From Halorussus gelatinilyticus (lineage in GTDB: Archaea > Halobacteriota > Halobacteria > Halobacteriales > Haladaptataceae), in assembly GCF_023238445.1 (NCBI RefSeq), contig NZ_CP096658.1:1302001-1366000 (forward strand): a DNA stretch of 64,000 bases, read 5' to 3'. A program made the position numbers and the translations under genes. Within the stretch, counting starts at the first letter, position 1. Each line of letters starts with the position of its first letter. The notes below the pieces were generated by a model. The model was not told the DNA's origin. It searched no databases and saw only the letters and a program-made list of their open reading frames with translations. Below, piece by piece: positions 1 through 64,000 of the stretch.

Positions 1-95
1 CGTTCCAGAAGTCGGTGAACATCGACCCGGACGCCGGGTTCGCGCCAATTCTCGACCTCGACACGCTGGACATGACCGTCCGGCAGTTCAGTTAA
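1..95 (+). CDS. 3' end of an unidentified protein (partial)
   Basis: A reading frame enters from the left edge and ends at TAA 93-95. Only about 30 residues are visible, ending ...DMTVRQFS. Codon use is like the neighbouring genes, but the fragment is too short to assign a family. The real start lies outside the window. Confidence 0.5.
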   Translation, partial: FQKSVNIDPDAGFAPILDLDTLDMTVRQFS

Positions 96-202
96 CCGCT
101 CGTTTCTCGCGCCGGTTCCTGTCTCACGCTCCACCTGAAATGAAGGGGTTCGAGCGTTCGGTCTCCCTACCGACGGACGACGCCGGGCCGTCCCGCACAG
201 AT

Positions 203-754
203 TCAGCGCCGCGCTGAGTCGGCGCGTCCCGACGGTTCGAGGCGGTATTCGAGCGTCTGACCGCCCTCGAACCGCGGGCCGGTCCCGGCCCGTTGGAACC
301 CCGCGGCTTCGACTACCTCTTTGGTCTCGGTCTCGCCCTCGGGGACCAGCGCCTCCACGGCCATCCCCTCCTTCCGGGCGAACCGAACCGGTTCTTCGAG
401 CAGGCGCTCGCGGGCCTCGGGCGTCCCCCGGAGGTAGGTCACGCGGACCGTGCCGGGCATCGCGTCGAACCCGACGAACCCGACGACCGCCGTGCCGTCG
501 GAGTTCGAGTCGTCGGAGTCCGCACCGCCGGCGTTCGCGCTGGCGGAACCCCCGCCGGAACCCTCTCCGCCGGAGTCTTCCCCGTTGGAGTCCCCGCTGG
601 CGTCGCTTCCGTTGGACGAATCGCCGTTTTCGGAGGGTCGTTCGGCGACGCGGACCGTTCGGTCGTGGACCACGTTTCGCATCACCTCGGCGGGGGCGTC
701 GGCGAGTTCGCCGAGAACCTCCCCGTCCTCTTCGACAGCATCTCGCACGCGCAT
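203..754 (-). CDS. GNAT-like acetyltransferase with low-complexity insert
   Basis: A 183-residue acidic protein. Residues 1-40 and about 90-175 look like the two halves of a compact alpha/beta domain; the second half (VVGFVGFDAM..VRVTYLRGTPEARERLLE..GFQRAGTG) has the strand, helix and 'VEAAGF' tail typical of GNAT acetyltransferase-like folds. Residues about 41-88 are a Ser/Gly/Asp/Asn-rich linker in the middle of the domain. A canonical acetyl-CoA binding Q/RxxGxG/A motif is not clear, so the enzymatic role and substrate are unknown. It is transcribed divergently from the next gene, with both starts in about 150 bases. The GNAT call is from fold-like pattern only. Confidence 0.65.
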   Translation of the reverse strand: MRVRDAVEEDGEVLGELADAPAEVMRNVVHDRTVRVAERPSENGDSSNGSDASGDSNGEDSGGEGSGGGSASANAGGADSDDSNSDGTAVVGFVGFDAMPGTVRVTYLRGTPEARERLLEEPVRFARKEGMAVEALVPEGETETKEVVEAAGFQRAGTGPRFEGGQTLEYRLEPSGRADSARR

Positions 755-907
755 TGTTCACGTATCTGGCGTCTACGAAGTTAAATCCCTTTGGAACCCT
801 CGGGTGGTCGTCGGCGTCGGACGACGCCGGCGACCGCACGCTTCTCCGGACGTCGCTCGACTCGGGGACGCGCAGGTCTTTTTCGCTCGCGCCACCTATT
901 CGTGGGT

Positions 908-2005
908 ATGGATACCACGGACGACGCCGAACTCTGCGACTTCTGTCGGCTCCCGTGCCCGACCGACCCGGTTTCGACGGAGTGCGACTCGACCGTCTAC
1001 GAGTTCTGCACCGAGGCGTGCCGGGACGCGATGGCCGAGAGCGACCGCGTGTTCACGGAGTACCACGGTTTCCGGCGAATCCGGACCGACGTGTCGGGCC
1101 TGGACAAGTTCCTCCCGCAGGGGTTCCCCCGGAACTCGTTCGTCCTGATGGCCAACGACGAGGGCGCGCGCGACGACGCGCTCCGGGCCGAACTCGTCTG
1201 GCGGGCCTTGGAGCGCGACGAACCCGCCGCCATCGTCACGTTCACCGAACCGCCCATCTCCGTGGTCGAGAGCTTCCTCTCGCTCGACTGGAACGTCCTG
1301 CCGTACCTCGAATCGGGCCAACTCCACATCGTGGACTGTTTCACCTATCGGATGGACGACCGGGACCGCGAGCGCATGTTCGAGCGCATGGACGAGTGGA
1401 ACCGCCACATCTACGACATCACCAAGTCGGTGACCCAGACCGTCCGCGACCCGACCGACGTGAGCGAACTCCACAACAAGATAGACAACTGCCTCGAAGG
1501 CCTGTCGATGAGCGACTGCGGCGTCGTCGCTATCGACTCGCTGACCGAATTCGGCACGCTCGTCCAACCCGTGCAGGCGTACAACTTCGTCAAGGACCTC
1601 CGGGCCGACATCTGCAAGGGCCGGTTCGTTCCCATCTTCGCGGGCGCGACGTTCACCGTCGAGGAGGGCGAGTTCCCCCACGACCTCGGCTACGCCGTTG
1701 ACGGCATCGTGGACATGCAGGTCAACGCCAACATCGTCGAGGACACGCTCATCAAGCGCATCCGCATCCGGAAGATGAACGGCGTGCTGGCGATTCCCGA
1801 GTGGGTCGCCTACGAGTTCACCGCCGGGAAGGGACTGGTCACGTTCGACCCGCTGGCCGAGATGCGCGAGACCTACGAGGGCGGCGAGCGCGACGACGGC
1901 GACCCGCGAGGAGAAGACGACGCGTCGGGAGCGGACGACCCGCGAGCGAGAGACCCCGGAAGCGGGAAGATGGGACTGGGCGAACGCGCCGAGACCAACC
2001 AGTGA
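908..2005 (+). CDS. Zinc-finger (TRASH-like) plus RecA/KaiC-like ATPase-fold protein
   Basis: A 365-residue protein when started at ATG 908; an upstream in-frame ATG would add 39 Arg-rich residues that look non-coding. Residues 10-38 form a treble-clef zinc site, C-x2-C-x20-C-x3-C, as in TRASH-type metal-binding domains. The rest is a RecA-superfamily domain of the kind found in haloarchaeal KaiC-like/HTR-like proteins. A Walker B-like stretch (VVAIDSLTEFG) is present. The expected P-loop after 'GFPRNSFVLM' reads ANDEGARDD, with no GKS/T, so ATP hydrolysis as in KaiC is doubtful. The last 45 residues are an acidic disordered tail. A sensory or regulatory role is inference. Confidence 0.8.
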   Translation: MDTTDDAELCDFCRLPCPTDPVSTECDSTVYEFCTEACRDAMAESDRVFTEYHGFRRIRTDVSGLDKFLPQGFPRNSFVLMANDEGARDDALRAELVWRALERDEPAAIVTFTEPPISVVESFLSLDWNVLPYLESGQLHIVDCFTYRMDDRDRERMFERMDEWNRHIYDITKSVTQTVRDPTDVSELHNKIDNCLEGLSMSDCGVVAIDSLTEFGTLVQPVQAYNFVKDLRADICKGRFVPIFAGATFTVEEGEFPHDLGYAVDGIVDMQVNANIVEDTLIKRIRIRKMNGVLAIPEWVAYEFTAGKGLVTFDPLAEMRETYEGGERDDGDPRGEDDASGADDPRARDPGSGKMGLGERAETNQ

Positions 2006-2116
2006 GGCGACAGCTACGCCAGTGGCAAGCTTCTCAGACATGAAAGCAGTTATCTGGGTGCCAGAGTTAGCTTCCTCCATGCACCAGTCTCGCACTCGGG
2101 GGGCTTCTGATTCGCG

Positions 2117-2122
2117 GGTGAT
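2117..2122 (+). promoter_or_regulatory. Shine-Dalgarno site of aspartokinase
   Basis: GGTGAT matches six bases of the complement to the 16S 3' end (ATCACCTCCT, ending at 11112). Aligned to the full anti-SD, its spacing to ATG 2126 is normal. It supports that start in a genome where many mRNAs look leaderless. Confidence 0.6.
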
Positions 2123-2125
2123 AGT

Positions 2126-3310
2126 ATGCGAGTAGTGGCCAAGTTCGGCGGCACGAGCCTCGGCAGCGGCGACCGAATCAACCGCGCGGCCGACTCGGTC
2201 GCCGACGCCGTGGCGCAGGGCCACGAAATCGCGGTGGTCGCCAGCGCGATGGGCAACACCACCGACGAACTGCTGGACGAAATCGAGTTCGAGACCGACG
2301 AGGCCGACCGCGCCGAGATCGTCAGCATGGGCGAGCGGACCAGCGTCCGGATGCTGAAGGCCGCGCTCGCGGCCCGCGGCGTCGAGGCCGTCTTCGTGGA
2401 ACCCGGCAGCGAGCGCTGGCCCGTCTTCACCGACGGGAACGGCGAACTCGACGCCGAGAAGACGAAGGAAGCCGCCGGCAAACTCGCCGCGGAACTGGAC
2501 GACGTGGTGCCGGTCGTCACGGGCTTCCTCGCCGAGGGCCCGGACGGCGGCGTCACCACGCTCGGACGCGGCGGGTCCGACACGACCGCCGTGATGCTCG
2601 GCAACTACATGAGCGCCGACGAGGTGGTCATCGTGACCGACGTCGAGGGCGTCATGACCGGCGACCCTCACGTCGTGGAGGGCGCGCGGAACGTCGGCGA
2701 AATCTCGGTGGACGAACTCCGGAACCTCTCGTTCCGCGGGGCCGAGGTCGTCGCGCCCAGCGCGCTCTCGTACAAAGACGAGGGGCTGAACGTCCGCGTC
2801 GTCCACTACCAGCACGGCGACCTGCTGGCCGGCGGCACCGACATCATCGGCGAGTTCGAGAGCCTCATCGACATGCGCGAGGAACCGCTGGCCTGCCTGA
2901 CGGTCGCGGGCCGAGCCATCCGGAACCGGCCGGGCATCCTCCAGGACCTCTCGACCGCCCTCGGCGACAGCGACATCAACGTGGACGCGGTGGCCAGCGG
3001 GATGGACTCGGTGACGTTCTACGTGGACGAGACGGTCGCCGAGCGCGCCGAGAACATCCTCCACCGCGAGGTCATCGACGAGGAGTCGCTGTCGAGCGTC
3101 ACGGTGGACGACGACGTGGCCGTCGTCCGGGTGATGGGCGGCGAACTCCCGAATCAACCCGGCGTCATCCGGAACCTCGTCAACCCCGTCGCGGACGCCC
3201 ACATCAACATCCACGACCTGATCACGAGCGCGACCAGCGTCGCCGTCTTCGTGGACTGGTCGGACCGCGAGGAGACGCTGGACATCATCCAGGACGAGTT
3301 CAGTAACTGA
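2126..3310 (+). CDS. lysC: Aspartate kinase
   Basis: Phosphorylates L-aspartate, the first step toward threonine, methionine and (where present) lysine or diaminopimelate. The 394-residue protein opens with the amino-acid-kinase motif KFGGTSLGS, has a mid-domain TLGRGGSDTTAV nucleotide/substrate loop and VTDVEGVMTGDP, and ends with tandem ACT regulatory domains (from about residue 255; 'AVASGMDSVTFYVDE' and 'GVIRNLVNPVADAHINI'). ACT domains imply feedback control by an end-product amino acid. Length is normal for a monofunctional archaeal enzyme. It stands alone and is followed by a GC hairpin with a T run. Confidence 0.95.
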   Translation: MRVVAKFGGTSLGSGDRINRAADSVADAVAQGHEIAVVASAMGNTTDELLDEIEFETDEADRAEIVSMGERTSVRMLKAALAARGVEAVFVEPGSERWPVFTDGNGELDAEKTKEAAGKLAAELDDVVPVVTGFLAEGPDGGVTTLGRGGSDTTAVMLGNYMSADEVVIVTDVEGVMTGDPHVVEGARNVGEISVDELRNLSFRGAEVVAPSALSYKDEGLNVRVVHYQHGDLLAGGTDIIGEFESLIDMREEPLACLTVAGRAIRNRPGILQDLSTALGDSDINVDAVASGMDSVTFYVDETVAERAENILHREVIDEESLSSVTVDDDVAVVRVMGGELPNQPGVIRNLVNPVADAHINIHDLITSATSVAVFVDWSDREETLDIIQDEFSN

Positions 3311-3326
3311 CGGTCCACCCGAAACT

Positions 3327-3350
3327 CGGGGGTCGCCCCGGAACGTTTTT
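3327..3350 (+). terminator. Possible terminator of aspartokinase; T run may also be a TATA element
   Basis: A five-pair hairpin CGGGG-gtcg-CCCCG (3327-3340) is followed by TTTTT at 3346-3350, 36 bases after the lysC stop. The same T run sits about 28 bases before ATG 3376, the usual TATA position for a haloarchaeal leaderless message, so it may serve both purposes. Confidence 0.4.
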
Positions 3351-3375
3351 CACCGATTGCGAACAATTCCCGAGC

Positions 3376-3459
3376 ATGCCTGCCGAATCCCGACTCGGCG
3401 GAAGCGCTCGCCAGCCACGCCACCAGCGCGCGGGGTTCGGCTTCTTCTTCGCGGCCTGA
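3376..3459 (+). CDS. Candidate Phe-rich leader peptide ahead of pheS
   Basis: A 27-codon ORF, ATG 3376 to TGA 3457-3459. Four of its last seven residues are Phe (codons 21, 23, 24 and 25, all TTC; local peptide GFGFFFAA). It starts about 28 bases after a T-rich TATA-like element, as a leaderless message would, and ends 13 bases before a strong hairpin; the next gene is pheS. The same arrangement (short Phe-rich peptide, hairpin, pheST) is known in enteric bacteria, where pheM-type leaders control pheST by attenuation. A sensing role here is inference: no expression or conservation data are visible. Confidence 0.45.
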   Translation: MPAESRLGGSARQPRHQRAGFGFFFAA

Positions 3460-3460
3460 C

Positions 3461-3513
3461 CGAGCGGCGGACTTCCGGCCGGGCGACGAGCCCGGCGGGA
3501 ACGAAACCGCTCG
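3461..3513 (+). promoter_or_regulatory. Strong hairpin between Phe-rich leader ORF and pheS
   Basis: Arms 3473-3484 and 3490-3501 pair at 11 of 12 positions (core CCGGGC/GCCCGG) round a five-base loop. Bases 3461-3467 (CGAGCGG) also pair perfectly with 3507-3513 (CCGCTCG), extending the base of the structure. No T run follows, so it is not an obvious intrinsic terminator; it could be a pause or attenuation element. A separate TATA-like element near 3555-3562 could give pheS its own promoter. Confidence 0.45.
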
Positions 3514-3604
3514 CGCGCGGTCGTCGGCCAGCGACGCGGCCGCGCTTCAGAAACGATAAGCGGGCGCACGGACACGTACCGACAACGAGCGACCCAGAGA
3601 CACG

Positions 3605-5113
3605 ATGAAACTACCCGAATCACAGGTCGCGGTGTTACGAGCCGCGAGCGCGAACGACGCACGGAGTATCGACCGACTGGCCGACGAGACCGGACTCAAA
3701 CCCGAGACCGTGACCGGCGCGGTCTTCGAGTTGGAGGACGAGGGTCTCGTGACCGTCGAGGAATCGACCGACGAGACCGTGACGCTCACCGACGAAGCCC
3801 GCGAGTACCTCGCGGACGGCCTCCCCGAGGTCCGACTCTACGAGGCCGCGCTGGACGCCGGGGCCGACGACGACCCCGCCCAGATGGGTCGAGTCATCGG
3901 CCAGTCCGGATTAGAGGGTCCGCAGGTGGACATCGCGCTGTCGAACTACGCCCGGAAGGGGTACGGCACCATCGAGAGCGGCGAGATTACCGCCGACCCC
4001 GACGCCGACCCCGAAAGCGACGCCGAGGCCAGCGCCCTCGCCGCGCTCGACGCCGGCGACTCGGTGGCCGGCGCAGACGTGCTGGACCAGTTACAGAGCC
4101 GCGGTCTCGCGGAACTCTCCGAGTCCACGGTGCGCTCGGTGACGCTGACCGACGAGGGCGTGACCGCGATGATGGAGGGCGTCGAGACGGCCGAGACGGT
4201 CGGCCAGTTGACCCCCGAGATGCTGACCTCCGGCGAGTGGCGCGACGTGGAGTTCGCCGAGTACAACGTCGAGGCCGACGCCGAGCGCATCGACGGCGGG
4301 AAGACCCACATCCTGCGCCAGACCGCCAACCGCGTGAAGGACACGCTGGTCGGAATGGGCTTCGAGGAGATGGAAGGCCCGCACGCCGACGCGGAGTTCT
4401 GGATCAACGACTGCCTGTTCATGCCCCAGGACCACCCCGCGCGCACTCACTGGGACCAGTTCGCGCTGGAGAACCCCCGCGAAATCGGCAAGTTGCCCGA
4501 CGACTTGGTTGCGCGCGTCGAGGACGCCCACCGGAACGGCGTCGGCGAGGACGGCGACGGCTACCACTCGCCGTGGACCGAGGAGGTCGCGCGGGGCATC
4601 GACCTGCGCGGGCACACGACGTCGCTGTCGATGCGATACCTCTCGGGCCACGAAGTCGGCGAGCTGGAGCCGCCACAGCGGTTCTTCAGCGTCGAGAAGG
4701 TGTACCGGAACGACACGCTCGACCCGACCCACCTGCTGGAGTTCTACCAGATAGAGGGCTGGGTGATGGCCGAGGACCTGTCGGTCCGGGACCTGATGGG
4801 GACCTTCGAGGAGTTCTACGCGCAGTTCGGCATCACGGACATCGAGTTCAAGCCCCACTACAATCCCTACACCGAGCCGAGCTTCGAGCTGTTCGGGACC
4901 CATCCCACGACAGGCGAGATGGTCGAAATCGGGAACTCGGGCATGTTCCGCGAGGAGGTGCTGGAGCCGCTCGGCGTCGAGTGCGACGTGATGGCGTGGG
5001 GCCTCGCGCTGGAACGCCTGCTGATGCTGATGTACGGTTTCGAGGACATCCGCGACGTCCACGGGACGCTGTGTGACCTCGACCTGCTCCGCGAGACGGA
5101 GGTGCTACACTGA
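3605..5113 (+). CDS. pheS: Phenylalanyl-tRNA synthetase alpha subunit
   Basis: The catalytic subunit of the alpha2beta2 class II synthetase that charges tRNA-Phe. The 502-residue size is the long archaeal/eukaryotic type. The N-terminal 200 residues hold winged-helix repeats (DRLADETGLKPETV..LEDEGLVTVEE) of the tRNA/DNA-binding kind. The catalytic core shows motif 2 (VEKVYRNDTLDPTH followed by LEFYQIEGW) and motif 3 (GLALERLLMLMYG). It is transcribed with pheT: the TGA stop at 5111-5113 overlaps the pheT ATG by one base, so translational coupling is likely. A possible attenuator lies upstream. Confidence 0.97.
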   Translation: MKLPESQVAVLRAASANDARSIDRLADETGLKPETVTGAVFELEDEGLVTVEESTDETVTLTDEAREYLADGLPEVRLYEAALDAGADDDPAQMGRVIGQSGLEGPQVDIALSNYARKGYGTIESGEITADPDADPESDAEASALAALDAGDSVAGADVLDQLQSRGLAELSESTVRSVTLTDEGVTAMMEGVETAETVGQLTPEMLTSGEWRDVEFAEYNVEADAERIDGGKTHILRQTANRVKDTLVGMGFEEMEGPHADAEFWINDCLFMPQDHPARTHWDQFALENPREIGKLPDDLVARVEDAHRNGVGEDGDGYHSPWTEEVARGIDLRGHTTSLSMRYLSGHEVGELEPPQRFFSVEKVYRNDTLDPTHLLEFYQIEGWVMAEDLSVRDLMGTFEEFYAQFGITDIEFKPHYNPYTEPSFELFGTHPTTGEMVEIGNSGMFREEVLEPLGVECDVMAWGLALERLLMLMYGFEDIRDVHGTLCDLDLLRETEVLH

Positions 5114-6840
5114 TGCCAGTCGTAGACGTGAATCCCGACGAACTCCGGGACTTGACCGGCCACGACGAGAAATCGGACGACGAACTCATCGACGACATGT
5201 TCGCCCTCGGACTCGAATTCGAGGGTCGGACCGAGGAGGGCGACCTCCAACTCGAGTTCGCGCCCGACCGACTCGACCGCCTCTCGGTCGAGGGCGTCGC
5301 GCGCTCGCTCCGCTACCAGTACGGCGACGACCGGGGGGTCTACGTCCCCGGCACCAACGACGCCGACTGGACCATCGAGGTCGAGGAGTCGGTGCCCGAC
5401 GAACGGCCCTACGTCACCGGCGCGGTGATTCGGGACGTGGACCTGGACGAGGACGCGCTCGATTCGCTCATCCAGTTGCAGGAGAAACTCCACGCGACGA
5501 TGGGCCGCAAGCGCGCGAAGGGCGCTATCGGCATCCACGACCTGACGATGCTGAAGGGACAGGCCGCGACCGCGGAGGGCCAGACCGAGGCGGGCAACTC
5601 CATCGTCTACCGGGGTATCGAGCCCGACGGCGACCGGTTCGTCCCGCTCGACTCGGACGCCGAGATGACGCCCGACGAAGTGCTGCGCTCGCATCCGACC
5701 GGCGAGACGTACGCCGACCTCGTGGCGGAGTACGACCGGTACCCCGCCATCTACGACGACATCGGGCTGTTCTCGTTCCCGCCGGTCATCAACGGCCGCC
5801 GGACCGAGGTCTCGACCGACTCGCGGGACCTGTTCGTGGAACTGACGGGCACCGACCAGTGGACCATCGACCACATGTGCAACGTCATCTGCTACGCGCT
5901 CGACGCCCGCGGCGCGAAGGTCGAAGAGGTCCGAGTCAGTTACCCGGACCGCGAATTGGTGCGCCCCGACTTCGAGGTCCGCGAGAAGACCGTGACCCAC
6001 GAGCGCATCGAGAGCATGCTCGGCATCGACCTCAGCGCCGAGACCGTCGTGGACCTGCTGGAGCGGTCGGGCCTCGACGCCGCGACCGAGGAGGTCGGCG
6101 ACGACGAACTGGCCTACGAGGTCGAGATTCCGCCCTACCGCGTGGACGTGCTTCACCCCCTCGACGTGGTTGACGACGTGGGCCGGGCCTACGGCTTCAA
6201 CGACCTCGAACCGCGCTACCCCGACGTGGGGACGGTCGGCGGCCGCCACGACCGGTCGAAACTCGAAGACGCCGCCCGCGAGGCGCTGGTCGGACTCGGC
6301 TTCGAGGACCTGCTCAACTTCCACATGATCAGCGAGGAGGAGAACTTCGACCGGATGCAGGTGTCGCCGGACGACGACGTGCTGGGTGCGGCCGACCCCG
6401 CGACCATCCTCGAACCCTACAGCGAGGACTACACCATGCTCCGGACGTGGGCGCTCCCCTCGATGCTGATGGTACTGGAGAACAACACTCACCGGGGGTA
6501 TCCGCAGGACCTCGCCGAAATCGGCCTCGCGGCCCGCGTGGACGAGCGCGAGAACACCGGCGTCGCCGAGCGCCGAACGGTCGCCGGAGTCCTCGCGCGC
6601 CACGACGCCTCCTACGAGGACGCCAAGGCTCGGCTACAGGCCATCGCCCGCAACTTCGACAAGGACCTCGAAACCCCGGCGACCGACCACCCGACGTTCA
6701 TCGACGGTCGCGCGGCCGCGATCGTGCTGGACGGGGAGACGGTCGGGGTCGTCGGCGAGATTCACCCCGCGGTGCTGGTCGAACACGACCTCGAACTGCC
6801 GGTCGCGGCGTTCGAGCTCCGACTCGACGCGCTAGAATAG
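5113..6840 (+). CDS. pheT: Phenylalanyl-tRNA synthetase beta subunit
   Basis: The beta subunit of PheRS, which supplies tRNA binding and the editing site. At 575 residues it is the archaeal/eukaryotic type, without the N-terminal EMAP/OB and C-terminal anticodon domains of bacterial PheT. B3/B4 editing-domain sequence lies at about 90-270 (GRKRAKGAIGIHDL) and B5 plus the synthetase-like fold follow (PPYRVDVLHPLDVVDDVGRA, residues about 340 onward). It overlaps pheS by one base and ends 31 bases before the convergent pyrD. Confidence 0.97.
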   Translation: MPVVDVNPDELRDLTGHDEKSDDELIDDMFALGLEFEGRTEEGDLQLEFAPDRLDRLSVEGVARSLRYQYGDDRGVYVPGTNDADWTIEVEESVPDERPYVTGAVIRDVDLDEDALDSLIQLQEKLHATMGRKRAKGAIGIHDLTMLKGQAATAEGQTEAGNSIVYRGIEPDGDRFVPLDSDAEMTPDEVLRSHPTGETYADLVAEYDRYPAIYDDIGLFSFPPVINGRRTEVSTDSRDLFVELTGTDQWTIDHMCNVICYALDARGAKVEEVRVSYPDRELVRPDFEVREKTVTHERIESMLGIDLSAETVVDLLERSGLDAATEEVGDDELAYEVEIPPYRVDVLHPLDVVDDVGRAYGFNDLEPRYPDVGTVGGRHDRSKLEDAAREALVGLGFEDLLNFHMISEEENFDRMQVSPDDDVLGAADPATILEPYSEDYTMLRTWALPSMLMVLENNTHRGYPQDLAEIGLAARVDERENTGVAERRTVAGVLARHDASYEDAKARLQAIARNFDKDLETPATDHPTFIDGRAAAIVLDGETVGVVGEIHPAVLVEHDLELPVAAFELRLDALE

Positions 6841-6871
6841 CCCCCGTCGCTCCGATTTTCGTCTCGACCGT

Positions 6872-7927
6872 TTACTCCAAGTCCGCGCCCACGGCGTCTT
6901 CCACCGAGTCGAAGCCGTCGCGTTCCAGCAGTTCGAGCAGGCCCTCGTTGATGTCGCGGGCGATGGAGGGGCCGCGGTAGACCAGCCCGGTGTAGAGTTG
7001 CACCACGCGTGCGCCCGCGCGTATCTTTCCGTAGGCGTCCTCGGCGGTGAAGACGCCGCCGACCCCGACGACCGGCACGTCCACGCGCTCGGCGACGAAC
7101 CGAACCATCTCGGTGGCCTGCGACTCGATGGGTTTGCCCGACAGCCCGCCTTCCTCGGCACGGTTGTGACTCCGGAGCGTGTCGGGTCGGTCGGTCGTCG
7201 TGTTCGTGGCGATGACGCCGTCGAGACCGAGTTCGTTCACGAGGTCGAGCGCGTCCTCGACTGCGGGGTCCGGGAGGTCCGGCGAGAGTTTGACGAGTAG
7301 CGGACTCGCGCCCGCGTCGAGCAGTTCGGTGAGGATGGCTTCCATCGAGTCGCGGTTCTGGAGGTCGCGGAACCCCTCGGAGTTGGGACAGGAGACGTTG
7401 ACGACGAAGAAGTCGCCGCCCTCCGCGACGCGCTCGTAGGTGGAGCGGTAGTCCGCGGGGGCGTCGTCGATGGCGACGTGTTCGGTCTTGGCGAGATTGA
7501 CGCCGACGGGAACGTCCACGTCGGTGGCCGCGAGGCGTTCACCGACCGCGTCCGCGCCCTCGTTGTTCAGCCCCATGCGGTTGACGATACCTTCGTCCTC
7601 GCGCAGGCGGAACATCCGCGGACGGGCGTTGCCCGACTGGGGGTCGGCGGTGACGCCACCGACTTCGACGGCCCCGAATCCGAGGCTCGCCAGTGTCGCG
7701 GGAACCTCGGCGTTCTTGTCGAACCCGGCCGCGACGCCCACGGGGTTCGGGAACGTCCGGTCGAACGCTTCGACTCGCAGTCGGTCATCGTTGACGGCGT
7801 ATCGCGCTCGGAGCGCGTCGATGACAGGCGTCCCCTGCACGGCGTTCATCCCCGCGTGGACCACACCGTGGGCCGTCTCCGGGGGGAGACCGAACAGAAG
7901 CGGTTTCACCAACTGGTAGGCGTTCAT
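6872..7927 (-). CDS. pyrD: Dihydroorotate dehydrogenase (quinone, class 2)
   Basis: Oxidises dihydroorotate to orotate in pyrimidine synthesis, passing electrons through FMN to quinone at the membrane. The 351-residue protein has the class 2 N-terminal helix (LVKPLLFGLPPETAH), the catalytic serine loop NVSCPNSEG, the FMN-phosphate loop GVGGVFTAEDAY and the terminal VQLYTGLVYRGP. The N-terminal extension separates class 2 from the shorter soluble class 1 enzymes. It is convergent with pheT. The small AbrB-like gene starts upstream on the same strand, with a 45-base gap. Confidence 0.95.
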   Translation of the reverse strand: MNAYQLVKPLLFGLPPETAHGVVHAGMNAVQGTPVIDALRARYAVNDDRLRVEAFDRTFPNPVGVAAGFDKNAEVPATLASLGFGAVEVGGVTADPQSGNARPRMFRLREDEGIVNRMGLNNEGADAVGERLAATDVDVPVGVNLAKTEHVAIDDAPADYRSTYERVAEGGDFFVVNVSCPNSEGFRDLQNRDSMEAILTELLDAGASPLLVKLSPDLPDPAVEDALDLVNELGLDGVIATNTTTDRPDTLRSHNRAEEGGLSGKPIESQATEMVRFVAERVDVPVVGVGGVFTAEDAYGKIRAGARVVQLYTGLVYRGPSIARDINEGLLELLERDGFDSVEDAVGADLE

Positions 7928-7972
7928 CGTACGTCTACCCAGACTCCGGTGGCAAAAGTCTCTCGTTCCAAC

Positions 7973-8170
7973 TTAGAATTCGTGCTCGACCTCGTCTTTG
8001 TCGGCCTTCTGGATGATGATTTTGTCTTCCCTGACGCGCACGAACACCTCGTCGCCGATGTCCATGCCGGCGACGGCGAGTTCGTCCTCGTGCAGGTTGA
8101 TGTGGACGTTGTGGTACTCGCCGTCCTCGCCTTTCGCGCCACTCGGGCTGAGCTTCTTTTTCCGTACCAT
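7973..8170 (-). CDS. Small AbrB-like swapped-hairpin protein
   Basis: 65 residues. After a basic start (MVRKKKLSPSG), the pattern DELAVAGMDIGDEVFVRVREDKIIIQKA is the beta-hairpin layout of SpoVT/AbrB or MazE-type domains, which bind DNA as dimers or act as antitoxins. No toxin gene lies beside it; it may be co-transcribed with pyrD (45-base gap). A TATA-like element (AGTATAATC on the minus strand, near 8203-8211) lies upstream. The specific role is unknown. Confidence 0.75.
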   Translation of the reverse strand: MVRKKKLSPSGAKGEDGEYHNVHINLHEDELAVAGMDIGDEVFVRVREDKIIIQKADKDEVEHEF

Positions 8171-8365
8171 CGCGGTATCGTACGCCTACGTTCGCCCCAG
8201 ATTATACTTAAGTGTTTTCTACCGACCGACCCCGTTTCCTCACACGCTGGGACGTCATCAACTAACTTACACTCTGGGATTCGATGCGCGTCAACGCACG
8301 AGAAAGCGCCCGACGGCGCTAACGTGATATATAAGCCTTACGATGGGAACGGCTCATATCGGCGA

Positions 8366-8404
8366 TATATTTATAGTGGGTCCTGTGCTGGGTTGTCATG
8401 GAGG
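8366..8404 (+). promoter_or_regulatory. Promoter and start region of the MC1 gene
   Basis: TTTATA at 8369-8374 is placed so that transcription would begin at about 8397, right at ATG 8398 (leaderless start). The following GGAGG at 8400-8404 is eight bases before a second in-frame ATG at 8413, so the gene could also be read from 8413 by a Shine-Dalgarno. Confidence 0.55.
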
Positions 8405-8721
8405 AGAAAACCATGGTACGTGAAGACGGTAAACGGAATTTCGCGCTTCGAGAAACCGGCGGTGACGAGAGTAGTGTCTTCTCAGGAAACACTCCGCGAC
8501 AGGCGGCCCTGAAGGCCGCCCGTCGTCTCGACCCAGCGTCGTCCGAAGACGCGGCCGACCGGACAGAGATTCGACTCCGAGAGAAAGGCACCGACAAAGT
8601 CCACATCTACGAAGGATGGGCGTGGCACGAGTCGGCCCCCGACGACAAACCCGACTGGATGCCGAACGAGATCACCGAGGCCAACGTCTCGAAACAGGGT
8701 ATCGAGCACCTCGATGAGTAG
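8398..8721 (+). CDS. MC1-family non-histone chromosomal protein
   Basis: A small DNA-bending chromatin protein of the MC1 family, known from Methanosarcina and haloarchaea. The 107 residues cover the whole family domain: NFALRETGGDESSVFSGNTP, RQAALKAARRLD, IRLREKGTDKVHIYEGW and DWMPNEITEANV. MC1 binds DNA as a monomer and bends it sharply, so nucleoid packaging is the likely job. Start is either ATG 8398 (leaderless) or ATG 8413 (behind GGAGG); the domain is complete with both. It is monocistronic and lies just upstream of the rRNA promoter region. Confidence 0.93.
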   Translation: MEEKTMVREDGKRNFALRETGGDESSVFSGNTPRQAALKAARRLDPASSEDAADRTEIRLREKGTDKVHIYEGWAWHESAPDDKPDWMPNEITEANVSKQGIEHLDE

Positions 8722-9010
8722 CGCGGTCGGGAACAATTTTCCACCCGTTTTCTGGCTTTTCGACCAGTTACTTCTCTTTCGCACACGCGCGCTATGTACA
8801 AATTCCCCACGAACAGATTCCTCTCGTCGCTGTTTCTACACCCGCATGTACGAGTACCACTCGAGGAACGACGCACACGACGCATAGGACGACCAGCTCG
8901 TTCTCCTCCCGCACGACACCTCGTTCAGTAAGCCGAGGTTTCTCGCCAGCCGTAACGGAGTCAAATCGCCCGACGTGAGTGGCACGTCATCGCACATCGA
9001 AGCCGTCCCG
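8722..9010. other. Intergenic region without a gene
   Basis: About 290 bases between MC1 and the first rRNA promoter unit. It holds a T-rich stretch after the MC1 stop (around 8730-8765), which could end that transcript. I see no coding frame of normal composition and no RNA gene. Confidence 0.5.
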
Positions 9011-9056
9011 GTTCGACGGTCTTAAGTGTAACCCGGCCATTCGTTTGAATGCGAAC
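9011..9056 (+). promoter_or_regulatory. rRNA promoter unit 1
   Basis: TTCGACGGTCTTAAGTGTAA carries a TATA-like CTTAAGTGT at 9021-9029, the same core as units 3 and 4. Weak dyad GTTCG 9011-9015 / CGAAC 9052-9056. Tandem promoters ahead of 16S are established for haloarchaea. Confidence 0.65.
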
Positions 9057-9094
9057 GAGGTCCGGTGGTTTGGGCCTCCGGGAAACGGCGAAAA

Positions 9095-9120
9095 CCGACG
9101 CCTTTTTAAGGTGTCTATGT
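9095..9120 (+). promoter_or_regulatory. rRNA promoter unit 2
   Basis: CCGACGCCTTTTTAAGGTGT (9095-9114) has a TTTTTAAG TATA-like core. ACGCCT and AGGTGT flank TTTTA as a six-pair hairpin including one G-U pair. Confidence 0.65.
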
Positions 9121-9139
9121 CGCTTCTCGAAATCGAATC

Positions 9140-9178
9140 CAATCCGCAGCCCTTTAGTGTACTGGGGGACTTGGATTG
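9140..9178 (+). promoter_or_regulatory. rRNA promoter unit 3
   Basis: Core GCCCTTTAGTGTAC at about 9149-9162. It is flanked by CAATCC 9140-9145 and GGATTG 9173-9178, a perfect six-base inverted repeat with an outer span of 39 bases, the same as unit 4. Confidence 0.65.
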
Positions 9179-9221
9179 AGTGGACGCGGCGTCCTGCGAT
9201 TACGGGCGTCCGCTACACACT

Positions 9222-9260
9222 CAATCCGACGCCCTTAAGTGTAACAGGGTACTCGGATTG
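9222..9260 (+). promoter_or_regulatory. rRNA promoter unit 4
   Basis: Core GCCCTTAAGTGTAAC around 9231-9245. Flanks CAATCCGA 9222-9229 and TCGGATTG 9253-9260 are perfectly complementary, and an inner CCCT/AGGG pair adds to the dyad. Confidence 0.7.
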
Positions 9261-9306
9261 GATGTGACGAGCCTTCGGGGGTCTTCCCACCGAAGGACGC
9301 ACGCGC

Positions 9307-9343
9307 GGTTCGATGCCCTTATCCGATACGGGTACCTCGAACC
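9307..9343 (+). promoter_or_regulatory. rRNA promoter unit 5
   Basis: Core GCCCTTATCCGATACGGGTA. Flanks GGTTCGA 9307-9313 and TCGAACC 9337-9343 are perfectly complementary but differ in sequence from the arms of units 3 and 4. Confidence 0.65.
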
Positions 9344-9412
9344 CAATGCGACGAAAGACTCGATGCGATTTGCGAAGCGTTCAACTCGTTTCGCAGTCTC
9401 GGACTCGACGAG

Positions 9413-9438
9413 CTTCGATGGGTTTAAGACCAATCGAA
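9413..9438 (+). promoter_or_regulatory. rRNA promoter unit 6
   Basis: TTCGATGGGTTTAAGACC has TTTAAG as the TATA-like core, about 220 bases before mature 16S. TTCGAT 9414-9419 pairs with ATCGAA 9433-9438, plus an inner GG/CC. Confidence 0.6.
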
Positions 9439-9502
9439 ACCAACGTTCGGGTCCGAAGGAAATGAGGATTCCACCCCTGCGGTCCGCCGTACACGATGGA
9501 AT

Positions 9503-9524
9503 CTGATGTTAGCCCTGGCAGTTC
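9503..9524 (+). other. 5' strand of the 16S precursor processing stem
   Basis: AGCCCTGGCAGTTC (9511-9524) is the exact complement of 11227-11240. The two strands flank 16S and form the long stem that archaeal splicing endonuclease cuts at a bulge-helix-bulge. Confidence 0.85.
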
Positions 9525-9641
9525 GGTGACACCCGACCAACGATACGGTTTGGGGTCGTCGAACTGACGGACCATTAGAAGATAGACACGATACATGTGT
9601 CTCCGCCAGAAACCCACCGAGCCATTACGCGCTCGGCAACC

Positions 9642-11112
<1,471 letters not shown>

Positions 11113-11226
11113 AACGCACGGGACCCACCCGCCGCGGTGGGCCCACACCCGTCTATCCACACCCGGATAGACACATACGCGAGGGTTCCTCGACGACCTC
11201 GACCATTTCGATGGTCGGGCACCTTT

Positions 11227-11248
11227 GAACTGCCAGGGCTGACGTTCA
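11227..11248 (+). other. 3' strand of the 16S precursor processing stem
   Basis: GAACTGCCAGGGCT (11227-11240) pairs perfectly with 9511-9524; GACGTTCA beyond it continues the helix imperfectly with TGATGTT. Confidence 0.85.
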
Positions 11249-11270
11249 TCCCCTCCTCAGACGAGGAGGT

Positions 11271-11342
11271 GGGCCCATAGCTCAGTGGTAGAGTGCCTCC
11301 TTTGCAAGGAGGATGCCCTGGGTTCAAATCCCAGTGGGTCCA
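11271..11342 (+). tRNA. tRNA-Ala (TGC) in the 16S-23S spacer
   Basis: 72-base cloverleaf. Acceptor GGGCCCA pairs with TGGGTCC (one G-U) and the discriminator base is A. Anticodon stem CCTCC/GGAGG encloses loop TTTGCAA with anticodon TGC. T-arm CTGGG-TTCAAAT-CCCAG. No encoded CCA. Its place between 16S and 23S is typical of Halobacteria. Confidence 0.98.
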
Positions 11343-11361
11343 TGTCGTGGTGCGAATCGAA

Positions 11362-11382
11362 CCGTGTCCCTTAAGTGGGAGA
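11362..11382 (+). promoter_or_regulatory. Possible internal promoter in the 16S-23S spacer
   Basis: GTCCCTTAAGTGGGA repeats the CCCTTAAGTG core of rRNA promoter unit 4 (9232-9241). It lies 20 bases after tRNA-Ala and about 210 bases before 23S. Spacer promoters have been described in other haloarchaea; activity here is inferred from sequence only. Confidence 0.45.
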
Positions 11383-11499
11383 CGGAACAACGATTCAATC
11401 CACACTAACCGATGCACTACACCGTGAAAGCGCGTGTAGGAAGGGTTCGACGCACGCTCCTATACCACCTATAGGACGTGACGATGACGACCGTATGTA

Positions 11500-11541
11500 C
11501 GTGCAATCCAGGCGTCCACTGGATCCGATTGCGATGCAGTC
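11500..11541 (+). other. 5' strand of the 23S precursor processing stem
   Basis: GTGCAATCCAG, GGATCCGATTG and GATGCA in order pair with TGCATC, CAATCGGGTCC and CTGGATTGCAC at 14525-14562. The interrupted helix fits the bulge-helix-bulge cut site round 23S. Confidence 0.8.
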
Positions 11542-11583
11542 AACTCCGGGTCACAGTGCGACCAACAACGATTACCAACAGCG

Positions 11584-14500
<2,917 letters not shown>

Positions 14501-14524
14501 TGCCGCACTGCACCCGAAAGTGAT

Positions 14525-14562
14525 TGCATCACAATCGGGTCCAGGCGTAAACTGGATTGCAC
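14525..14562 (+). other. 3' strand of the 23S precursor processing stem
   Basis: TGCATCACAATCGGGTCC and CTGGATTGCAC pair with 11501-11541, closing the 23S precursor helix. Confidence 0.8.
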
Positions 14563-14634
14563 ACACTACATACGGTCAATCGTCGAACCACCGACACTGG
14601 CGTAGTAATCGCGGTTCGATTCCGCGAGTCGGCG

Positions 14635-14757
14635 TTAAGGCGGCCACAGCGGCGGGGCGACACCCGTACCCATCCCGAACACGGAAGTTAAGCCCGCCTG
14701 CGTTGTGGGGAGTACTGGAGTGCGCGAGCCTCTGGGAAATCCACTTCGCCGCCTCCC
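14635..14757 (+). rRNA. rrf: 5S ribosomal RNA
   Basis: Starts TTAAGGCGGCCA and ends GCCGCCTCCC; the ends pair as helix I. The conserved CCCGAACACGGAAGTTAAGC (14675-14694) confirms 5S. About 123 bases; the 3' end is approximate. Confidence 0.96.
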
Positions 14758-14767
14758 ACTCATACAC

Positions 14768-14806
14768 AAACCCCCGACTGCAGCATGATGCTGCGGCCGG
14801 GGGTTT
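14768..14806 (+). terminator. Terminator hairpin after 5S
   Basis: AAACCCCCG (14768-14776) pairs with CGGGGGTTT (14798-14806), enclosing a second pairing GCAGCA/TGCTGC. T-rich sequence follows. It lies 11 bases after 5S, so it probably ends the main rRNA transcript; tRNA-Cys has its own promoter. Confidence 0.75.
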
Positions 14807-14894
14807 CCTCATTTCGAACGCACACTCTACGATTCCCGGCAAGCCACGGCACCCGGCGACACGCCCGGCTCCCAGCCACTATCGCTGCGGACCG

Positions 14895-14906
14895 CTATAT
14901 TTAAGC
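14895..14906 (+). promoter_or_regulatory. Promoter of tRNA-Cys
   Basis: TATATTTAAGC is a near-consensus archaeal TATA box, about 30 bases before the mature tRNA 5' end at 14933. Confidence 0.7.
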
Positions 14907-14932
14907 GCGCCGAGCGAATATCAGAAGATAGC

Positions 14933-15008
14933 GCCAAGGTGGCAGAGTCCGGCCGAACGCAGCGGCCTGCAGAGCCGCCCATCGCCGGTTCAAATCCGGC
15001 CCTTGGCT
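14933..15008 (+). tRNA. tRNA-Cys (GCA)
   Basis: 76-base cloverleaf. Acceptor GCCAAGG / CCTTGGC with discriminator T, as expected for Cys. Anticodon stem GCGGC/GCCGC, loop CTGCAGA, anticodon GCA. T-arm GCCGG-TTCAAAT-CCGGC. No intron. Confidence 0.97.
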
Positions 15009-15029
15009 TCCATCGTTCTACGCCTCGGG

Positions 15030-15126
15030 TGCCCTCGCGCGGCTTCGCCGCGCTTCGGCACCTCTCGGCGGTAATCCGTATCGAAGAGACGAACAGTCAC
15101 TCAGCGAGGCCGCTCCGCGGCCTCGC
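15030..15126. repeat. Pair of strong hairpins between tRNA-Cys and the next gene
   Basis: First: GCGCGGC-ttc-GCCGCGC at 15037-15053, with outer GTGCC 15030-15034 / GGCAC 15057-15061. Second: GCGAGGCCGC-tcc-GCGGCCTCGC at 15104-15126, a perfect ten-pair stem. They lie between tRNA-Cys and the 3' end of the convergent gene and may end or protect both transcripts. Confidence 0.6.
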
Positions 15127-15181
15127 TTCGTTCGCGTTCTGAACGCCGTAACCGCCTACTGCACAGCGTCAGCGCCGCCCA

Positions 15182-15892
15182 TTAGTCGCGTCGTTCGTCG
15201 AGCACGGGAATTTCCGCGATTCGTTCCGCGGAAAGGTCGTCCCGGAACACGCCGCTCGGCCGCTCGAACTCGGTGTCGGTCCGAAACGTCTCCGTCGGCG
15301 TCACCACGAGGTCCATCGGTACGTCGTGGGCTTCGACCGTCACCTCGTCCGCGACGACCTGCGAGTCGTGGACCGTGGTCGCGATCGGCGTCTCCGCCCC
15401 GACCAGGTCCAACTCCCGCAGGACCGCGTATTCGAGGTCGCTGTACCCTTCGCCCTTCCCGACCCGCGCGCCCGCCGCGGTGACCGCGACGCTCCCCGAC
15501 ACCACGAGATCGATGGCGGCCACCTCCTCGGGCGCGACCTGCTGTGCGTAGGACTCGACGTGCGAGATGGTCGGGGCGCTGTCGTACTCGTCGGGTGGAA
15601 TCGCCGCGGGATCGAGTTCGTAGAACGGCTTCTCGTCGCGGAGTCGCGGCACGGCCATGTAGACGGTCTTGCCCTCCCGGAGCGCGCGCCGCCGGACGGG
15701 AAGTTGCGGCGCGTCGGGGTTGGCCTTGATTGCGTCTGCGGCTTCCCACTCGTCGGTTTCGGCGAGTCGGTCGGCGGCGTCGTCGCCCCCGGCGAAGTTC
15801 GGGATGCGGTCGTGGGGCGGAAAGGGGAACCGAGCGATGCCCTCGGCTTCGAGGTGGTCCCAGATTCGCTCGCGCAGGTCCTGTTTGTCCAT
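15182..15892 (-). CDS. 5-formyltetrahydrofolate cyclo-ligase family protein
   Basis: 236 residues of the MTHFS fold. The start (MDKQDLRERIWDHLEAEGI) resembles the family opening, and GKTVYMAVPRLRDEKPF and GARVGKGEGYSDLEYAV match the conserved nucleotide/folate loop G-K-G-x-G-Y-x-D. True cyclo-ligases convert 5-formyl-THF to 5,10-methenyl-THF with ATP; longer archaeal members are closer to the MTHFSD branch, whose substrate is less certain. It is a single gene ending just after the tRNA-Cys hairpins and starting 34 bases from the ABC permease stop on the same strand. Confidence 0.85.
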   Translation of the reverse strand: MDKQDLRERIWDHLEAEGIARFPFPPHDRIPNFAGGDDAADRLAETDEWEAADAIKANPDAPQLPVRRRALREGKTVYMAVPRLRDEKPFYELDPAAIPPDEYDSAPTISHVESYAQQVAPEEVAAIDLVVSGSVAVTAAGARVGKGEGYSDLEYAVLRELDLVGAETPIATTVHDSQVVADEVTVEAHDVPMDLVVTPTETFRTDTEFERPSGVFRDDLSAERIAEIPVLDERRD

Positions 15893-15926
15893 ACCGGAAG
15901 GCGGACCCCGGCGAACGAAAAACCAC

Positions 15927-16784
15927 CTACTGTACTTCCGAACTCGACGCCCGATTCAGCATGTACACGGCGAACGCGCCCAGAACCAAATCGAGACCGA
16001 CCAGCACGCCCACGTTCGGAAGAATAGTCTGCCAGACCCACCCGTCGATGACCAACGTACGGGCGGCGTTCACGCCGTAGGTCACGGGGTTGAAGTCGCT
16101 AATTATCTGAATCCAGTCGGGCAGGAGTTCGACCGGGAGGAACGCCGAGGAGACGAACAACAGCGGGAACTGGAGGATGTTCGCGCCGATGATGGTCGAT
16201 TCCTGGTCGCGGGTCACCAGCGCGACGACGTTCGAGAACGCGGTGAACCACCCGGCGAACACGATGCCGACGACGACGATGGCGAGCGCGCCGCCGATGC
16301 CGGTAACGACGTTCGCGCCGAGCAGGACCCCGAGTCCGAGGATGATGAGAATTTGGACCGTGATGCGGAGCATCTCCGCCAAGGTCTTCCCGAGGAACAC
16401 CGCGGCGCGGTTCATCGGACTCACCAGCACTTTCTCGAACATCCCCTCCTCGATGTCGTTGACCAGTCCGATGCCAGACGTCGCCGCCGCGACCAGCGAC
16501 ACCTGTATCACGATGGCCGGGAGCAGGAAGCTCTCGTAGGTGATGGTCGCCCCGCCGCGACTGATGGCTCCGGTGGCGACCCGCCCGAAGACCTGCGTGA
16601 AGAGGACGAGGAAGACCACCGGCTGAATCAGCGAGGCAGTCAGCACGAAGGGGTTGCGAACCGCCTTCAGGTTCCAACGCTTGAAGTTGACCCACACGTC
16701 GGTCCCGAACCCGCGTTCGCCGCCGCCGGTCTCGCCCGGCGCGATGGTCGGTCCCGCGGTCCCCTCGTCGGTCTCGGTACTCAT
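15927..16784 (-). CDS. ABC-2 type exporter permease
   Basis: 285 residues with six hydrophobic segments (e.g. PFVLTASLIQPVVFLVLFTQ and ITVQILIILGLGVLLGANVV) and the ABC-2 signature region near the end, as in DrrB/NodJ-type permeases. It would form the membrane channel with the ATPase encoded just upstream; the ATG at 16784 overlaps the ATPase stop by four bases, so the two are translated together. Substrate unknown; drug, lipid or polysaccharide export are family possibilities. Confidence 0.92.
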   Translation of the reverse strand: MSTETDEGTAGPTIAPGETGGGERGFGTDVWVNFKRWNLKAVRNPFVLTASLIQPVVFLVLFTQVFGRVATGAISRGGATITYESFLLPAIVIQVSLVAAATSGIGLVNDIEEGMFEKVLVSPMNRAAVFLGKTLAEMLRITVQILIILGLGVLLGANVVTGIGGALAIVVVGIVFAGWFTAFSNVVALVTRDQESTIIGANILQFPLLFVSSAFLPVELLPDWIQIISDFNPVTYGVNAARTLVIDGWVWQTILPNVGVLVGLDLVLGAFAVYMLNRASSSEVQ

Positions 16785-17797
16785 CGCACCACCTCCGCGT
16801 CAACCGCGGCGTCGTCGGCCGACTCCGCTAACTCCTCGCCCGTGATGGCGAGGAATACGTCGTCGAGCGTCGGCGCGCGCACGTTGAACCCGGTGACGGT
16901 CAGCCCCTCGTCGCGGAGCGCCACGAGTAGGTCGGTGCCGTAGGTCCGGGCGTTGCGCGCGGTGACGGTCAGCCCCTCCTCGGTGACTTCGACGCTGGCC
17001 TCGTCGAAGACGCCCGACGACCGAGCGACGGCGGCCGCGCGTTCGCGCGCGGCCTCGCCGCCGTCGATTTCGATGTCGAGGAGTTCGCCGCCGACCTGTC
17101 GCTTCAACTCGGCGGGCGACCCCGTGGCGACGATTTCGCCGTCGAGGATGACCGCGATGCGGTCGCAGAGCTGGTCGGCTTCCTCCAGATACTGCGTCGT
17201 GAGGAAGATGGTCGTGCCCTGCTCGTTGATGCGCCGGAAGTACTCCCAGAGCCGATTTCTGGCCTTGGGGTCGAGTCCGGTGGTCGGTTCGTCCAGAAAC
17301 ACCAGCGGTGGCCGGTGGACCAGCGCGGTCGCGGCGTCGAGCCGTTTCTTCATCCCGCCCGAGAAGTCGTCGGCGCGCTTGTCGGCCACGTCCGCGAGGT
17401 CGGCGAGTTCGAGCAGTTCCTCGATGCGCTCGGCGCGCTCGCTCCGGGGGACACCGTAGGCCTCGCACGCGAACCGGACGTTCTCGCGGGCGGTGAGTTC
17501 CGTGTCCACGCTGGTCTCTTGGGCCATGTACCCGATGGACTCGCGTACCGACTGGGCCTGCTCGCGCACGTCGAACCCGTTGACCCGAACCTCGCCGCCG
17601 GTCGGTTTCAACAGGGTCGCCAGCATCTTGATGGTGGTCGTCTTGCCCGCGCCGTTCGGCCCGAGGAAGCCGAAGAACTCGCCCTCGGGAACCGTGAGGT
17701 CCACGCTCCGTACGGCCTCGGTTCCGTCGCTGTACGTCAGCGAGACGTCGCTCGCGGCTATCGCGTCCCTCGACTCGGTGGCTGTCTCCGTGTCCAT
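16781..17797 (-). CDS. ABC-2 type exporter ATP-binding subunit (DrrA-like)
   Basis: 338 residues. Walker A GPNGAGKTTTIKML, Q-loop YMAQE, signature FSGGMKKRLD, Walker B LVFLDEPTTGLD and H-loop TTQYLEEAD are all present, so it should be an active ATPase. The C-terminal 100 residues (VEVTEEGLTVTARNARTYG) match the extra domain of the DrrA/daunorubicin-resistance group. It forms a two-gene operon with the permease. Confidence 0.95.
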   Translation of the reverse strand: MDTETATESRDAIAASDVSLTYSDGTEAVRSVDLTVPEGEFFGFLGPNGAGKTTTIKMLATLLKPTGGEVRVNGFDVREQAQSVRESIGYMAQETSVDTELTARENVRFACEAYGVPRSERAERIEELLELADLADVADKRADDFSGGMKKRLDAATALVHRPPLVFLDEPTTGLDPKARNRLWEYFRRINEQGTTIFLTTQYLEEADQLCDRIAVILDGEIVATGSPAELKRQVGGELLDIEIDGGEAARERAAAVARSSGVFDEASVEVTEEGLTVTARNARTYGTDLLVALRDEGLTVTGFNVRAPTLDDVFLAITGEELAESADDAAVDAEVVR

Positions 17798-17905
17798 AGT
17801 TCTCCTCGGTGTCGAGAGTCGGTCGGCCGACTCCGCGCACCACTCGTCATCCCATAGGAACGCGAGGAAAATATACGTGGGCGTCGAAGAGTCCGTCCTC
17901 GCAAA

Positions 17906-18886
17906 TCAGGGCCGTTCGACCGCGACCGACTCGCCGCGCTCGGCGCTCTCGTACAGTGCGTCGATGGTGGCCGTGTTCCGGACCGCTTCGTCGGCGTCGG
18001 TCCGGGGTTGTTCGCCCGATTCGACGCACGCCGCGAAGCGTTCGACCTCCAGTCGGTACTGGTCGGTCGGGTCGAACGTCTCGACCGCGCGGCGACCGTC
18101 CACCTCGTACTCGAGTTCGACGCCCTCGTCGCCGCGCGGGACGAACGCCTCGCGCGCTTCGAGCCAGCCGCCTTCGGTCTCGACGCGGTACCACTGCGCG
18201 TCGTCGGTCTCGAACCCGCAGGAGATTTCGGCGGTCGCGCCGCCGTCGTACTCCAGCACGCCCGCCAGCTTCGTGTCCACGCCGTGGTCGCCCGCGTCGT
18301 GGGTCGTCGCGTACGCGCGGTCGGGCTCTCCGAGGAAGAGGCGGGCCGAGCTGACCGCGTAACAGCCCACGTCCATCAGGCTCCCGCCCGCGAGGTCCGG
18401 GTCGAGGCGGACGTTCTCGGGGTCGTCCATGGGGAACTGGAAGCCGGCTTTCACCGACCGGACCTCGCCCAACTCCTCGCGGACGAGTTCGGCGGCGCGC
18501 TCGGTTCTGGGGTGATAGCGGTACATGAACGCCTCCATCAGGGTGACGCCCCGGTCCGCGCAGTAGTCGCCGACTTCGCGGGCCTCCTCGGCATCGACCG
18601 CGAGCGGTTTCTCGCAGAGGACGTGCAGGCCGGCGTCGGCGGCTCGCTTCGTCCACTCGGCGTGGAGCGCGTTCGGAAGCGGGTTGTACACCGCGTCCAA
18701 CTCGTCGTCCGCGAGCAGTTCCTCGTAGGAGCCGTAGGCCCGCGGAATTCCGAACTCGTCGGCGAACGCGTCCGCCGACGCCGCGTCGCGCGACGCGACC
18801 GCGAGGAGGTCGTGGTCGGTGTTCCGAATCGCGGGGACGACCGCCGCGCGTCCGATGTTGGCCGTGCTGAGGACGCCGAAGTTCAT
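17906..18886 (-). CDS. Gfo/Idh/MocA family NAD(P)-dependent oxidoreductase
   Basis: 326 residues from ATG 18886; a GTG at 18895 would add three. The N-terminal Rossmann fold (FGVLSTANIGRAAVVPAI) is followed by the family motif CEKPLAV and a C-terminal alpha/beta substrate domain (EAFMYRYHPR, DVGCYAVSSARLF). Such enzymes oxidise sugars or related polyols. The protein is unlike the longer haloarchaeal xylose dehydrogenase that I recall, so the substrate is left open. A T-rich TATA-like stretch (minus strand, 18912-18921) sits about 30 bases before ATG 18886 and favours that start. Confidence 0.9.
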   Translation of the reverse strand: MNFGVLSTANIGRAAVVPAIRNTDHDLLAVASRDAASADAFADEFGIPRAYGSYEELLADDELDAVYNPLPNALHAEWTKRAADAGLHVLCEKPLAVDAEEAREVGDYCADRGVTLMEAFMYRYHPRTERAAELVREELGEVRSVKAGFQFPMDDPENVRLDPDLAGGSLMDVGCYAVSSARLFLGEPDRAYATTHDAGDHGVDTKLAGVLEYDGGATAEISCGFETDDAQWYRVETEGGWLEAREAFVPRGDEGVELEYEVDGRRAVETFDPTDQYRLEVERFAACVESGEQPRTDADEAVRNTATIDALYESAERGESVAVERP

Positions 18887-18917
18887 GCTCGACACGTCGT
18901 CCGCCCGCCGGAAAAAA

Positions 18918-20471
18918 TCACACCTCGACCGTCCGCGAGACCCACCCCGTCGCCCCGCTCGGGAAGGGTTGGGCGAACTCCTCGGGTTGCAGGTTCCCCT
19001 CGCCGTCCGTCGCGCGGACGACCACCTCGTGGTCGCCCGGCTCGGCGTCCCACGCGTAGCGCCACTGTCGCCACACGTCCTCGCCCGCCAGCGGTTTCGA
19101 GAGGTCCGCGTCCGCCCACGTCTCGCCCCCGTCGGTCGAGACCTCCACTTTCCGGATTCCTCGCGTGCCCGCGTAGGCGTGGCCCGCCACTTCGATTCGC
19201 TCGGCCGTTGGCGATTCCGCCGACTCGTCGGCGGAATCGCCGGGCGTATCGTCGCTTGCGTCGTCCGGTCGGTTCACGGCGTGGAGTTTGGCGACGGTGT
19301 TGACCGGCCCGGTGCCGTGCCAGCCGCGCTTCTCCCAGTAGCCCTGATGTTCCTCGTCCAACACCTCGATTTCGGAGACCCACTTGACGTTTATCTCGCC
19401 CCAGTGGCCCGGTACGAGGAGCCTCACGGGGTAGCCGTGCCCGCGGGGGAGTCGCCGCCCGTTCATCCCGACGGCGAGGAACGACTCTTCGAGCGCACCG
19501 AGCGGGAACTCCTGATAGTAGCCGTCCACGGCCCGAACCAGCACGCAGCAGGCCCCGGAGCCGCGTGGAGTCGCCTCGTCGAGCAGGTCGCGCACGGGCA
19601 CGCCGGTCCAGACCGCGGTGTCCATCTTCCGCCCGTTGAGCGCCTCGCCGACGCACCGCAGCGTGACGAACCGGTTTTCGACGGTCGTCGCGGTCAACTC
19701 CTCGAAATCGAGCGTCAGGCTCGTTTCGACTTCGCCCGTCACCGAGAGGTCCCACTTGCCGTCGCTCGGGTTCGGGTTCACGTTGTTCACGTCCACCTCG
19801 TAGAACTCGTCGGTCGGCGTCACGAGTCCCGACAGCCCCGAGACGCCGAGCGACCGCTCGGTTGCGCGAGCGAGCATGTCGTCGGCCTCGCGCTGAACCG
19901 CCTCGCTCGTCACGTCCGCGACGGGGCCGGGTTCGACGCCCGTGATGTCCGCGCCGCGGTACGCCGAGAACCCCGCGAACCCGGCGACCGCGCCGAGCGC
20001 GGCGAGCACCTTCCGTCGGGAGGTCGAGACGCGCGAACGGCGACCGTCGCGGCCGACCGCCCACCCGCGTTCGCCGACCGCGAGGACCGCGGCCACCGGT
20101 CCCGCGACGGCGAGCGACGCCTTCGGTGCGCCGGTCGCCGCGATGGTGAGAAGCCAACTCGCCACGCCGCCGGCCGCGACCGACGTGTAGGGGACTTCCG
20201 AGCGACCGCCGACTCGGACCGCGCCGAACGCGACGCCGGCGAGGATGCCCGCGGTGAGCGCCAGCGCGACGCCCAACGCGAGGCGGTGGCCCCAGTCGCC
20301 GAGACCGCGAATCGCGGCCGTCGTCACGACGCCGGGCGTGAAGTCCACGACGAGCGCGGCCACCGGCGCGACGACGAACTCGGGCGTCCGCCCCGCGACG
20401 GCGAACGACCCTGCGACTCCACAGACGCCGGCGCTCGCGGCCGTCGCGGTCTCCGCGTGCGAAACGTTCAC
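18918..20471 (-). CDS. Membrane-anchored sulfite-oxidase-like molybdopterin enzyme
   Basis: 517 residues from GTG 20471; the longer frame would run into the divergent promoter. About 200 N-terminal residues hold several transmembrane helices (VVAPVAALVVDFTPGV, LALGVALALTAGILAGVAFG). A sulfite-oxidase-type molybdopterin domain follows: the molybdenum-ligand cysteine is in FVTLRCVGEALNG, and PRGHGYPVRLLVPGHWG and VKWVSEIEVLDEEHQGYW are typical of the family. A C-terminal dimerisation/Ig-like domain (YAGTRGIRKVEVSTDGGETW) completes it. Catalytic domain orientation and substrate (sulfite or other) are unknown; no heme domain is seen. The 3' end is 31 bases from the Gfo gene. Confidence 0.88.
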   Translation of the reverse strand: MNVSHAETATAASAGVCGVAGSFAVAGRTPEFVVAPVAALVVDFTPGVVTTAAIRGLGDWGHRLALGVALALTAGILAGVAFGAVRVGGRSEVPYTSVAAGGVASWLLTIAATGAPKASLAVAGPVAAVLAVGERGWAVGRDGRRSRVSTSRRKVLAALGAVAGFAGFSAYRGADITGVEPGPVADVTSEAVQREADDMLARATERSLGVSGLSGLVTPTDEFYEVDVNNVNPNPSDGKWDLSVTGEVETSLTLDFEELTATTVENRFVTLRCVGEALNGRKMDTAVWTGVPVRDLLDEATPRGSGACCVLVRAVDGYYQEFPLGALEESFLAVGMNGRRLPRGHGYPVRLLVPGHWGEINVKWVSEIEVLDEEHQGYWEKRGWHGTGPVNTVAKLHAVNRPDDASDDTPGDSADESAESPTAERIEVAGHAYAGTRGIRKVEVSTDGGETWADADLSKPLAGEDVWRQWRYAWDAEPGDHEVVVRATDGEGNLQPEEFAQPFPSGATGWVSRTVEV

Positions 20472-20636
20472 GTCCGCAGTTATCGGCGGACGGACATAGC
20501 AGTTGGGTCGCAGACCGACCTCGTTGGTGGTCGAGGCGGGGATTCGCGCCGACCCGATTCCTAAAATATCGGAGCTAAGAGCGGTCGAAAGTAACAAAAG
20601 CCAATGATTAAACCGCACGCGCTAAAACATCGAGAT

Positions 20637-21446
20637 ATGCAACGACGAGCCGCGACGGTGTACGGCGTCCTCTTTCTCGTCATCGCCGCTGGGTCCTACT
20701 CGCTCATCGGCGTCGCCCAAGAGCCGGGCATCGACCTGGAAGGGGAGACCTACACCGAGAACGACACGCTGACCGTCGGCGGACTGGAGTACACGGTCGC
20801 CTCGGTCGGCGACGGAGAGGGAACGCTGGAACGGGTCAACCAGTCGGCGCGCTACACCGCGACGTGGGCGAACAACACGACCGCGCAGCTAGACAACACG
20901 ACCTATCGGGTCCTCATCCCGAACCGGACCGACCCCAGTCAGTTCACCCTCCGCGAGGAGTTCAACCTGAGCGAGAACGTCTCGACCGTCACGCAGGGCG
21001 GCACGGAGTACGTCGTCGTCAACCGGAGCGACGGCAATCGCTCGCTCGTGCCGGTCGACGAGTACAAGCGCCAGCAGTTCGGCGAACCCGAGACGCGCCA
21101 GTTCTCCGAGGGCCAGACCTTCCAGCTCGCGGGCAACCAGACCACCGTCTCGAACGTCACCAGAGAGGAGGCGCTCCTGACGTGGACCGCACCCCGGACG
21201 GTCTCGACCTCGTTCGCCGAGGGCGAGAACGTCACGCTCGGTCCTGCGGACGGCGGCCAGCAGTTCGTCGCGCACTTCCCCGCGAACGATACCGTCCAAC
21301 TCTCGCCCAACCCACCCGAGTATCAGTCGCAGGTCAGCGAGATCAACCACTTCAACGAGCGCATCGCGGGACTCTGGGGCATCACCATCCTCAGCGTCCT
21401 GACGGTCGTCCTGCTGTTCGGTCTCGCCTTCCTGCCGAACAAGTAG
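20637..21446 (+). CDS. Surface-anchored hypothetical protein with N- and C-terminal membrane segments
   Basis: 269 residues from ATG 20637. An N-terminal hydrophobic segment (VYGVLFLVIAAGSYSLIGVA) and a C-terminal one (LWGITILSVLTVVLLFGLAF) bracket an extracellular-looking domain rich in Asn-X-Ser/Thr sequons (NQS, NTT, NRT, NVS, NRS, NQT, NVT), as expected for N-glycosylated haloarchaeal surface proteins. Repeated segments (GEGTLERV..YTATW and EEALLTWTAP) suggest a beta-rich duplicated fold. I do not recognise the family. Divergent from the molybdoenzyme. Confidence 0.8.
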   Translation: MQRRAATVYGVLFLVIAAGSYSLIGVAQEPGIDLEGETYTENDTLTVGGLEYTVASVGDGEGTLERVNQSARYTATWANNTTAQLDNTTYRVLIPNRTDPSQFTLREEFNLSENVSTVTQGGTEYVVVNRSDGNRSLVPVDEYKRQQFGEPETRQFSEGQTFQLAGNQTTVSNVTREEALLTWTAPRTVSTSFAEGENVTLGPADGGQQFVAHFPANDTVQLSPNPPEYQSQVSEINHFNERIAGLWGITILSVLTVVLLFGLAFLPNK

Positions 21447-21499
21447 TCCCGCACCCGATTCGGTTCGATTTTTCGCCGTCGCGTAGTCGAGAAGGAGCG

Positions 21500-21700
21500 T
21501 TACTTGCGCGCCAGCCACGCCAGCCCCGCGCCGACGACGATGGCGGCGACTGCGCCGAGTCCCTGTCCGACCATCAGGAGCGCGCCGCCGGACTTGTGGG
21601 CCCACGGCGTGCCGGCGATGGTCGCGATACCGATGAGGACGAGCAGGACGCCGAAACCGATTCCGAGCGGTTCGAGTCTGTCCGCGTTCGCTGTAGCCAT
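21500..21700 (-). CDS. Small two-helix membrane protein
   Basis: 66 residues with two hydrophobic helices, IGFGVLLVLIGIATIAG and LLMVGQGLGAVAAIVVGAGL, linked by TPWAHKSG. Family and function not recognised. It sits between the convergent surface protein and trpS. Confidence 0.65.
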   Translation of the reverse strand: MATANADRLEPLGIGFGVLLVLIGIATIAGTPWAHKSGGALLMVGQGLGAVAAIVVGAGLAWLARK

Positions 21701-21817
21701 GGTTGGTCTGTCCGGACGCGTCGGGTTAACTGTTGTTGAAACGACCGACCGAGACCGCCGGCGAGAATAGCGCGACGGTCGAGACTCACACGACAGTCGA
21801 AAATAGCGCGACGGCGG

Positions 21818-23470
21818 TCAGTCGCGCTTGCGCGGACTGTCCAACTCGATGTCGGCCTCCTCCAGCAGGTCTTCGACTTCCTCGCGCTTCTCCTGGTGTT
21901 CCGCGAGGAACTCCTTCATCAACTGGGCGGCCTGCTCCTTGCAGTCGCCACAGAGCCGTTCGCCGCCGACGCACTCGTCGTAGACTTCCTTGGCGAACTC
22001 GTCGTCGTCGCCCGCCAGCAGGTAGGCGTACAGTTCGTACACCGGACACTCGTCGGCCCGCCCGCCGAGTTCGCGCTGTTTCTCGGCGGTCTCCCGGCCG
22101 CCGGTGGTCGCGGCCTTCACCTTGTCGTAGCCGTCTTCGGGGTCGTCCAGCAGGCTGATGTGGCTCGCCGGGACCGACGACGACATCTTCCCGCCGGTAA
22201 GTCCGGTCATGAACCGGTGGTAGAGCGACGAAGGCGCGACGAAGCCGTAGCCGCCGTGGTCCAGTTCGACATCGCGGGCCAACTCCTCGGCCGCATCGCG
22301 CGAGAGGTCGAAGGCGTCGATGTGCTCGTCGAAGACGCGCTTCTCGCCCTCCACGGCGTCGATGAGCGCGCCGAAGGCCTCCTCGGTCGCGTTCCGGTCG
22401 AGGAACCGTACGCGCGGTCGGAGCGGTTCTTTGCCCGCTTCCCGGAGTTTCGACACTACGCTCTCGCGGGCGTCGTCGGGCGTCACTTCCTCGGCCAACC
22501 AATCGGCGGCGTCCTCGCACCGGACCACGCCGTCGCTCTCCTCGGCTTCGTCGGCGAGCGCGGCGTGCGCGGCCGCGAGCAGTTCGCGCTCCGCTTCGTC
22601 GGCCTCGAAGCTCGCGTACGCCTTCGTCACGCCGAAGTAGCCCATCCGGGCCGCGAGGTCACGCGCGAGGCGGACGTGGGGGTCCTGGTCGGGACCGACT
22701 GGGATGACGGTCGGCTTGGGTTCGTCCAGTTGCGGGTAGAGGATGTCGGCCATCTGGGTTACGACGCTCTGCATGTGCGAGACGCTGGTCTCGCCCGAGA
22801 AGCCGTAGATGTTCTCCAGTTCCGAGAAGTTGGCTTCCGACCCCAACTCGAAGGCCAGGTCCTGCACCTCGCGGTCGCCCGACTGTCGGTAGAGAGTGCC
22901 CTCCTCCGGGTCGAATCCGAGCGCGAGCAGGCTCAGCAGGTAGTCGCGGGCGTGTTCGTCTATCTCGTCCCACGATAGCCCGCGGGCGCTGTGGGCTTCG
23001 AGGTCGGCGATGAGCGCGTAGGCGTCGCCGCCCTGCCGTTGGTGCCAGATTATCTCGTCGAACACCAGCTTGTGCCCGATGTGGGGGTCGCCGGTCGGCA
23101 TGAACCCCGAGAGCGCGGCGAACGGTTCGTCGTTCACCATCGCGTCGGCGACCCGGCGGTAGTCGCGGTGGCCGAAGATGACGCCCCGCCGCATGAGGTA
23201 GTGGGGGTCGGGCACCTCCGGCAGGACCTCCTCGAACTCCTCGATGCCGAACTCCTCGAACAGCTTCCGGTAGTCGGCGATGGTCGCCGACCCCCACGGG
23301 TCGAGCGTCGTTTCGTCCTCGCCGCTCGCGGCGGTGCCCCCGTCGGGCACGGCCCGACGACCCGCTGACTCTGACCCCGACTCGTCCGACTCGGTGCCCT
23401 CGTCGGGAAGCGTTTCCGGCGCTGTACTCTTTCGCCCGTCCGCTCGGTCGCGGTCCGTATCTCGTGTCAT
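21818..23470 (-). CDS. trpS: Tryptophanyl-tRNA synthetase
   Basis: Class I synthetase charging tRNA-Trp. 550 residues from ATG 23470; the frame extends further but that overlaps endA. HIGH-type motif TGDPHIGH and KMSKS-type motif GGKMSSS are present, with GPDQDPHVRLARDLAARMGY between. The first 55 residues are a disordered Ser/Asp/Glu/Gly-rich extension. A C-terminal charged helix (EEVEDLLEEADIEL) ends it. It starts eight bases after the endA stop, so endA-trpS is an operon, a pairing common in haloarchaea. Confidence 0.96.
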   Translation of the reverse strand: MTRDTDRDRADGRKSTAPETLPDEGTESDESGSESAGRRAVPDGGTAASGEDETTLDPWGSATIADYRKLFEEFGIEEFEEVLPEVPDPHYLMRRGVIFGHRDYRRVADAMVNDEPFAALSGFMPTGDPHIGHKLVFDEIIWHQRQGGDAYALIADLEAHSARGLSWDEIDEHARDYLLSLLALGFDPEEGTLYRQSGDREVQDLAFELGSEANFSELENIYGFSGETSVSHMQSVVTQMADILYPQLDEPKPTVIPVGPDQDPHVRLARDLAARMGYFGVTKAYASFEADEAERELLAAAHAALADEAEESDGVVRCEDAADWLAEEVTPDDARESVVSKLREAGKEPLRPRVRFLDRNATEEAFGALIDAVEGEKRVFDEHIDAFDLSRDAAEELARDVELDHGGYGFVAPSSLYHRFMTGLTGGKMSSSVPASHISLLDDPEDGYDKVKAATTGGRETAEKQRELGGRADECPVYELYAYLLAGDDDEFAKEVYDECVGGERLCGDCKEQAAQLMKEFLAEHQEKREEVEDLLEEADIELDSPRKRD

Positions 23471-23478
23471 AGTATCAG

Positions 23479-24528
23479 TTACGGGGTCAATCGACCCACG
23501 GAAATCCAGTCGGTTATCTCTTCGTTCGGGCCTACGAGCGCAAAAATCATCCGTTTTCGGACCCCGTGGGCGAGGCGCACGTCCAACGCGAGGTCCCGCG
23601 GCGAGAAGATGTGGTCGGTCGGAAGCACCCGGACGAGACACTCCGAGTGGCCCAACTCCTCGACCGACTCTACGTCGGCGTAGGTCCGGAAGTCCGACCC
23701 GAACTTGAACCCGGTCTTGGGGACCATCCCGCGCTCTCGGAGCGCACGGTAGACCCGGAGTCGGCGGTCGAACCGCTCGCCTTCGACCTCGCGGCCGTGT
23801 TCGCGGACGGTCTCGGTTTCGGGGTCGTCCGTTCGACCGCCCAACGAGAGGACGCCCTCGTCGGCGAGGTACGCCGCTTCGACCAGCGACAACTGGAGCG
23901 CCCGGTCCCGATCGCGGTCGCGGTCGTCCAGCGGTTGGCCGTAGAATCCCCGGTGGTGCAACTCCTCGGGCGGGTCCCAGACCAGCACGCGGTCGTCCAG
24001 CAGGTCGGCGGGAACGCCCGCGGGGAGGTCGGTCGCGGAACTCCCGCGGAGGTCCGCCCGGTCGGTTTCGAGGTAGGTTATCTCGCTCTCCTCGTCCACG
24101 ACCGCCAGCACCACGTCGCCCAACCGGTCGGCGGGCACGTCCGCGCGTTCGCCGACGACCCGGACGCGGTAGAGGACCGAGTCGTCCCACGGTCCCTTAC
24201 CGCGCGGATAGACCACGAAGTCGGCGTTCGACCGGGGCGCATCGACCCACCCCTCGCGGGCGGGCGAGAGGTAGAACCCCCGGTCGCGCAGGTCGGCGTA
24301 GACGAGGAATCGCGTGGCTATCTCGTCGCCCGCGTCGGCGAGGAACTCCCGGAAGCCCATGCCGTCCACGCCGTCCAAATCGCCTTTGAACAGCAGGTAG
24401 GCCGCTTCGACGCGCGAGAGCGCGACGCTGTTGGCCTCCAAGGGGCGGCCGTACCCGCTGGAGTCGTAGTAGCGCTGGCGGGCGTCGCCGCCGACCACCA
24501 CCTCGTCGTCTCGCAGGCGTCCGTCCAT
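23479..24528 (-). CDS. endA: tRNA-splicing endonuclease EndA
   Basis: Cuts bulge-helix-bulge structures in intron-containing tRNAs and in pre-rRNA, including the 16S and 23S stems seen in this window. 349 residues from ATG 24528: two tandem copies of the endonuclease unit (LSRVEAAYLLFKGDLDGVDG and LSLVEAAYLADEGVLSLGG mark the repeats), the fused form that works as a homodimer in haloarchaea. Catalytic residues are in the second copy: Tyr in SDFRTYADVE, His in LGHSECLVRVL and Lys in GVRKRMIFAL. Confidence 0.95.
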   Translation of the reverse strand: MDGRLRDDEVVVGGDARQRYYDSSGYGRPLEANSVALSRVEAAYLLFKGDLDGVDGMGFREFLADAGDEIATRFLVYADLRDRGFYLSPAREGWVDAPRSNADFVVYPRGKGPWDDSVLYRVRVVGERADVPADRLGDVVLAVVDEESEITYLETDRADLRGSSATDLPAGVPADLLDDRVLVWDPPEELHHRGFYGQPLDDRDRDRDRALQLSLVEAAYLADEGVLSLGGRTDDPETETVREHGREVEGERFDRRLRVYRALRERGMVPKTGFKFGSDFRTYADVESVEELGHSECLVRVLPTDHIFSPRDLALDVRLAHGVRKRMIFALVGPNEEITDWISVGRLTP

Positions 24529-24666
24529 GCTCCTCGTTCCGGTTCGGGGCGTCAAACGATTTCCGGTGTCCCGCGGGTCGGGGCGGGTCGGCGGTTCCGG
24601 TCGGACACTCATTCCGGCGATTCTCACCAGAACGATTATATGCATAACCTACCTGATTGGCGACAA

Positions 24667-25401
24667 ATGACGCGCGGAATCGGCGAGACGGAACTCCTCT
24701 CGGGACTCCCCGAGACGGCCACCGCCGTCGCCGGACTCGTCACGCAACTCGGCGACATGTGGTTCGTGATGGTCGGTATCGGCGTCGTCTTCGTTCTCGG
24801 GGTCAGGCACCGCTCGGTCACGAACGACCCCGCGACCGATAGCGTCTACCTGCTCGCGCTGACCGTCGGCGCGTACTCGCTGACGGTCGCGCTCAAGCAC
24901 ACCTTCGGGCTTCCCCGTCCGCCGGGGGCCGCGACGGCGACGCCGCCCGCGTGGATTCCGCAACTCGGCCACGCCGTCTACGAGTCTATGGTGACCGGCG
25001 ACGGGTACGGCTTCCCCAGCGGGCACGCGCTCAAGACGACCGTCGTCTACGGCGGCGCGGCGCTCGCGCTGGACGTCTGGGACCGCGGACGCCAGCTAGC
25101 CGTCGCTGGCGCGATTATCGCCCTCGTCGCGGCGTCGCGGGTCGTTCTCGGCGTTCACTACGTGGTCGATGTAGTGGCCGGCGCGGTCGTCGGTGGTCTC
25201 TTTCTGGCCGCAGTCGTCCGCCTCACCGACCAGCGTCCGACGCGAACGCTGGCGCTCTCGACCGGCCTCGGACTCCTCGGGTTCCTCGCTGCGGGCACGT
25301 CCAAGTCGGCGCTCGCGCTAGCGGTCGCCGCGGTCGGACTGGTCGTCTGGGTCGGAACCGACAGAGTCCGCGGCTTGAACGCCGACCCGGCCGAACACTA
25401 A
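24667..25401 (+). CDS. PAP2-family membrane phosphatase
   Basis: 244 residues from ATG 24667. The three PAP2 signatures are intact: KHTFGLPRPP (KxxxxxxRP), GFPSGHALKT (PSGH) and ASRVVLGVHYVVDVV (SRxxxxxHxxxD). Several hydrophobic helices place it in the membrane; family members dephosphorylate lipid phosphates or isoprenyl pyrophosphates. Substrate not determinable. Its stop overlaps the convergent zinc-finger gene stop by four bases. Confidence 0.92.
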   Translation: MTRGIGETELLSGLPETATAVAGLVTQLGDMWFVMVGIGVVFVLGVRHRSVTNDPATDSVYLLALTVGAYSLTVALKHTFGLPRPPGAATATPPAWIPQLGHAVYESMVTGDGYGFPSGHALKTTVVYGGAALALDVWDRGRQLAVAGAIIALVAASRVVLGVHYVVDVVAGAVVGGLFLAAVVRLTDQRPTRTLALSTGLGLLGFLAAGTSKSALALAVAAVGLVVWVGTDRVRGLNADPAEH

Positions 25402-26186
25402 CGTCCCTCGACCTCCGGTCCGTCGGTCGCTTCCTCGTCGCTCCCCGTCTCGTCGCGTTCGTGGTCGAGGCAGACCGATTCGCCGTCCTCGCTCCGGACG
25501 CGCGGTAATCCGCAATCACAGGTCCCGACCACCTCCCGGTCGGGGAGCGCGACGGTGGTCTCGCAGTCGGGGTAGTTCTCACAGCCCAGAAAGAGGGTGC
25601 GCTCGCGCAGGACTCGCAGGTCGCCGTCGCAGTCGGGACACGACCACTCGCGGTCGAATCGCTCGCGGACCGCCTCGTCCAACTGCTCGCAGTCGCGGTC
25701 CACGCAGAGTTCGAAGCGCGCGCCGCGCTCGACGGCCATCTGCGGCAGGCCGCAGTCGCACGTCGCGTCGAGCGTCGCGGCGTCTCGGGGAAGCCCGTAC
25801 TCCGCCGGGCAGTCGAGGCAGGTGACCGTCCCGCGAGCGCGAACGAGGACGCCCTCACACTCCGGGCAGGTGCCAACCTCGGTGCCCGCCGCGGTCGCGC
25901 CGTGGCTCGCGCGGTCGGCGTCGGCGCGGCTCTCGACGCGCAGGCGTTCGTCATCCTTGACCGCGACGAGGCCGAAGCCGCCCTCGCCGTCGCTCTCGCG
26001 GTGGACCGCGTTCGCGCGGGTCAGCCACTCGACCGGCTGGTACCCCTCCGCGTCGTGGACGAGGACGGTGCCGTCCGGTTTGTGAACGACGACGACGCGG
26101 CCGCGCTGGGTGCGCGACTCGTCGCCTCCGTCGCCCCCGTGGTAGGTGGTCGTACAGTCGCCGGCGTAGACGTGGATTCGGGTCAC
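25398..26186 (-). CDS. NucS-N-like domain fused to topoisomerase-type C4 zinc fingers
   Basis: 262 residues from GTG 26186. Residues 1-60 (RIHVYAGDCTTTYHGG and VVVVHKPDGTVLVHDAEGYQ..VEWLTRAN) resemble the N-terminal DNA-binding domain of the mismatch endonuclease NucS/EndoMS. The remainder holds Cys clusters of topoisomerase I C4 zinc type: CPECEG..CLDC, CDCGLPQM..CVDRDC, CPDCDGDL..GCENYPDC and CDCGLPRV..C. The NucS nuclease domain is missing, so a DNA-binding or repair accessory role is inference. Convergent with the PAP2 gene. Confidence 0.8.
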   Translation of the reverse strand: MTRIHVYAGDCTTTYHGGDGGDESRTQRGRVVVVHKPDGTVLVHDAEGYQPVEWLTRANAVHRESDGEGGFGLVAVKDDERLRVESRADADRASHGATAAGTEVGTCPECEGVLVRARGTVTCLDCPAEYGLPRDAATLDATCDCGLPQMAVERGARFELCVDRDCEQLDEAVRERFDREWSCPDCDGDLRVLRERTLFLGCENYPDCETTVALPDREVVGTCDCGLPRVRSEDGESVCLDHERDETGSDEEATDGPEVEGR

Positions 26187-26312
26187 GGGGAGGGTTCGTC
26201 CCGTTTTCGGACTTAAACTCTCGGCCGGGTGGGCGGCGACCGACCGCGCGAGCACCGTCCGACCCGCTCGTGCGCCGGAGCAACTATTTTTCCGCGGCCC
26301 GTCACTCGGCCC

Positions 26313-26960
26313 GTGCAATCGAAGGCTGTGCTGTTCGACATGGACGGCGTCATCGTCAACTCGGAACGCTACTGGGTCGAGACCGAGGAGTCGGAAATCC
26401 TCCCCGCGGCGGTGGACGGGTCGCCCGACACCAGCGAGACGACCGGGATGAACTTCCGGGAGATCTACGACTACCTCGAAGCGCGCCACGAGATGACCGA
26501 GACGAAAGACGAGTTCGTGGACCGCTACGAGAACGCGGCCCGCGACATCTACGGCGAGAAAGTCGCGCTGATGGACGGATTCGAGGATTTGCTCGCCGAC
26601 CTCCGCGACGAGGGCCGGACCGTCGCGCTGGTCTCGTCGTCGCCCCACGACTGGATAGACCGCATGCTCGACCGGTTCGACCTCCGGGAGTCGTTCGACA
26701 GAATCATCAGCGCCGAGGAAATCGACGGCAAGAGCAAGCCCGAACCCGACGTGTACGAGTTCGCCGCGAAGGAAGTCGGCGTCGAGCCTGCCGACTGCAT
26801 CGCGGTCGAGGACTCCGAGAACGGGGTCCGGTCGGCGAAGCGCGCCGGGATGCAGGTCGTGGGATATCGGAACGAATCGGACGAGGAACTGGACCTCTCG
26901 GAGGCCGACGCGGTGGCGGCGTCGGCCGAGGAGTTGCGCGAGATACTGCTCGCCGAGTGA
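26313..26960 (+). CDS. HAD-superfamily phosphatase (beta-phosphoglucomutase/PGP-like)
   Basis: 215 residues from GTG 26313. HAD motifs: I FDMDGVIVNSE, II VALVSSSPHDW, III KSKPEPDVY and IV AVEDSENGVRSAKRAG. A helical cap lies between I and II, as in phosphoglycolate phosphatases and beta-phosphoglucomutases; the exact substrate cannot be told. An AT-rich element (ACTATTTTT, 26283-26291) lies about 26 bases before GTG, which fits a leaderless message and this start. Confidence 0.92.
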   Translation: MQSKAVLFDMDGVIVNSERYWVETEESEILPAAVDGSPDTSETTGMNFREIYDYLEARHEMTETKDEFVDRYENAARDIYGEKVALMDGFEDLLADLRDEGRTVALVSSSPHDWIDRMLDRFDLRESFDRIISAEEIDGKSKPEPDVYEFAAKEVGVEPADCIAVEDSENGVRSAKRAGMQVVGYRNESDEELDLSEADAVAASAEELREILLAE

Positions 26961-27101
26961 CGGAGTTGCCGTGCGTTTTGCGGTTTTGTTGACGGGGCTT
27001 CAGACGAATCCTTCTGCACTGCGACCGCACAGCAACCTATCGCCGACTGCTCCGTTCCGAGAGAGAAACGCCTTTGCCACCCGGCCCCTGTGACTCGTAC
27101 G

Positions 27102-29510
27102 ATGGAAGTCGCCGAGGCAGTCCCCGACCCCGAGTTCGCCGAGGTGTTCCCGTTCGAGGAGTTCAACGACATGCAACGCGAAGTCGTGGACGCGCTCCTC
27201 GAAACCGACGAGAACGTGGTGGCGAGCGCGCCGACCGCCAGCGGGAAGACCGCGCTGGCGGAGATGGCCATCTGCCGGACCTTGGAAGCCGGGGGAACCG
27301 CGCTGTTCGTCGCGCCGATGCGAGCGCTGACCAACGAGAAGGAGAGCGAGTGGGAGCGCTTCGAGGAGTTGGGCTACTCCGTCTACGTCGTCACGGGCGA
27401 GCGCGACCTGAACCCCCGCCGGGCCGAGCGCGCAGACATCCTCGTGATGACTCCCGAGAAGACCGACTCGGCGACCAGAAAGCACGACTCGCGCCGGTAC
27501 GCCTTCATCCGGGACGTGGACTGCGTGGTCATCGACGAGGTCCACCTGCTCGACTCCGAGAAGCGCGGGAGCGTCCTCGAAGTCACGGTCTCGCGGCTCC
27601 GACGACTCACCGGCCCCCGCGTCGTCGCGCTCTCGGCGACGATGCCCAACGTCGAAGACGTGGCCGACTGGCTCGACGCGCCGCCCGAGACCACCTTCGA
27701 GTTCGGCGACGAGTACCGGCCGGTGGACCTCAACTCCGGCGTCAAGACCTACACCCACGGCGATAACTCCTTCGCGGACAAGTACCGGCGGCTCTACCGC
27801 GCGCTCGACCTCGCGGAACCCCACATCCGCGACGACGGCCAAGCCCTCGTGTTCGTCTCCTCCCGGCAGGACACCGTGCAGGCCGCCAAGAAGGCCCGCG
27901 ACGAAATCGGCGAGCGCGACATCCCGATGGGCGCGCGCGGCGACTACGACTTTCACAACGACGCCCAGGAGCTACAGAACGACACCCTCCGGAAGTCCGT
28001 CCTCGACGGCGTGGCGTTCCACCACGCCGGTCTCTCGAAGGGCGACAAGGACAGAGTCGAGGAGTGGTTCAAGCAGGGCAAGATTCAGCTCCTGTTCTCG
28101 ACCTCCACGCTGGCGTGGGGCGTCAACCTCCCCGCCAGATGCGTCGTCCTGCGGGACACGAAGCTCCACGACCCCCTCGAAGGCGAAGTGGACATGAGTC
28201 CCCTCGACATCCTCCAGATGCTCGGCCGGGCGGGTCGCCCCGAATACGACGACGTAGGCTACGGCTGGGTCGTCTGCGACCACTCGGAGGCCGACAAGTA
28301 CCGCAGGCTCCTCCGGGAGGGGAAGGAAATCGAGTCCCGACTCGCCGAGGGTCCCGATTCGGGAGACTCGGGATCGCGTCGGAGTTCGTCCGGCGGCGAC
28401 TTGGACGCCCACCTCAACGCCGAGATAGCGATGGGGACCATCCGGGACCTCGGCGACGTCATCGACTGGCTCGAAACCACGTTCTACTACGTCCGCGCGA
28501 AGTCGAACCCCGACGCCTACGGTCTCGACGACCTGCAAGCCGACCTCCGGACGCGGGTCCGAGAGGCGCTCGAACGACTCGACAGTCGGGGCTTCGTGGA
28601 CATCGGCGACGACCTGAGCGTCTCGGCGACGCCCCTCGGCCGACTCGCCTCGAAGTTCTACCTCCGACTCGACACCGCGGGCGAGTTCCACGACCTCGCT
28701 CGACGGGAGGAAATCGAGACCGGCGACGTCCTCCGGACCGTCGCGGACGCCGCGGAGTTCGACAGCGTGAGCGCCCGCCAGTCCGAACGCGAGGCGGTCG
28801 ATTCGGTCCTCGTGGGACAGGACGCGGGCGAGTTGGAACCCGGCGCGCGCAAGGTGCTGGCCATCCTTCGCTCCACGATGACGGGCACGACCCCCGGCGA
28901 ACTCCGGAGCGACGCGTGGGTCATCACCCAAAACGCGCTCCGACTGCTCGCCGCGCTCAGAGCTTTCCTCGAACGATTCGACCGACCGCGCGCCGCCAAC
29001 CTCGCGCGACGGATAGAGGCCCGCATCGAACACGGCGTCAGTTCCGACGCGGTGGGACTGACCGCCATCGACGGCGTGGGGTCGGGCCGCGCGAGCAAGT
29101 TGGCCAAGGAGGGAATCGCCGCGCCCGCCGACGTGCGCGAGGCCGGCGAGGACGGTCTCGTGGACGCCGGTCTCTCGGCGGGGGTCGCCGAGGCGGTCCT
29201 CGAAAGCGCGAGCGACCTCCCCCGGATTTCGGTCTCGTGGGGCGCGTTCCCCGACGCCATCGCCCGCGGCGAGAACGACATGCGGGAGGTAACCGTCCGC
29301 AACGCCGGCGACGGGACCCAAGTCGGGATTCGCGTGACGGTCAACGGCGTCGAGATGACCGAGACGACGACCTACCTCGACGGCGAGACGACCGTCCCGG
29401 TCGGGGTCTTCGGCGGGACCGACGACGAGATGGAGTACGTCGTCGAGGTCGCGTTCCCCGAGTTACCGCTGCTCCCCGTGACCGACTCGCGGACCGTCGG
29501 CGTCGAATAG
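27102..29510 (+). CDS. Ski2/Hel308-like superfamily 2 helicase
   Basis: 802 residues from ATG 27102; a GTG at 27090 adds four. Motif I APTASGKTALAE, II DEVHLLDSEK, III LSATMPN, V STLAWGVNLPARCVVL and VI QMLGRAGRPEYD are intact, so it should be an active ATPase. A winged helix and ratchet domain follow, then helix-hairpin-helix sequence (AIDGVGSGRASKLAKEGI). The C-terminal 90 residues form a beta-rich extra domain not expected in plain Hel308. Roles in fork repair or RNA work are family knowledge. The haloarchaeal Hel308 paralogues cannot be separated here. Confidence 0.93.
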   Translation: MEVAEAVPDPEFAEVFPFEEFNDMQREVVDALLETDENVVASAPTASGKTALAEMAICRTLEAGGTALFVAPMRALTNEKESEWERFEELGYSVYVVTGERDLNPRRAERADILVMTPEKTDSATRKHDSRRYAFIRDVDCVVIDEVHLLDSEKRGSVLEVTVSRLRRLTGPRVVALSATMPNVEDVADWLDAPPETTFEFGDEYRPVDLNSGVKTYTHGDNSFADKYRRLYRALDLAEPHIRDDGQALVFVSSRQDTVQAAKKARDEIGERDIPMGARGDYDFHNDAQELQNDTLRKSVLDGVAFHHAGLSKGDKDRVEEWFKQGKIQLLFSTSTLAWGVNLPARCVVLRDTKLHDPLEGEVDMSPLDILQMLGRAGRPEYDDVGYGWVVCDHSEADKYRRLLREGKEIESRLAEGPDSGDSGSRRSSSGGDLDAHLNAEIAMGTIRDLGDVIDWLETTFYYVRAKSNPDAYGLDDLQADLRTRVREALERLDSRGFVDIGDDLSVSATPLGRLASKFYLRLDTAGEFHDLARREEIETGDVLRTVADAAEFDSVSARQSEREAVDSVLVGQDAGELEPGARKVLAILRSTMTGTTPGELRSDAWVITQNALRLLAALRAFLERFDRPRAANLARRIEARIEHGVSSDAVGLTAIDGVGSGRASKLAKEGIAAPADVREAGEDGLVDAGLSAGVAEAVLESASDLPRISVSWGAFPDAIARGENDMREVTVRNAGDGTQVGIRVTVNGVEMTETTTYLDGETTVPVGVFGGTDDEMEYVVEVAFPELPLLPVTDSRTVGVE

Positions 29511-29525
29511 CGGGAACGGCGAACC

Positions 29526-30923
29526 CTACTCCGCGCTCGCGGTCGCTTTCTCCGCGGCGCGTTGCAGCATGCCGTCGTTAGTCGTGTAGTAGTAGTAGAG
29601 GCCGACGCCGACCGTGCTGACGACGTTCGAAATCGTCACCGCCCAGAACACCGCGTAGACCTCGTAGCCGAGCCAGAAGACGCCGACCGCGGCGATGGGA
29701 AGCCGGATCGCCCAGTACTTCAGCAGTCCCGCGACCATGCTGACCTTGGTCCGGCGCGCGCCGTTGAATCCGGCGTTGAACAGGTACCACGCGCCGATGG
29801 CCCAGTAACTGAGGACGAGAATCTTGAGGTAATCGACTGTCATCTTCAAGGCCACCGGACTCACGTCGGCGACGAAGAGGCCGGCGAGAAGTTCGGGCAC
29901 GAACCACTGGACGACGCCCGCGAACGTGAGTCCGACCGCCGCGACGCCCGCGCCGAGCCACGTCGTCCGCCGGGCGCGACCGGGGTTGTTCGCCCCGAGG
30001 TTCTGGCCGACGATGCTCTGGGCCGCGCCCGCGAGTCCCTGCGCCGGGATGAACGCCACGCTGGCGACTCGTGCGCCGATGGTGTAGGCCGCGAGCGCCG
30101 CCGCGCCGCCGACCGCCGAGACCAGCGCGATGATGAGGATGCGGACGAGTTGGCTCACCGCGTGCTGTGCGCCGGAGGGGACGCCGACTTCGAGGATTTC
30201 GCGGTACTCCGCCACGTCGAAACCGACGGCGCGGTCGGTGAAGGTGAGTCCGTCACGACCCCGGAGAATCATCCCGAGTCCGAGCAGGAGTCCGGCGGCG
30301 TAGCCGACCGCGGTCGCCAGCGCCGCGCCCCGGACGCCCATCTCGGCGAACGGTCCCCACCCGAGGATGAGAAAGGGGTCGAGACCGATGTTGACGAGGA
30401 CCGCGGTGACGTTGATGTAGAGCGCGGCCCGCGAGTCGCCCCACCCGACGAACGCGCTCTCTATCGCGTCGCTCGTCATCGCGAACGGGAAGCCGAACAT
30501 GTACGTCGCGAGGTACGTGGTCGCCAGCGCGGTTACTCCCTCGCCGCTCAACAGGAGTCCGATGATGGTCTCCGCGCCGACGGCCATGAGGATGGCACAG
30601 GAGATGCCCAAGAAGAGTGCGAGCGTCACGCCGTGAAACGCCATCTTGCGACCGCCCGCGTCGTCGTCGCCGCCGGCGCGCTGGGAGACGACGACCTGCG
30701 TCCCCGTGTTGACGACCATCGTCACGCTGAAGATGAGTGCGATGACGGGGAAGTTGACGCCGACGGCGGCGACCGCGTTCTCGCCGAGTCGCCCGACCCA
30801 GAACGTGTCGACGACCTGTTGGGCGACCTGCACGAAGTTCTGCATCACTAACGGTGCCGCGAGGAAGAGCAGCGACCGCACGAGCGAGCCGCCAGTGATT
30901 TCGTCTCGTGATACGTTCACCAT
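29526..30923 (-). CDS. MATE-family multidrug efflux transporter
   Basis: 465 residues with about twelve hydrophobic helices in two halves. The N-terminal half opens with LVRSLLFLAAPLVMQNFVQ and DTFWVGRLGENAVAAVG, both MATE hallmarks. The protein exports cationic compounds in exchange for Na+ or H+; Na+ is likely in a halophile (inference). Convergent with the helicase, 15 bases apart. An AT-rich promoter-like stretch lies at 30945-30965. Confidence 0.95.
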   Translation of the reverse strand: MVNVSRDEITGGSLVRSLLFLAAPLVMQNFVQVAQQVVDTFWVGRLGENAVAAVGVNFPVIALIFSVTMVVNTGTQVVVSQRAGGDDDAGGRKMAFHGVTLALFLGISCAILMAVGAETIIGLLLSGEGVTALATTYLATYMFGFPFAMTSDAIESAFVGWGDSRAALYINVTAVLVNIGLDPFLILGWGPFAEMGVRGAALATAVGYAAGLLLGLGMILRGRDGLTFTDRAVGFDVAEYREILEVGVPSGAQHAVSQLVRILIIALVSAVGGAAALAAYTIGARVASVAFIPAQGLAGAAQSIVGQNLGANNPGRARRTTWLGAGVAAVGLTFAGVVQWFVPELLAGLFVADVSPVALKMTVDYLKILVLSYWAIGAWYLFNAGFNGARRTKVSMVAGLLKYWAIRLPIAAVGVFWLGYEVYAVFWAVTISNVVSTVGVGLYYYYTTNDGMLQRAAEKATASAE

Positions 30924-31084
30924 CGTTTTCCTTCAGTTGACAGTAATAGAATACTGCTTCTACTGATAAATTTTCCGATGCGTCCGTAGATTCCGACTCG
31001 CGCTTCCACAATGACGCCTCGCGGATTTCTCGCGATTCCATCCCGTGAGAATATATAGCTACCCCTCCTCGGTGCGAACGAAAC

Positions 31085-31720
31085 ATGCTCGGAGCGGAAC
31101 GCCGCGCGGTCGCCACCCGCGCGCCCGACCTCGCAGGTCTCACGCCCGGCCGGACCGGTAACTTGAGCGTCCGCCGGGACGACCGATTCGCAGTCACGCC
31201 CACCGGCGTCGCCTACGACCGAATCGACGCCGCCGACGTCCCGGTGGTCTCGCTCGACGGCGAGCAGGTCGCCGGCGACACTGCCCCCTCCAGTGAGACG
31301 CCGATGCACAGCGCGGTCTACCGGGAGTTCGACGCGGGCGCTATCGTCCACACTCACTCGCCGTGGGCCTCGACGCTGGCGATTCTCCACGAACCGATTC
31401 CGCCGGTCCACTACATGCTCGCGCTCGCCGGGACGACGGTGCCGGTCGCCGACTACGCGACCTACGGCACCGCCGAACTCGCCGCGAACGCGGTCGAGGC
31501 GATGGAAGAGGCCGACGCCGACGCGTGTCTGCTCGCCAACCACGGTCTCCTCGCCACGGGCGACGACGCCGATTCCGCGCTCGAAACCGCCGTCAACGTC
31601 GAGTACACGGCCCGCATCTACTGTCAGGCGAAGGCGTTCGGCGATCCGGTGGAACTGAGCCGCGAGGAGATGGCCGCCGTCGCCGAGAAGTTCGAGGGAT
31701 ACGGACAGGACGGGGACTGA
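31085..31720 (+). CDS. Class II aldolase/adducin family protein (fuculose-phosphate aldolase-like)
   Basis: 211 residues. Conserved features: GRTGNLSVR, SSETPMHSAVY, the zinc-binding HTHSPWA pair and ANHGLLATGDD. Family members are zinc-dependent aldolases of fuculose- or ribulose-phosphate or close relatives. An AT-rich ATATATA near 31050 lies about 30 bases before ATG 31085 and supports this start. Single gene. Confidence 0.9.
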   Translation: MLGAERRAVATRAPDLAGLTPGRTGNLSVRRDDRFAVTPTGVAYDRIDAADVPVVSLDGEQVAGDTAPSSETPMHSAVYREFDAGAIVHTHSPWASTLAILHEPIPPVHYMLALAGTTVPVADYATYGTAELAANAVEAMEEADADACLLANHGLLATGDDADSALETAVNVEYTARIYCQAKAFGDPVELSREEMAAVAEKFEGYGQDGD

Positions 31721-31738
31721 GTCGGGGACAGCACGCGC

Positions 31739-31816
31739 TCGGTGCTACTTCTATCGTCAGACGCCCGGCGGTACTTCTACCGGCAGACGCCCAGCGGTAC
31801 AGCTACCGGCTAGGTT
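31739..31816. repeat. Three imperfect tandem repeats with small hairpins
   Basis: Three related units of about 26 bases lie between two convergent gene ends. Units 2 and 3 contain CGGTA-cttc-TACCG and CGGTA-cagc-TACCG stems; unit 1 is a diverged version. AGACGCCC recurs. They may form a double-sided terminator. Confidence 0.5.
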
Positions 31817-31862
31817 CGCGTCGAACGATAAACTACCAGAGGAAAAGCCGTAATCGGACGGT

Positions 31863-32204
31863 TCAGGAGTCGGTGTTCGTGTTCTCGGTGTCGGTCTCGC
31901 CGTAGTCGGTCGTCGTCTCGGTTCGGGTCGTCGCGTCACGCTTGCGGCGCTCGCGGGCGGTTCGCCGGCTCGCGCGCCCCATCTTGTACGCGGTGTACAG
32001 CAGATAGACGCCCGCGACGCCGACGAGGGTGTAGATGAGGCTCTCGACGGTCTGGGCCGGACCGGGCCGGAAGATGGGTTCCAACAGTAGGTCGACGACG
32101 TTTACCGGGTCGCCGGTCAGACCGGTGACGCCGAGGATGCCCCACGTTATCGCACCGATTGCGACGAGGAGGATGGCGAGCCAGTCGAAGGCGTTGGTGT
32201 TCAT
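31863..32204 (-). CDS. DUF378-like membrane protein
   Basis: 113 residues from ATG 32204. Two transmembrane helices, WLAILLVAIGAITWGILGV and LIYTLVGVAGVYLLYTAYKM, match the small DUF378 (YuzA) layout. A basic/acidic tail (ASRRTARERRKRD, then TETTTDYGETDTE) is extra. Function unknown. The longer upstream frame lacks likely codon use. Confidence 0.8.
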   Translation of the reverse strand: MNTNAFDWLAILLVAIGAITWGILGVTGLTGDPVNVVDLLLEPIFRPGPAQTVESLIYTLVGVAGVYLLYTAYKMGRASRRTARERRKRDATTRTETTTDYGETDTENTNTDS

Positions 32205-32511
32205 AAATTCGGGTAGGTGCTTGAGACGTTTTGTTATTGCGGCCTTATCGGTCTCGGTGGCGCGTCGTATCGGGTTCCGGTCCGTTTTGGTCGGTTGTGG
32301 CCGGGCGGTCGCTGCTCCGCGGACGGGCGCGACGGTGTAGCGCGTACGACTGTACATTTCGCGTCTTGCAACGCGGCGGCCGAGTCGAACAGCGTGGTAT
32401 CGGTCCGAACAGTCTCGGAAGATTCACCCCTCGACGCCAAAACCGACCAAACGCCCACCCTCGCCGGCGAATACCCTACCCTTTTCACCACCCGCGACCA
32501 ACACTCGACCA
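32205..32511. other. Divergent promoter region of the DUF378 gene and lipA
   Basis: 307 bases without a gene I can support. Toward lipA, CCCTTTTCACC near 32477-32487 sits about 30 bases before ATG 32512, in TATA position. The middle is high-GC with no convincing frame. Confidence 0.5.
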
Positions 32512-33459
32512 ATGAGTCGCCGCCGGAAACCCGATTGGCTCAAGATGCAACCGCCGTCAGGCCGGGAGTTCACGGGCATCAAGCAGACGTTGCGGGACCA
32601 CGACCTCAACACCGTCTGCGAGGAGGCCAACTGCCCGAACCTCGGCGAGTGCTGGAGCGGGAAGAACTCCGAGTCGGGCGGCACTGCGACGTTCATGCTG
32701 ATGGGCGACCAGTGTACTCGAAACTGCGGGTTCTGCGACGTGGACACCGGCGGCGGCCAACCGTTAGACCCCGACGAACCCGCGAACGTGGCGAGCGCCG
32801 TGGCCGAAATCGGTCTCGACTACGTGGTCCTGACCTCCGTGGACCGCGACGACTTGGAGGGGCAGGGCGCGGCCCACTTCGCGCAGACGATTCGAGAGAT
32901 AAAGCAGCGCGACCCCTCGATTCTCGTCGAAGTCCTCATCCCCGACTTCCGGGGCGAGGAGGACCTGATTCGGAAGATAATCGAGGCCGAACCCGACGTC
33001 ATCGCGCACAACGTCGAGACCGTCGAGCGACTTCAGCAACCCGTCCGGGACCCCCGCGCCGGGTACGAACAGAGCCTCGCGGTCCTCGAACAGGTCGAGC
33101 GCGAGTCCGACATTTACACCAAGACCTCCATCATGCTCGGCGTCGGCGAGTACGACCACGAGGTCTACCAGACGCTCTCCGATTTGCGGGAGGCGGACGT
33201 GGACGTGGTGACGCTCGGCCAGTACCTCCAACCCTCCCGCTCGCACCTCAACGTGGCGACGTACGTCCATCCCGCGAAGTTCGAGACGTGGCGTCGCGTC
33301 GCCGAAGAGGAGTTGGACTTCCTCTACTGCGCCAGCGGCCCGATGGTCCGGTCGTCGTACAAGGCGGGCGAACTGTTCGTGGACGCCGTGTTGCGCGACG
33401 GCAAGACCGTCGAACAGGCCCGTCGGGAAGCGAGAGAGAGCGTCGCCGCCTCCGATTGA
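32512..33459 (+). CDS. lipA: Lipoyl synthase
   Basis: Radical SAM enzyme inserting two sulfurs into octanoyl groups on lipoyl domains. 315 residues. The auxiliary [4Fe-4S] cysteines are in TVCEEANCPNLGECW (CxxxxCxxxxxC) and the SAM cluster in CTRNCGFCDV. The lipoyl-bearing E2 is encoded 2.4 kb downstream, so it likely serves that complex. The family C-terminal serine motif is seen as GPMVRSSYKAGE. Separate promoter. Confidence 0.97.
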   Translation: MSRRRKPDWLKMQPPSGREFTGIKQTLRDHDLNTVCEEANCPNLGECWSGKNSESGGTATFMLMGDQCTRNCGFCDVDTGGGQPLDPDEPANVASAVAEIGLDYVVLTSVDRDDLEGQGAAHFAQTIREIKQRDPSILVEVLIPDFRGEEDLIRKIIEAEPDVIAHNVETVERLQQPVRDPRAGYEQSLAVLEQVERESDIYTKTSIMLGVGEYDHEVYQTLSDLREADVDVVTLGQYLQPSRSHLNVATYVHPAKFETWRRVAEEELDFLYCASGPMVRSSYKAGELFVDAVLRDGKTVEQARREARESVAASD

Positions 33460-33719
33460 CCGGACCGTCACCTCGAACGAATACGTTGGTGGGACTCCGT
33501 TTATTTTGCCGCAATAATTGCCGTTCGTTCACCGGAACCCCCTGTGAGCAACTCTACGTCAGACGAACGTCTATTTTTCTGAACGAGATTTAAGAAATTG
33601 CTGAATTCTCCGGGAGAAAATGACTGTTCGCGTGAGGAACCCCCGTGAGAATCGTACCTCCGGAAAGTTAGTTACGAAAACCCTATTACGCCAGCGGGTG
33701 ACCGTTTCGATATGTCAGG

Positions 33720-34841
33720 ATGGGTTCGACCGTGAGCATCGTACACCAAGACCCGCAGGACCGAGTACAGGTCCTCGACGAGGACGGTAACGTGGTAGAA
33801 GGCGCGGACGTGCCCGACATCTCCGACGAGGAGATGCTGGCCATGTACCGCGAGATGAAGCTGACCCGCCACTTCGACGAGCGAGCGGTCTCGCTCAACC
33901 GGCAGGGGCGGATGGGAACCTATCCCCCGCTCTCGGGCCAAGAGGGTGCCCAGATCGGGAGCGCTCACGCGCTGGCCGACGACGACTGGCTGTTCCCGAG
34001 CTATCGGGAACACGGCGCTGGGATGGTCCGTGGCCTCTCGCTGAAACAGACCCTGCTGTACTGGATGGGCCACGAGCAGGGCAACGCTATCCCCGACGAC
34101 GCCAACATCTTCACCGTCGCGGTCCCCATCGCTACCCAGATTCCCCACGCGACCGGCGCGTCGTGGGCCTCGAAGCTGAAAGGCGAGGAGAAGGCCTTCG
34201 TCTGTTACTTCGGTGACGGCGCGACCTCGGAAGGCGACTTCCACGAGGGACTCAACTTCGCGGGCGTGTTCGACACGCCCACCGTCTTCTTCTGTAACAA
34301 CAACCAGTGGGCCATCTCGGTGCCGCGCGAGCGCCAGACCGCCTCCGCGACCATCGCCCAGAAGGCTCAGGCCTACGGCTTCGAGGGCGTGCAGGTGGAC
34401 GGGATGGACCCCCTCGCGGTGTACAAGGTGACGAAAGACGCTATCGAGAAGGCCAAGGACCCCGGCGAGGACGACCTCCGGCCGACACTCATCGAGGCGG
34501 TCCAGTACCGCTACGGTGCCCACACGACGGCCGACGACCCCTCGGTCTACCGCGAGGACGAGGAGGTCGAGGAGTGGAAGCAGAAGGACCCGATTCCGCG
34601 GCTGGAGTCGTTCCTCCGGGACCGCGGCGTCCTCGACGACGACAAGGTCGAAACCATCGAACAGGAGGTCAAAGACGACGTCGCGGACGCCATCGACGCC
34701 GCTGAGGCGGTCGAGCGTCCCGACCCCGACGAGATATTCGCGCACGTCTACGCCGACATGCCCAAACACCTCCGCGAACAGTACGAACAGTTCCGAGGCA
34801 TCCGCGAACAGTACGGCGACGACGCACTTCTGGAGGATTAA
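33720..34841 (+). CDS. pdhA: 2-oxoacid (pyruvate-type) dehydrogenase E1 component, alpha subunit
   Basis: Thiamin-diphosphate-dependent decarboxylase of the 2-oxoacid dehydrogenase complex. 373 residues. ThDP motif [23 protein letters not shown] is intact; [26 protein letters not shown] and [12 protein letters not shown] are family segments, the latter two being active-site and phosphorylation-loop areas in bacterial E1-alpha. ATG 33720 or GTG 33732 could be the start; the latter aligns better with the short N-terminus I recall for other haloarchaeal E1-alpha. Substrate may be pyruvate or a branched or C4 2-oxoacid. Followed directly by E1-beta. Confidence 0.95.
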
Positions 34842-34844
34842 CAA

Positions 34845-35846
34845 ATGAGTCAACAAGCACAAGAGCAAGAGACCGAGAACCTCACGCTGGTACAGGCGGT
34901 TCGAGACGGACTGTACACCGAGATGCAACAGGACGACGACGTGCTGGTCATGGGCGAGGACGTCGGCAAGAACGGCGGCGTCTTCCGCGCGACCGAGGGC
35001 CTCTACGACGAGTTCGGCGAGGACCGCGTCATCGACACGCCGCTCGCGGAGTCGGGCATCATCGGCACCGCCATCGGGATGGCGGCCTACGGCCTGAAGC
35101 CCGTCCCCGAAATCCAGTTCATGGGGTTTATCTACCCCGGCTTCGACCAGATCGTGAGCCACGCCGCGCGACTCCGCACCCGTAGCCGTGGCCGGTTCAC
35201 CTGTCCGATGGTCATCCGCGCGCCCTACGGCGGCGGCATCCGCGCGCCGGAACACCACTCCGAGTCCACGGAGGCGTTCTTCGCCCACCAGCCCGGACTC
35301 AAGGTGGTCATCCCCAGCACGCCCTACGACACGAAGGGGCTGCTCACGTCGGCCATCCGCGACCCCGACCCCGTGATGTTCCTCGAACCGAAGCTCATCT
35401 ACCGGGCGTTCCGCGGCGACGTGCCGACCGAGTCCTACGAGGTGCCCATCGGCGAGGCCGCCGTCCGCACGGAAGGCTCGGACATCTCGGTGTTCACGTG
35501 GGGCGCGATGACCCGACCGACCGTCGAGGCCGCCGAGCAGTTGGAGGGCGAAATCGACGTGGAGGTCGTGGACCTCCGGACCGTCTCGCCGCTCGACGAG
35601 GAGACCATCGTCGAGTCGTTCAAGAAGACGGGCCGCGCCGCGGTCGTCCACGAAGCGCCGAAGACCGGCGGTCTCGGCGCGGAAATCTCCTCCATCATCC
35701 AGGAGGAGGCCCTGCTGTATCAGGAGGCACCGGTCGAGCGCATCACCGGCTTCGACACGCCGTTCCCGCTGTACGCGCTCGAAGACTACTACCTTCCCGA
35801 ACCCGCCCGCATCAAGGAGGGCATCCGGGACGCCGTAGGCTTCTAA
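34845..35846 (+). CDS. pdhB: 2-oxoacid dehydrogenase E1 component, beta subunit
   Basis: 333 residues, partner of E1-alpha in an alpha2beta2 heterotetramer. VMGEDVGKNGGVFRATEGL, DTPLAESGIIGTAIGMA and the K+/ThDP region HHSESTEAFFAHQPGLKVV are typical. The C-terminal transketolase domain (VVDLRTVSPLDEETI, VHEAPKTGGLGAEI) binds E2. Starts three bases after the E1-alpha stop. Confidence 0.96.
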   Translation: MSQQAQEQETENLTLVQAVRDGLYTEMQQDDDVLVMGEDVGKNGGVFRATEGLYDEFGEDRVIDTPLAESGIIGTAIGMAAYGLKPVPEIQFMGFIYPGFDQIVSHAARLRTRSRGRFTCPMVIRAPYGGGIRAPEHHSESTEAFFAHQPGLKVVIPSTPYDTKGLLTSAIRDPDPVMFLEPKLIYRAFRGDVPTESYEVPIGEAAVRTEGSDISVFTWGAMTRPTVEAAEQLEGEIDVEVVDLRTVSPLDEETIVESFKKTGRAAVVHEAPKTGGLGAEISSIIQEEALLYQEAPVERITGFDTPFPLYALEDYYLPEPARIKEGIRDAVGF

Positions 35847-35847
35847 C

Positions 35848-37446
35848 ATGGTACGAGAATTCAAACTGCCCGACGTGGGCGAGGGCGTCGCAGAGGGCGA
35901 AATCGTCAGTTGGCTGGTCGAGGAGGGCGACGCGGTCACGGAGGACCAGGCGGTCGCCGAGGTCGAGACCGACAAGGCCATCGTGGAGGTCCCGTCGCCG
36001 GTCAACGGCACGGTCCGCGAGATAATTCCCGAAGAGGGCGAAGTCGTGGAAGTCGGGTCGGTCATCATCACCTTCGACGTGGAGGGCGAACCGGTCGAAG
36101 AGGGCCAGACCGAGGGCGAAGCACGGAGGGCCGCGGAGTCCGACGCCGGGAGCGCCCCGGAGTCCGAGGCGTCGGGCGAAGCCGAGCAGGCGACGACGCA
36201 GGGCGACGCGACCGAGGAGACGGTCGCCGAGGAGGTCTCGACCGGCGAGGGTCGCGTGTTCGCCGCGCCGAGCGCGCGCCGCCTCGCCCGCGAACTCGGC
36301 GTGGACATCGCGTCCGTCGAGGGGTCCGGCCCGAGCGGCCGCGTGACCGAACGGGACGTGCGTCAGACCGCCGAGTCGGCCGGCACCGACGACGCCTCCG
36401 GCGAGACGGGCGGCGCGTCCCAATCCGGCGGAGAGCCCTCCGCCCAATCCGGCGGCGCGACGAGCGGTCCCGGCCCGATGGAGGACGACGTGTCGGGCAA
36501 GTCCGGCGGTGCGACGAGCGGTCCGGCCCCCACGTCGGTCGAGTCGGCCGACCGCGAGCGGACGCTGGCCGCGCCCGCGACCCGGCGCGTCGCCGAGGAG
36601 CAGGGCGTGGACCTGAACGCGGTCCCGGCGACCGAACAGCGCGACGGCGAGGCGTTCGTCACCAGCGAAGCCGTGATGCAGTACGCCGAGGCCCAGCGAC
36701 AGGCCCAGCAGTCTCAGGCCGAGACCGCCGCGGAGACGTCCGCGGGCGAGCGGGTCGAGCGCATCCAGTACAAGGGCGTCCGCAAGACCATCGGCGACGC
36801 GATGTCCCGGTCGAAGTACACCGCGCCCCACGTCACGCACCACGACACCGCGGTCGTCGAGGACCTCGTGGACACCCGCGAGCGACTCAAGCCGAAGGCC
36901 GAGGAGCAGGGCATCCGGCTGACCTACATGCCGTTCGTGATGAAGGCCGTGGTCGCGGCGCTCAAGCAGCATCCCAAGCTGAACGCCGAGTTGGACGAGG
37001 AGGCCGGCGAAATCCTCCGGAAGAACTACTACAACGTCGGCGTGGCGACCGCGACCGACGCCGGACTGATGGTCCCTGTCGTGGACGACGTGGACCACAA
37101 GGGCCTGCTTCAGATTTCCAGCGAGGTCAACGAGGTCGTCCAGAAGGCCCGCGACCGGTCCATCTCCCGGGACGAGTTGCAGGGTTCGACGTTCAGCGTC
37201 ACCAACTTCGGCGCCATCGGCGGCGAGTACGCGACGCCCATCCTCAACTACCCCGAGGCGGCCATCCTCGGCATCGGCGAGTTGAAACAGCGCCCGGTCG
37301 TGGAAGACGGCGAAGTCGTGGCGAAACATACCCTGCCCATCTCGCTGTCCATCGACCACCGCATCGTGGACGGCGCGGACGCGGCGGCGTTCGCCAACAC
37401 GTTCATCGAGTACGTCGAGAACCCCGAACTGCTCCTGCTGGAGTAG
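35848..37446 (+). CDS. pdhC: Dihydrolipoamide acyltransferase (E2)
   Basis: 532 residues. Residues 1-80 form a lipoyl domain with the lipoylated Lys in VETDKAIVEV. A peripheral-subunit-binding domain lies at about 130-170 (FAAPSARRLARELGVD and GPSGRVTERDV), and a second, weaker one at about 235-275 (LAAPATRRVAEEQGVD). The catalytic domain ends with the active-site His-Asp motif DHRIVDGADAAAF. Linkers are rich in Ser/Gly/Ala and repeat SGGATSGP. It accepts an acyl group from E1 and passes it to CoA. One base separates it from E1-beta. Confidence 0.96.
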   Translation: MVREFKLPDVGEGVAEGEIVSWLVEEGDAVTEDQAVAEVETDKAIVEVPSPVNGTVREIIPEEGEVVEVGSVIITFDVEGEPVEEGQTEGEARRAAESDAGSAPESEASGEAEQATTQGDATEETVAEEVSTGEGRVFAAPSARRLARELGVDIASVEGSGPSGRVTERDVRQTAESAGTDDASGETGGASQSGGEPSAQSGGATSGPGPMEDDVSGKSGGATSGPAPTSVESADRERTLAAPATRRVAEEQGVDLNAVPATEQRDGEAFVTSEAVMQYAEAQRQAQQSQAETAAETSAGERVERIQYKGVRKTIGDAMSRSKYTAPHVTHHDTAVVEDLVDTRERLKPKAEEQGIRLTYMPFVMKAVVAALKQHPKLNAELDEEAGEILRKNYYNVGVATATDAGLMVPVVDDVDHKGLLQISSEVNEVVQKARDRSISRDELQGSTFSVTNFGAIGGEYATPILNYPEAAILGIGELKQRPVVEDGEVVAKHTLPISLSIDHRIVDGADAAAFANTFIEYVENPELLLLE

Positions 37447-37533
37447 TCGGTTCGGCGCTCTTCCGTCCCGGTTTTCGTTTGCTTCTCGCTCGAACTGAGA
37501 AACTGATATACATCTCCTCGCATACTCGCAAAT

Positions 37534-38751
37534 ATGACCGAAGTCACCCTGCGCGACGTGGAGTCCGCGCGCGAGCGGTTCGACGAGTCGGTCGTCCAAC
37601 GGACGGAAATCGAGCGGAGTCGCTCGCTGAGCGAGATGACCGGCGCGGCGGTCCACCTCAAGATGGAACACCTCCAGCGCACCGGGTCGTTCAAGACGCG
37701 GGGCGCGTACAACAAACTTCAGCAGGTCGCCGAGCGCGGCGAGGCGTCGCGCGTCGTCGCCGCGAGCGCGGGCAACCACGCGCAGGGCGTCGCGCTGGCC
37801 GCGACGAAGACCGGCATCGACTCGACTATCGTCATGCCAGAGAACGCGCCGCAGGCGAAAGTCGAGGCCACCAGAGGGTACGGCGCGGACGTGGAGCTGC
37901 GCGGCGAGGACTTCCGGGCCGCGATGGAGTACGCCCGGTCGCTGACCGAGGCCGACGACACCGAGTTCGTCCACGCCTACGACGACCCGGCCATCGTCGC
38001 GGGGCAGGGCACCATCGGCCTCGAAATCCACGAGCAGTTGCCCGAGGCGGACGCCGTGGTCGTCCCCATCGGCGGCGGCGGACTCATCGGCGGGGTCGGC
38101 GCCGCGCTCGCCGAACTCGACCCAGAGGTCCGCGTCGTCGGCGTGCAGGCCGAGCAGGCCGCGACGGTGCCCGAGAGCCTCGACAAGGGCATCCCGGCCG
38201 CTATCGACTCGCCGAAGACCATCGCGGACGGCATCGCTACCGGAAGCATCTCGGAGTTGACGCTCGGTCTCATCGAGGAACACGTGGACGAGGTGGTCAC
38301 GGTCAGCGACGACGAAATCGCCCGCGCGGAACTCGTTCTGCTCGAACGCGCCAAGCAACTGGTCGAGGCGGCCGGTGCCTCGTCGGTCGCCGCGGTCCTC
38401 TCCGAGGACCTCGACGTGTCGGACGAGACGGTCGTCCCCATCCTCTCGGGCGGCAACATCGACATCTCGATGCTCCAGACCGTCCTCACGCAGGCGCTGA
38501 CCGAACGGAGCCAACTGATGCGTCTCCGGGTCCGCATCGAGGACGAACCGGGCGAGATGACCCACCTCTCGGGCATCATCGCCGACACGGGCGCGAACAT
38601 CCGGACGGTCCGCCACGACCGCGCGGTGGACGACCTGCGCGTCGGCGAGGCCTACCTCGTCTTTCAGGTCGTGACGAGCGGGACCGGACACGCCGAGAAC
38701 ATCGTGGAGAAGGTCCGGGATTCGGGGTACGAGGTCGAGCGCGTGGCCTGA
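37534..38751 (+). CDS. ilvA: Threonine ammonia-lyase (threonine dehydratase), copy 1
   Basis: PLP enzyme converting threonine to 2-oxobutyrate and ammonia. 405 residues. The PLP Lys lies in TGSFKTRGAY, the phosphate loop is PIGGGGLIGG, and SAGNHAQGVAL is the family signature. The C-terminal 75 residues (RLRVRIEDEPGEMTHLSGII) are an ACT domain for feedback control. Located between E2 and the acyl-CoA dehydrogenase of the 2-oxoacid dehydrogenase locus; a TATA-like CTGATATAC about 31 bases upstream gives it its own promoter. The window has a second copy near 58 kb. Confidence 0.95.
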   Translation: MTEVTLRDVESARERFDESVVQRTEIERSRSLSEMTGAAVHLKMEHLQRTGSFKTRGAYNKLQQVAERGEASRVVAASAGNHAQGVALAATKTGIDSTIVMPENAPQAKVEATRGYGADVELRGEDFRAAMEYARSLTEADDTEFVHAYDDPAIVAGQGTIGLEIHEQLPEADAVVVPIGGGGLIGGVGAALAELDPEVRVVGVQAEQAATVPESLDKGIPAAIDSPKTIADGIATGSISELTLGLIEEHVDEVVTVSDDEIARAELVLLERAKQLVEAAGASSVAAVLSEDLDVSDETVVPILSGGNIDISMLQTVLTQALTERSQLMRLRVRIEDEPGEMTHLSGIIADTGANIRTVRHDRAVDDLRVGEAYLVFQVVTSGTGHAENIVEKVRDSGYEVERVA

Positions 38752-38817
38752 CCGACCGCTGGGTGCATGCCGTCGTGTTGGCAAATCTATTACTTGCTCG
38801 TGGTCGTGAGTGGCCCC

Positions 38818-39954
38818 ATGCCCTTTCACCTGACCGAGGACCAGCGAGCGCTCCGCGAGGACGTCCGCGAGTTCGCCGAGTCCGAGATTCGACCGCGCGC
38901 CATCGAACTCGACCGCAACGAGGAGTACCCCGCCGAGATTCTGGCCGAACTCGGCGACCGGGGCTGGACGGGACTCACGCTCCCCGAGGAGTACGGCGGC
39001 CGCGGCGAGGGACTGGTCGAACTCGCCGTCCTGACCGAGGAACTCGCGGCGGCGATGATGACCGTCGCCGGCGCGCTCGCGCTCAATCTGGGCGTCGCGA
39101 CCGTTATCGAACGATTCGGCACCGACGCGCAGAAGGACGAGTACCTGCCCGAAATGGCGACGTTCGACCGCGTCGGCGCGCTCGGTCTCAGCGAGGCCAA
39201 CGCCGGGTCGGACAAACTGGCGATGGAGACGACCGCCGAGCGCGACGGTGACGAGTGGGTCCTCGACGGCCACAAGCAGTGGGTGACGAACTTCTCTCAC
39301 GCCGACTTCGTGCTGACCTACGCGAAGACGGGTCCCGACGCCGACGCGCCGCACAACGTCAGCGCGTTCCTCGTTCCGACCGACGAGTTCGAAGTCGAGG
39401 AAGTCTGGGAGACGCTCGGCGCGCGCACCGTGAAGTCGCCCCGCGTCGTCCTCTCGGACGTTCGGGTGCCCGCCGAGAACCTCGTCGGCGAGGAGGGCGA
39501 GGCGTACGTCCAGCGCGGCGAAATTCACACCGGGGTCAACGTCCCGGCCCGAGGGGTCGGCATCGCCCGCGCCGCGCTCGAAGACGCCGCGGCGTACACC
39601 GCCGACCGCGAGCAGTTCGGCCAGTCCGTCGGCGACTTTCAGGGCGTCAGGTGGACGGTTGCGGAGATGGCACAGCGCGCCGACGCAGCCCGTCTGCTGA
39701 CGCTCCGGGCCGCCGACCGCGCCGACCGGGGCGAGGACCCGACCCGCGAGATGGCGATGGCGAAGGTCCGCGCGACGGAGGCCGCCGTCGAGAACGCCAA
39801 CGACGCGATGCAACTCCACGGCGGGAAGGGGTACACGACCGACCACCACGTCGAGCGTTACCTCCGGGACGCCCGCCTGCTGACCGTCGCGGGCGGGCCG
39901 AACGAACTCCACCGCAATTCGCTGGCCGACGCGGTGTACGCCGAGACCGAGTGA
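38818..39954 (+). CDS. Acyl-CoA dehydrogenase
   Basis: 378 residues from ATG 38818. Typical flavoprotein fold: helical N-domain (FHLTEDQRALREDVREFAE), beta-domain with GALGLSEANAGSD and KQWVTNFSHADF (FAD and substrate binding), helical C-domain with REQFGQSVGDFQGVRW and MQLHGGKGYTTDHHVERYLRDAR. Acts in fatty-acid or branched-chain acyl-CoA oxidation; chain length unknown. CTATTACTT near 38788-38796 is a possible TATA that fits the chosen leaderless start. Confidence 0.93.
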   Translation: MPFHLTEDQRALREDVREFAESEIRPRAIELDRNEEYPAEILAELGDRGWTGLTLPEEYGGRGEGLVELAVLTEELAAAMMTVAGALALNLGVATVIERFGTDAQKDEYLPEMATFDRVGALGLSEANAGSDKLAMETTAERDGDEWVLDGHKQWVTNFSHADFVLTYAKTGPDADAPHNVSAFLVPTDEFEVEEVWETLGARTVKSPRVVLSDVRVPAENLVGEEGEAYVQRGEIHTGVNVPARGVGIARAALEDAAAYTADREQFGQSVGDFQGVRWTVAEMAQRADAARLLTLRAADRADRGEDPTREMAMAKVRATEAAVENANDAMQLHGGKGYTTDHHVERYLRDARLLTVAGGPNELHRNSLADAVYAETE

Positions 39955-40024
39955 CCTGTTACCATCCCGTTCTCGCCGCAAAATCCACCTGATTTTTCAC
40001 CACCAAGCCCGACTTCTCGAACAT

Positions 40025-41449
40025 ATGGTCGTCGGAGACATCTCGACGGGAACGGACGTACTGGTTATCGGCGCGGGACCGGGCGGCTACGTCGCCGCGA
40101 TTCGCGCGGGGCAACTGGACTTGGACGTGACGCTCGTGGAGAAGGACGCCTACGGCGGGACGTGCCTGAACTACGGCTGCATCCCGTCGAAGGCGATGAT
40201 TACCGCCTCGGACCTCGCCCACGAGGCGGGCCACGCCGAGGAGATGGGCATCTACGCCGACCCCGAGGTGGAGATGGACGAGATGGTCGGCTGGAAGGAC
40301 GGCGTCGTGGACCAACTCACCGGCGGCGTCGAGAAGCTCGCCAAGGCCAACGGCGTCGAACTGATGGAGGGCCGCGCGGAGTTCGCCGACGAGAAGAAGG
40401 CCCGCATCGTTCACAGCGGCGGCGGGCAGGGCTCCGAGACCGTCGAGTTCGAACACGCCATCGTTTCGACTGGAAGTCGCCCCATCCAGGTGCCGGGCTT
40501 CGACTTCGGCGACGACCCCGTGCTGGACTCCCGGCAGGCGCTCGCGCTCGACGAGGTGCCCGAGAGCCTCGTCATCGTCGGCGCGGGCTACATCGGTATG
40601 GAACTGGCGGGCGTCTTCGCCAAGTTGGGGACCGACGTGACCGTCGTGGAGATGCTCGACTCGGTGCTGCCGGGCTACGAGGACGACCTCGCCCGGCCCG
40701 TCAAGAAGAAGGCCGAGGAGTTGGACATCGACTTCCACTTCGGCGAGGCCGCCAGCGAGTGGGAGGAGTCGGGCGACGGCATAACCGTCCGGACCGAGGA
40801 CGAGGAGGGCACCGTCTCGGAGTTCGGCGCGGAGAAGGTGCTGGTCGCGGTCGGCCGCGAACCCGTCACCGACACGCTCGAACTCGACAACGCGGGCGTC
40901 GAGACCGACGAGGACGGCTTCATCCCGACCGACGACCGGGCGCGGACGAACGTCGAACACATCCACGCCATCGGCGACGTGGCTGGCGAACCGATGCTCG
41001 CGCACGTGGCCAGCAAGGAGGGGCAGGTCGCCGCGGAGGTCATCGCTGGCGAACCTTCGGCGCTCGACTATCAGGCGGTCCCCGCGGCGGTGTTCACCGA
41101 CCCCGAAATCGGCACGGTCGGCATGACCGAGGCCGAGGCCGAGGAAGAGGGCTTCGAACCGGTCGTCGGCAAGTTCCCGTTCAACGCCTCGGGACGCGCC
41201 CTGACGACGGGCCACGCCGACGGCTTCGTCCGCATCGTCGCCGACGAACCCAGCGGGTTCCTGCTCGGCGCGCAAATCGTCGGCCCGGAGGCCTCCGAAC
41301 TCATCGCGGAACTCGGACTCGCCATCGAGATGGGCGCGACGCTCGAAGACGTGGCCGCGACGATTCACACCCACCCGACGCTCTCGGAGGCCGTGATGGA
41401 GGCCGCCGAGAACGCGCTGGGCCACGCGATTCACACGCTGAATCGGTAA
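40025..41449 (+). CDS. lpdA: Dihydrolipoyl dehydrogenase (E3)
   Basis: Reoxidises the dihydrolipoyl group of E2 with FAD and NAD+. 474 residues. FAD motif IGAGPGGYVAAIRAGQL, redox-active disulfide GGTCLNYGCIPSK, NAD motif IVGAGYIGMELAGVFAKLG and the C-terminal His-Glu pair HTHPTLSEAVMEAAENA are all intact. It is part of the 2-oxoacid dehydrogenase locus but separated from E2 by ilvA and an acyl-CoA dehydrogenase. Confidence 0.97.
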   Translation: MVVGDISTGTDVLVIGAGPGGYVAAIRAGQLDLDVTLVEKDAYGGTCLNYGCIPSKAMITASDLAHEAGHAEEMGIYADPEVEMDEMVGWKDGVVDQLTGGVEKLAKANGVELMEGRAEFADEKKARIVHSGGGQGSETVEFEHAIVSTGSRPIQVPGFDFGDDPVLDSRQALALDEVPESLVIVGAGYIGMELAGVFAKLGTDVTVVEMLDSVLPGYEDDLARPVKKKAEELDIDFHFGEAASEWEESGDGITVRTEDEEGTVSEFGAEKVLVAVGREPVTDTLELDNAGVETDEDGFIPTDDRARTNVEHIHAIGDVAGEPMLAHVASKEGQVAAEVIAGEPSALDYQAVPAAVFTDPEIGTVGMTEAEAEEEGFEPVVGKFPFNASGRALTTGHADGFVRIVADEPSGFLLGAQIVGPEASELIAELGLAIEMGATLEDVAATIHTHPTLSEAVMEAAENALGHAIHTLNR

Positions 41450-41568
41450 CTCGACGCGCGCCGAGCGGACAGCGAGGTACTTTTTCGCGTTTTCTCCGAG
41501 GAGGTCACGGGAGCGACGGCGACCGACCCTAGCGAACAATTATGTTATTTGGCAACTAATAACATAGT

Positions 41569-41778
41569 ATGTCCCACGGAAGAACCGGCGGGCTATCCCC
41601 TTTCGAGCGACTCCGGTCGCGCTTCGAGGAACAGGACCTCGTCTGTCCGAAGTGCGGCTACGACGACGCCGACGGGCGGTGGCTCGTGGCGACCGGCGGT
41701 AACCGGATTCGGTACCGCCACCTCTGTCCCAGTTGCGGGCACGTCCGGCGTCGGACGTTCCGCCTCGGCGAGGAGTGA
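41569..41778 (+). CDS. Small two-CxxC zinc-ribbon protein
   Basis: 69 residues. Zinc site VCPKCGYDDADG and LCPSCGHVRRRTF (C-x2-C-x24-C-x2-C). It resembles the HVO_0649-type small zinc-finger proteins of haloarchaea. Preceded by the AT-rich stretch 41537-41568. Function unknown. Confidence 0.8.
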   Translation: MSHGRTGGLSPFERLRSRFEEQDLVCPKCGYDDADGRWLVATGGNRIRYRHLCPSCGHVRRRTFRLGEE

Positions 41779-41931
41779 CCTCGGCGAAGGGTCGTCTCCT
41801 CGGCTTGAGGTGGGCGCTCCTCGACTCGGTTCGACGGCGGGAACTCCGGGCGTGGACTCCCGGCGACGACCGCCCCTGTTTCGGCGTCACGACTGAATAG
41901 ATTTATCCGACGGGCGCGGACTCTCGGAGAC

Positions 41932-42147
41932 ATGGGACCCGCTGGCTCCGAAGCGCCGCCCGAGAACGAATACGGGTGGGAGGTCGTCGAGAACGTCTCG
42001 GTGGACGAACCGGACCACGCCGCGAAGAACACCATCTACCGGTGGGTGGACACCGAGGCCGAGGTGGTGCTGTACTACTTCACCGGCGCGGAGAAGGGCG
42101 GACTGACCGCCGTTCCGCTCGGCGAAACGGCGCTAGGCGAGGAGTAG
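41932..42147 (+). CDS. Small acidic conserved haloarchaeal-type protein
   Basis: 71 residues, acidic: YGWEVVENVSVDEPDH, ADHAAKNTIYRW-like turn (HAAKNTIYRWVDTE) and VVLYYFTGAEKGGL. Probably a compact beta domain. ATTTATCC near 41899-41906 lies about 27 bases before ATG 41932, so the start is well supported. Family and function not recognised. Confidence 0.7.
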   Translation: MGPAGSEAPPENEYGWEVVENVSVDEPDHAAKNTIYRWVDTEAEVVLYYFTGAEKGGLTAVPLGETALGEE

Positions 42148-42654
42148 CGGGCGTTCGTTGACCTTTGTTCGGTCGTTTTCGATCGCTGCCCGGTCGTTTC
42201 TGACGAGTCGCACAACTTCCGTGGTTGACCACAGACCTGTACTGTTGACGACTCTTGGACCGACGATTCCTGTGGAGTGGACTAGCTACTGCCGACGCCT
42301 ATCATACTGCATCCGCCCCGCACCGCGACCGCGGGCCACCTCCTCCCCAACCGATTGCGCTACTCACTTCGTTGCGTTGTCTGTGAACCGCGTTCGCAGA
42401 TAGGTGAGACGCGTCGCGTCTCGCAAGCCTCGTCCCTCGCGCGGTGGGCGCGGCGCTCTCGTGCCCCGCGCCTGCACGCGCCGACCACCATGGAACGTGA
42501 CGTCTAGCGACCGAAAGAACGAAAATTATCGTTTATCAATTCCTGTGGGTTGCGTTAGTAGATGGAAACCGGTATCTCGTCGTACTCGTCCTATCGGTCG
42601 AGAAAATCTGTCACACCCGACGCCCTTTTAATCGCTACCGCGAAACACTGGCCC
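42148..42654. other. Gene-poor 500-base region before pheA
   Basis: No frame with normal haloarchaeal codon use was found; short ORFs look accidental. A palindrome GAGACGCG-t-CGCGTCTC is at 42406-42422. Bases 42621-42632 (GCCCTTTTAATCG) form a likely TATA element about 28 bases before the pheA start. Confidence 0.55.
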
Positions 42655-43467
42655 ATGCAAGCAGTCACGCTCGGTCCCGAAGGGACCTACTCGCATCGCG
42701 CCGCCAGTTCGGTCGCCGACGAGGTGGAGTTCCGCGAGTCCGTCACCGCCATCGTGGAGACCGTCGCGGACGGGGAGTACGACCGCGGCGTGGTCCCCAT
42801 CGAGAACAGCATCGAGGGGAGCGTCACCGAGACGCTCGACGCGCTCTCGGACCGCGAGGTCGCCGCCGTGCAGGAGATCGTCACCCCCATCCGCCACGCC
42901 CTGCTCGCCCGGCGCGAGGACTTCTCGGTCGTCGCCAGCCACTCCCAAGCGCTGGCGCAGTGTCGGAGCTACCTCGAATCCGAGTACCCCGACGCCGACC
43001 TCGAAGCGGTCGCCAGCACCGCCCGCGGCGTCGAACACGCCCGCGAGAACCCCGACGTGGCGGCCATCGGCCACCCGGACAACGCGAGCGGCGACCCGGA
43101 CCTCTCTGTCGTCGCCGAGGGGATTCAGGACCGCACCTCGAACGCGACCCGGTTCTTCGTCATCGCGCCCGCGAGCGAGCAGTCGGAGGCCGGCGGCAAG
43201 TCCTCGCTGGTGGTCTACCCGAACGCCAACTACCCCGGTCTCCTGCTCGAACTGCTGGAACCGTTCGCCGAGCGCGACGTCAACCTGACCAGAGTCGAGT
43301 CGCGTCCGAGCGGCGAGCGACTGGGCGACTACGTGTTCCACATCGATTTCGCCGCGGGTCTCTACGAGGAGCGCGCGCAGGAGGCCATCGCGGACGTGGA
43401 GGCCATCGCCGAGAACGGCTGGGTCCGCAGATTGGGGTCGTACGACACCGAACACGTGCTGTACTGA
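42655..43467 (+). CDS. pheA: Prephenate dehydratase
   Basis: Converts prephenate to phenylpyruvate in Phe synthesis. 270 residues from ATG 42655; TLGPEGTYSHRAA opens the fold, GVVPIENSIEGSVTETLD and the catalytic TRF motif (SNATRFFVIAP) are present. The C-terminal ACT domain (NYPGLLLELLEPFAERDVNL, then ESRPSG) is the Phe-binding feedback site. Monofunctional (no chorismate mutase). The N-terminal extension from the longer frame is not likely because a TATA element falls inside it. Confidence 0.96.
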   Translation: MQAVTLGPEGTYSHRAASSVADEVEFRESVTAIVETVADGEYDRGVVPIENSIEGSVTETLDALSDREVAAVQEIVTPIRHALLARREDFSVVASHSQALAQCRSYLESEYPDADLEAVASTARGVEHARENPDVAAIGHPDNASGDPDLSVVAEGIQDRTSNATRFFVIAPASEQSEAGGKSSLVVYPNANYPGLLLELLEPFAERDVNLTRVESRPSGERLGDYVFHIDFAAGLYEERAQEAIADVEAIAENGWVRRLGSYDTEHVLY

Positions 43468-43574
43468 CCGCTCGCAAGTCGCGCGCCGTCGCACCGTCAC
43501 GGTCTCGCGCCGGAGTGAATTTTTAAGACGAAACGCGGCGAACCTCCCACGGGCGAGACGCCCAGTGGGGACCT

Positions 43575-44018
43575 ATGGCAGGACGCAAGAATCCGTTCGA
43601 AGACCTAGAAGAGATGATAGAGCGCATGAGCCGCCAGTTCGAGCAGTCGATGGGCGGCGACGCGATGAGCCGACTCGGCGGCGGCGGCGCGTCAATCGAC
43701 GTGGCCGACCGCGACGACGAGTTCGTCGTGACCGCCGACCTCCCCGGTTTCCGGAAGGAGGACATCGACGTCACCCTCCGAGGCGACCACCTCCAGATTA
43801 GCGCCGAGACCGAACGGGAGACCGAGGAGGAAGGCGACGAGGACGGCCGATACATCCGGAAGGAGCGCCGCCATCAGTCGGTCAACCGCACCGTGACGTT
43901 CCCCGAGGAGGTGGACGAGGAGAACGTCGCCGCGGAGTACCGTAACGGCGTGCTGACGGTGACCGTCCAGAAGTTGGCCGCGGGCAGCGAGGATTCGCAC
44001 AGCATCGACATCGAGTAA
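43575..44018 (+). CDS. Hsp20-type small heat-shock protein
   Basis: 147 residues. An alpha-crystallin domain spans about 38-135 (ADLPGFRKEDIDVTLRG, RHQSVNRTVTFPEEVD, AEYRNGVLTVTV), with the oligomer-forming I-x-I motif near the C-terminus (HSIDIE). Holds unfolded proteins without ATP. A TATA-like GAATTTTTAAG at about 43516-43526 fits a promoter and leaves a short 5' leader. Confidence 0.94.
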   Translation: MAGRKNPFEDLEEMIERMSRQFEQSMGGDAMSRLGGGGASIDVADRDDEFVVTADLPGFRKEDIDVTLRGDHLQISAETERETEEEGDEDGRYIRKERRHQSVNRTVTFPEEVDEENVAAEYRNGVLTVTVQKLAAGSEDSHSIDIE

Positions 44019-44075
44019 GCACGAACCAGCTCACCAAGCACAAACGCCTTGCCGTCCCGTACGTAATCGTCGTCC

Positions 44076-44528
44076 ATGACGCTCGAAACGGACGCGAACG
44101 CGCCGACGGTCGAAGCGACGGACCAGCACGGCGAGACCAACTACCTCGACTTCTCCGACCCGACCGTGCTGTACTTCTACCCTCGCGACGACACGCCGGG
44201 CTGTACCACCGAGGCCGAGCAGTTCGACGCCGAACTGGAGAGCTACCGCGACGCGGGCGTCTCGGTGTTCGGCGTCTCGACCGACGACGTGGAGAGCCAC
44301 GAGGCGTTCGCCGAGAAGTACGAACTCCGGTTCGACCTGTTGGCCGACCCCGAGGGCGAGGTCGCCGAGGCCTTCGACGTGGACGCCTCGCGCGGCGCGG
44401 CGTCTCGCACGACCTTCGTCCTCGCCGACGGCGAGGTCAAGGCGGTCTACGAGGGCGTGGACCCCGACGGCCACGCCCGCGAGGTGCTGAACGACATGCT
44501 CGACGCGGGCCTCGTGACGCTGGAGTAG
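44076..44528 (+). CDS. bcp: Peroxiredoxin, bacterioferritin-comigratory-protein type
   Basis: 150 residues. The peroxidatic Cys sits in DDTPGCTTEAEQF, with the family's PRDDTPG and the Arg in AASRTTFVLADGEV. The usual second Cys five residues later (CTxEAC) is replaced (TTEAEQ), so this is a one-Cys type that needs an external thiol. Reduces peroxides. 57 bases after Hsp20; possible stress unit. Confidence 0.93.
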   Translation: MTLETDANAPTVEATDQHGETNYLDFSDPTVLYFYPRDDTPGCTTEAEQFDAELESYRDAGVSVFGVSTDDVESHEAFAEKYELRFDLLADPEGEVAEAFDVDASRGAASRTTFVLADGEVKAVYEGVDPDGHAREVLNDMLDAGLVTLE

Positions 44529-44631
44529 TCGAGCGAAGCCACGAGTCCCGCCGGCCGCGCCGCCCGCCGCGGCCCCGCGCGGCCGACCTGCTCGCCGACA
44601 CCGTTTTTCGCCCGGCCGTCGAGGTCTCGGT

Positions 44632-45150
44632 ATGGCCGATTCGTCGGAGTCGCCGGAGACGCCCGACCCGAGCGACCCCGCGATTCGACCCCCGACGCGA
44701 GACCGGGCGACCCTCGCGGCAAAGCTGGTCGGGGGCGTCCAGTGGGCGATAACCGGCGCGTACCTCTTCCTGCTCGGGTTTCTGGCAACCGGCTGGTATC
44801 TCCGCGCGACGCGAACCTCGGTCTCGTTCGACTTCTCGCGGGCGTTCGCCGGCTTCGCCGCCGCCGCGTTCGTCGCGGGGTACCTCTGGGTCCGATTCCG
44901 ACCGCCCGACCCCGCGGCCCACGACCGACGAATCGAAGTCGTCGTGACGATGCTCGTCCTCGGGTTCGTCCTGCCGTTCGGGGTCCCGTCCGCACTCGAC
45001 TCGGCTGGGGTCGAGTTAGGAGTCCCGCTCGCCGGGTTCGGCGTGGCCTACGCGATGACGCTCGCGCTCTCGTACGGACTGGTGTACGGTCTCGGATTCA
45101 GGTTCTTCCTCGGCCCGCACAGGTCCGAGCGGTCGGAGTTCCGGGAGTGA
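44632..45150 (+). CDS. Four-helix membrane protein of unknown function
   Basis: 172 residues. A disordered Pro/Ser/Asp-rich N-terminus (to about residue 25) is followed by hydrophobic helices WAITGAYLFLLGFLATGWY, FAGFAAAAFVAGYLWV, VVTMLVLGFVLPFGV and VAYAMTLALSYGLVYGLGF. No family recognised. The stop is four bases from the convergent nuclease-like gene. Confidence 0.75.
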   Translation: MADSSESPETPDPSDPAIRPPTRDRATLAAKLVGGVQWAITGAYLFLLGFLATGWYLRATRTSVSFDFSRAFAGFAAAAFVAGYLWVRFRPPDPAAHDRRIEVVVTMLVLGFVLPFGVPSALDSAGVELGVPLAGFGVAYAMTLALSYGLVYGLGFRFFLGPHRSERSEFRE

Positions 45151-45154
45151 CCCG

Positions 45155-45712
45155 TCACCCGTCGAAGAGTGCGGAGATTTCCGCGGCAGTCTCGTCGGTC
45201 CGCGTGCGCCACTCCGCCGGTCGCTCTCCGCCGCGCTTCGGCGGGTCGATAGGCAGTCGGAACGGATGGAACGCGACGTACTCGACCGACTCGGCGGCCG
45301 TCTCGCCCACGAACTCCGCGACTTCGCGCTTCGAGGACACGCCTCCGGACTGTAAGTCGTAGTAACCCGAGAAGAGCTGACAGACGAGTACGTCGTCGTA
45401 CTCTCCGAATGCGCCCTCGTCGGCGTAGTAGAATAGCTTCGCGGTGTTGTTCGCGGGGTCGGCCCTGCGCCACTCTAACTCGACCGCGACGAATCGGTCG
45501 GCGTTCGTGCCCACCACGTCAATCGGGGTCCGCCGGACGCGGCACTCGGTTTCCCAGTCGAGCGAGGGCCGTCGCTCCGCGAGGGTATCTCGGAGTCGGT
45601 CCCTGACGGCGTCGGCGAACTCGCCCACGAGCTGCCCCGACTCGCGGGCGGCACTTCGTCGTTTCGACACGATTCGACGGGAGTGCCACCGGGAGGAGAC
45701 CGGACAAGTCAC
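45155..45712 (-). CDS. Candidate PD-(D/E)XK-fold nuclease
   Basis: 185 residues. The stretch TPIDVVGTNADRFVAVELEWRR fits a PD-(D/E)XK core: Asp at the end of one strand, then E-x-E/W on the next. DNNTAKLFYY-like and VLVCQLFSGYY follow, as beta and helix of such folds (NNTAKLFYYADEG). The N-terminal 30 residues are basic and the true start may be further in. No methylase or toxin partner lies beside it. The nuclease call is from pattern only. Confidence 0.6.
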   Translation of the reverse strand: MTCPVSSRWHSRRIVSKRRSAARESGQLVGEFADAVRDRLRDTLAERRPSLDWETECRVRRTPIDVVGTNADRFVAVELEWRRADPANNTAKLFYYADEGAFGEYDDVLVCQLFSGYYDLQSGGVSSKREVAEFVGETAAESVEYVAFHPFRLPIDPPKRGGERPAEWRTRTDETAAEISALFDG

Positions 45713-45857
45713 CCACCTGTCGCCCGACGACGCCTTCCCGCCGGCGAGTCGTCACCCGTCGTGTCATCGTTCGCGACGCGGGAGCGAGAGCGTTACTCGG
45801 CGACGTTCTAGAACATAATTAAAAATCATTAAGAAATAGCTCGGCGTAGCTCCTCGT

Positions 45858-46463
45858 ATGGCCTCAGAGACCATCAAGCACGGCGTGAATCTGGAACAGT
45901 ACGGCGCGTTCGTCGAGAACATGACCGAGAACCCCGAGGACGCGATGCTCCGACTCGGCGCGCGCGGCGTCGCGGAGGGACGTGCGATGCACACGCTGGC
46001 GAAACTCGACGCGTACAGTTTCGGTGGTGAGGAGATTCGGCGCGAGACCCGCGAGTACACCTTCCCGCTCGGCGCGCACAAGGAAGTGGAAGCCGACGCG
46101 GGGTTCGTGGACCCCGCCGACCGGCCGGAACCCGTGGAGGTCGCGCTGGCCGGCCTCACTGGCTGTATCAACGCTACCATCGGCATCGTGGCGATGGAGA
46201 ACGACATCGACCTCGACGGTCTCGAAACGACGGTCGGCCTCGACCTCGACCCGCGGGTCCTGTTCGGCGTTCGCGGCGTCGAGCGGTCGGACGAGACCTA
46301 CGACGACTTCACCATCGACGTCGAAGTCAGCGGTCCCGGACTCACCGACGAGGACGCCGAGACGCTTCGAGAGGGCGCGCGTCGCTCCCCGGTGTTCAAC
46401 CTGCTGTCGGGGTCTCACGAGATGACACCCGAGGTACGCGTGAAGGACGCGCCGTCGGCGTAA
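45858..46463 (+). CDS. OsmC-family protein
   Basis: 201 residues. The peroxidatic Cys region is GLTGCINATIGIVAMEN, and the second segment reads RSPVFNLL where OsmC/Ohr has R-C-P-V; the second Cys is therefore Ser. Family members reduce organic peroxides; the missing resolving Cys argues for another reductant or function. AT-rich promoter sequence ATTAAAAATCATTAAG at about 45816-45832. Confidence 0.9.
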   Translation: MASETIKHGVNLEQYGAFVENMTENPEDAMLRLGARGVAEGRAMHTLAKLDAYSFGGEEIRRETREYTFPLGAHKEVEADAGFVDPADRPEPVEVALAGLTGCINATIGIVAMENDIDLDGLETTVGLDLDPRVLFGVRGVERSDETYDDFTIDVEVSGPGLTDEDAETLREGARRSPVFNLLSGSHEMTPEVRVKDAPSA

Positions 46464-46520
46464 CTAACGCAGGAGCGCCGCCACAAACGCTTATCTCTCC
46501 GGGCGTCGATAGGTCACTGC

Positions 46521-46772
46521 ATGAGTTCTGGGGGTTCCGACGAAACCGCAGACGGAGGAGCGATGCCAGCGCCGGTAAAGAAGATTGCACGGACGGTCAC
46601 GCCGCCCTACCGCGGACGGCCGGACGCCGAGATGACGACCATCGGCATCGCGTACGGTCTGGGACTGGTCGTCCTACTGATTCCGCTCCTGCCGTTCATC
46701 GTGGTCGTCTGGGTCGTCTCGAAGATTACGGGGTTTCTCGCTCGAAAAGCGCCGACGGACAGGCTTCCCTGA
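46521..46772 (+). CDS. Small single-helix membrane protein
   Basis: 83 residues. One long hydrophobic segment, GLGLVVLLIPLLPFIVVVWV, after a Lys/Arg linker (PAPVKKIARTVTPPYRGRPD). TTATC near 46490 is a weak TATA fitting ATG 46521. Function unknown. Confidence 0.65.
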   Translation: MSSGGSDETADGGAMPAPVKKIARTVTPPYRGRPDAEMTTIGIAYGLGLVVLLIPLLPFIVVVWVVSKITGFLARKAPTDRLP

Positions 46773-46853
46773 CCGGCGGGGGCGGTTCGCGGTTAGGGTC
46801 GGGGGTCGAGGACGTGTCGCGGTCGCGGTCGGTGTCGGAGTGGCAGTAGCTAC

Positions 46854-47849
46854 TTACTGCGTTCCGGTGCCGATGAGGTCGAACGGGTAGCCGTTGTCGT
46901 TCTCGTCCGCGTGTTCGTAGACGACGTGGGCCGCGGCCACGTCTTGGATGGCGAGACCCGTACTGTCGAAGACGGTGATGCCGTCCTCGTCGGTCCGGCC
47001 CGCCAAGTCGCCGACCACGATGTCGCCGACCTCGCCGTAGATGTCGTCGTCGGTCAGGACGCCCTCGTGGTACGGGACGTTGATTTCGCCCGAGTGGGTG
47101 GTCTGGGCGTGGTCGTCGATGACCAACTTGGCGTCGAGCAGAATCTCGTCGGCGAGTTCGTGCTTGCCCTCGGCGTCGGCACCCATCGCGTTGACGTGGG
47201 TGTGCTCGCCGATGTCCTCGCGCGAGACGATGGGGTCCTCGACCGGCGTGACCGTCGAGAGGACGTCGCACTGGGCGGCCTCCGCGATGGACCCCGCGCG
47301 AACCTCGAAGTCGTCCTCGAAGTAGTCGATGAAGTCGGCGACGCGCTCCTCGTCCAAGTCGCTGACGACGACCTCCTCGATGGGGCGGACCTCCGAGATG
47401 GCTTCCAGTTGCGTGTACGACTGGACGCCCGCGCCGACGACGCCCATCGTCGTCGCGTCCTCGACGGCGAGGTGGTCGGTGGCGACCGCGGCGGCCGCGC
47501 CGGTCCGCTTCATCGTGAGTTCGGTGCCGTCCATGATGGCCAGCGGGAAGGCGTTCTCGGGGTTCGAGTAGACCATCGTGCCCATCACGGTCGGCAGGTC
47601 GAAGTCCTCGGGGTTGTCGGGGTGGACGTTGACCCACTTGATGCCGGCGGCGTCCCAGTCGTCGGCCTCGAGGTAGGCGGGCATCGACCGGAAGTCCCCG
47701 TTGTACTGGGGCAGGTCGATGTAGGACTTGGCGGGCATCTGAGCGTCGCCGCGAGCGTAGGCGGCGAAGGCGTCCTCGACTGCCCGGATGACGTCTGCCA
47801 TCTGGGTGTTCTCGTCTACGGCTTCCTGATTCAGCAGGAGCGTGTCCAT
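46854..47849 (-). CDS. Ornithine cyclodeaminase/alanine dehydrogenase-type enzyme
   Basis: 331 residues of the mu-crystallin/ornithine cyclodeaminase fold. NAD-binding motif GVVGAGVQSYTQLEAI, substrate segment MPAKSYIDLPQYNGDFRSMP, GIKWVNVHPDN and the catalytic-Asp region HVNAMGADAEGKHEL. By likeness to the archaeal alanine dehydrogenase group, it probably interconverts alanine and pyruvate with NAD(H); cyclodeaminase activity remains possible. Minus-strand TATA AGTTTATAGTG at 47874-47884. Confidence 0.9.
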   Translation of the reverse strand: MDTLLLNQEAVDENTQMADVIRAVEDAFAAYARGDAQMPAKSYIDLPQYNGDFRSMPAYLEADDWDAAGIKWVNVHPDNPEDFDLPTVMGTMVYSNPENAFPLAIMDGTELTMKRTGAAAAVATDHLAVEDATTMGVVGAGVQSYTQLEAISEVRPIEEVVVSDLDEERVADFIDYFEDDFEVRAGSIAEAAQCDVLSTVTPVEDPIVSREDIGEHTHVNAMGADAEGKHELADEILLDAKLVIDDHAQTTHSGEINVPYHEGVLTDDDIYGEVGDIVVGDLAGRTDEDGITVFDSTGLAIQDVAAAHVVYEHADENDNGYPFDLIGTGTQ

Positions 47850-48019
47850 ACGTGGCTGGTGGTCCCTGCGGGCACTATAAACTATCTAAACCCGGCGAAT
47901 CGAGCAACCTTCGCCGTAAACGTGGTCCGACGAGCGCCCGAATGTTGTTCTGGAGATGAAAGTGATTTCTATCGTTTATTTTTCATACGAAATGTAGAAA
48001 TACTGCAGAATTATTTTTA

Positions 48020-48067
48020 CTAGTATAATAGAAAATAACAATCAGGCATTTGGCCTACAGGAGGTGA
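48020..48067 (+). promoter_or_regulatory. Promoter and perfect Shine-Dalgarno of a small ORF
   Basis: TATA-like AGTATAATA at 48022-48030 predicts a start near 48050. AGGAGGTGA at 48059-48067 matches nine bases of the complement to the 16S 3' end, the strongest ribosome-binding site I noticed in this window, six bases before ATG 48074. Confidence 0.55.
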
Positions 48068-48073
48068 GAAACG

Positions 48074-48136
48074 ATGTTTGGCTTCGTCGAAGCAATATAC
48101 TGCGCTCCCTTCAGTGGCGCTTGTATCATGGTGTAG
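48074..48136 (+). CDS. Candidate 20-residue microprotein
   Basis: ATG 48074 to TAG 48134-48136. Starts MFGFVEAIYC and ends ACIMV; it contains two Cys and is hydrophobic, so it may bind metal or the membrane. It uses AT-richer codons (TTT, ATA, TGT) than neighbours. A TATA box, a predicted 24-base leader with a nine-base Shine-Dalgarno, and a T6 run at about 48163 give the layout of a short transcription unit. Family unknown; it could also be a chance ORF or a leader peptide. Confidence 0.45.
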   Translation: MFGFVEAIYCAPFSGACIMV

Positions 48137-48410
48137 TATCGCACGACAACGGCGTTTTTTGCGGGAGTACCCCCGATGACGCCGGCCTTCGCGTTCTCGT
48201 TTTGAGAACTCTCGGAAATCGGGAGAGTCGAATTGCTAGCGGTCGCGCTGCTCGCACATCGTCGCTCGACGCACTCGCCGAGTTGCGACTCGACGGAAGC
48301 GGGAACTCGAAAGAAAGCGTCGGGTGTCGCCAACGGCGTTCGATTCGACGCGAAGGTCGGTCGTTGCGGTGGGTTCGGGAAACGACGGCGGAGAGGCGGT
48401 TAGGCCGAGC
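48137..48410. other. Intergenic region before the thermosome 3' end
   Basis: About 270 bases. A T6 run at 48163-48168 could end the small upstream transcript. No gene of normal coding character was found; the frame drawn here is a shadow. Confidence 0.45.
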
Positions 48411-50066
<1,656 letters not shown>

Positions 50067-50102
50067 AGTACACTCGATGATATAATTGCGATTCTATATA
50101 AA

Positions 50103-50462
50103 CCTTCTGTTCCTTGGTATGTGGTAACGTACTGTATCGTCGTACTTTCCCCGACCAAATCACCGACGAGAACCTCGGTACGCTGGGATAATCTGAGAAT
50201 CGTTCCCACGGAACGACCGCCGACCGCACCGACGGCTACGCGGGGGTTTATGTACAATTCACGGGTTCGCGGACGGTGTTCGTGCCTCGGACCGTCGATG
50301 ACGCGAGTCGAGCGCCTCTCGGCATCTAGCTACGTAGCGTATCTATGTAGAGTATCCATGTGGGCGTTTCACACCCGTCGAAAACGAGGGATATTAGCGA
50401 CTCAGTCGTATATATCGTGAAATTATAAGGGTACTTACTGTAGCTCGGGTTCTCGATACCTG
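50103..50462. other. Promoter region between thermosome and pst operon
   Basis: 360 bases with no gene. It contains the thermosome promoter at its left, direct repeats at 50332-50357, a GCTACGTAGC palindrome at 50329-50338 and AT-rich TATA candidates at 50408-50416 and 50422-50430 serving pstS. Confidence 0.5.
50329..50366 (+). promoter_or_regulatory. Direct repeats upstream of the pst operon (possible operator)
   Basis: Two adjoining 13-base repeats, ACGTAGCGTATCT (50332-50344) and ATGTAGAGTATCC (50345-50357), match at 10 of 13; a third partial copy (ATGTGGGCG) follows. The first overlaps the palindrome GCTACGTAGC. They lie 60-90 bases before the TATA elements, a fitting place for a phosphate-responsive regulator. 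Role inferred. Confidence 0.45.
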
Positions 50463-51668
50463 ATGACGTCTGATAACGGACGGCAGTCGGACGACGTATC
50501 GCGCCGGATGTTCCTGCTCGCGTCTGGTGCAGGTGTCACGACCGCGCTCGCCGGATGTTCCGGGAGTTCGAAAGACAACTCCACCACCGAGTCGAACGAC
50601 GACTCCGGCAACTCCGAGACCGCGACCGAGGAGTCGATGGGCGGGGAGACCACGACCGAAACCCAGTCCTCCAAACTCGACACCTCGATGCTCAGCGCCG
50701 AGGGGTCCTCGACGGTCTACCCCATCTCCAACAAGGGGAGTTCCTACTGGAACTCCAACGCGCCGCCGAGCGACGGCGAGTACTGGGGCTCGTCCAGCGA
50801 GGGCACCGTCCCCGGCTGGAGCGAAATCAAGACCGACGAGCACCTCGCCGACTACTTCGCCAGCCTCTACGGCTACGAGACGACGGGCCAGCAGACCAAC
50901 CCGCCGTTTCCGACCACGGTCGGCCTGAGCCACTCCGGCACCGGGTGTAAGTCCGTCCGCGACGGTCTCGTGGACATCGGCAACTCCTCGGGTCCCATCA
51001 CGGCCGAACTCGGCATCAGCGAGAAGAAGGCCAAGGAGAACTACGTCGACCACGTCGTCGGCCGCGACGGTCAGCCCGTCGTCGTGAGCAAGGACATCTG
51101 GGACGCCGGCGTCCAGAAGCTCACCGGCGCGCAGATCAAGAAGATCTACCAGAACGAGATTACCAACTGGAAGGAAGTCGGCGGTCCCGACAAGGAGATT
51201 TACTGCGTCGGCCGCGCGGAGGGGTCGGGTACCGACACCGCGTTCCGTCTCAACATGCTCGGTTCCGCCGACGCCCCGATGCCCGGCGTGGACACCCGGA
51301 AGGGCCAGAACCAGCAGGTCAAGACCGTCGTCCAGCAGAACGAGGGCGCCATCGCGTACATGGCGCTGGCGTTCACCGGCCCGCAGGTCAAGCCCATCGC
51401 CATCGAGTTCGACGGCACGACCTACAAGCCCGACAAGAGCGCCCAGCACACCATCTTCGACAGCGCGTATCCGCTCAACCGCGACCTCCACATGTACACG
51501 AAGAAGACCGAACAGACGCCGAGCGGCACGGACAAGCAGGAGGCCGCGTTCATCAACATGTTCCTGACCAAGTTCGGTCAGAAGGTGTTCGTCGAGGATA
51601 ACAACTACATCCCGCTTCCGACGAAGGACATCGAGAAAGAGCGCAACAAGCTGCCCGAGCAGGTGTGA
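50463..51668 (+). CDS. pstS: Phosphate ABC transporter substrate-binding lipoprotein
   Basis: 401 residues. The N-terminus has a twin-arginine signal and lipobox (SRRMFLLASG..ALAGC), so it is exported folded by Tat and lipid-anchored at residue about 32. A Ser/Thr/Glu linker follows. Mature phosphate-binding domain: SAEGSSTVYPIS at the N-side of the phosphate site, then GRAEGSGTDTAFRLNML. It captures Pi for PstCA. First gene of pstSCAB-phoU; an AT-rich promoter is upstream. Confidence 0.96.
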   Translation: MTSDNGRQSDDVSRRMFLLASGAGVTTALAGCSGSSKDNSTTESNDDSGNSETATEESMGGETTTETQSSKLDTSMLSAEGSSTVYPISNKGSSYWNSNAPPSDGEYWGSSSEGTVPGWSEIKTDEHLADYFASLYGYETTGQQTNPPFPTTVGLSHSGTGCKSVRDGLVDIGNSSGPITAELGISEKKAKENYVDHVVGRDGQPVVVSKDIWDAGVQKLTGAQIKKIYQNEITNWKEVGGPDKEIYCVGRAEGSGTDTAFRLNMLGSADAPMPGVDTRKGQNQQVKTVVQQNEGAIAYMALAFTGPQVKPIAIEFDGTTYKPDKSAQHTIFDSAYPLNRDLHMYTKKTEQTPSGTDKQEAAFINMFLTKFGQKVFVEDNNYIPLPTKDIEKERNKLPEQV

Positions 51669-51733
51669 GGTAGCGAACCGCCGGTGTGTCCTTCGTCGTT
51701 CCGTTTTCGAATACATTGGTAAGATCACAATAA

Positions 51734-52864
51734 ATGGCATCTGTGACTGACGCTGACTCGACCGAGCCCCGCGGCGCGTTCCGGCGCAAACTGGCCGACG
51801 CCCGCGAGCAGGTCGAAGACGCAGAGAACACTGCGCTCGTGGCTGGTGCGGCGGGCTCGCTGACGCTTCTGGGGACGTTCGTCGGCTTCCTCGTGATGTC
51901 GCCGCTGACGGTCGTGGCGCTCCTCGGTTTCGTGGCGACCGTGGCGTACGGCTGGTTCCGACACCAAGCGGTGACCGCACACGCACTGGCACTGGTGATG
52001 ACGGTCTCGACCCTCCTGATTCTGGGACTCATCACGGTGTTCATCTTCCTCGAAGCGTGGCCCGCGTTCGAGTACGCGAGCGTGGAACTGTACGGCATCG
52101 AAATCCCCGGTCTCAGGCTGTTCACCGAGACGCAGTGGGACCCAGTGACCGACAAGCGGTTCTCGCTCGTGCCGATGATTCACGGGACCGTCGTGGTGAC
52201 GGTCATCGCCACGCTCGTCGCCGGACCGCTCGGCGTCGCGGCCGCCCTGTTCATCAGCGAGGTCGCGCCCCCGACCGTCCGCGAGTTCGTCAAGCCCGCG
52301 GTCGAGATTCTGGCGGGCATCCCCTCCATCGTCTACGGGTTCATCGGGTTCACCATCCTCAGCCCGTGGGCGAGCGACCAGTTCGACCTCGTGGGACAGG
52401 GGACCTACCTCTTCGTCGGTATCGTCGTCGGCCTGATGTCACTGCCGACGGTGGTGTCGGTCGCCGAGGACGCCCTGAACAGCGTGCCCGAGTCGATGAA
52501 GAGCGGGTCGCTCGCGCTCGGGACGACCGACTGGCAGACCATGTCCACGATTACCCTGCCGGCGGCGTTCTCGGGCGTCTCGGCCGCGGTCCTGCTGGGC
52601 GTCGGTCGCGCCATCGGCGAGACGATGGCCGCGACCGTGATGCTCCGCAACAGCCCCGCGCTCCCGGACCCGATTTACAACGTCTTCTACGGGTACGAGA
52701 CGCTCACGTCGCTCATCGCGGCCCGGTACGGGAGTTCCCACGGGCTCCAGTTCAACGCGCTGTTCGCGGCCGGGGTCGTCCTCTTCGTGACGGTCCTGTT
52801 CCTCAGCGTCGGGTCGCAACTCATCGAGCGACGCATGGAAGAGAAACTCGGAGGTGACCCGTGA
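51734..52864 (+). CDS. pstC: Phosphate ABC transporter permease PstC
   Basis: 376 residues. A charged N-terminal segment is followed by about eight hydrophobic helices. The EAA-type loop that contacts PstB is [16 protein letters not shown]. Together with PstA it forms the channel. Its TGA (52862-52864) overlaps the pstA ATG by one base. A hydrophilic loop near residues 120-150 ([17 protein letters not shown]) is likely extracellular. Confidence 0.95.
52850..52857 (+). promoter_or_regulatory. Perfect Shine-Dalgarno for pstA
   Basis: GGAGGTGA, exact complement of the 16S 3' end, six bases before ATG 52864. It decides between the overlapping GTG 52861 and ATG 52864 starts in favour of ATG. Confidence 0.65.
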
Positions 52865-54495
52865 TGAGCGGTCTCACCGACGACGACCGAGACGCCCTCG
52901 TCCGCGAGGGGACCTCGGTCCCGGAGATGGTCGCGGCCTCGACGGTGGGACTCTCGGCCCTGCTGTTCGCGCTGGCGCTCACCGCCCACTTCGAGCTGTT
53001 CACGATGACCGACGCCGTCGCCGGCGTCCCGATGGTAACCGCGCTCGGCGCGCTCCTCGCGCTTCTGGCCGGGACCATCCTCGGCTTCGGCGTCGCGTCG
53101 CGCCTCGAATACCTGGCGACCGAACCGCAGACCGACGCCGGACTCGTCGCGGCGACGGCGTTCTCGGGCATCTGGTTCGTCGTCGGCGGACTCGTCGGCT
53201 CCCAGACGTTCGGTCTCGGTTTCGTCGGCTGGCTGTTCACCGGGCTCGCCGCGGCCGGTCTCGCGTTCGCCGCGACGGTCGTCCCCCGCGAGGACGTCGG
53301 CTCGACGCTGCCTGCGGGCGCGCTCGCGCTGTTCGCCGGTCTCGTCTTCGTGACGGGCACCATCGGCCAAGACTGGTCGTGGACGCCGAACGGACTCCGC
53401 GCGACCTTCTTCCCCCGGTTCGTCGTCCCGACCGTCGTCATGTTCTGCGCGCTGGTCCTCGGCTGGTCGGCCGCGAAGGCCTACGGCGGCTTCGGAGCGC
53501 GGGGCCGCCACGTCGGCGCGCACGTCCTCATCTATCTCAACGCCTCGGCCATCATCGCGGTGCTGTTCGGTCTCGTCGCGTTCGTCGTCGCCAAGGGCGT
53601 CCCCGGTCTCTTCCAAGGACTCACGCTCGGTGCCGGGGCCGGACCGGAGACGACTATCGCGCTGTTCGGCTTCAGCCACACCATCGTCTGGCCGGTCTCG
53701 TGGCCGTTCCTCATGAACGGCGTCTCGCTGCTGGCGGAGGTAGACGGCGTCCTCCCGGCCATCGCGGGGACGGTCTGGCTCGTCGTCGGTGCGGTGCTGT
53801 TCGCGGTCCCGCTGGGCGTCGGCGCGGCCGTCTTCCTCAGCGAGTACGCCGACGAGGGCCGGTTCACCGAACTCGTCGAAATCGCCACCAACGGGCTGTG
53901 GAGTACGCCGAGCATCGTCTACGGGCTGTTCGGCTACGCCTTCCTCATCCCGCGGTTCGGCGGCCAGAAGTCGCTGCTCTCGGGGATGCTCACGCTCGGG
54001 TTCATGCTCCTCCCGCTGGTTGTCATCACCGGCCGCGAGGCGATGCTCTCGGTCCCCGACGAGTACCGCGACGCCAGCGCCGCGCTCGGCGTCACGAAGT
54101 GGGAGACCATCCGGAGCGTCGTCCTCCCGGCCGCGCTCCCCGGCATCGTCACCGGCGTCATCTTGGGCGTCGGTCGCGTCGCTGGCGAGACCGCGCCCAT
54201 CCTGCTGACGATGGCCGGCGGCACGTTCCTGCCGGGAAGCCAGACCGTGGACGTCATCGGCGGGTTCGAGTTCATAGCCTCGCCGCCGTTCGTGACGAAC
54301 CCCGAACTCCTGCAAGCGACCAGCGCGCTCCCCTATCAGGTGTACGCGCTCGTCACGGCGGGCGTCGGCGGCCCGCTCGACAATCCGGACAACTTCGCGT
54401 GGGGACTCACGCTGGTCCTGCTCGCTATCGTCCTCGCGTTCTACGCCATCGGCATCGCAACGAGACACTACTTCAGGAAGAAACTCTACCAATGA
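52864..54495 (+). CDS. pstA: Phosphate ABC transporter permease PstA with long N-terminal membrane extension
   Basis: 543 residues, nearly twice the usual 280-300. The C-terminal half is canonical: [18 protein letters not shown], then the EAA loop [33 protein letters not shown]. The extra 250 N-terminal residues hold about six hydrophobic helices and no domain I recognise. Starts at ATG 52864 after a perfect Shine-Dalgarno and ends with ATGA overlap with pstB. Confidence 0.94.
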
Positions 54496-55535
54496 CAGAG
54501 AGTACCCTCGATTCCACGTCACGGACGGAGAGTAGCACCGACCCGACGCCCTCGACGGAGGCGTCCGATTCGCCCGCGATGGAAACGTCCGAGTCCCGGA
54601 CGGAAACGTCCGAGTCGCCCGGCATCGCGTCGCCCGGCATCGCGTCGCCCGGCATCGCGTCGCCCGGCGGAGCTTCCGAGACCACGACGGGCGAGTCCGA
54701 AGAGACCGTTCAGGACGAGTGGACTCGATACGACTTCGAGGGCGCGCCCAAGATTTCGGTCGAGGACTTGGACGTGTTCTACGGCGACGACCACGCGCTC
54801 AAGGGCGTCTCGATGGACGTGCCCGAGAACAGCGTCACGGCGCTCGTCGGACCATCCGGGTGCGGGAAATCGACGTTCCTGCGGTGTCTCAACCGCATGA
54901 ACGACCGTATCAACGCCGCGACCGTCGAGGGGTCGGTCGAACTCGACGGCGACGAAATCTATCAGGACGGCGTGAACCTCGTGGAACTGCGCAAGCGCGT
55001 CGGGATGGTCTTCCAAGCTCCCAATCCGTTCCCGAAGTCGATTCGGGACAACATCGCCTACGGGCCGCGCAAGCACGGCGACATCAACGACGGCCTGCTC
55101 GACAAACTCCTCGGGCGCGCCGACGAGGACAAGGAAGACGAAATCGTCGAGCGGTCGCTCAAGCAGGCCGCGCTCTGGGAGGAGGTCAGCGACCGACTGG
55201 ACGACAACGCGCTCGGTCTCTCCGGCGGCCAACAACAGCGCCTCTGCATCGGCCGGTGTCTCGCGGTCGACCCCGAGGTCATCCTGATGGACGAACCCGC
55301 CTCGGCGCTCGACCCCATCGCCACCGCCAAAATCGAGGACCTCATCGACGACCTCTCGGAGGATTACACGGTCGTCATCGTCACGCACAACATGCAACAG
55401 GCCGCCCGCATCTCCGACCAGACCGCCGTCTTCCTCACCGGCGGCGACCTCGTGGAGTACGGCGAGACCGACCAGATATTCGAGAACCCCAACAGCCAGC
55501 GCGTCGAGGACTACATCACCGGGAAGTTCGGATAA
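54492..55535 (+). CDS. pstB: Phosphate ABC transporter ATP-binding protein PstB
   Basis: 347 residues, of which the first 80 are a disordered Ser/Thr/Glu extension holding a tandem repeat of five residues (SPGIA). The ATPase domain follows: Walker [16 protein letters not shown]-loop QAPNPFP, signature [13 protein letters not shown], Walker [14 protein letters not shown] and H-loop [10 protein letters not shown]. Starts inside the pstA stop (ATGA). Couples ATP hydrolysis to uptake through PstCA. Confidence 0.96.
54612..54668 (+). repeat. 15-base tandem repeat inside pstB
   Basis: Four copies of a unit like GCGTCGCCCGGCATC encode repeating SPGIA; the last is diverged. In-frame length means copy-number change would not break the gene. 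Confidence 0.75.
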
Positions 55536-55536
55536 C

Positions 55537-56559
55537 ATGAGCAGTTCGACAACGGACACCGAGATTTCCCGCAAAGTTCAGTCCGTCGGCGGCTCGTCGT
55601 TCACGGTGTCGCTCCCGAAGGAGTGGGCGACCGACCACGGACTCGAAGCCGGAAACGAGGTCTACCTCTACCCCCACGAGGACGGCACGCTCATCGTCCG
55701 GACCTGCGAGCGCGGCGCTGGCGACCCGGCCCCCGAAATCCCGGTCGGCGAGCTATCGAGCGAGAAACTCCCGTGGGTCGTCTACGCCCTCTACGTCGCG
55801 GGCGAGGACCGTTTCACGCTTCGAACCGACGGCCGGTTCACCTCCGCGGAGCGCCGGACGATAACCACCGCGGGCAACGACCTCGTCGGACTCGAAGTCG
55901 CCGACGAATCGACCGACGGCGTCACCTTCCGGACTATGCGCCGCTCCCAACGGCTCCCCATCGGCCAGACCGTGCTGAACCTCCGGTACGTCGCGCTCTC
56001 GATGCACCGGAGCGCCACGAGCGCGCTCCTCGACGCCGATTCGGACCGCGCCGGCGAGGTCCTGCGCCAACCCGAGGACGTGGACCGCCAGTTCGCGCTG
56101 GTCAGTCGGTGCGTCGAGCGCCGCATCACTCTCCCCCGCGGGCCGACTCGTCCGGATTTAGACCGCCGGACGGCGCTCGACTACTACGCCATTTCGCGCG
56201 AACTCGACGGCATCGCGTCGTGCGCCGAGCGCATCGCCGGCGTCGCCCGAGAACTCGACGCGCCGCCGTCCGGGTCGCTGGAGTCCGAACTGGCCGACTA
56301 CGCCCGCCGCTCGCGGCGCGTGGTCGAGCGAGCGGTCGAGGCGACCATCAACGGCCGCTCGGCGGAAACCGCCTACGACGCGCTCGACCAGTGCGAGAGT
56401 CTCCGAGACGACCTCGACCTACTGGACCCGCCCTCCGTCGAGCCCAGCGAGATGGACTCGTACTACGTCGCGCTCCTACTGGACGCCCTCGACCGGACGG
56501 CCGACCACGGCGGGAACATCGCCGAGCGCGCGCTCAAGATGGCGCTTCGCGTGGAGTAG
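55537..56559 (+). CDS. phoU: PhoU-family regulator with N-terminal AbrB-type DNA-binding domain
   Basis: 340 residues. Residues 8-55 (SRKVQSVGGSSFTVSLPKEW, then GLEAGNEVYLYPHEDGTLIV) form a SpoVT/AbrB-type DNA-binding domain. The rest is helical PhoU-like sequence with two repeats (LNLRYVALSMHRSATSALLD; DYYAISRELDGIASCAERIAG; LLLDALDRTADHGGNIAERA). The combination suggests it senses the transporter state and binds DNA directly, in place of PhoB/PhoR. Follows pstB by one base. Confidence 0.92.
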   Translation: MSSSTTDTEISRKVQSVGGSSFTVSLPKEWATDHGLEAGNEVYLYPHEDGTLIVRTCERGAGDPAPEIPVGELSSEKLPWVVYALYVAGEDRFTLRTDGRFTSAERRTITTAGNDLVGLEVADESTDGVTFRTMRRSQRLPIGQTVLNLRYVALSMHRSATSALLDADSDRAGEVLRQPEDVDRQFALVSRCVERRITLPRGPTRPDLDRRTALDYYAISRELDGIASCAERIAGVARELDAPPSGSLESELADYARRSRRVVERAVEATINGRSAETAYDALDQCESLRDDLDLLDPPSVEPSEMDSYYVALLLDALDRTADHGGNIAERALKMALRVE

Positions 56560-56694
56560 GTCGGTTCACTGCGTGGTTTCGCTTTTCGCCACGAGGTTCG
56601 TCCCGGAAACGGTTGTTAGACTGAAAACCACGGGATTCCGATTGAGAACTCTCCGCGCCGCTACTCGTCGCTCCCGGAGCAGAAATCACAGAAA

Positions 56695-56790
56695 CGCCGG
56701 GACTGGGATTTGAACCCGGAGCCAGACGGTCCGGGCGTGCGGCCTGCGGCCGTTCCGGGCGTGCGACTGGCAGGGGTTCAAATCCCAGCT
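56695..56790 (-). pseudogene. Scrambled partial copy of tRNA-Ser
   Basis: Bases 56695-56717 are identical over 23 positions to the last 23 bases of the intact tRNA-Ser at 56861-56883 (acceptor strand plus T-arm). A 15-base T-arm sequence recurs inverted at 56774-56788. A 12-base repeat TCCGGGCGTGCG occurs at 56730-56741 and 56754-56765. No acceptor 5' strand or cloverleaf exists, so it is not a working tRNA. It looks like a tRNA remnant or integration scar. Confidence 0.65.
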
Positions 56791-56860
56791 TGCTGTCTAC
56801 TTCCTGCTCACGGCGAGGCGAGCACACGAGTCGCTCGCCGTGTGTAGTTCCAGGAGAATA

Positions 56861-56942
56861 CGCCGGGACTGGGATTTGAACCCAGAACCCCGTAAGGGGA
56901 CACGCTTTCCAGGCGTGCGCTTTGCCATTCGGCCATCCCGGC
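56861..56942 (-). tRNA. tRNA-Ser (GGA)
   Basis: 82 bases. Acceptor GCCGGGA / TCCCGGC with discriminator G. Anticodon stem CACGC/GCGTG with loop CTGGAAA, anticodon GGA. Long variable arm (CCCC..GGGG) as expected for Ser, and T-arm CTGGG-TTCAAAT-CCCAG. No intron. Confidence 0.97.
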
Positions 56943-57101
56943 CCGTACGATGGTAGTTCCGTCCGTCGCTTAAACCCTTCCCTTTCGGCCGATTGGCGCG
57001 CGTCGAGCGGGCCGCTCGACGCGCAAGCGCTCGCCGTCACGAAGACAGCTACGGCGTTCCTAAACGAACGAAAATATTTCCCGAAGAATGCTAAAGATAT
57101 C

Positions 57102-57314
57102 TCAGTCGAACAGTCGTCCGTCGGCCAGATACGACAGCACCGTCGCGCCCAATCCGACGACCAGCGCCACGCCCGCCTTGACCGCCAGCGAGTAGCGATA
57201 CCCCGCGAGGAGTTCGTACGCCTGCACGGCGACCAGAAACGCCAGCAGGCCGACGACGCCCCAGAGGAGACTCGCCTTCACGCGCGGGCGAACCGGTCCC
57301 AACTCCAGCGCCAC
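57102..57314 (-). CDS. Small two-helix membrane protein downstream of ridA
   Basis: 70 residues. Helices LLWGVVGLLAFLVAVQAY and VKAGVALVVGLGATVLSYLA. It follows ridA with a one-base gap, so the two are co-transcribed. Function not recognised. Confidence 0.75.
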   Translation of the reverse strand: MALELGPVRPRVKASLLWGVVGLLAFLVAVQAYELLAGYRYSLAVKAGVALVVGLGATVLSYLADGRLFD

Positions 57315-57315
57315 G

Positions 57316-57696
57316 TTACTCGCTGGACGCGATGACCTCGATTTCGACGCCGACGCCCTTCGGGAGGTTGCCCGCCTCGACCGCGCTCCGGGCGGGCGGA
57401 TTGTCCTGGAAGTACTCCTTGTAGGCGTCGTTCATCTCGTCGAAGTCCTCGATGTCGTCCAAGAACACCGTGACCTTCAGCACGTCCTGCATCGTCAGGC
57501 CCTCCTCTTCGAGGATGGCCTTCACGTTTTCGAGGCTCTGGCGCGTCTGGACCGCGATTTCCTCGTCGTCCAGCAGGTCGCCGTCGGGCGTCATCGGAAT
57601 CTGGCCCGCGGTGAACACCATGTCGCCGTTGGTCGTCGCCTGACTGTACGCGCCGACCGCCTCGGGCGCGTCCTGCGTGCTGATGATGCGCTTCAT
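57316..57696 (-). CDS. ridA: RidA-family 2-iminobutanoate/2-iminopropanoate deaminase
   Basis: 126 residues from ATG 57696. GAYSQATTNGDMVFTAGQIP and PPARSAVEAGNLPKGVGVEIEV are the family signatures; the catalytic Arg is in ARSAVE. RidA hydrolyses the reactive enamine/imine released by PLP dehydratases. A threonine dehydratase lies upstream on the same strand, so the two probably act in series. The longer frame upstream is non-coding in character. Confidence 0.95.
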   Translation of the reverse strand: MKRIISTQDAPEAVGAYSQATTNGDMVFTAGQIPMTPDGDLLDDEEIAVQTRQSLENVKAILEEEGLTMQDVLKVTVFLDDIEDFDEMNDAYKEYFQDNPPARSAVEAGNLPKGVGVEIEVIASSE

Positions 57697-57850
57697 ACTC
57701 CTATCATTCTCGCTATGGCACTTAAACGTAGGCGGGACCGACTGGAGGACTTCGCGGGTGACGAGGGACGAAGCCGTTCGTTCGGCGAGAGCGAGACGCG
57801 GCACTCGGTCCGCCGAACGCCGAGGAGGGGGTTCGGCCGCAGTCGCAGTT

Positions 57851-59062
57851 CTACGCGATGACTTCCACGTCGAAGCCCTCCTCGCGGAGCGCGTCGAGCA
57901 ACTGCTCGACGTGGTCGGTCCCGCGGGTTTCGAGGTCCAACTCGACCTCCGCGGCGTTCATGGCGATGTCCCGCGAAGTCCGGTCGTGCTGGATGCCGTA
58001 GATGTTGGCCTGCTGGGCCGAAATCACGTCCAGCAGGTCGTCCAACGCGCCGGGGCGGTCCTTGAGGACGGTCCGAATCTTGACGTACCGGCCGGTCTCG
58101 ACCAGTCCGCGCATGATGACCGTCGTGAGCGTGTTCATGTCGATGTTGCCGCCGCAGAGCGCCGGTACGATGAGTTCGTCTTCCTCGTACTCGAACGCGC
58201 CCGAGAGCAGGGCCGCCAGCGCGACCGCGCCGGCACCCTCCACGAGCGTCTTGGCGCGTTCCAGCAACGTCGTCACCGCGATTGCGATTTCCGAATCCGA
58301 GACCGCGACCACCTCGTCCACGCGCTCCTGAATGACCTCGAAGGGCTTCTCGCCGACGTTCCGGGTGGCGATGCCGTCCGCGATGGTGTCCACCGAGTCG
58401 AGCGTGTGAATCTCGCCCTTCTGAAGCGACTGGGCCGCGCTCGATGCGCCCTCGGCCTGCACGCCGATTACTCGCGCGTCGGGGTTCTGCTCTTTGACCG
58501 CGGTCGAAATTCCGGCGATGAGACCGCCGCCGCCGATGGGGACGACCACGGTGTCGAGGTCCGGGAGGTCCTCCATGATTTCGAGGCCGATGGTGCCCTG
58601 ACCCGCCATCACCTTCTCGTCGTCGAAGGCGTGGACGTAGGTCCGGCCTTCTTGCTCCTCGATTTCGTGGGCCTTCGCCTGCGCTTCGTTGTAGTCGTCG
58701 CCCCACAGGACCACCGTCGCGCCGTAGTCGCGGGTCGCCTGAATCTTCGAGATGGGCGCGTTCTCGGGCATCACGATCTTCGAGTCCACGCCGCTCTTCG
58801 TGGCCGCGAGCGCGACGCCTTGGGCGTGGTTGCCCGCGCTGGCGGTGACGACGCCCGCGGACTTCTCGTCGTCCGAGAGCGTCTCGATGCGGTTGGTCGC
58901 GCCGCGAATCTTGAACGACCCGGTGCGCTGGAACGTCTCCAGTTTCAGGTGGACCTCCGCGCCGGTCATGTCCGAGAAGGTGTGACTGTAGTCCAGCGGC
59001 GTCCGCCGGGCGGTCTCCTCGACCCGGACTCGCGCGTCGAGAACGTCCGAGAGGTCTATCAT
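57851..59062 (-). CDS. ilvA: Threonine ammonia-lyase, copy 2
   Basis: 403 residues; PLP Lys in TGSFKIRGAT, family motif SAGNHAQGVAL, glycine loop PIGGGGLIAG and a C-terminal ACT-type domain (RTVLKDRPGALDDLLDVIS). Very like the 405-residue copy at 37.5 kb. Converts threonine to 2-oxobutyrate via aminocrotonate; RidA encoded downstream would clear the imine. Which copy is biosynthetic and which catabolic is unknown. Confidence 0.95.
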   Translation of the reverse strand: MIDLSDVLDARVRVEETARRTPLDYSHTFSDMTGAEVHLKLETFQRTGSFKIRGATNRIETLSDDEKSAGVVTASAGNHAQGVALAATKSGVDSKIVMPENAPISKIQATRDYGATVVLWGDDYNEAQAKAHEIEEQEGRTYVHAFDDEKVMAGQGTIGLEIMEDLPDLDTVVVPIGGGGLIAGISTAVKEQNPDARVIGVQAEGASSAAQSLQKGEIHTLDSVDTIADGIATRNVGEKPFEVIQERVDEVVAVSDSEIAIAVTTLLERAKTLVEGAGAVALAALLSGAFEYEEDELIVPALCGGNIDMNTLTTVIMRGLVETGRYVKIRTVLKDRPGALDDLLDVISAQQANIYGIQHDRTSRDIAMNAAEVELDLETRGTDHVEQLLDALREEGFDVEVIA

Positions 59063-59273
59063 GGCCGAACGTACTCGCGGTGTCTCTTTAACGCTTTTTC
59101 ACCTGCGACTCGCCGCGCGGGACCGACCCGAGGCTACCGAACTGGGAACAGGGGGAAAGGGGGAAAGGCGCGAAGCGTGTGACGCGCATCTGGTAGGTCG
59201 AATGGAAGACACTTAAAGCCCCGGTGGACGGACTGAAAGTGAAAGTGCAAGACGTCGTCGGGGTAGGCCCGCT

Positions 59274-59304
59274 GTCTGACGAGCGGCACACGCTCACGTC
59301 AGAC
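59274..59304. other. Stem-loop between ilvA copy 2 and the cyclotransferase gene
   Basis: GTCTGACG (59274-59281) pairs with CGTCAGAC (59297-59304), and AGCG with CGCT inside it, with a two-base bulge. Arms of twelve pairs in total. It sits 16 bases after the 3' end of the minus-strand gene below and could be its terminator. Confidence 0.5.
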
Positions 59305-59320
59305 GTAAAGCTGACGGCCG

Positions 59321-59743
59321 TTAGTCTCGCCCGCGAAGGCGAACCGCGACCTCCGACTCCCGACAGAACCGGCGCACGCGCTCGGCGAACGACCCGGTGC
59401 CCGGCCACTCGGCATCGGCACCGAGCGTCGCCGGGTCGCCGACGTAGAGTTCGGCGTCCCCTTTGCGGTCGCGGTCTCGGTCTTCGCCGTGATTCCCGGA
59501 GGCAACGGGCACCGACACCCGGACGTACAACCCGCGCTCGACGCCCTCGTAGGCGTCCAGCGCCTCTATCTCCGGCGTTTCGAGCAGTCTCCCGTCGGTG
59601 CGTCCGCCGGGGGCGAGCGTCGGGTACTCGCCTTCGACGCGGTGGAGTCCGTCGAGGGTCGCCGCGCCGCGGAACTCGAAGGTCGGGAGGACCCGCGCTA
59701 CCCGCTCCGGGTCGGTCAGCGTTCCGTAGACGAAGACCTCCAT
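59321..59743 (-). CDS. Gamma-glutamylcyclotransferase (AIG2/GGCT-like) family protein
   Basis: 140 residues from ATG 59743. VFVYGTLTDPERV is the conserved N-terminal substrate loop, LDAYEGVERGLYVRV contains the catalytic Glu, and PETEALDAYEG-like order fits the AIG2 fold (PEIEALDAYEG). The C-terminal third (residues 100-140) is less conserved. Substrate unknown. Divergent from the MATE gene, starts 73 bases apart. Confidence 0.88.
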   Translation of the reverse strand: MEVFVYGTLTDPERVARVLPTFEFRGAATLDGLHRVEGEYPTLAPGGRTDGRLLETPEIEALDAYEGVERGLYVRVSVPVASGNHGEDRDRDRKGDAELYVGDPATLGADAEWPGTGSFAERVRRFCRESEVAVRLRGRD

Positions 59744-59816
59744 GCGACTCGCTCCGGCCGCGACTCCCTTGCTCGTTCCGGTACACTCATCCTTACTCCG
59801 GCGCACGGCCACACGC

Positions 59817-61250
59817 ATGGCCGAGTCCGTCCGTCCGCGTCTGCTCGCGGTCTGGCGGCGCGTCCTCTCGCTGTCGTGGCCCGTCATGGCCGAGCAGACC
59901 CTCCGCACGCTGATGCGGACGACCGACGTCGTGGTGACGGGCCTGTTCTCGCCCGCCGCGGTCGCGGCCATCGGACTCGCCGACCTGTTCGCTAGACTCC
60001 CGCTCCGCATCGGTCTCGGACTCGGGAGCGGTGCCATCGCGCTATCGAGTCAGGACACCGGCGCGTCCGAGACGCACGACACCGCCGACGCAGACGCCGA
60101 CGACTCCGCTGGAAGCGAGGCCACCGCGAACCGCGACGAGGCCATCACGCAGGCCATCGTCGTCGGGATCCTGGCCGGGATTCCGTTCGTCGTCTTCGGC
60201 CTGTTCGCCGGCGAGCGCGCCATCGCCGCGCTCGGGGCACCGTCGGGCGTCGCCGAGATGGGCGGCACCTACCTCGCGGTCATCTTCGCCACCGCGCCCG
60301 CCCGCCACGTCGCGCTCGTCGCCGCGCGCTCGTTGCAGGGCACCGGCGACACCCGGACGCCGATGTACGTCAACGTCGTCTCGAACCTGCTCAACATCGT
60401 CGGCACCGTCGCGCTCGGCCTCGGGTTGGGCCCCGCGCCGCGACTCGAAATCGTCGGCGTCGGCGTCGCCACCGCGTTCGGCAACCTGTTCACCGCCGTC
60501 GCGCTGCTGGCGGCCATCTACGGCCCGTGGGCCGCCGCCTCGTTCGCCCGGCCGACCGACGCCACCATCGCCAAGCAACTGCTGGAAGTCAGCGCGCCCA
60601 AAATCGCGGAGGGGTTGGCGGCCACTATCGCGGAGTTCCCCTTCAACGCCATCCTGCTCGCGTTCGGCACCGAGGTCAACGCCGCCTACCAGATCGGCCG
60701 CCGGATGCACCAGCAGGTCACGAGTCCGCTCTCGCGCGGCTACAACGTCGCGTCGAGCGTCGTCGTCGGGCAGGCGCTCGGCGAGGGCGACCCCGACCGC
60801 GCCAGATTCGAGGGGTGGGCGAGCGCCGCGCTCGGTCTCGTGACCGTGGGGTCCATCGGTCTCCTGCTGTTCGTCGGCGCGGAGTGGTTCGTCCGCCTGT
60901 TCACCGACGACCCCGCGACGGTCGAGTACGCGACGGACTTCGCTCGCGTCTACGGACTGGTCTCGCCGTTCCTCGTCCTCTACGTCGTCCTCTCGGGCGC
61001 TCTGCAGGGCGGGAGCGACACCCGCACGCCCTTCGTCGCCCGGACTACGGGAATCTTCGGCTTCATGGTCGGCTTCTCGTGGCTGTTCGGCGTCCGCCTC
61101 GGCTTCGGCGTCACGGGCGTCTACGCGGGCATCTTCCTGTACTTCGTCTGGGCGCTCCTCGTCGTCGCGGCCGGGTTCCAGTGGGGCGGTTGGGCCACGA
61201 AGGCGGCCGCGATGATGGAGGAGCGGGGGAGCGTCGAAGAAGCGTCGTGA
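59817..61250 (+). CDS. MATE-family efflux transporter, copy 2
   Basis: 477 residues from ATG 59817. About twelve hydrophobic helices; SLSWPVMAEQTLRTLMRTTD and SLQGTGDTRTPMYVNVVSNLL in the first half, GALQGGSDTRTPFVARTTG in the second show the internal duplication of the family. A hydrophilic Asp/Ala/Thr-rich loop of about 35 residues (near residues 80-115) is unusual. Substrate unknown. Confidence 0.94.
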   Translation: MAESVRPRLLAVWRRVLSLSWPVMAEQTLRTLMRTTDVVVTGLFSPAAVAAIGLADLFARLPLRIGLGLGSGAIALSSQDTGASETHDTADADADDSAGSEATANRDEAITQAIVVGILAGIPFVVFGLFAGERAIAALGAPSGVAEMGGTYLAVIFATAPARHVALVAARSLQGTGDTRTPMYVNVVSNLLNIVGTVALGLGLGPAPRLEIVGVGVATAFGNLFTAVALLAAIYGPWAAASFARPTDATIAKQLLEVSAPKIAEGLAATIAEFPFNAILLAFGTEVNAAYQIGRRMHQQVTSPLSRGYNVASSVVVGQALGEGDPDRARFEGWASAALGLVTVGSIGLLLFVGAEWFVRLFTDDPATVEYATDFARVYGLVSPFLVLYVVLSGALQGGSDTRTPFVARTTGIFGFMVGFSWLFGVRLGFGVTGVYAGIFLYFVWALLVVAAGFQWGGWATKAAAMMEERGSVEEAS

Positions 61251-61328
61251 AGAACACCCGACTCGCTCTGGGGTACCGGAGGTAGACGGCTCGAAGGCCC
61301 GAAAGAAAAGGAAGCGACCGCTACGGCT

Positions 61329-62468
61329 CTACCGCTCGTCGGTCGGAACCCACTCTTCCTGCTTCGACCCGGTGTACTTCGCACGCGGCCGAATCAGGCG
61401 GTTGTCGTCGTACTGCTCCAGCACGTGGCCGATCCAGCCGCCGACCCGAGACATGGCGAAGATGGGGGTGTAGAGGTCGATGGGGATGCCCATCTGGTAG
61501 TACGTCGAGGCCGAGTAGAAGTCCACGTTCGGTGCCAGACCCTTCTCGTTCTGCATGTACTCCTCGATTTCGACCGACATCTCGTACCACTTGGTGTCGC
61601 CAGCGGCCTCGCCCAACTCCTCGCTCTTCTCGCCGAGAATCTTCGCGCGGGGGTCCTTGACGTTGTAGACGCGGTGACCGAAGCCCATGATGCGGTCGCC
61701 GCGGTCGAGGGCGTCGTCCACCCACGTCTTGGCGTCCTTGCCGCTCTCGTCGAGTTCCTTGAGCATCTTCATGACGTTCGCGTTCGCGCCGCCGTGGAGC
61801 GGTCCGGCGAGGGTGCCGACCGCGCTGGTGACCGCGCTGTGGAGGTCCGAGAGCGTCGAGGACGTGACCATCGAGGAGAACGTCGAGGCGTTCAGGCCGT
61901 GGTCGGCGTGCAGGACCAGCGCCATGTCGAACGTCTCGGCCAGCACCTCGTCGGGTTCCTCGTCGTTGAGCATGTAGAGGAAGTTCTCGGCGTGGCCGAG
62001 GTCCTCGCGGGGTTCGACCGGGTCGTCGCCGTCGCGGATGCGCTTGAACGCCGCGACGATGGTCGGAATCTTCGCGGTGATGCGTTGGCCCTTCCGGAGG
62101 TTACTCTCGCGGTCGGTCGGGTCGGCGTCCGAGTCGTCGGCGTCGTAGGCCGAGAGCATCGACACCGCGGTCCGGAGCGCGGCCATCGGCTGTTCGTCGG
62201 CCTCGGCGAGCTTTCGCACGGTGTCGAGTACGTCCTCGTCGAGTTCGCGCTCGGCGGCCATCTCCTCGGAGAACGCGTCGAGTTCGTCGCGTGTCGGGAG
62301 TTCGCCGTGCCAGAGCAGGTAGAGGACCTCCTCGTAGCTCGCGTTCTGCGCGAGGTCCTCGATTTCGTAGCCGCGGTAGATCAGACGACCCTCGTCGCCA
62401 TTGATAAAGCTGAGTTCCGATTCTGCGACGACGACGCCCTCCAACCCTTTCTTGACCTCTTCTGACAT
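61329..62468 (-). CDS. gltA: Citrate synthase
   Basis: Condenses oxaloacetate with acetyl-CoA at TCA-cycle entry. 379 residues from ATG 62468. Catalytic residues: His in HADHGLNAST and GPLHGGANANV, Asp in the APNVDFYSA region, Arg in GFGHRVYNVKDPRA. The size is the short archaeal/Gram-positive type. A minus-strand AT-rich element (AAAGATAATCC, about 62498-62508) lies upstream. The longer upstream frame is a shadow. Confidence 0.97.
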   Translation of the reverse strand: MSEEVKKGLEGVVVAESELSFINGDEGRLIYRGYEIEDLAQNASYEEVLYLLWHGELPTRDELDAFSEEMAAERELDEDVLDTVRKLAEADEQPMAALRTAVSMLSAYDADDSDADPTDRESNLRKGQRITAKIPTIVAAFKRIRDGDDPVEPREDLGHAENFLYMLNDEEPDEVLAETFDMALVLHADHGLNASTFSSMVTSSTLSDLHSAVTSAVGTLAGPLHGGANANVMKMLKELDESGKDAKTWVDDALDRGDRIMGFGHRVYNVKDPRAKILGEKSEELGEAAGDTKWYEMSVEIEEYMQNEKGLAPNVDFYSASTYYQMGIPIDLYTPIFAMSRVGGWIGHVLEQYDDNRLIRPRAKYTGSKQEEWVPTDER

Positions 62469-62661
62469 GCGTTGAACTTCTCGGCAAGACCGGAAAAGGA
62501 TTATCTTTCCTTTCCGTTTCGAGTTATCCCCATCCAACCCCGCCGACGACGCTCGCCGGGCGACGTTGACCGGCGATGGCGGACGACCGACGTTCGCCGA
62601 CCGACGCTCGCCGGCCGGTCCCCGACGAACGTTTTTATCGAATGCCGCATAACTGTCGGAC

Positions 62662-63879
62662 ATGGACTCCTCGGGCGGTGACGTCGAGTACGAACCCGTC
62701 GGCGTCAAGCAGGTGCTGGCGGAGATGAAAGACACCGCGGAACTCCTCATCGACCTCTCGTTTTCGGCGGTCCTCAACGGGAGCGACGACATCGCCGCCG
62801 AGGTTCTGGACCTCGAAGCCCGGATGGACGTCCTCCAGATGCGGGCCCGGATGAGCCTCCTGATGGCCGCCAGAACCACCGACGACGCCGAGCAGTTGGC
62901 TCCCGTGCTGGGCGTCGTCGGCGCGGCCGAGAAGATAAGCGACGCCGCGGGCGACGTCGCCAAGGTCGTCTTGGAGGACATCGGCCTGCCCGACGCGATG
63001 CGGGCCGCGCTCCCCGAGGCGGTCGAGACGCTCGTCCGCGCGGAGGTCGCCGACGACGCGGCCCTCGCGGGCCGCACGCTCGGCGACTCGAACATCGAGA
63101 CCGAGACCGGCGTCCGGGTCATCGCCATCCACCGCCGCGACGACTGGATTACGAATCCGGACCGCGACACCGAACTCCTCGGCGGCGACACGGTCCTCCT
63201 GCGCGGCCCGGACGAAGGTATCGCCGACGTGTACCGGCGCGCGACCGGCGACGCCTACGAACCCCCGGAACCGCCGGAACCCGGCATCGAGGACTTGGAG
63301 CGCGCCGTGGACTCCATCGTCCTGATGAAGAACATCAGCGAACTCGCGGTGGACTTGGCCTACGGGAGCGTCCTCTTCGACAGCAAGGACGTGGCCGAGG
63401 AGGTGGTCGAACTCGAAGCCGAGGTGGACGCCCTCCAGTCGCGCTTCGAGGCGTGGACGCTCCGGGCGGCCGCCCGCGTCGAGGACCCGGTGTCGCTCCG
63501 CGGACTGGTCCACCTCGCCAACGCGACGGAGGTCATCAGCGACGCCGCGGTCGAAATCAGCGAGGGCGTCCTCCGCGGACTGGGCACCCACCCCGTCGTC
63601 GAGCAGGCGGTTCAGGAGAGCGACGAGGTCATCGTCCGGCTGACGGTCGCGCCGGGAAGCGAGTTCGACGGCGTGACCTTGGGCGACCGCGAGGTCAAGA
63701 CCGAGACCGGGATGCGCGTCATCGCGGTCCGACGCTCACAGTCCGGCGAGCGCGACTGGGTGATTCAGCCCGGTCCCGAGACCGAACTCCGCGCCGGCGA
63801 CGTGTTCCTCGTCAAGGGGACCCGATCGGGTGCCGAGCGACTGGCGGACCTGACCGGTTCGGAGTTCGCGTCGGAGTGA
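62662..63879 (+). CDS. Tandem PhoU-like/RCK-C regulatory protein
   Basis: 405 residues with the same two-domain unit twice: a helical PhoU-like segment (about 20-120 and 215-315; ELLIDLSFSAVLNGSDDIA and ELAVDLAYGSVLFDSKDVA) and a TrkA-C/RCK-C ligand-binding domain (about 125-205 and 325-400; LGDSNIETETGVRVIAI and LGDREVKTETGMRVIAV). It has no membrane helix, so it likely regulates a separate cation transporter, possibly the gene that follows. GTTTTTATCG (about 62630) lies 28 bases before ATG 62662. Confidence 0.92.
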   Translation: MDSSGGDVEYEPVGVKQVLAEMKDTAELLIDLSFSAVLNGSDDIAAEVLDLEARMDVLQMRARMSLLMAARTTDDAEQLAPVLGVVGAAEKISDAAGDVAKVVLEDIGLPDAMRAALPEAVETLVRAEVADDAALAGRTLGDSNIETETGVRVIAIHRRDDWITNPDRDTELLGGDTVLLRGPDEGIADVYRRATGDAYEPPEPPEPGIEDLERAVDSIVLMKNISELAVDLAYGSVLFDSKDVAEEVVELEAEVDALQSRFEAWTLRAAARVEDPVSLRGLVHLANATEVISDAAVEISEGVLRGLGTHPVVEQAVQESDEVIVRLTVAPGSEFDGVTLGDREVKTETGMRVIAVRRSQSGERDWVIQPGPETELRAGDVFLVKGTRSGAERLADLTGSEFASE

Positions 63880-63941
63880 GGACCCTCGGATTCGGACCTC
63901 GAACCGACGCGCCTTTTATCCGGCCGTCCTAACCTCCGCCC

Positions 63942-64000
63942 GTGTCCGAGAGCGTCCCCGAGCGGCCGCGAGCGAACTTCGTGGCCGCGCTGAACGTCCG
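63942..64000 (+). CDS. 5' end of an unidentified gene (partial)
   Basis: Frame opening at GTG 63942 (SESVPERPRANFVAALNV) and running out of the window. CCTTTTATCC at 63911-63920 sits about 26 bases upstream, typical of a leaderless start. Following a PhoU/RCK-C protein, a cation transporter would fit, but only 19 residues are visible. Confidence 0.5.
   Translation, partial: MSESVPERPRANFVAALNV

Follow-up and report, generated by a model that had tools for sequence, protein, structure and literature searches.

The window, a 64,000-nt stretch of the Halorussus gelatinilyticus genome, contains adjoining genes for the two subunits of phenylalanine–tRNA ligase, pheS and pheT, preceded by a short leader ORF with its own promoter and by two RNA stems, here called P1 and P2 (Table 1). 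The leader ORF comprises 27 codons (MPAESRLGGSARQPRHQRAGFGFFFAA) and runs on the forward strand from the ATG at 3376 to the TGA at 3457–3459. Its last seven codons, F-G-F-F-F-A-A, include four for Phe, and 145 bases separate the end of the ORF from the start of pheS. The first-pass annotation of this DNA had proposed a Phe-rich leader peptide and hairpin ahead of archaeal pheST. It described the 27-codon ORF with four Phe codons among its last seven, a hairpin of 11 out of 12 possible pairs that begins 13 bases further on and is extended at its base by seven more pairs, and a TATA-like element at leaderless distance. All of these elements were recovered, the identity of pheST being confirmed by NCBIfam matches, and the core proposal is strongly supported by class-wide conservation of the peptide, reading frame, promoter, and hairpin, together with a published Haloferax volcanii start site (see below). 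The window also carries a complete rRNA operon (9642–15008), with genes for 16S, tRNA-Ala(TGC), 23S, 5S, and tRNA-Cys(GCA).

Table 1. Features of the pheST locus and of the trpS2 leader in the same genome.
Feature	Position	Strand	Description
Core promoter GGAACGTTTTT	3340..3350	+	BRE and TATA-like element, ~28 nt 5′ of the leader ATG
Leader ORF	3376..3459	+	conserved pattern M[AP]x[E][SP]...GFGFFFA
P1, 5′ arm GCCGAATCCCG	3382..3392	+	codons 3–6; pairs with the Gly-Phe-Gly codons
P1, 3′ arm CGGGGTTCGGC	3431..3441	+	contains the first Phe codon (3436–3438)
Three consecutive Phe codons	3442..3450	+	presumed sensing codons, directly 3′ of P1
P2 hairpin	3461..3513	+	outer stem, internal loop, inner stem
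P2 outer stem	3461–3467/3507–3513	+	seven perfect pairs
P2 internal loop	3468–3472/3502–3506	+	symmetric 5x5, CGGAC/CGAAA; three G.A/A.G oppositions
P2 inner stem	3473–3484/3490–3501	+	11/12 pairs; starts thirteen bases after the stop codon
Probable second, pheS-proximal promoter GAAACGATAAGC	3550..3561	+	AA[C]xGxTAA[AC]-like element
pheS, phenylalanine–tRNA ligase alpha subunit	3605..5113	+	NF003210, E=4.7e-179 (NCBIfam)
pheT, phenylalanine–tRNA ligase beta subunit, archaeal type	5113..6840	+	TIGR00471, E=2.7e-136 (NCBIfam)
trpS2 leader	C1 ~982917–982976		Trp-Arg-Trp codons within a covarying intra-ORF hairpin

Leader ORF and promoters in Haloarchaea

One scan yielded 80 further haloarchaeal pheS loci. 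An ATG-initiated ORF of 20–50 codons, with at least three Phe codons among the last 10 and located within 450 nt upstream of pheS, was present in 68 of 79 haloarchaeal pheS upstream regions. The corresponding controls gave no such ORF on the reverse strand, none in a window further upstream, and a mean of 0.12 in shuffled sequences, which rules out a chance ORF. The loci that lack the leader include several from other haloarchaeal genera and some from Natrialbaceae. A covariance model built from 49 leaders matches 311 of the 391 Halobacteria genomes (76/86 genera), almost always once, and there is essentially one real copy per genome; approximately one-fifth of haloarchaeal genomes have no match to the model. 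Among the listed genomes of other classes of the phylum, the model found none. Second matches to the full model within a genome either have P1 on the opposite strand or are weak (E above 0.001), and they fall mostly into coding-like sequence. Matches to a model of P2 elsewhere in the genome, among those listed, are likewise situated in coding-like sequence.

The aligned leader peptides begin with M[AP]x-E-[SP], vary in their middle part, and carry GFGFFF close to the C-terminus. The frame from the ATG to the Phe codons is intact in all 38 scorable copies among 41 model-found loci that were read out, the model behind this count having itself been built from in-frame sequences; one leader locus from a draft assembly is out of frame. 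The first Phe codon, which lies inside the 3′ arm of P1, is TTC in each of the 69 aligned loci. The three Phe codons outside the stems encode Phe in 68, 57, and 60 of the 69 loci, respectively, with TTC and TTT interchanging freely. Selection thus appears to preserve amino-acid identity at the three unpaired codons and the nucleotide at the paired one. TTT accounts for 62 of the 187 free leader Phe codons and for 60 of the 1307 Phe codons in pheS (odds ratio 10.3; p = 7e-28, by a statistic that ignores shared ancestry). Such an enrichment is compatible with selection favoring codons that are read slowly or a stretch that stays unpaired. Judged by its pattern of change, the leader ORF is translated. 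The peptide has no match in Pfam (E≤1) or NCBIfam (E≤0.1).

A motif of the type RNAACG[C/T]TTTT was found at the same spacing upstream of the leader in nearly all 69 aligned loci. In the genome studied here, the GGAACGTTTTT motif is followed by an ATG 21–27 nt later in 13 cases, whereas the reversed pattern does not occur, which marks it as a genuine leaderless promoter type. The spacing of the leader promoter implies a leaderless transcript. A second element is located closer to pheS. Matched by a loose pattern in 73 of 80 loci, mostly 33–50 nt 5′ of pheS, it takes the form AACxGxTAAC in many of them and also occurs at loci that have no leader; elements of the GAAACGATAAGC type are, by this conservation, a probable second promoter of pheS.

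Published data on Haloferax volcanii bear on both promoters. The available text of Babski et al. (2016; PMC4983044) lists, in Table 2, a 26-aa uORF (pI 5.9, 2772 Da) for pheS (HVO_2948), contained in a 5′UTR of 150–250 nt; the sole mapped transcription start site of pheS lies upstream of this uORF, and none was mapped at pheS itself, under optimal growth. The Haloferax leaders in our set are 26 aa long, with a pI of 5.9 in some species. The nearest of them (26 aa, pI 5.9, 2792 Da) is likened to the H. volcanii uORF by the size, pI, and mass given in that text only. These published H. volcanii data suggest that the leader may be transcribed together with pheS, alongside a likely second promoter in loci of this type.

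Paired Stems of the Leader RNA

The hairpin described in the first-pass annotation corresponds to P2, and that part of the description holds; a second conserved stem, P1, and the invariant internal loop of P2 had been overlooked. P1 connects the beginning of the leader ORF with the codons immediately before the Phe triplet. In 69 sequences, 97.8% of P1 cells are paired, compared with at most ~60% in a slid register, and 38 cells show double changes against 9.4 in shuffled alignments. At codon 5, Ser (TCC) is mostly accompanied by GGA on the opposite arm and Pro (CCC) by GGG, so that an N-terminal amino-acid change is matched by a silent change ~45–60 bases later. Conservation of the leader peptide at its N-terminus is therefore explained by base pairing in P1.

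Folded alone, P2 has a predicted energy of -37.2 kcal/mol (z = -4.91), and none of 200 shuffled sequences was as stable. Its covariation is stronger than that of P1: 89.3% of cells are paired, double-change cells number 129 against 48.6 in shuffles, and the covariation score is 0.479 against 0.162. On the PheS tree, both sides of stem pairs changed several times and never in opposite directions in the tested pairs, the independent pairs being too few for the tree-based sign tests to reach 0.05 individually. In most loci the outer stem of P2 starts 0–5 nt after the stop codon; the first-pass annotation had remarked that a ribosome at the stop codon would touch the left arm of the hairpin.

While the stems of P2 vary freely, the bases of its internal loop (YGGAY/CGAAA) show little or no variation across 70 loci. 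The three oppositions within the loop are G/A in 70/70 loci, G (replaced by A in four loci) against A, and A/G in 70/70. This loop resembles a protein- or structure-constrained motif. In many loci, although not universally, a further hairpin of variable sequence lies between P2 and the pheS-proximal element (3514–3549 in the window).

The first-pass annotation had named conservation of the Phe codons and of ORF length, and stem covariation, in relatives as the check on its proposal, and both the recurrence of the ORF and the covariation of P1 and P2 speak in its favor. On this comparative evidence the Phe leader is genuine and common across the class, and selection acts on both its peptide and its RNA.

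Possible Modes of pheST Control

We consider it likely that the leader is translated and acts in cis, sensing charged tRNA-Phe through the position of the ribosome and adjusting pheST expression. In the scheme suggested by the sequence, a ribosome would enter at the 5′ end, pass P1, and arrive at the Gly-Phe-Gly-Phe-Phe-Phe codons. If Phe-tRNA is plentiful, it would reach the stop codon, with its leading edge over the 5′ base of P2, so that P2 would be held open and P1 could refold behind the ribosome. With scarce Phe-tRNA it would park on the Phe codons, three to six codons back, leaving P1 open and allowing P2 to fold as a whole. The footprint of a ribosome extends about a dozen nucleotides 3′ of its A site, and a ribosome at the stop codon would therefore cover the 5′ base of P2, whereas one at the Phe codons largely would not. 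Expression would be ON with P2 folded, when the hairpin, perhaps aided by a protein that binds it, would block factor-dependent termination or decay, and OFF with P2 disturbed. We infer this sign of control from physiology, since a synthetase is usually induced when its product is short; the output step, too, is a proposal. Speaking for the scheme are the class-wide occurrence of the leader in essentially single copy, the covariation of P1 and P2, the selection on the Phe codons with their enrichment in TTT, the intact frames, the short distance from the stop codon to P2, the H. volcanii uORF, and the independent leader of trpS2 described below. Several observations are at odds with the scheme: P2 has no T-run, the helix that could form between the 3′ arm of P1 and the 5′ strand of P2 (the 2:3 helix) lacks clear covariation, the predicted accessibility of the pheS start is unchanged when the base of P2 is blocked, and about one-fifth of the genomes have no match to the model. 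A second promoter downstream of the leader could, moreover, bypass the control.

Alternatively, P2 might be a transcription terminator without a T-run, comparable with those of bacterial pheM and pheL, the ribosome position choosing between P2 and the 2:3 helix. The hairpin S12 terminates transcription with 59% efficiency in H. volcanii in vivo, clearly below a T-stretch control (PMC7237163), and seven pairs between GGRUUCG of the P1 3′ arm (segment 2) and YGGAYYC of the P2 5′ strand are possible in most species, with 91.5% of cells paired (90.5% in shuffles). However, this helix shows little covariation beyond that of shuffles, and a non-standard pair occurs mid-helix in 30 of 69 sequences. 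In 70 loci, the stretch from P2 to pheS never contains TTTT, and the termination motif AGATC follows P2 in only two of them; the first-pass annotation had already noted that no T run follows the hairpin. Furthermore, since Phe codons are placed in and after segment 2, a starved stall would favor P2 and hence termination when Phe is short, opposite to what a synthetase gene would require, and the CGAAA side of P2 would be left without explanation. Termination at P2 is, on this evidence, an unlikely output. A slightly smaller chance is given to recognition of the conserved RNA structure by a protein, or by PheRS in autoregulation; the role of the ORF would then be confined to admitting ribosomes to the RNA or holding them off, and sensing of Phe-tRNA would be secondary. 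The invariant YGGAY/CGAAA loop within freely varying stems favors this reading; the Phe identity kept at three stem-free codons, their synonymous switching, the enrichment of the rare codon, and the parallel Trp codons ahead of trpS2 speak against it.

Control at the level of translation, with the leader structure hiding or freeing the pheS start codon, would agree with the long 5′UTR reported for H. volcanii in the available text of Babski et al. (PMC4983044). Sequestration of the start nevertheless found no reflection in predicted accessibility, which is the same for a ribosome at the Phe codons and at the stop codon (mean difference -0.008; higher in 4 of the 69 sequences, lower in 7), making this reading very improbable. 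For uORFs in long 5′UTRs, the H. volcanii authors name an independent small protein as an alternative in the same text (PMC4983044), and the leader ORF does have its own promoter. That it is such a gene, next to pheS by happenstance, is nonetheless hardly credible: its central residues vary widely and P1 pairing explains the conserved N-terminus, no believable second copy was seen in the genomes examined, the databases searched contain no matching family, and the neighbor in the aligned loci is always pheS.

Known Systems and the trpS2 Leader

Leader-peptide attenuation is a textbook mechanism relying on coupled transcription and translation, and pheM and pheL of Enterobacteria are ribosome-mediated attenuators of pheST and pheA. 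The haloarchaeal leader shares with them a short ORF with clustered Phe codons directly 5′ of the Phe-tRNA synthetase operon and a stable hairpin at once after it. It differs by its archaeal host, the leaderless start without a Shine-Dalgarno sequence, a P1 stem built from the first codons of the ORF itself, the lack of a T-run, an antiterminator that is only a candidate, the invariant tandem G.A loop, and the likely second promoter downstream. The likeness to the pheM–pheST attenuator drawn in the first-pass annotation is thus retained for the layout but not for a T-run terminator or for covariation of an antiterminator. Among the features of an attenuator, a clustered-Phe leader ORF under coding selection and conserved stems around the sensing codons were found; TTTT was not, and membership among the bacterial attenuators is for this reason not established. 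Class membership aside, a leader that reports Phe-tRNA charging through ribosome position would work like those attenuators. T-box leaders of Gram-positive bacteria sense tRNA directly; both are RNA leaders of synthetase genes, and the archaeal leader region (3300–3620) has no Rfam match at E≤1.

In open-access papers, a coverage outside which most subscription journals fall, no description of leader-peptide attenuation in archaea was found. The pheS and Trp ligase uORFs were already recorded by Babski et al. (2016; PMC4983044), whose available text makes no mention of cognate codons, conservation, RNA structure, or amino-acid regulation.

A comparable leader precedes trpS2, a second Trp-tRNA ligase gene with a close relative in 21 of 59 genomes of the class. 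Its peptides are MESALSTWRWQSPGERTVS in the genome studied here and MVSTSHANCWRWHAFREVDSIAV (23 aa) in H. mediterranei. In most of these leaders the first codons pair with the codons after Trp-Arg-Trp, and the stem covaries between them (GTCCGCTCCC/GGGAGCGGAC, GTCCACTTCC/GGAAGTGGAC, ATCTACTTCC/GGAAGTAGAC). The available text of Babski et al. (PMC4983044) gives a 23-aa uORF for HVO_A0127, annotated as tryptophan–tRNA ligase, and the 23-aa Haloferax trpS2 leader has the same length. In both the pheS and the trpS2 leaders, the opening codons are base-paired to codons that adjoin the sensing codons or lie past them. In Streptomyces, the gene of an auxiliary tryptophanyl-tRNA synthetase is controlled by attenuation. 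The haloarchaeal trpS2 leader, read as sequence only, is comparable to that leader-peptide control of an extra TrpRS, although it belongs to another domain of life and the leaders are unrelated.

Archaea may possess a form of leader-peptide control of their own, a proposal to which we give somewhat less than an even chance. It would combine leaderless ORFs in which the opening codons form a stem with the sensing codons or across them, serving at least pheST and the second trpS, with an output that needs no T-run, e.g., a G.A-loop hairpin steering factor-dependent termination or mRNA decay. Should the Phe leader function as its anatomy suggests, ribosomes in archaea would signal the supply of an amino acid to gene expression just as in bacteria, but with leaderless initiation and no terminator of the bacterial kind. 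Control of archaeal transcription or mRNA fate by ribosome position becomes directly testable in the tractable H. volcanii.

In the same genome, inspection by eye of short ATG ORFs before the Ile, Val, Leu, Met, Cys, Thr, Ser, His, Pro- and Gly-type, Asx, and Tyr synthetase genes found no cognate-rich leaders. The other Trp-tRNA ligase gene, of the widespread type, is located on the minus strand of the window (21817–24190), ~18 kb from pheS, and has no obvious Trp-rich leader. In the trpS2 leaders, a pyrimidine-rich GCTCACTCGCTTTCTC-like stretch after the stop codon is also conserved.
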